Shown here: piece by piece, positions 1 through 16,489 of the stretch | How positions within the stretch are numbered: position 1 is the stretch's first letter | Layout of the letters: each line of letters opens with the position of its first letter | Notes under the pieces: generated by a model | Databases searched by the model: none | Told to the model about the DNA's origin: nothing | The model's input: only the letters and a program-made list of their open reading frames with translations | Source: Clostridia bacterium | Lineage (GTDB): Bacteria > Bacillota_A > Clostridia > Christensenellales > Aristaeellaceae | DNA: 16,489 nt | Assembly: GCA_017481185.1 (NCBI GenBank) | Contig: JAFUPO010000315.1 | Location: 1-16,489, forward strand | Direction of reading: 5' to 3' | Program-made: the position numbers and the translations under genes

Positions 1-705
1 AAAATTGTAAAGGCCTCCGAAACGATTATGCCCGGCGATGAACTGACCGTTAAGGCTGCGGAGAATCCCTTTGTGAGCCGTGGCGGAAAAAAGCTTGAAA
101 AGGCGTTGAAGGTATTTTCAGGCAGCGTTCAGGGAGCTGTGGCTATGGATATAGGGGCAGCCACCGGCGGATTTACAGATGTGCTTCTTCGTAATGGCGC
201 AGCATTGGTCTATTCCATTGATGTCGGCTATGGCCAGTTGGATTGGGGCCTGCGAAATCACCCTCAGGTGCGTGTTATGGAGCGAACCAACGCGCGCTAT
301 CTGACGGTGGATGATTTTGACCAGCGACCCAATCTGACCGTGATGGACGTTTCCTTTATTTCCATCAAGTTGATTCTGCCGGTAGCAGCTCAAATCATGG
401 GTGAGAAAGGCTGCTTCTATACCTTGATAAAGCCCCAGTTTGAGGCGGGAAAGGGCCGAGTAGGTCAAAAGGGCGTGGTGCGAGACCCTGCTGTTCATGT
501 GGATGTAATACGCGATATAGTTGATTTTGCGCCTACCTTTGGATGGCAGGTAACTGAGCTGGATTTTTCACCAATCACTGGCCCGGAGGGAAACATTGAG
601 TTCCTAGCTCATATCGTGCCCGCGGATGAAAGCGCCCCGCAGATCCAAGTGGATGAAATTCGTATGCTGGTTGAGCGGGCGCATCAGCATTTTAAGAAGG
701 CTTAA
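1..705 (+). CDS. tlyA: TlyA-family rRNA 2'-O-methyltransferase, 5'-truncated by window edge
   Basis: The reading frame is open from base 1, so the gene starts upstream; 234 codons remain of a family that is usually about 270 residues. The missing part is most of the N-terminal S4 RNA-binding domain, whose end is visible as the first 20 or so residues. The FtsJ/RrmJ-like methyltransferase domain is complete. It shows SRGGKKLEKAL, the SAM-binding loop DIGAATGGFTD, IDVGYGQLDW, the Asp motif MDVSFIS, IKPQFEAGKGRVG and the C-terminal SPITGPEGNIE. These supply the K-D-K-E catalytic set expected for ribose methylation. Family members methylate 16S and 23S rRNA cytidines, and some are annotated as hemolysin A. 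The gene is followed by a promoter and nadK, which is a common clostridial neighbourhood. The internal ATG at base 28 is not the real start. Confidence 0.95.
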   Translation, partial: KIVKASETIMPGDELTVKAAENPFVSRGGKKLEKALKVFSGSVQGAVAMDIGAATGGFTDVLLRNGAALVYSIDVGYGQLDWGLRNHPQVRVMERTNARYLTVDDFDQRPNLTVMDVSFISIKLILPVAAQIMGEKGCFYTLIKPQFEAGKGRVGQKGVVRDPAVHVDVIRDIVDFAPTFGWQVTELDFSPITGPEGNIEFLAHIVPADESAPQIQVDEIRMLVERAHQHFKKA

Positions 706-712
706 TTCATTC

Positions 713-728
713 TTGCATATTTATGCAA
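713..728. promoter_or_regulatory. Candidate ARG box (ArgR operator) over the -35 element
   Basis: The 16 bases TTGCATATTTATGCAA form an inverted repeat with seven perfect pairs around a central TT. The inner 14 bases (714-727) fit the known ArgR consensus TGMATWWWWATKCA at every position. The site covers the -35 hexamer of the promoter driving nadK and argR, so binding should block RNA polymerase. Further ATGC repeats occur at 732-735 and 740-743, but they do not form a second full palindrome. Autoregulation by ArgR is inferred from the match and from argR being in the same transcription unit. Confidence 0.6.
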
Positions 729-741
729 AGTATGCTACAAT
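713..741 (+). promoter_or_regulatory. Sigma-A-type promoter for nadK-argR
   Basis: The -35 hexamer is TTGCAT (713-718) and the -10 is TACAAT (736-741), with a 17-base spacer. The TG at 733-734, one base before the -10, makes it an extended -10 (TGCTACAAT). It lies in the 59-base gap between tlyA and nadK, about 24 bases before the nadK start codon. The hexamers, spacing and location are read directly; activity is inferred. Confidence 0.7.
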
Positions 742-764
742 GCAGCAGGGATAGGAGGGCGCGC

Positions 765-1607
765 ATGAAAATAAAAACCATCGGTTTGATGGTGCATCCA
801 GGCCGTCAAGACAGCTTGGAAAAAGCGGCGGCGGCTCTCAAAAGCTTTCAAGAGGTTGGCATCCATGTTTGCGTGGAGCCGTGGCTTCGCGATAGTCTGG
901 CAGAGGATCTGCCGCTTCTGTCAGCCGCTTCTGCCGATGTGATGATCTCTCTTGGCGGCGACGGAACCTTTTTGCGTTCAGCCAAATACGCTGTTGGCCA
1001 AGGGATTCCCCTGCTTGGAATTAACCTGGGGCGCGTTGGTTTTCTCACAGAGATTGAATTCAACGAATTAGCTTTGACAGCGCAGCATCTGGCGGCAGGC
1101 GAGTTCGATTTGGAAGCGCGTATGCTTTTGCGGGTTCAAGTCAATGATGAGCCTCCCTTTTTAGCCCTTAACGACGCGGTGGTTTCCAGAGGTGGCCATT
1201 CCCGCTTGATCACAATCGACGCTCACATCTCAAAGGATCAGATTGGTCGTTACATCGCTGATGGTGTGATTGTTGCAACGCCTACAGGTTCCACAGGGTA
1301 CTCCCTCTCAGCAGGGGGGCCTATTATCAGCCCCAGCGTGCCTTGCATGGTCATTACCCCTATTTGTGCTCACTCGCTCCAGCATCGCCCGGTGGTGGTA
1401 TCAGACAGCGCTAATGTGCATCTTCACCTACGCTGTGAAAAACAGCAGGGCATTTTGCTAACAGTGGATGGCCAAGATGCAAAAGCTCTCAATGGAACGG
1501 ATCGTATTGCGATCTCCAGAGCAGACCAAACCTTAAAGTTAATCCGTATAAAGGAACCCCATTTCTTTAATCTAGTGCGGGAGAAGCTTTCCCAGTGGAG
1601 TTGCTGA
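765..1607 (+). CDS. nadK: NAD kinase
   Basis: This is a 280-residue ATP-NAD kinase, which phosphorylates NAD+ to NADP+ in the cytoplasm. The diagnostic motifs are all present: GGDGT at residues 64-68 with catalytic Asp66, INLGRVGFL, LNDAVVSRGG, the NAD-binding signature DGVIVATPTGSTGYSLSAGGP, TPICAHSL (usually TPICPHSL) and VDGQ near residue 235. The length is normal. I chose ATG 765 because AGGAGGG at 753-759 lies five bases upstream. An in-frame ATG at 723 lies between the -35 and -10 elements of the promoter, so it cannot be on that transcript. The gene is followed by argR after a 24-base gap and is very likely cotranscribed with it. That gene pair is common in Clostridia. Confidence 0.96.
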   Translation: MKIKTIGLMVHPGRQDSLEKAAAALKSFQEVGIHVCVEPWLRDSLAEDLPLLSAASADVMISLGGDGTFLRSAKYAVGQGIPLLGINLGRVGFLTEIEFNELALTAQHLAAGEFDLEARMLLRVQVNDEPPFLALNDAVVSRGGHSRLITIDAHISKDQIGRYIADGVIVATPTGSTGYSLSAGGPIISPSVPCMVITPICAHSLQHRPVVVSDSANVHLHLRCEKQQGILLTVDGQDAKALNGTDRIAISRADQTLKLIRIKEPHFFNLVREKLSQWSC

Positions 1608-1631
1608 TCCTGACGCTAAGGAGGAGTACCC

Positions 1632-2081
1632 ATGAAAACTGTGCGCCAAGTGGCAATCCTGGATATTATTCAAAAGAAGGATATTGAAACCCAGGAGGAG
1701 CTGGCTGACGAGCTGAAAAAGCTCGGTATTGCCGTGACCCAGGCCACGGTCTCTCGCGATATTAAGGAGCTCCGTCTTCTCAAGGTTCTTTCAGGCAACG
1801 GCGCTTACAAATATGCAACGGCCGATAAGGCAGAGCACGGCCTATCTGAGCGCTTCATACGTATGTTCACAGAGTCCGTGCTGACCATTACCCATGCCAA
1901 TAATCTCATCGTGCTCAAAACGCTTTCCGGCAGTGCCAACGTAGCGGCTGAAGCTGTTGACAGCCTTCATTGGCCCGAAATTTTGGGAACTCTGGCTGGT
2001 GATAACACCATTTTGCTTATTGTTCGCAGCAACGAAGAGGTGGAAACCGTCGTTGCTCGGATGCAGGAAATGATGAAATAA
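1632..2081 (+). CDS. argR: Arginine repressor ArgR/AhrC
   Basis: This is a 149-residue regulator that, with bound L-arginine, forms a hexamer controlling arginine biosynthesis and catabolism genes. The N-terminal winged helix-turn-helix spans about residues 1-70. Its recognition helix lies in VTQATVSRDIKELRLLKV. The C-terminal arginine-binding and oligomerisation domain contains GSANVAAEAVDSL and the signature EILGTLAGDNTILLIV. The length matches the family exactly. The Shine-Dalgarno AAGGAGG at 1618-1624 sits seven bases before the ATG. A perfect intrinsic terminator follows the stop, so argR ends the nadK-argR unit. A near-perfect ARG box at the upstream promoter suggests autorepression, as is known for E. 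coli argR. Confidence 0.96.
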   Translation: MKTVRQVAILDIIQKKDIETQEELADELKKLGIAVTQATVSRDIKELRLLKVLSGNGAYKYATADKAEHGLSERFIRMFTESVLTITHANNLIVLKTLSGSANVAAEAVDSLHWPEILGTLAGDNTILLIVRSNEEVETVVARMQEMMK

Positions 2082-2096
2082 ACATCGAATATTTAG

Positions 2097-2120
2097 TGCG
2101 CGAGCAATCGCGCATTTTTT
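2097..2120 (+). terminator. Intrinsic terminator after argR
   Basis: A perfect 7-bp GC-rich stem (TGCGCGA, 2097-2103, pairing with TCGCGCA, 2108-2114) closes a GCAA loop of the GNRA tetraloop type. It is followed directly by six T residues (2115-2120). It lies 16 bases after the argR stop and 28 bases before the recN start, so it should insulate recN from nadK-argR unless there is readthrough. Confidence 0.88.
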
Positions 2121-2133
2121 CGTAGTGAACGCC

Positions 2134-2139
2134 AAGGAG
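2134..2139 (+). promoter_or_regulatory. Ribosome binding site deciding the recN start
   Basis: AAGGAG at 2134-2139 lies nine bases before GTG 2149. It overlaps or directly abuts the alternative in-frame starts GTG 2125 and ATG 2140, so neither of those can use it. This supports GTG 2149. Confidence 0.65.
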
Positions 2140-2148
2140 ATGTCTATT

Positions 2149-3849
2149 GTGCTCCTCTCAATTACCATTCGTAATATTGCGCTGATTCAGGAGTTAACCA
2201 TTCCTTTCTACAATGGTCTTCATGTTTTAACCGGCGAAACCGGCGCTGGCAAATCCATCGTTGTGGATGCCGTCAACCTGGTGCTTGGCGGGCGGGCGGA
2301 TCGCGATCTTATTCGTACCGGCTGCGAAAAAGCCTTCGTGGAGGCGGTCTTTGATATTTCCAGGCAGCCCCAGGTAAAAGCATTGCTGGCAGAGCAAGAG
2401 ATAGAAACTGACGGCGAACTATTGATGATCTCCCGCGAGATCTCCCAAACAGGGCGCAACATCTGCCGTGTGATGGGTATGAGTATGCAGCTTTCCTATC
2501 TGAGGCAGCTAACCGCGCTGCTAATGGATATACACGGCCAGCATGAACACCAGTTTTTGATGGATTCCAAATTTCACTTGCGTTTTTTGGATGAATTCGG
2601 CGGCGATAGGCATCGGCTGCTGCTCGGTGAGCTTGAAGCGTGCTACCAGGCCTTTATAACCAACCATCGAGAGTATGTTCGCTTATATAAGGCGGCAAAC
2701 GATCGTGAGCAGCGCATGGATATGCTTCGCTTTCAGGTTGACGAGCTGAAAAAAGCAAGGCTCAAAAAGAGCGAGGAGGATGAACTCCTGGTTGAGCGCC
2801 AGCGGGCTCGACACGCTGAAAAAATTCAAGAAAGCCTCGAGACAGCGTATAACGCTTTGTATGGAAATCAGGTGAATGGCATAGCGCTGGTGCGGCAAGC
2901 AGGGGAGAGCCTGAAAGCCATTGCCGGCATTGATCCTGAATATGCACAAATGGCTGAAAAACTTGAAGGCCTGTATTTTGAATTGGAGGATGCGGGCCTC
3001 ACGCTGAGAGATTGGAGTCAACAAGATAGCTTTGATCCAGAACGAGCCCAACAGGTGGAAGCGCGGCTGGATCAGATTAGCCGGCTAAGCCGCAAATATG
3101 GCGCAGATACCCAGTCTATGCTGGAATACCTTCACAAAATTCAACAGGAATTGCTGGCGTTGGAGTCCCTTGAGGATACGCTGACCCAAGTGCAGACTCA
3201 ACACAAGCAGCTCCTTAAAGCCTATCGGGAAAAAGCGCGGGAAACCACCATGGCACGAAAGGCCCTGGCAGCTTCCTTTGAAAAGCAAATGAAGGCGCAA
3301 TTAAACGACCTGGGAATGGCAAGCACACAGTTTAAAGTTGCTTTCAAAGAACTTGCACCTGATGCTAAAAAAGCCATGCCTACTCCCTTGGGAGATGATG
3401 AGATCGAATTCCTAATTGCCCCTAATCCCGGCGAACCGTTAAAGGCCCTTTCAAAGATCGCTTCCGGCGGCGAGCTTTCTCGGCTGATGCTGGCAATCAA
3501 GGCCATTGCCGCCCAAAGCGGGCAGGTGGATTGTATGGTGTTTGATGAAATTGATACGGGCATCAGCGGCCGCATGGCCCAAGTGGTCGCTGAAAAAATG
3601 ATGGCTATCGCACGTCATCGTCAAGTGATTTGCGTAACTCATTTGCCTCAGATTGCAGCCATGGCTGACCACCAGTATCTGGTAGAAAAATCAATCATCG
3701 AAGGCCGCACCCAAACCAGCGTTTCTGAAATGGATATAGAAGACCGCGCCAGGATGATCGCGCGAATGATCAGCGGAGCGGATGATGGCGAGCAAAGCGG
3801 CCTAAACCATGCAAGAGCCATGATTTCAGCTGCACAAGCGCAGAAATGA
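2149..3849 (+). CDS. recN: DNA repair protein RecN
   Basis: This is a 566-residue SMC-like ATPase that acts early in double-strand break repair and homologous recombination on the nucleoid. The N-terminal ATPase half carries Walker A GETGAGKS (residues 29-36) and the Q-loop region DIHGQHEH. A long coiled-coil-prone, charged middle follows. The C-terminal half has the ABC signature SGGELSRLMLAIK (from about residue 439), Walker B VFDEIDTGISG with Asp466 and Glu467, and the switch VTHLPQIAAMAD with His498. I chose GTG 2149, giving the typical N-terminus MLLSITIRNIALI, because of the Shine-Dalgarno spacing. The gene follows the argR terminator and no promoter is evident in the short gap. I saw no LexA-type operator. 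Downstream is the rnf promoter region. Confidence 0.95.
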   Translation: MLLSITIRNIALIQELTIPFYNGLHVLTGETGAGKSIVVDAVNLVLGGRADRDLIRTGCEKAFVEAVFDISRQPQVKALLAEQEIETDGELLMISREISQTGRNICRVMGMSMQLSYLRQLTALLMDIHGQHEHQFLMDSKFHLRFLDEFGGDRHRLLLGELEACYQAFITNHREYVRLYKAANDREQRMDMLRFQVDELKKARLKKSEEDELLVERQRARHAEKIQESLETAYNALYGNQVNGIALVRQAGESLKAIAGIDPEYAQMAEKLEGLYFELEDAGLTLRDWSQQDSFDPERAQQVEARLDQISRLSRKYGADTQSMLEYLHKIQQELLALESLEDTLTQVQTQHKQLLKAYREKARETTMARKALAASFEKQMKAQLNDLGMASTQFKVAFKELAPDAKKAMPTPLGDDEIEFLIAPNPGEPLKALSKIASGGELSRLMLAIKAIAAQSGQVDCMVFDEIDTGISGRMAQVVAEKMMAIARHRQVICVTHLPQIAAMADHQYLVEKSIIEGRTQTSVSEMDIEDRARMIARMISGADDGEQSGLNHARAMISAAQAQK

Positions 3850-3864
3850 CCATGAAACATCACT

Positions 3865-3897
3865 ATTCTTTGTTAAAATAATATTTTTTAAAAGAAT
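3865..3897. promoter_or_regulatory. AT-rich imperfect palindrome upstream of the rnf promoter
   Basis: This 33-base dyad is centred on base 3881, and 13 of its 16 base pairs match. The outer arms are ATTCTTT (3865-3871) and AAAGAAT (3891-3897). The inner arms are AAAATA (3875-3880) and TATTTT (3882-3887). It sits 13 bases upstream of the rnf -35 region. It could be a regulator site, an UP-like AT-rich element, or a poor terminator for recN, although it has almost no GC pairs. No known operator consensus fits well. The repeat is seen directly; the role is open. Confidence 0.4.
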
Positions 3898-3909
3898 CTT
3901 AAGAATTAC

Positions 3910-3940
3910 TTGTGCATTAACGGCGTTTCTATGCTATAAT
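3910..3940 (+). promoter_or_regulatory. Extended -10 promoter of the rnf operon
   Basis: A perfect TATAAT lies at 3935-3940, preceded by TG at 3932-3933, giving TGCTATAAT. The best -35 candidate is TTGTGC at 3910-3915 with a long 19-base spacer, so the promoter probably depends on the extended -10. Transcription would start near 3947, giving an untranslated leader of about 75-80 bases before rnfC. This position also rules out the in-frame GTG at 3946 as the rnfC start. Confidence 0.75.
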
Positions 3941-4010
3941 AAACAGTGTGCGTATGCAACTGGTTAAATCATGTTGTAACTGACCTGGCAAATAGCCCGG
4001 TTCATAGGAA

Positions 4011-4016
4011 GGGAGG
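4011..4016 (+). promoter_or_regulatory. Ribosome binding site of rnfC
   Basis: GGGAGG lies 10 bases before GTG 4027 and 4 bases before TTG 4021, both in frame. No ATG is near enough to use it; the first in-frame ATG, at 4042, is 25 bases away. The start of rnfC is therefore non-ATG. Confidence 0.6.
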
Positions 4017-4026
4017 ACTTTTGTCC

Positions 4027-5451
4027 GTGAGTGGAACTCGTATGTTTCCCGGTGGTGTGCATCCCCGGGAAGGCGTGAACGGCAAGGCAGTCACTGGCAT
4101 TTCGCCCATTCAAAAGGCTGCTGCTCCGTCTCGTGTCATCATTCCCATGCAGCAGCACATCGGTGCGCCCTGTAAGCCTGTGGTCGCTAAGGGCGATTAT
4201 GTGCGCGTGGGCCAGGTGATCGGTGAAGCGACCGGCTTTGTTTGTGCGCCGGTTCATGCCAGCGTTTCCGGCAAGGTGGTTGCAGTCGATCGATGTGTGT
4301 TGCCCAATGGTCTCCAAGCTGATGCAGTGATCATTGATAATGATTTCACTGATACTTGGGTTGAGCTTACCCCTGTGGCCGAGCCCGATAAGATGACCGG
4401 CAAGGATCTTGCTCAGGTTGTTTTGAAGGCTGGCATCGTAGGTTTGGGCGGCGCTACGTTCCCCACCCATGTGAAGTTGAGTCCTCCTGCGGATCAAAAG
4501 CTGGATACGCTGGTGGTAAACGGCGCTGAATGTGAACCGTATCTGTCTGCTGACCACCGCTTGATGTTGGAAAACGCCGCTACCGTTATCGACGGCGTGA
4601 AGCTGATTATGACTGGCCTTGGTGTGGAACAGGCTGTTATCGGCGTTGAAGATAATAAGATGGACGCTATTAAGGCGCTGACTGATGCCGCAGCCTCCGT
4701 TAGCAGCAAGATCACTGTAAAGGCCCTGCCTGTGCGTTACCCTCAGGGCGGCGAAAAGCAGCTGATTTATGCGCTGACCAGGCGCCGCGTACCTAACGGC
4801 GGTCTGCCTGCTAAGGTTGGCGTTGTGGTCTGCAATGTAGGAACCGCCGCTGCCGTGAGCGAGGCCGTGCGTTTGGGCAAGCCCTTGATTGAGCGTGTGG
4901 TCACCGTTGGCGGTTTGGTGAACAATCCCGGCAACTTCCTTGCCCGTATTGGCACCCCTATTGAAGCGCTGATTGAACAGGCTGGCGGCCTGCAGAACGG
5001 CGTAAAGCAGTTGATCTACGGCGGTCCCATGATGGGTGCTGCTATCGCACGGTTGGCCATCCCTGTTACGAAGGGGTGCTCTGGTATTTTGGCCTTGGGT
5101 CAGGAAGCAAAAGAGCCCGAGGAGAGCGCCTGCATCCGCTGTGGGCGGTGTATTGACACCTGCCCGATGCTGTTGGTACCCACTGTGATGGATCAGTATA
5201 TGCGCGCTGACCGCTTTGATTTGGCTGAAAAGGCTGGTGTCATGAACTGCATGGAATGTGGCGCCTGCACCTTTGTGTGCCCTGCCAAGCGCAGCCTGAC
5301 TCAGAGCTTCCGCGTATCTAAAAAAGTGAGTGGTGAACAGCGCCGCAGGGCTGCCGCTAAGGCCGCTGCCGAAAAAGCCGCTGCTGAAGCTGCTGCCAAA
5401 GCTGCTGAAGAAGCTGCCAAGGCCGCTGAAACCGCTGAGAAGGAGGGTTAA
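4027..5451 (+). CDS. rnfC: Rnf complex subunit RnfC (NADH/FMN- and Fe-S-binding)
   Basis: RnfC is the peripheral cytoplasmic subunit that exchanges electrons with NAD+. The order is: an RnfC N-terminal and barrel-sandwich region (GGVHPRE, IPMQQHIGAPCKPVV); the complex I 51-kDa-like NADH/FMN domain (GIVGLGGATFPTHVK, VNGAECEPYLSADHRLML, YPQGGEKQLIYALT); a SLBB-like part; then two [4Fe-4S] motifs. With the GTG 4027 start (474 residues), these are C369/C372/C375/C379 and C408/C411/C414/C418. The last 35 or so residues are an Ala/Lys/Glu-rich tail. TTG 4021 is an alternative start. It is the first gene of the rnf operon and ends five bases before rnfD. The reaction is reversible ferredoxin:NAD+ oxidoreduction coupled to ion transport. 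Confidence 0.95.
   Translation: MSGTRMFPGGVHPREGVNGKAVTGISPIQKAAAPSRVIIPMQQHIGAPCKPVVAKGDYVRVGQVIGEATGFVCAPVHASVSGKVVAVDRCVLPNGLQADAVIIDNDFTDTWVELTPVAEPDKMTGKDLAQVVLKAGIVGLGGATFPTHVKLSPPADQKLDTLVVNGAECEPYLSADHRLMLENAATVIDGVKLIMTGLGVEQAVIGVEDNKMDAIKALTDAAASVSSKITVKALPVRYPQGGEKQLIYALTRRRVPNGGLPAKVGVVVCNVGTAAAVSEAVRLGKPLIERVVTVGGLVNNPGNFLARIGTPIEALIEQAGGLQNGVKQLIYGGPMMGAAIARLAIPVTKGCSGILALGQEAKEPEESACIRCGRCIDTCPMLLVPTVMDQYMRADRFDLAEKAGVMNCMECGACTFVCPAKRSLTQSFRVSKKVSGEQRRRAAAKAAAEKAAAEAAAKAAEEAAKAAETAEKEG
5341..5448 (+). repeat. Low-complexity Ala/Lys/Glu-coding repeats at the rnfC 3' end
   Basis: Repeated GCTGCC, GCCGCT and GCTGAAG units encode an alanine-rich, charged tail of short AAAEK- or AAEEAAK-like steps. 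The tail is predicted to be helical. E. coli RsxC is known to carry a long Ala/Lys-rich C-terminal extension; this is a short version. The imperfect repeat makes length variation between strains likely. Confidence 0.6.
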
Positions 5452-5456
5452 GGAAA

Positions 5457-6419
5457 ATGCAAAAGAAACTTGCTGTTACTTCCTCTCCCCATCTTCGCGC
5501 AAGCGTCACTACCCGCAGCGTGATGGCCGATGTATGCATCGCCTTGATCCCTGCCGGTCTGGCCAGCGTTTGGTTCTTCGGCCTGCGTGCCCTGATCCTG
5601 ATCCTGACCTGTGTGGCCAGCTGCGTATTGGTGGAGTATGCTTACCAGAAGATTACTCACCAGAAGGTGACTGCTGGCGATATGAGCGCTGTTGTAACCG
5701 GCCTTCTGCTGGCTTACAATCTGCCCGCCAACGCGCCTGCCTGGATGGCTGTTATCGGCTCTGTTATTGCCATCATCCTTGTGAAACAGATCTTTGGCGG
5801 CATCGGCCAAAACATTTTCAACCCCGCTCTGATGGCTCGCGCAATCCTGTTCATCAGCTGGGGCACCATCATGGCCAGCTATCCCCAGGCGACGCCCGGT
5901 GAGTGGATGGTTGGCATGGCTGGCGGCGCAGCAGATGCTATTTCGTCCGCTACGCCCTTGTCTGCTGTGGGCAGCGATACTTACTCTGTAATGAATCTGT
6001 TCCTGGGCAACGTGCCTGGCGTGCTGGGCGAAACCAGCAAGGTAGCATTGCTTTTGGGCGGCTTGTACCTCTTGGTTCGCAGGGTTATTGACTGGCGCAT
6101 TCCGGTTACCTTCATTGCCACTGTTTTTGTATGCTACCTGCTCAAGGACGGCGCGAACGTAGCCCTGTATCAGATCCTCTCTGGCGGTTTGTTCATCGGC
6201 GCTTTCTTTATGGCAACCGATTATGCTACGTCTCCCATCACGCCTTGGGGCAAGATCATTATGGGCGTGGGCTGCGGCCTGCTGCTCTTTGTGATTCGCG
6301 CCTTCGCCAACTATCCTGAAGGCTGCTCTTTCGCCATCCTGTTCATGAACATGGCGACTCCTTTGATCGACAAGTATACCATGCCTCGTTCCTTTGGGGA
6401 GGTGAAGCAGCATGGCTAA
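5457..6419 (+). CDS. rnfD: Rnf complex membrane subunit RnfD
   Basis: This 320-residue, very hydrophobic subunit of the NqrB/RnfD family has about ten membrane segments. It is thought to carry a covalent FMN and to form part of the ion path. The family core is clear in GDMSAVVTGLLLAYNLP, GGIGQNIFNPALMAR and the late segment DYATSPITPWGK. The flavin attachment motif reads DAISSATPLS, with the predicted acceptor at Thr166; the usual form is SGAT, so one Gly is Ser here. The start ATG 5457 follows AAGGAGG (5440-5446) in the rnfC end. The 3' end overlaps rnfE by 8 bases. In most clostridial operons rnfG would stand between these two genes, but no such gene or fused FMN-binding domain is present here. 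Confidence 0.94.
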   Translation: MQKKLAVTSSPHLRASVTTRSVMADVCIALIPAGLASVWFFGLRALILILTCVASCVLVEYAYQKITHQKVTAGDMSAVVTGLLLAYNLPANAPAWMAVIGSVIAIILVKQIFGGIGQNIFNPALMARAILFISWGTIMASYPQATPGEWMVGMAGGAADAISSATPLSAVGSDTYSVMNLFLGNVPGVLGETSKVALLLGGLYLLVRRVIDWRIPVTFIATVFVCYLLKDGANVALYQILSGGLFIGAFFMATDYATSPITPWGKIIMGVGCGLLLFVIRAFANYPEGCSFAILFMNMATPLIDKYTMPRSFGEVKQHG

Positions 6420-7053
6420 GCAGAAGAACAATCTGATGAAGATCTTCTTCAATGGTATTCTCAATGAGAACCCCACTTTCCGCCTGGTGCTTGGTATGTG
6501 TCCTACGCTGGCTATTACCACCGCTGGCAGCCAGGGCTTGGGCATGGGTTTGGCAACTACTGCGGTGTTGGTGTGTTCCAACCTCTTCATTTCTTTGCTC
6601 CGCAACATCATTCCCGAAAAGGTTCGTATTCCTGCCTTTGTTGTCGTCATTGCTTCTTTTGTGACGATGGTTCAGATGGTGATTAAGGCGTTCCTGCCAG
6701 CGCTTGATGAATCTTTGGGCATTTTCATCCCCTTGATCGTGGTGAACTGCATTATCTTTGCCCGTGCAGAAGCGTTTGCTTTCAAAAACGGTCCTGTAGC
6801 ATCCGTGATGGATGGTTTGGGCATGGGGCTCGGCTTTACCGGTGCGATCACCCTTCTTTCCGTGATTCGCGAGGTCATCAGCGCTGGCACGATCTTTGGC
6901 GCGGCCGTGATGCCCGAAACCTATCAGCCCATGGCCATCATCGGCCAGCCGGCTGGCGGCTTCATCACCCTGGGTATTCTGCTAGCTGTTGTCAATGCTA
7001 TCACCAAGATGTTTGAGAAGCGCAAGGCGACTCGGAAGGAGGAGATGGCATGA
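6412..7053 (+). CDS. rnfE: Rnf complex membrane subunit RnfE
   Basis: This is a 213-residue integral membrane protein of the RnfE/NqrD family with about six membrane segments. RnfE and RnfA are homologous, lie in the membrane in opposite orientation and share a [2Fe-2S] cluster held by two Cys from each. Both Cys are here: Cys30 in LVLGMCPTLAITT and Cys113 in VVNCIIFARAEAFA. Other family hallmarks are FFNGILNENPTFR near the N-terminus and DGLGMGLGFTGAI followed by IREVI. The C-terminus is short and basic. The start overlaps the end of rnfD by 8 bases, and the stop overlaps the rnfA start by four (ATGA), so the genes are probably translationally coupled. Confidence 0.95.
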   Translation: MAKQKNNLMKIFFNGILNENPTFRLVLGMCPTLAITTAGSQGLGMGLATTAVLVCSNLFISLLRNIIPEKVRIPAFVVVIASFVTMVQMVIKAFLPALDESLGIFIPLIVVNCIIFARAEAFAFKNGPVASVMDGLGMGLGFTGAITLLSVIREVISAGTIFGAAVMPETYQPMAIIGQPAGGFITLGILLAVVNAITKMFEKRKATRKEEMA

Positions 7054-7622
7054 ATTACCTGATGATTCTGATTGGCGCTATCCTGGTCAACAACTTTGTT
7101 ATGAACAAGTTCCTTGGCTGCTGCCCCTTCCTGGGTGTCTCCAAGAAGATCGATACCGCCTTTGGCATGGGTATGGCTGTAACCTTCGTTATGGCCCTGG
7201 CCTCCCTGATCACCTGGATGGTGCAATATTGGATCCTTGTTCCTCTGGATCTTGAATATTTGCAGACCATCGCGTTCATCCTGGTCATCGCTGTGCTGGT
7301 GCAGGTGGTTGAAATGGCTTTGAAGAAGCTGAGCTACTCCCTGTACCAGGCCCTGGGCGTTTACCTGCCCCTGATCACCACCAACTGCGCGGTGCTGGGC
7401 GTGACTATTTTGAATGTGACCGAGAGCTACAATCTCCTTGAGTCCGTTGTGAACGGCGTCGGCTCCGCTTTGGGCTTTACGCTGGCAATCGTGCTGTTTG
7501 CCGGCATCCGCGAGCGCTTGGCTCTTACCAAGATGCCTAAGTGGATGGATGGTTTCCCCGGCGCCCTGATCACTGCCGGCCTGATGGCTGTAACATTTGT
7601 TGGCTTCGGCGGTCTTGTGTAA
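7050..7622 (+). CDS. rnfA: Rnf complex membrane subunit RnfA
   Basis: This is a 190-residue membrane protein of the RnfA/NqrE family with about six membrane segments. It pairs with RnfE to hold the intramembrane [2Fe-2S] cluster. Cys25 (in KFLGCCPFLGVSKK) and Cys113 (in ITTNCAVLGV) are the expected ligands; an extra Cys24 sits beside the first. Conserved NNFVMNKFLG and FAGIRERL are also present. The Shine-Dalgarno AAGGAGG at 7036-7042 is seven bases before the ATG, and the gene overlaps rnfE by four bases. The next gene, rnfB, follows after a 20-base gap. The length is normal for the family. Confidence 0.95.
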   Translation: MNYLMILIGAILVNNFVMNKFLGCCPFLGVSKKIDTAFGMGMAVTFVMALASLITWMVQYWILVPLDLEYLQTIAFILVIAVLVQVVEMALKKLSYSLYQALGVYLPLITTNCAVLGVTILNVTESYNLLESVVNGVGSALGFTLAIVLFAGIRERLALTKMPKWMDGFPGALITAGLMAVTFVGFGGLV

Positions 7623-7642
7623 AAGAAAGTGAGGACGAATCA

Positions 7643-8710
7643 ATGAGTGCTATTTTGATTGCGACCCTCGTGGTCGGCGCAATGGGTCTCGTTTTCGGCC
7701 TTTTGCTGACTTTTACGTCCAAGGTCTTTGCGGTACCCTCCAACCCCACTCGCGATGCGGTTCGCGATGTTTTACCCGGTGCCAACTGCGGCGCTTGCGG
7801 TTATCCTGGCTGCGACGGCTTGGCTGATGCCATTGCTGGCGGCAAAGCGCCTATCAACGCCTGCCCTGTGGGCGGCTCTGCTGTTGCTGATCAAATCGCC
7901 ACCATTATGGGGGTTGAACCTGTCGATGCTAGCACCAAGATGGTAGCAACTGTGATCTGCCAGGGCTCTAGCGAGCAGTGCAAAACCAAGTTCAATTATC
8001 ATGGTATTCAGGACTGCGTAGCCGCCTCCCTCGTGTCTGACGGCAACAAGGCTTGCTCCTACGCTTGCCTTGGCTTGGGCACGTGCGTTCGCGCCTGCCC
8101 CTTCGATGCCATCCATATTGATGAAAACAAGAAGCTGGCCGTTGTGGATCCTGATAAGTGCCAGAGCTGCGGCAAGTGCATTGACGCTTGCCCCAAGCAC
8201 GTACTTGAGCTCCAACCCGTAACCCAGCCTGTGCGGCTGATGTGCCGTGCTGCTGATAAGGGCAAGCTTGTTGCAGACAATTGCCGTGTCGGCTGCGTTG
8301 GCTGCGAGATCTGCGCAAACCAGTGTAAATTTGGTGCGATCACCATTGTCAACCACCTGCCTCAGTTCGATATGAACAAGTGCGTTGGCTGCATGATGTG
8401 CGCCGAAGTTTGCCCGACCTCTGCTATTTGGGCTGATTTTGACAACCGAAAGATCGCTGAGATTGACAAATCGCAGTGCATTGGCTGCACCCTGTGCAAG
8501 CGTACCTGCCAGTTTGAAGCCATCGCTGGTGAGCGCAAAACGCCCCATGAGGTTACTGAGGCCTGCACCGGCTGTGGGCAGTGTGCTGCCAAGTGCCCCA
8601 AGAAGTGTATCACCATGAAGGTGCGCGAGCACGTTCGCGATGAGTATGCGAAGGTTGGCACCACGCCTAACAATGCTGCCATCCCTGTTAAAGCGGCAGA
8701 ACAGGCTTAA
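7643..8710 (+). CDS. rnfB: Rnf complex ferredoxin-accepting subunit RnfB, extended
   Basis: RnfB is the electron entry point from reduced ferredoxin. This copy has 355 residues. One N-terminal membrane anchor (about residues 3-30) precedes the Fe-S domain, which has C49, C52, C57 and C74 in NCGACGYPGC and NACPVGG. Six more cysteine quartets follow: CSYACLGLGTCVRACP, CQSCGKCIDACP, a GCVGCEICANQC group, CVGCMMCAEVCP, CIGCTLCKRTC and CTGCGQCAAKCP. This predicts seven clusters, compared with three in short proteobacterial forms. The last two quartets make a C-terminal ferredoxin-like extension. The start ATG 7643 has a GTGAGG-type Shine-Dalgarno 8 bases upstream. It is the last gene of the operon and is followed by a strong terminator. 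Confidence 0.96.
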   Translation: MSAILIATLVVGAMGLVFGLLLTFTSKVFAVPSNPTRDAVRDVLPGANCGACGYPGCDGLADAIAGGKAPINACPVGGSAVADQIATIMGVEPVDASTKMVATVICQGSSEQCKTKFNYHGIQDCVAASLVSDGNKACSYACLGLGTCVRACPFDAIHIDENKKLAVVDPDKCQSCGKCIDACPKHVLELQPVTQPVRLMCRAADKGKLVADNCRVGCVGCEICANQCKFGAITIVNHLPQFDMNKCVGCMMCAEVCPTSAIWADFDNRKIAEIDKSQCIGCTLCKRTCQFEAIAGERKTPHEVTEACTGCGQCAAKCPKKCITMKVREHVRDEYAKVGTTPNNAAIPVKAAEQA

Positions 8711-8722
8711 TTGTTACAAGTT

Positions 8723-8759
8723 AAAACCCTCGTCAGGCAACGGCTTGGCGAGGGTTTTT
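8723..8759 (+). terminator. Strong intrinsic terminator of the rnf operon
   Basis: A 16-bp stem (8723-8738 with 8743-8758, including two G-T wobbles) closes an AACG loop. The A-tract AAAACCCTCG pairs with CGAGGGTTTT, and the T-run is at 8755-8759. It begins 12 bases after the rnfB stop. The A-tract and T-tract symmetry means it could also work on the opposite strand. Confidence 0.93.
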
Positions 8760-8791
8760 AACATGAATTTGCAAGTTTTCTTACGAAAGTA

Positions 8792-8821
8792 TGTACCTAG
8801 CCCATTAAGTTGTGGTATAAT
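8792..8821 (+). promoter_or_regulatory. Extended -10 promoter for the maf-mre cluster
   Basis: TATAAT lies at 8816-8821 with TG at 8813-8814, forming TGGTATAAT. The -35 is weak; TGTACC (8792-8797, 18-base spacer) is the best candidate. It lies just after the rnf terminator and about 38 bases before the maf start. The layout matches the promoters upstream of nadK and rnfC. Confidence 0.68.
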
Positions 8822-8843
8822 AACGAGTACTGCTTGTATCCTT

Positions 8844-8850
8844 AAGGAGG
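8844..8850 (+). promoter_or_regulatory. Strong ribosome binding site selecting a TTG start for maf
   Basis: AAGGAGG (followed by T) is a near-full complement of the 16S rRNA tail. It lies eight bases before TTG 8859. The nearby ATG at 8852 is in another frame and only one base from the Shine-Dalgarno, so TTG is the credible start. Confidence 0.8.
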
Positions 8851-8858
8851 TATGCCCA

Positions 8859-9449
8859 TTGGCCTTTTCAGCTCTTGATCAGCCGCTGCTATTGGCATCA
8901 GCCTCGCCGCGGCGTAGGGAACTTTTTGGCTATACTGGCATCCCCTTTGATGCTGTTTCCCTGGATGTTGACGAAACCTGTCAAGGATCGGGGAGAGAGC
9001 GGGTTGCGCAGCTCTCTCTTCGCAAAGCCCAGGCCGCTGCAAAAGTGTATCCTGGCAGAATCATTCTCGCAGCGGATACGCTGGTGCAAGTCAATGGTAA
9101 GGTTCTTGGCAAACCCGTTGATGCAGAGGATGCCAGCCGTATGCTTTCTCAACTAAGCGGCAATTGGCACCAGGTATTTACCGGCGTTTGCCTGCTGGAC
9201 GATCGCAACGGCCTCTGTCAAACGCAGGTGGATGAAACAAGGGTGCTTTTTTCTCATCTGACACCAGATATGATCGAAGGCTACATTCGTACTGGCGAGC
9301 CTATGGACAAGGCTGGAGCTTACGCTGTGCAGGGGAAAGGCGGCCTTTTTGTTGAAGCCCTTGAGGGCAGCTATTCCAATGTGATAGGGCTCCCGCTGGC
9401 TTTGGTCAGAAAGATGCTGGAAACTGCCGGTATTCCTTTATTCAAATAA
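8859..9449 (+). CDS. maf: Maf-family nucleoside triphosphate pyrophosphatase
   Basis: This is a 196-residue Maf/Ham1-superfamily enzyme. Family members hydrolyse dTTP, UTP or modified nucleotides to monophosphate and pyrophosphate, and have been linked to septum formation control. The N-terminal motif LASASPRRRELF, the catalytic Asp73 within AADTLVQVNGKVLGKP, and the C-terminal YAVQGKGGLFVEALEGSYSN and VIGLPL are all present. The TTG start at 8859 fits both the length and the Shine-Dalgarno; longer readings run back into the terminator. It begins the shape cluster and is followed by mreB after 21 bases. In many Firmicutes radC lies between the two genes; it is absent here. The dTTP/UTP subtype is likely, but the exact substrate cannot be fixed. 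Confidence 0.93.
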   Translation: MAFSALDQPLLLASASPRRRELFGYTGIPFDAVSLDVDETCQGSGRERVAQLSLRKAQAAAKVYPGRIILAADTLVQVNGKVLGKPVDAEDASRMLSQLSGNWHQVFTGVCLLDDRNGLCQTQVDETRVLFSHLTPDMIEGYIRTGEPMDKAGAYAVQGKGGLFVEALEGSYSNVIGLPLALVRKMLETAGIPLFK

Positions 9450-9470
9450 TGAAATGGATGTGTAAATAAT

Positions 9471-10499
9471 ATGGCGATCGTCGCGCCTGACATTGGTATT
9501 GATTTGGGGACCTCCAACACGCTGGTTTATGTCCGTGGTAAGGGCATCGTTGTTAGCGAGCCGACGATCGTCGTCATTGAGAGCAGCAATAAGCGCCATG
9601 TAAAGGCCATCGGCGATGATGCGCAGCTTTTATTGGGCCGCACCACTGAAACGATTATGGCTGTGCGCCCTCTAAAGGATGGCGTGATCTCTGACTTTGA
9701 CATGACAGAGATCATGATTCGCTATTTCATCCGCAAGGCTATCGGCATCTCGCACATCGTCAAGCCGCGGGTTCTTTTAACAGTTCCTTGCAGTATCTCG
9801 TCTATTGAACGCCGTGCTGTGATGGAGGCTGCAAAGGTTGCAGGTGCGCGCCAAGTTCACTTAATTGAAAAACCTTTTGCAGCCGCCATTGGCTCCGGCC
9901 TGCCCGTTTATGAACCCATCGGCAGCATGGTGGTCGATATTGGCGGCGGCACGACAGATACGGCCGTGGTCTCCTTGGGAGGCCTGGTGATTTCGCACTC
10001 CATCCGCGTTGGCGGCGTCAAAATGGATGAGTCAATCATCAATTACATCAAACAGCAATTCAATATGCAGATCGGTGATAAAACGGCTGAAGACGTTAAG
10101 CTCGATCTGGGATCCGCTCTCCCTTTAAGCGAGGATCGGCACGCATTGGTTCGTGGTCGTGACTTGATTACTAGCCTGCCGCAAACGACGGAACTTTCCT
10201 CCGGCCATGTGCAGGAGGCCCTTCATGAGCCGTGCTTAGCCATTTTAGCTGCAATCAAAAAGGTGTTGGAACGTACCCCTCCGGAGCTGGCTGCCGATGT
10301 TATGCGCAACGGTATTCATCTTACCGGTGGCGGTTCGTTGCTGTTTGGCTTGGACCAGTTTATAGCGAGCGAACTAGGTATGCCGGTTCTTCTAGCCAAG
10401 GAACCGATGGATTGCGCCATCCTAGGGTTAGGCTATCTGGCAGAGAACCAAGAACTCCTTCAGCGTATAGGCAGAACAGGCTTGCTGAAGGGCGAATGA
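9471..10499 (+). CDS. mreB: Rod-shape actin homologue MreB
   Basis: This is a 342-residue actin-fold ATPase that forms membrane filaments and steers the elongation complex (MreC, MreD, RodA, PBP2). Phosphate-1 loop GIDLGTSNTLVYV lies near the N-terminus, phosphate-2 loop DIGGGTTDTAVVSLGG in the middle, and the adenosine motif LTGGGSLLFGLD near the C-terminus. VKPRVLLTVPCSIS, AAKVAGARQVHLIEKPFAAAIG and RGRDLITSLP are typical of MreB/Mbl. The Shine-Dalgarno is weak (GGATG about 11 bases upstream), so translation may be coupled to maf. The position before mreCD favours MreB over Mbl. Some conserved stretches are more divergent than in Bacillus, which fits an uncultured lineage. Confidence 0.95.
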   Translation: MAIVAPDIGIDLGTSNTLVYVRGKGIVVSEPTIVVIESSNKRHVKAIGDDAQLLLGRTTETIMAVRPLKDGVISDFDMTEIMIRYFIRKAIGISHIVKPRVLLTVPCSISSIERRAVMEAAKVAGARQVHLIEKPFAAAIGSGLPVYEPIGSMVVDIGGGTTDTAVVSLGGLVISHSIRVGGVKMDESIINYIKQQFNMQIGDKTAEDVKLDLGSALPLSEDRHALVRGRDLITSLPQTTELSSGHVQEALHEPCLAILAAIKKVLERTPPELAADVMRNGIHLTGGGSLLFGLDQFIASELGMPVLLAKEPMDCAILGLGYLAENQELLQRIGRTGLLKGE

Positions 10500-10518
10500 T
10501 CCTAAACGGAGGAACTCC

Positions 10519-11793
10519 ATGGCTTTCAAACAAAAGGACAATAACCGGGTTAAAACCCCCAAGAAGGAGCGCAAGGTCAAAGAGCGCCCCCATTGGCTTC
10601 GCCTGGTAAGCATCATTTTGATCTGTGTGCTGCTGGTAGGCATGATCGCCATTATGATTTTGGCGCGTGTTGTAGGCAACAATAGCCTGCTTTATGCCCC
10701 TGAATCTTTTATTGGCCGAATTGTTGCGCCGATTCAAACAGCCTTTGCAGGCATCACAGATTCTGTAGTCAGCTATTTGCGTCAGCTAAAGCTCCGCAGT
10801 AATCTAGAATTGGAATACAACAGCCTTAAAGCTAAATACGATCAAACGGTTTACCAGGCAATGCTGGCGGATGAATTGCAGAACAAGCTCTCTGTGTATG
10901 AAAATCTGCTGGGTGAAATGTCTCTAAATGAGAGTATGCAGCCCGTCATGGGTACTGTAATTGGCCGAAGCGAGGGCAACTATTTCTCCACCTTTGAAAT
11001 CAACAAAGGCGCGCAGGACGGTATTGAAGAATTGATGGCCGTTACTGTAGATGGCGCTTTGGTTGGCTATACATATGATGTGCAGACTACCACCTGCAAG
11101 GTGCGTACCATCATTGACAGCGGCGCCAGCATCCATTGCCTGATCAAGAGCTCCCGTGATCAAGGCTCTGTTAAGGGAACCCTTGGAATTGATGGCACGC
11201 CCATGTGTCGTATGTATTATCTTTCTGAAAGCTTGCCGCGACCGGGAGATACGGTTATTACCTCTGGTATGGCCATGTCCTTCCCCAAAGGTATCCCAGT
11301 GGGAACGGTTCGCGAAAGCACTCGCGGCATGGATTCCAATAAGCAATATATCGTTGTGGAGCCTCTGGTTGATTTTTCTCACATTGAGTATGTCATCGTT
11401 TATCGCTATAAGCCTGTTCCTGAAGCGGTCGAAGGCCGCGGTGATGCAAGCAGCTATACCAATTTTGCTGAGCTGGCAACTCCGCGCCCTGTGCCCACCC
11501 TGAAGGTTGGAGCTGATACGCTCTTCCCGGCTTCTGGCGAAACGCCCACGCCTATTGAAGGCACGATACCGCTTGAGCCCGTTGAGGCTACCGCTACCCC
11601 TCAGGCAACCGCCACACCCGTGCCTACGCCTACTGAAGCGGTCGAGGCGACACCCACTCCTGCAAATATCGAGTATCAGGTGCCTCTTGATCCCGATGCA
11701 ACGCCAAAGCCCTCGCCGGTGCCTACGGCAACGCCCACGCCGACGCCGGTGCCCACGGTGAATCTGGACGACTTGACCATCGAGGAAGATTAA
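10519..11793 (+). CDS. mreC: Rod-shape protein MreC with long Pro/Thr-rich C-terminal tail
   Basis: This 424-residue protein compares with about 280 in typical MreC. A lysine-rich cytoplasmic N-terminus (about residues 1-28) leads into one membrane helix (about 30-52). A coiled-coil region (about 80-120, around LKLRSNLELEYNSLKAKYD) and the extracytoplasmic beta-barrel domain follow, with GTVIGR, FEINKGAQDGI, TIIDSGASIHCLI and DTVITSGMAMSFPKGIPVG. The recognisable fold ends near residue 300. The remaining 120 or so residues are low complexity, rich in Pro, Thr, Ala, Val and Glu, and end in an acidic LDDLTIEED. MreC links MreB to PBP2 activation outside the membrane. The Shine-Dalgarno GGAGG (10508-10512) lies six bases before ATG. 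mreD follows after three bases. Confidence 0.93.
   Translation: MAFKQKDNNRVKTPKKERKVKERPHWLRLVSIILICVLLVGMIAIMILARVVGNNSLLYAPESFIGRIVAPIQTAFAGITDSVVSYLRQLKLRSNLELEYNSLKAKYDQTVYQAMLADELQNKLSVYENLLGEMSLNESMQPVMGTVIGRSEGNYFSTFEINKGAQDGIEELMAVTVDGALVGYTYDVQTTTCKVRTIIDSGASIHCLIKSSRDQGSVKGTLGIDGTPMCRMYYLSESLPRPGDTVITSGMAMSFPKGIPVGTVRESTRGMDSNKQYIVVEPLVDFSHIEYVIVYRYKPVPEAVEGRGDASSYTNFAELATPRPVPTLKVGADTLFPASGETPTPIEGTIPLEPVEATATPQATATPVPTPTEAVEATPTPANIEYQVPLDPDATPKPSPVPTATPTPTPVPTVNLDDLTIEED
11482..11757 (+). repeat. Low-complexity Pro/Thr-coding region in mreC
   Basis: The stretch is built of repeated ACGCC, CCCAC and GTGCC units encoding TP, ATP, PTPTP and PVPT steps. It codes for the extracytoplasmic tail of MreC. 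Such tracts are prone to slippage and to length change between strains. The frame stays open to the stop, so the gene is intact. Confidence 0.65.
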
Positions 11794-11796
11794 AAC

Positions 11797-12348
11797 ATGG
11801 TAAAGATCCTAAAGGTTTTCATGGTGACATTCCTGGCCTATCTCATTCAGGTATGCGTCATGCCTTATCTGCCTATTGGAAGAATTACAGCCAACCTATT
11901 GATCGGCGTGATTGCCGTGGTCACAGTAGCCTATGGTCGTTTTTTCGCCTTTGGCGCTGGTGCTGTATGCGGCATATTAATGGAGATCATGATCGCCTCC
12001 ATTGATTATCTTTATCTGCTGATCTACCCAGTGCTTGGTTTTATGGGCAGTCTTTTGTTCGCTGATAAATCAGAGCGAAAGCTTGAACAGGAGCGGAGCA
12101 TTGGTAAAAAAGGCAAGAATTTGCCGGCTGTGCTGCGCACCATTCTCTGCGCGGCCATGAATATCGCTATCTACGAGCTTGTTAACCTTACTTATACCTA
12201 TCTGACCGGTGTTGATTTGACGCTAACCCATCTGGCCCGTTCCCTGATCAGCATCCTGTATACGACTGGGGTAACCATGTGCGTTATGCTGCCCTTGCGG
12301 CGATTCTTCGGCGTATGGCGCCGTCGCATAACCGCCGGAACCAATTAA
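11797..12348 (+). CDS. mreD: Rod-shape membrane protein MreD
   Basis: This 183-residue hydrophobic protein has about five to six membrane segments, a size and profile typical of MreD. MreD works with MreC to regulate PBP2-RodA. Sequence motifs in this family are weak; FLAYLIQVCVMPYLPIGRITANLL near the N-terminus (family pattern of an early helix ending in Pro) and the position between mreC and mrdA carry the call. A basic, probably cytoplasmic loop (about 90-108, KSERKLEQER followed by KKGK) divides the two halves. It starts three bases after the mreC stop, with GAGGAAG in the end of mreC acting as a likely Shine-Dalgarno. A 54-base gap with no clear promoter precedes mrdA. Confidence 0.85.
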   Translation: MVKILKVFMVTFLAYLIQVCVMPYLPIGRITANLLIGVIAVVTVAYGRFFAFGAGAVCGILMEIMIASIDYLYLLIYPVLGFMGSLLFADKSERKLEQERSIGKKGKNLPAVLRTILCAAMNIAIYELVNLTYTYLTGVDLTLTHLARSLISILYTTGVTMCVMLPLRRFFGVWRRRITAGTN

Positions 12349-12402
12349 CCAGGATCAATATTTGAAGCAATCCGTTAATTCTATGGAAAGGAGGCATGGC
12401 CT

Positions 12403-14910
12403 ATGCAGCAAGGGCATACCAGCAAACTGAGGGGCAGATACCTTTTCTTTATTACAGTTGTTTTGCTTTTGTTTGCCTATCTGGTTTATGGTTTGGCCAA
12501 TCTCCAGCTTCGCTCCGGAGATCAATACAGCCAAAGCGCTGAATCTCAGCGGACTAAAACCATTCCGCTTCGGGGCAGCCGCGGTACGATTACCGATGCC
12601 GACTCCGTTATTCTGGCTCAAGATGAGCAGATCTACAATGTAACCTTTTATAAAGACGGCTCTACCCGAAAGTCGGATTATCCTGCCTACACCACAAGCA
12701 TCAACGAAGCCATTGATATTATTGAAAAGTACGATGGTGAATTAAGCGTTTCTTTTGTGATCCGTCGTAATGAGGAAACAGGGGAGTGGGAGTTCAACTT
12801 CGGCAGCGGCGTTTCGGAAAGCGTGCTCGAAACCCGCGAAAATCAATGGCGGAGCAACTTTTATATCAGCAACCGCAACAATTATCCCACGGCCGAGAGT
12901 TGCTTGAACTATTTGAAGGATCTGTTTTCGATTCCGGAGGATATGACGGAAGAACGAATGCTCCAGGTAATGGCCGTTTACTCCGAAATGCAGATGAACG
13001 CCTTTAACTCACAGCCCATCGTAATCGCCGAAGAGGTGAAGTACGAAACCGTTATTGAAATTGAGGCTCGGTCCATGGTGCTCTCCGGTATGGAGATTGC
13101 TGTGGGCACTAAGCGTGTTTATCCTCGCGGAAATCTGGCAGCTCAGGTTATTGGCTATACAGGCGCCATAACAAGCAATACCTATTATAACGAGGTGCTA
13201 AAGCCTAAGGGCTATGCTTACAATGATGTCATCGGCCAAGATGGCATTGAAGCCTCTATGGAAGACTGGCTTACGCAGAACTCCAGCCTGCGCAAAGGCG
13301 CACGAGTCGTTGAGCGTGACCGTATGAGTACGATCACCCGTGAGCTTTCCTATACAGAGCCTCAGGATGGCAATAACGTTAAGCTGACATTGATTGCAAG
13401 CTACCAGCAGCAGGCTGAGCGTGCCCTCGCTGACGACGTTGAATGGATTCGTTTGCAGCAGGAGAAAGAAATGGCCCGCGATGGCTGGCTGGAAGACAAC
13501 AAAGAAGATATCAACAGCCGCGATTGGGTAAAGTACCCTCTTTCCCTTGCAGCTCGCGGAGCAATGGTGGTTGTAGACATGGAAGGCCGGGTTCTTGCCT
13601 GCGCCAATTACCCAACCTATGACCTCAATGCGCTGGTTGCACGCGAAGAGGAGTCTACGCAGATCCTAACAGATCCCCGCAATGTGCTAATGAACTATGC
13701 TATCCATGCCCGCGGTACGCCAGGCTCCATTTTCAAAATGGTAGCAGGCTTCGGCGCGCTGATCGAAGGTGAGTTAACTCCCTCCGAAACCATCAGCGAC
13801 GGCGGCTACTACATGAAGTATAACCAAGATAAGAGCACCGCTCCCAAATGCTGGATTGCTCAAAACTACATCAGCGACCATGCGGATCAGACCATCGTTG
13901 AAGGCCTTGCCAACAGCTGCAACTATTTCTTTTACGAGTTGGGATCCCGCCTGGGCGAGGATCGTTTGTACCGCTACGCGGCTTTGTTTGGCCTGACCTC
14001 CAAAACAGGGATCGACCTCCCTGGCGAGCTGCGCAGCGTTGTGGGTACTCAGAATACGCTCTACGATCCAACGAGCCCAGTGGGCGAGTCTACACAGGAT
14101 ACAGCCCGCCCGATCATCGTGTTCAACTCGGTCAAAAAGCATCTTCGCGCCTGCGGTGCAAGCTATAACATCGAATATGATGATGAACGCTTGAGCCGCT
14201 GCGTTAAGCGACTGATGGATATGGCCGTCAACTACGATCAGGGTGATGAGGGTAAGATCTGGCTTGAACAGATGCGTACTATCCTCATGGAAGAATTGAA
14301 TATGACAAAAGAAATGGTCTACACTCAGGCGATTATCGGCGACACCTACAACTACCTCAACGACATTAAGTGGGGCGGCGGCGAAACGATCATGACAGCT
14401 GTGGGCCAGTCCGTAACCTACCTGACGCCAGCTGCTGTTGCCCGCTATGTTGCGGCTGTTGCCAATGGCGGCAATGTGTATAACCTGATGCTGGTGGATT
14501 CCATTACTTCGCCCGAGGGCGATATTCTCAGCCAGCGTACGCCGACGCTGTCCAACGTTATTGATGGCGCCGAAACCTATAAGTCTTACATACACGCTGG
14601 CATGAAAGGCGTAGTTGACGATGGCGGTACCGCTAAGAAGTACTTTGACGGCTTTAACTACATTGATGATATGGCCGCTAAGACAGGTACTGCTGAGGTT
14701 ACCACCATCGACCTGGAAAACAACTCTTGGTTCGTTGCTTTTGCGCCTTTTGAAAAGCCTGAAATCGCTATTGCTGTGTTCATCCCCAGCGGCTGGTCAG
14801 GCTCACGGTCTGCCTATGCCGTTAAGGATTTCCTGACATGGTATATGGATCAGAAGACTCTGCGCAATACCGATGCAGTATTGCCCAGCGGTAATACTTT
14901 AGCGCCTTGA
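12403..14910 (+). CDS. mrdA: Penicillin-binding protein 2 (class B transpeptidase, MrdA)
   Basis: This 835-residue D,D-transpeptidase cross-links peptidoglycan of the side wall with RodA. A short cytoplasmic start and one membrane helix (about residues 12-35) come first. The class B dimerisation domain has QRTKTIPLRGSRGTITD and later RVYPRGNLAAQVIGYTG and GQDGIEASMEDWL. The transpeptidase domain has SIFK with nucleophile Ser442 and Lys445, SCN (Ser505-Asn507) and KTG (Lys760-Gly762), so all active-site motifs are intact. SxN and KTG are about 250 residues apart, roughly 95 more than in E. coli PBP2, because of a charged helical insert (about 565-655). Shine-Dalgarno AAAGGAGG (12387-12394) is eight bases before ATG. 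The gene sits between mreD and minD, which supports an elongation role rather than division. Confidence 0.94.
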   Translation: MQQGHTSKLRGRYLFFITVVLLLFAYLVYGLANLQLRSGDQYSQSAESQRTKTIPLRGSRGTITDADSVILAQDEQIYNVTFYKDGSTRKSDYPAYTTSINEAIDIIEKYDGELSVSFVIRRNEETGEWEFNFGSGVSESVLETRENQWRSNFYISNRNNYPTAESCLNYLKDLFSIPEDMTEERMLQVMAVYSEMQMNAFNSQPIVIAEEVKYETVIEIEARSMVLSGMEIAVGTKRVYPRGNLAAQVIGYTGAITSNTYYNEVLKPKGYAYNDVIGQDGIEASMEDWLTQNSSLRKGARVVERDRMSTITRELSYTEPQDGNNVKLTLIASYQQQAERALADDVEWIRLQQEKEMARDGWLEDNKEDINSRDWVKYPLSLAARGAMVVVDMEGRVLACANYPTYDLNALVAREEESTQILTDPRNVLMNYAIHARGTPGSIFKMVAGFGALIEGELTPSETISDGGYYMKYNQDKSTAPKCWIAQNYISDHADQTIVEGLANSCNYFFYELGSRLGEDRLYRYAALFGLTSKTGIDLPGELRSVVGTQNTLYDPTSPVGESTQDTARPIIVFNSVKKHLRACGASYNIEYDDERLSRCVKRLMDMAVNYDQGDEGKIWLEQMRTILMEELNMTKEMVYTQAIIGDTYNYLNDIKWGGGETIMTAVGQSVTYLTPAAVARYVAAVANGGNVYNLMLVDSITSPEGDILSQRTPTLSNVIDGAETYKSYIHAGMKGVVDDGGTAKKYFDGFNYIDDMAAKTGTAEVTTIDLENNSWFVAFAPFEKPEIAIAVFIPSGWSGSRSAYAVKDFLTWYMDQKTLRNTDAVLPSGNTLAP

Positions 14911-14935
14911 TAAATTCAAGAAAGGTTGATCTTTT

Positions 14936-15733
14936 ATGGGAAAGGCATGGCTGATCGCCTCCGGCAAGGGCGGGGTAGGGAAGAGCACCTTATGTGCGGC
15001 CCTGGGCTGTGCCCTTGCAAAGGACGGCCACTCTGTCGCGATCATGGATGCTGTGATCGGCCTGCGCAACCAGGATACGCTGTTGGGGCTGGAGAACCGC
15101 ATCGTCTATGATCTGGTAGATGTTGCAGAAAAAAATTGTGATCTTGCCCAGGCGCTTGTTGCGCATTCTGTCTATCCCAATCTATGTCTTCTTCCCGCAT
15201 CACAGTTTCACATGATGAATTCGGTTAACACCAAGGATATGCGAAAACTGGCTGGGGCTCTCAAAGCGCGCTTTGATTACGTGCTTATCGACGCGCCAAC
15301 AGGTGTGGATCGTGGTTTTCTTAACGCACTGGAACCGGCGGATGAAGTGATATTAGTGGTTACTCCTGATGATATTGCTATCCGTGATGCAGAGCGCGCT
15401 GCTTCTGTCATTGAAAAGAATAAAGCGCCCAGACCCTCCCTGATTGTCAATCGCATAATAGGAGAATGGGTCAAGAGGGGAGAGATGTATTCGCCTCAAA
15501 CAGTGGCTATGACATTAGATTTGCCGCTGTTGGGCGTTGTTCCTCAGGACGAAGAAGTATACCGCAGCCTTTTGCAACACACAGACTGGTTGACCGGTGG
15601 CGGAGAAGCGCAGGCTGCTGTATCCCGCATTGCCGCGCGACTCCAGGGAAAAGAAATCCCGATACCAAAGTATGCTGTGCATACCGGTCTTTTGAATCGA
15701 TTTAAGCGAAAGAAAGGTGAAATACGCCTATGA
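14936..15733 (+). CDS. minD: MinD-like septum-site ATPase with switch-I Asp replaced
   Basis: This is a 265-residue ParA/MinD-family P-loop ATPase. The deviant Walker A is SGKGGVGKST (Lys11 signature, Lys16). The MinD hallmark GLRN occurs in MDAVIGLRNQD, followed by GLENRIVYDLVDV. LPASQ, IDAPTGVD and VTPDD are also typical. The C-terminus (GLLNRFKRKKG) resembles the amphipathic membrane-targeting helix. MinD normally recruits MinC to block FtsZ at the poles. Asp38 is kept, but the residue matching E. coli Asp40 is Val40. In E. coli that Asp is needed for ATP hydrolysis. No minC or minE is in the cluster. Shine-Dalgarno AAAGG lies about eight bases before ATG. The stop overlaps the rodA start (ATGA). 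Confidence 0.88.
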   Translation: MGKAWLIASGKGGVGKSTLCAALGCALAKDGHSVAIMDAVIGLRNQDTLLGLENRIVYDLVDVAEKNCDLAQALVAHSVYPNLCLLPASQFHMMNSVNTKDMRKLAGALKARFDYVLIDAPTGVDRGFLNALEPADEVILVVTPDDIAIRDAERAASVIEKNKAPRPSLIVNRIIGEWVKRGEMYSPQTVAMTLDLPLLGVVPQDEEVYRSLLQHTDWLTGGGEAQAAVSRIAARLQGKEIPIPKYAVHTGLLNRFKRKKGEIRL

Positions 15734-16489
15734 TGTTAAGCGAGGATAGACGTTCGCGGGCGCATTTTGATATACCGCTGACGCTGATCACCTTTGCGTT
15801 GGCCATTTTCGGTGTGTTGGCCATCGCTGTAGCCACCTACACAACCTCTTCCTCCAGCGAAGCCTCCCTCTTGAATCATATTGTTGAGTCAACGTATAGC
15901 CTGCGCCAGGCGATCTTTCTTTTGATCGCGCCCTTGGTCATTGGCGTTATGGTATCGCTGCCCTATGATTTTCTCAGGCGGCGGGCTTCCTTCTTCTATT
16001 ACGTCAGCTTGTTCATCCTGGTGGTTGTATTGGTAACCAATCAGGCCGAAGGCGTTAAGGCTTGGGTGGATATTATCTGGGGTTTCACAGTGCAGCCTAC
16101 AGAGTTTGCAAAATTGGCAATGATCCTGATCCTTGCCAAAACCTTAGCTCGCTACGACCGCCCCATGTCCAATATGCGTGATTTCTGGAAGATCATGCTG
16201 ATCGTTGCCTGTCCGTCAATGCTAAACATGGCACAGGGTGAAATGGGCACACTGTTGGTGATGGTGTTCATATTCGGCATTATGCTATACTTTGGCAACG
16301 TCAGCCTAAAGCTTTTGATCGGTATGGTTGCCTTTGCGGCATTAGCGGTGCTTGCCATTTACGGTTTAGCGGTCGCCAGTGGGTCGGACAACTATCGCTT
16401 GCAGCGTATTTTGTCTTTCTTCAACCCGGAAATGTACGCTCAAACGGATGCTTTTCAGCAAACCCAATCAAAGATGGCTATCGGTTCCG
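15730..16489 (+). CDS. rodA: RodA/FtsW (SEDS) peptidoglycan glycosyltransferase, 3'-truncated by window edge
   Basis: The frame is open to the last base, so only 253 codons are seen of a family of about 370-420. SEDS proteins polymerise lipid II into glycan strands and pair with class B PBPs, here probably the MrdA encoded upstream. The visible part has at least six membrane segments and a Ser-rich loop after the first one. The SEDS motif QPTEFAKLA (usually QPSEFAK) includes Glu125 and Lys128. DNYRLQRILSFFNPE matches the typical YR-RI-SF-P segment. The usual QPDLGT appears as QGEMGT, with Glu171 for Asp. The start is ATG 15730 or the adjacent ATG 15733, overlapping the minD stop, with AAAGGTG just upstream. 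RodA is preferred over FtsW from the mre context. Confidence 0.9.
   Translation, partial: MMLSEDRRSRAHFDIPLTLITFALAIFGVLAIAVATYTTSSSSEASLLNHIVESTYSLRQAIFLLIAPLVIGVMVSLPYDFLRRRASFFYYVSLFILVVVLVTNQAEGVKAWVDIIWGFTVQPTEFAKLAMILILAKTLARYDRPMSNMRDFWKIMLIVACPSMLNMAQGEMGTLLVMVFIFGIMLYFGNVSLKLLIGMVAFAALAVLAIYGLAVASGSDNYRLQRILSFFNPEMYAQTDAFQQTQSKMAIGS

What the first reader, a model, noticed from the sequence alone, without database searches (positions are those of the whole stretch)
5457..7053. Rnf operon without rnfG: rnfD and rnfE directly overlap
Established clostridial order is rnfC-D-G-E-A-B, with RnfG carrying a covalent FMN in the electron path. Here rnfD runs straight into rnfE with an 8-base overlap (6412-6419). 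RnfD has normal length and no FMN-binding domain is fused to any subunit. All other subunits look intact: NADH domain and two clusters in RnfC, the four Cys in RnfA/RnfE, a multi-cluster RnfB. The junction is tidy, not a decayed gene. Either RnfG is encoded elsewhere or this is an Rnf form that works with one fewer flavin subunit.
Basis: partly seen in the sequence, partly recalled or inferred. Interest (0 to 1): 0.72.

Follow-up and report, generated by a model that had tools for sequence, protein, structure and literature searches.

The report
Rnf pump with relocated flavin subunit
This bacterium's energy-conserving Rnf pump genes lack the usual flavin-subunit gene, but in close relatives that gene has mostly not been lost: it sits elsewhere beside its flavin-loading enzyme, often enlarged into a chain of flavin domains that may carry electrons out of the cell.

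Summary
In detail: the window holds rnfC-D-E-A-B, rnfE overlaps rnfD by 8 bases, and no FMN_bind or ApbE gene was found in its 16.5 kb. It is not an assembly error: 58 of 108 related loci compared share the D-E junction and form one group with the window on a tree. But RnfG is mostly not lost. In 54 of those 58 genomes a recognisable RnfG (membrane stalk plus FMN domain) is encoded elsewhere; in one more it is cut by a contig end; in three none was found. In 39 of the 43 held genomes of the window's own clade it lies directly after apbE. It usually carries extra FMN domains (3 to 11 stretches in seven relocated ones scanned). The window's own genome is not held, so its rnfG is inferred. Multi-flavin RnfGs were already reported (Meheust 2021, PMC8238504); I found no report of the move out of the operon. 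Most likely this is a normal ferredoxin:NAD+ pump whose RnfG comes from an apbE-rnfG locus, the extra flavins perhaps feeding secreted flavin reductases. Five relatives carry two RnfGs for one RnfD.

The parts
4027..5451 (+). rnfC (NADH/FMN domain, two 4Fe-4S motifs; start codon uncertain, ORF opens at 3946)
   Evidence: TIGR01945 544 bits; Pfam RnfC_N, Complex1_51K, SLBB, Fer4; start read by me
5457..6419 (+). rnfD; FMN-attachment threonine T166 in the motif SSATPL
   Evidence: TIGR01946 341 bits; aligned to 9eri_D and 7zc6_D
6396..6404 (+). Ribosome-binding-like GGGGAGGTG inside the last rnfD codons (FGEV); in relatives with rnfG in place the same site precedes rnfG
6412..6419 (+). rnfD/rnfE overlap ATGGCTAA, the slot where rnfG starts in G005
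   Evidence: same estimated overlap length in 24 of 58 displaced loci
6412..7053 (+). rnfE
   Evidence: TIGR01948 233 bits
7050..7622 (+). rnfA
   Evidence: TIGR01943 275 bits
7643..8710 (+). rnfB (FeS domain plus Fer4 repeats)
   Evidence: TIGR01944 172 bits; Pfam FeS and five Fer4 stretches

Best explanation
The window holds the five-gene core (CDEAB) of an ordinary Rnf complex whose sixth subunit, RnfG, is encoded elsewhere in the genome, most likely directly downstream of apbE. SHOWN in relatives: rnfG is missing from the D-E junction; a protein with the RnfG stalk helix and first FMN domain is encoded elsewhere, in the window's clade nearly always next to the flavin transferase gene and usually followed by extra FMN_bind domains. 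INFERRED for the window: the same arrangement. INFERRED mechanism: ApbE attaches FMN to RnfD and to RnfG; the first RnfG domain swings between the RnfA/E [2Fe-2S] cluster and the RnfD FMN as in A. woodii, giving ferredoxin:NAD+ oxidoreduction coupled to ion pumping; where extra FMN domains are present they may form a side branch that hands electrons to secreted flavin reductases or other outside acceptors.
Against: The window's genome is not held, so its rnfG was not seen. In 3 of 58 relatives no RnfG was found (G296, G175, G154). The displaced group has only 70% support, and G005, with rnfG in place, branches next to it (quick method). The side branch has no direct evidence: in G004 all three FMN_bind matches lie in RnfG itself, and some displaced RnfGs have a single domain (G070, G119). 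In G227, G221 and G239 the stalk and first RnfG domain are separated by other FMN-domain sequence.
Confidence: 0.87

Rival explanations
1. A true five-subunit Rnf: RnfG is lost and electrons pass directly from the RnfA/E cluster to the RnfD flavin, or another route is used.
For: rnfG absent from the operon; no RnfG found in 3 of 58 relatives.
Against: 54 of 58 relatives keep RnfG elsewhere; for G296 and G175 apbE too was weak or not found while RnfD keeps its FMN threonine, as expected if a piece of the genome is missing; close sisters G301 (of G296) and G162 (of G175) have rnfG; A. woodii RnfG T185A and Y113A abolish activity and growth (PMC11889175, passages).
Confidence: 0.04
2. Assembly deletion of rnfG in this contig.
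For: None beyond the missing gene.
Against: Same junction in 58 other genomes; the estimated overlap is 8, 10 or 11 bases in 45 of the 58.
Confidence: 0.01
3. RnfABCDE has been turned into a one-way exporter: RnfG no longer returns electrons to RnfD but sends all of them outward along the flavin chain to secreted reductases.
For: Multi-domain RnfG and several FMN_bind/FAD_binding_2 proteins in some of these genomes.
Against: RnfC (NADH site) and RnfD (FMN threonine) are intact in the window and the RnfD threonine is kept in the 58 relatives, which a one-way exporter would not need; G004 has no FMN_bind match outside RnfG.
Confidence: 0.08

Closest known systems
Rnf complex of Acetobacterium woodii / Clostridium tetanomorphum (PDB 9eri, 7zc6; gene order rnfCDGEAB recalled)
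   Same: All five window subunits are family members; RnfD keeps the FMN threonine. A relocated RnfG of a relative (G002) matches RnfG in sequence and fold.
   Different: rnfG is not between rnfD and rnfE; in relatives it is mostly near apbE and often has several FMN domains.
Multi-flavinylated RnfG in RNF clusters (Meheust et al. 2021, PMC8238504; passages read)
   Same: RnfG extended with further FMN_bind domains, proposed to give a second route to outside acceptors; Christensenellales named there.
   Different: There described within RNF gene clusters, one subset with a multi-heme domain; here rnfG lies outside the rnf operon, and no CXXCH heme motif occurs in the 15 RnfG sequences examined, some of them partial.
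CbFMN4 / SaFMN3 multi-flavin proteins (Tong et al. 2023, PMC10339131; abstract and passages read)
   Same: Membrane-anchored chains of FMN domains next to a flavin transferase gene; their single domains superpose on the last domain of the model.
   Different: Not described as RnfG in the passages read.
Nqr/Rnf-like two-subunit systems (PMC8238504, PMC10979944; passages read)
   Same: RnfD-like membrane part with an outward flavin subunit.
   Different: They have only two subunits; the window has the full CDEAB core.

Membership tests
Rnf ferredoxin:NAD+ oxidoreductase | RnfC, D, E, A and B present and intact | tested here: met
   All above NCBIfam cut-offs
Rnf ferredoxin:NAD+ oxidoreductase | RnfD with covalent-FMN threonine | tested here: met
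   T166, alignment
Rnf ferredoxin:NAD+ oxidoreductase | rnfG in the operon | tested here: not met
   rnfD and rnfE overlap; no FMN_bind found in the window
Rnf ferredoxin:NAD+ oxidoreductase | RnfG somewhere in the genome | not testable with these tools
   Window genome not held; met in 54 of 58 relatives with the same junction
Rnf ferredoxin:NAD+ oxidoreductase | ApbE flavin transferase in the genome | not testable with these tools
   Window genome not held; matched in 54 of 57 relatives searched (17 of 17, 37 of 40), of which G296 is weak (25.5 bits) and G011 partial (38.7 bits)
Rnf ferredoxin:NAD+ oxidoreductase | ferredoxin:NAD+ activity coupled to ion pumping | not testable with these tools
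   Needs biochemistry
Multi-flavinylated RnfG | RnfG stalk and first FMN domain followed by more FMN_bind domains (in relatives; the window's own RnfG was not seen) | tested here: met
Na+-NQR | NqrF and NqrA in place of RnfB and RnfC | tested here: not met
   RnfB and RnfC models pass their cut-offs; NqrA models score 28-50 bits against cut-offs above 300

The most novel reading that the evidence does not exclude
Freed from the operon, RnfG has become an exchangeable module: one RnfCDEAB core pairs either with a short RnfG (NAD+ reduction and ion pumping) or with a long multi-flavin RnfG (electron export to secreted flavin reductases), and the cell switches the pump's output by changing which RnfG it makes. 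Five relatives (G071, G179, G167, G231, G118) have one rnfD match but two RnfG genes, one short (171-297 aa) and one long (404-774 aa). Contamination of these genomes was not tested.
Probability: 0.2. Interest if true: 0.72.

Novelty: new variant of a known kind. Interest (0 to 1): 0.42.

Why it matters
RnfG is the mobile flavin shuttle at the heart of Rnf. Moving its gene out of the operon, next to the flavin transferase, could uncouple how much of it and which version is made from the rest of the complex. Anyone who calls an Rnf incomplete because rnfG is missing from the operon would be wrong for most of this clade, and these bacteria offer a natural test of whether RnfG can send electrons outward as well as back to NAD+.

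Tried and rejected
Assembly deletion: rejected, the junction recurs in 58 other genomes. FMN domain fused to another subunit: rejected for the window. Loss of RnfG: rejected for most relatives; G296, G175 and G154 remain without one. G195 looked empty, but its contig ends inside the gene. A strict pattern for the RnfD threonine missed 26 of 58; read by eye, all 26 printed sequences have a threonine at the site, one of them as SGT instead of AT. Looking for the window's species among relatives: the nearest RnfD in the 300 genomes searched is 72% identical, and the genus groups of G048 and G024 hold one genome each. An RnfD 100% identical to the window's exists in the protein collection, without gene context. 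A general link between multi-flavin RnfG and many reductases is only partial: genomes with a single-domain RnfG in place have few FMN_bind matches (G005, G011, G012, G016, G017: 1 each; G058, G022, G164, G093, G125, G038: 1 each and G043, G105, G054: 2 each), but G004 and G158, with extended RnfGs, have only 3 and 2, and all counts include RnfG's own domains. Controls: the RnfG and FMN_bind models ring in 4 of 14 named genomes, ApbE in 7 of 14. Literature: six searches gave, in titles, abstract starts and the passages read, no report of rnfG moved out of the operon in this clade; two papers write rnfCDEAB for other lineages without comment in the passages seen.

Full report
OBSERVATION. The window carries rnfC-D-E-A-B on the + strand between recN and maf-mreBCD (mreD named by position, no Pfam match). 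rnfE starts inside the end of rnfD, sharing ATGGCTAA at 6412-6419. All five proteins pass the NCBIfam cut-offs for Rnf subunits, and none has an FMN_bind domain. No FMN_bind or ApbE gene was found in the window. No whole genome is held for the window, so everything about its rnfG elsewhere is inference from relatives.

RELATIVES. In 75 of the 80 both rnfD and rnfE could be placed; in 7 of them (L001-L004, L006, L007, L010) rnfE follows rnfD directly. Three others (L009, L017, L018) have a 2.1-2.4 kb gap filled by an ORF with many FMN_bind domains. A search of 300 genomes of the family-level group of L001 found RnfD in 263. From the best matches I compared 108 loci in all: 58 have rnfE within 100 bases of the rnfD stop, 43 have a larger gap, and 7 could not be measured. 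These were picked by RnfD similarity, so 58 of 108 is not a prevalence.

TREE. On a tree of joined RnfC, D, E and A (109 rows, quick method, LG+G4) the 58 displaced loci plus the window need one change (support 70). The window lies in a 44-row clade of displaced loci (support 99). Six of the seven loci without a measured gap were counted as 'multi-domain rnfG in place' on the ORF evidence. G005, with a single-domain rnfG in place, branches next to the displaced group.

WHERE RNFG WENT. With the RnfG model TIGR01947, 51 of the 58 displaced genomes have a near full-length match elsewhere: 7, 31, 13. Three more (G227, G221, G239) have the stalk and the first RnfG domain in one ORF with other FMN-domain sequence between them. 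G195 has a fragment that runs off a contig end and matches the rnfG region of its sister G148 at 81%. In G296, G175 and G154 none was found. Counts were made by hand from the tables. In 39 of the 43 held genomes of the window's clade rnfG follows apbE on the same strand, the two model matches lying within about 0.35 kb (37; G162 and G288). The four exceptions are G203 (rnfG, no apbE found in the 8 kb fetched), G296, G195 and G175. In the other displaced genomes the link with apbE varies. In G006 apbE and rnfG follow rnfB on the same strand, about 0.6 kb on; in G007 rnfG lies about 54 kb from rnfD on the same contig.

JUNCTION. In G005, where rnfG is in place, it starts in an 8-base overlap with rnfD behind GGGGAGGTG; in the window rnfE uses the same slot behind the same site. 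A site of this type lies at the rnfD end in 56 of 58 displaced loci, 35 of 43 with a gap and 7 of 7 unmeasured. Upstream genes TlyA, NAD kinase, ArgR and RecN are the same in displaced G001-G004 and G007 and in G016 with rnfG in place. This looks like clean removal from an otherwise unchanged place.

FUNCTION. The rest of the machine looks ordinary, so the first RnfG domain most likely does the normal shuttle between RnfA/E and RnfD (mechanism as reviewed in PMC12174285, passages). The extra domains may be an outward branch, as Meheust et al. 2021 proposed for multi-flavin RnfGs (PMC8238504, passages). Among the 30 loci, ten ORFs over 400 aa that were not RnfG were picked by a script, and all ten carry FAD_binding_2 with FMN_bind; five come from displaced genomes and five from genomes with a multi-domain rnfG in place. 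Secretion was judged by eye from their N-termini. The link is not general: G004 has no FMN_bind match outside RnfG.

TWO RNFGS. G071, G179, G167, G231 and G118 have one rnfD match but two RnfG genes each. This suggests exchangeable RnfGs on one core; it is untested, and contamination of these genomes was not examined.

NOVELTY. Multi-flavin RnfG is known. The displaced apbE-rnfG arrangement and the double RnfGs did not turn up in my six literature searches, which cover openly licensed full text only.

Noticed in passing
L209-L212, L214-L219 (G071, G179, G167, G231, G118): Five relatives with one rnfD match carry two RnfG genes, one short (171-297 aa) and one long (404-774 aa).
   Followed up: partly
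L181, L182, L183 (G239, G221, G227): In these RnfGs rearranged (permuted-looking) FMN-domain sequence sits between the stalk helix and the first RnfG domain.
   Followed up: partly
L013, L014, L020, L038, L043, L072 between rnfD and rnfE: Gap of about 1.2-1.3 kb, twice the usual rnfG size, in loci outside the window's group; perhaps separate enlargements of rnfG.
   Followed up: no
window, about 5340-5448: The RnfC C-terminus is a long Ala/Lys/Glu-rich tail after the second 4Fe-4S motif.
   Followed up: no
L084, L085, L087, L088, L096, L098-L100, L102, L103: FMN_bind plus FAD_binding_2 proteins, most with a signal-like N-terminus by eye, in genomes with multi-domain RnfG.
   Followed up: partly
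papers PMC11456536 and PMC10215811: Both write rnfCDEAB, without G, for Limnochordia and DTU015 genomes in the passages seen; rnfG may be displaced or missing there too.
   Followed up: no
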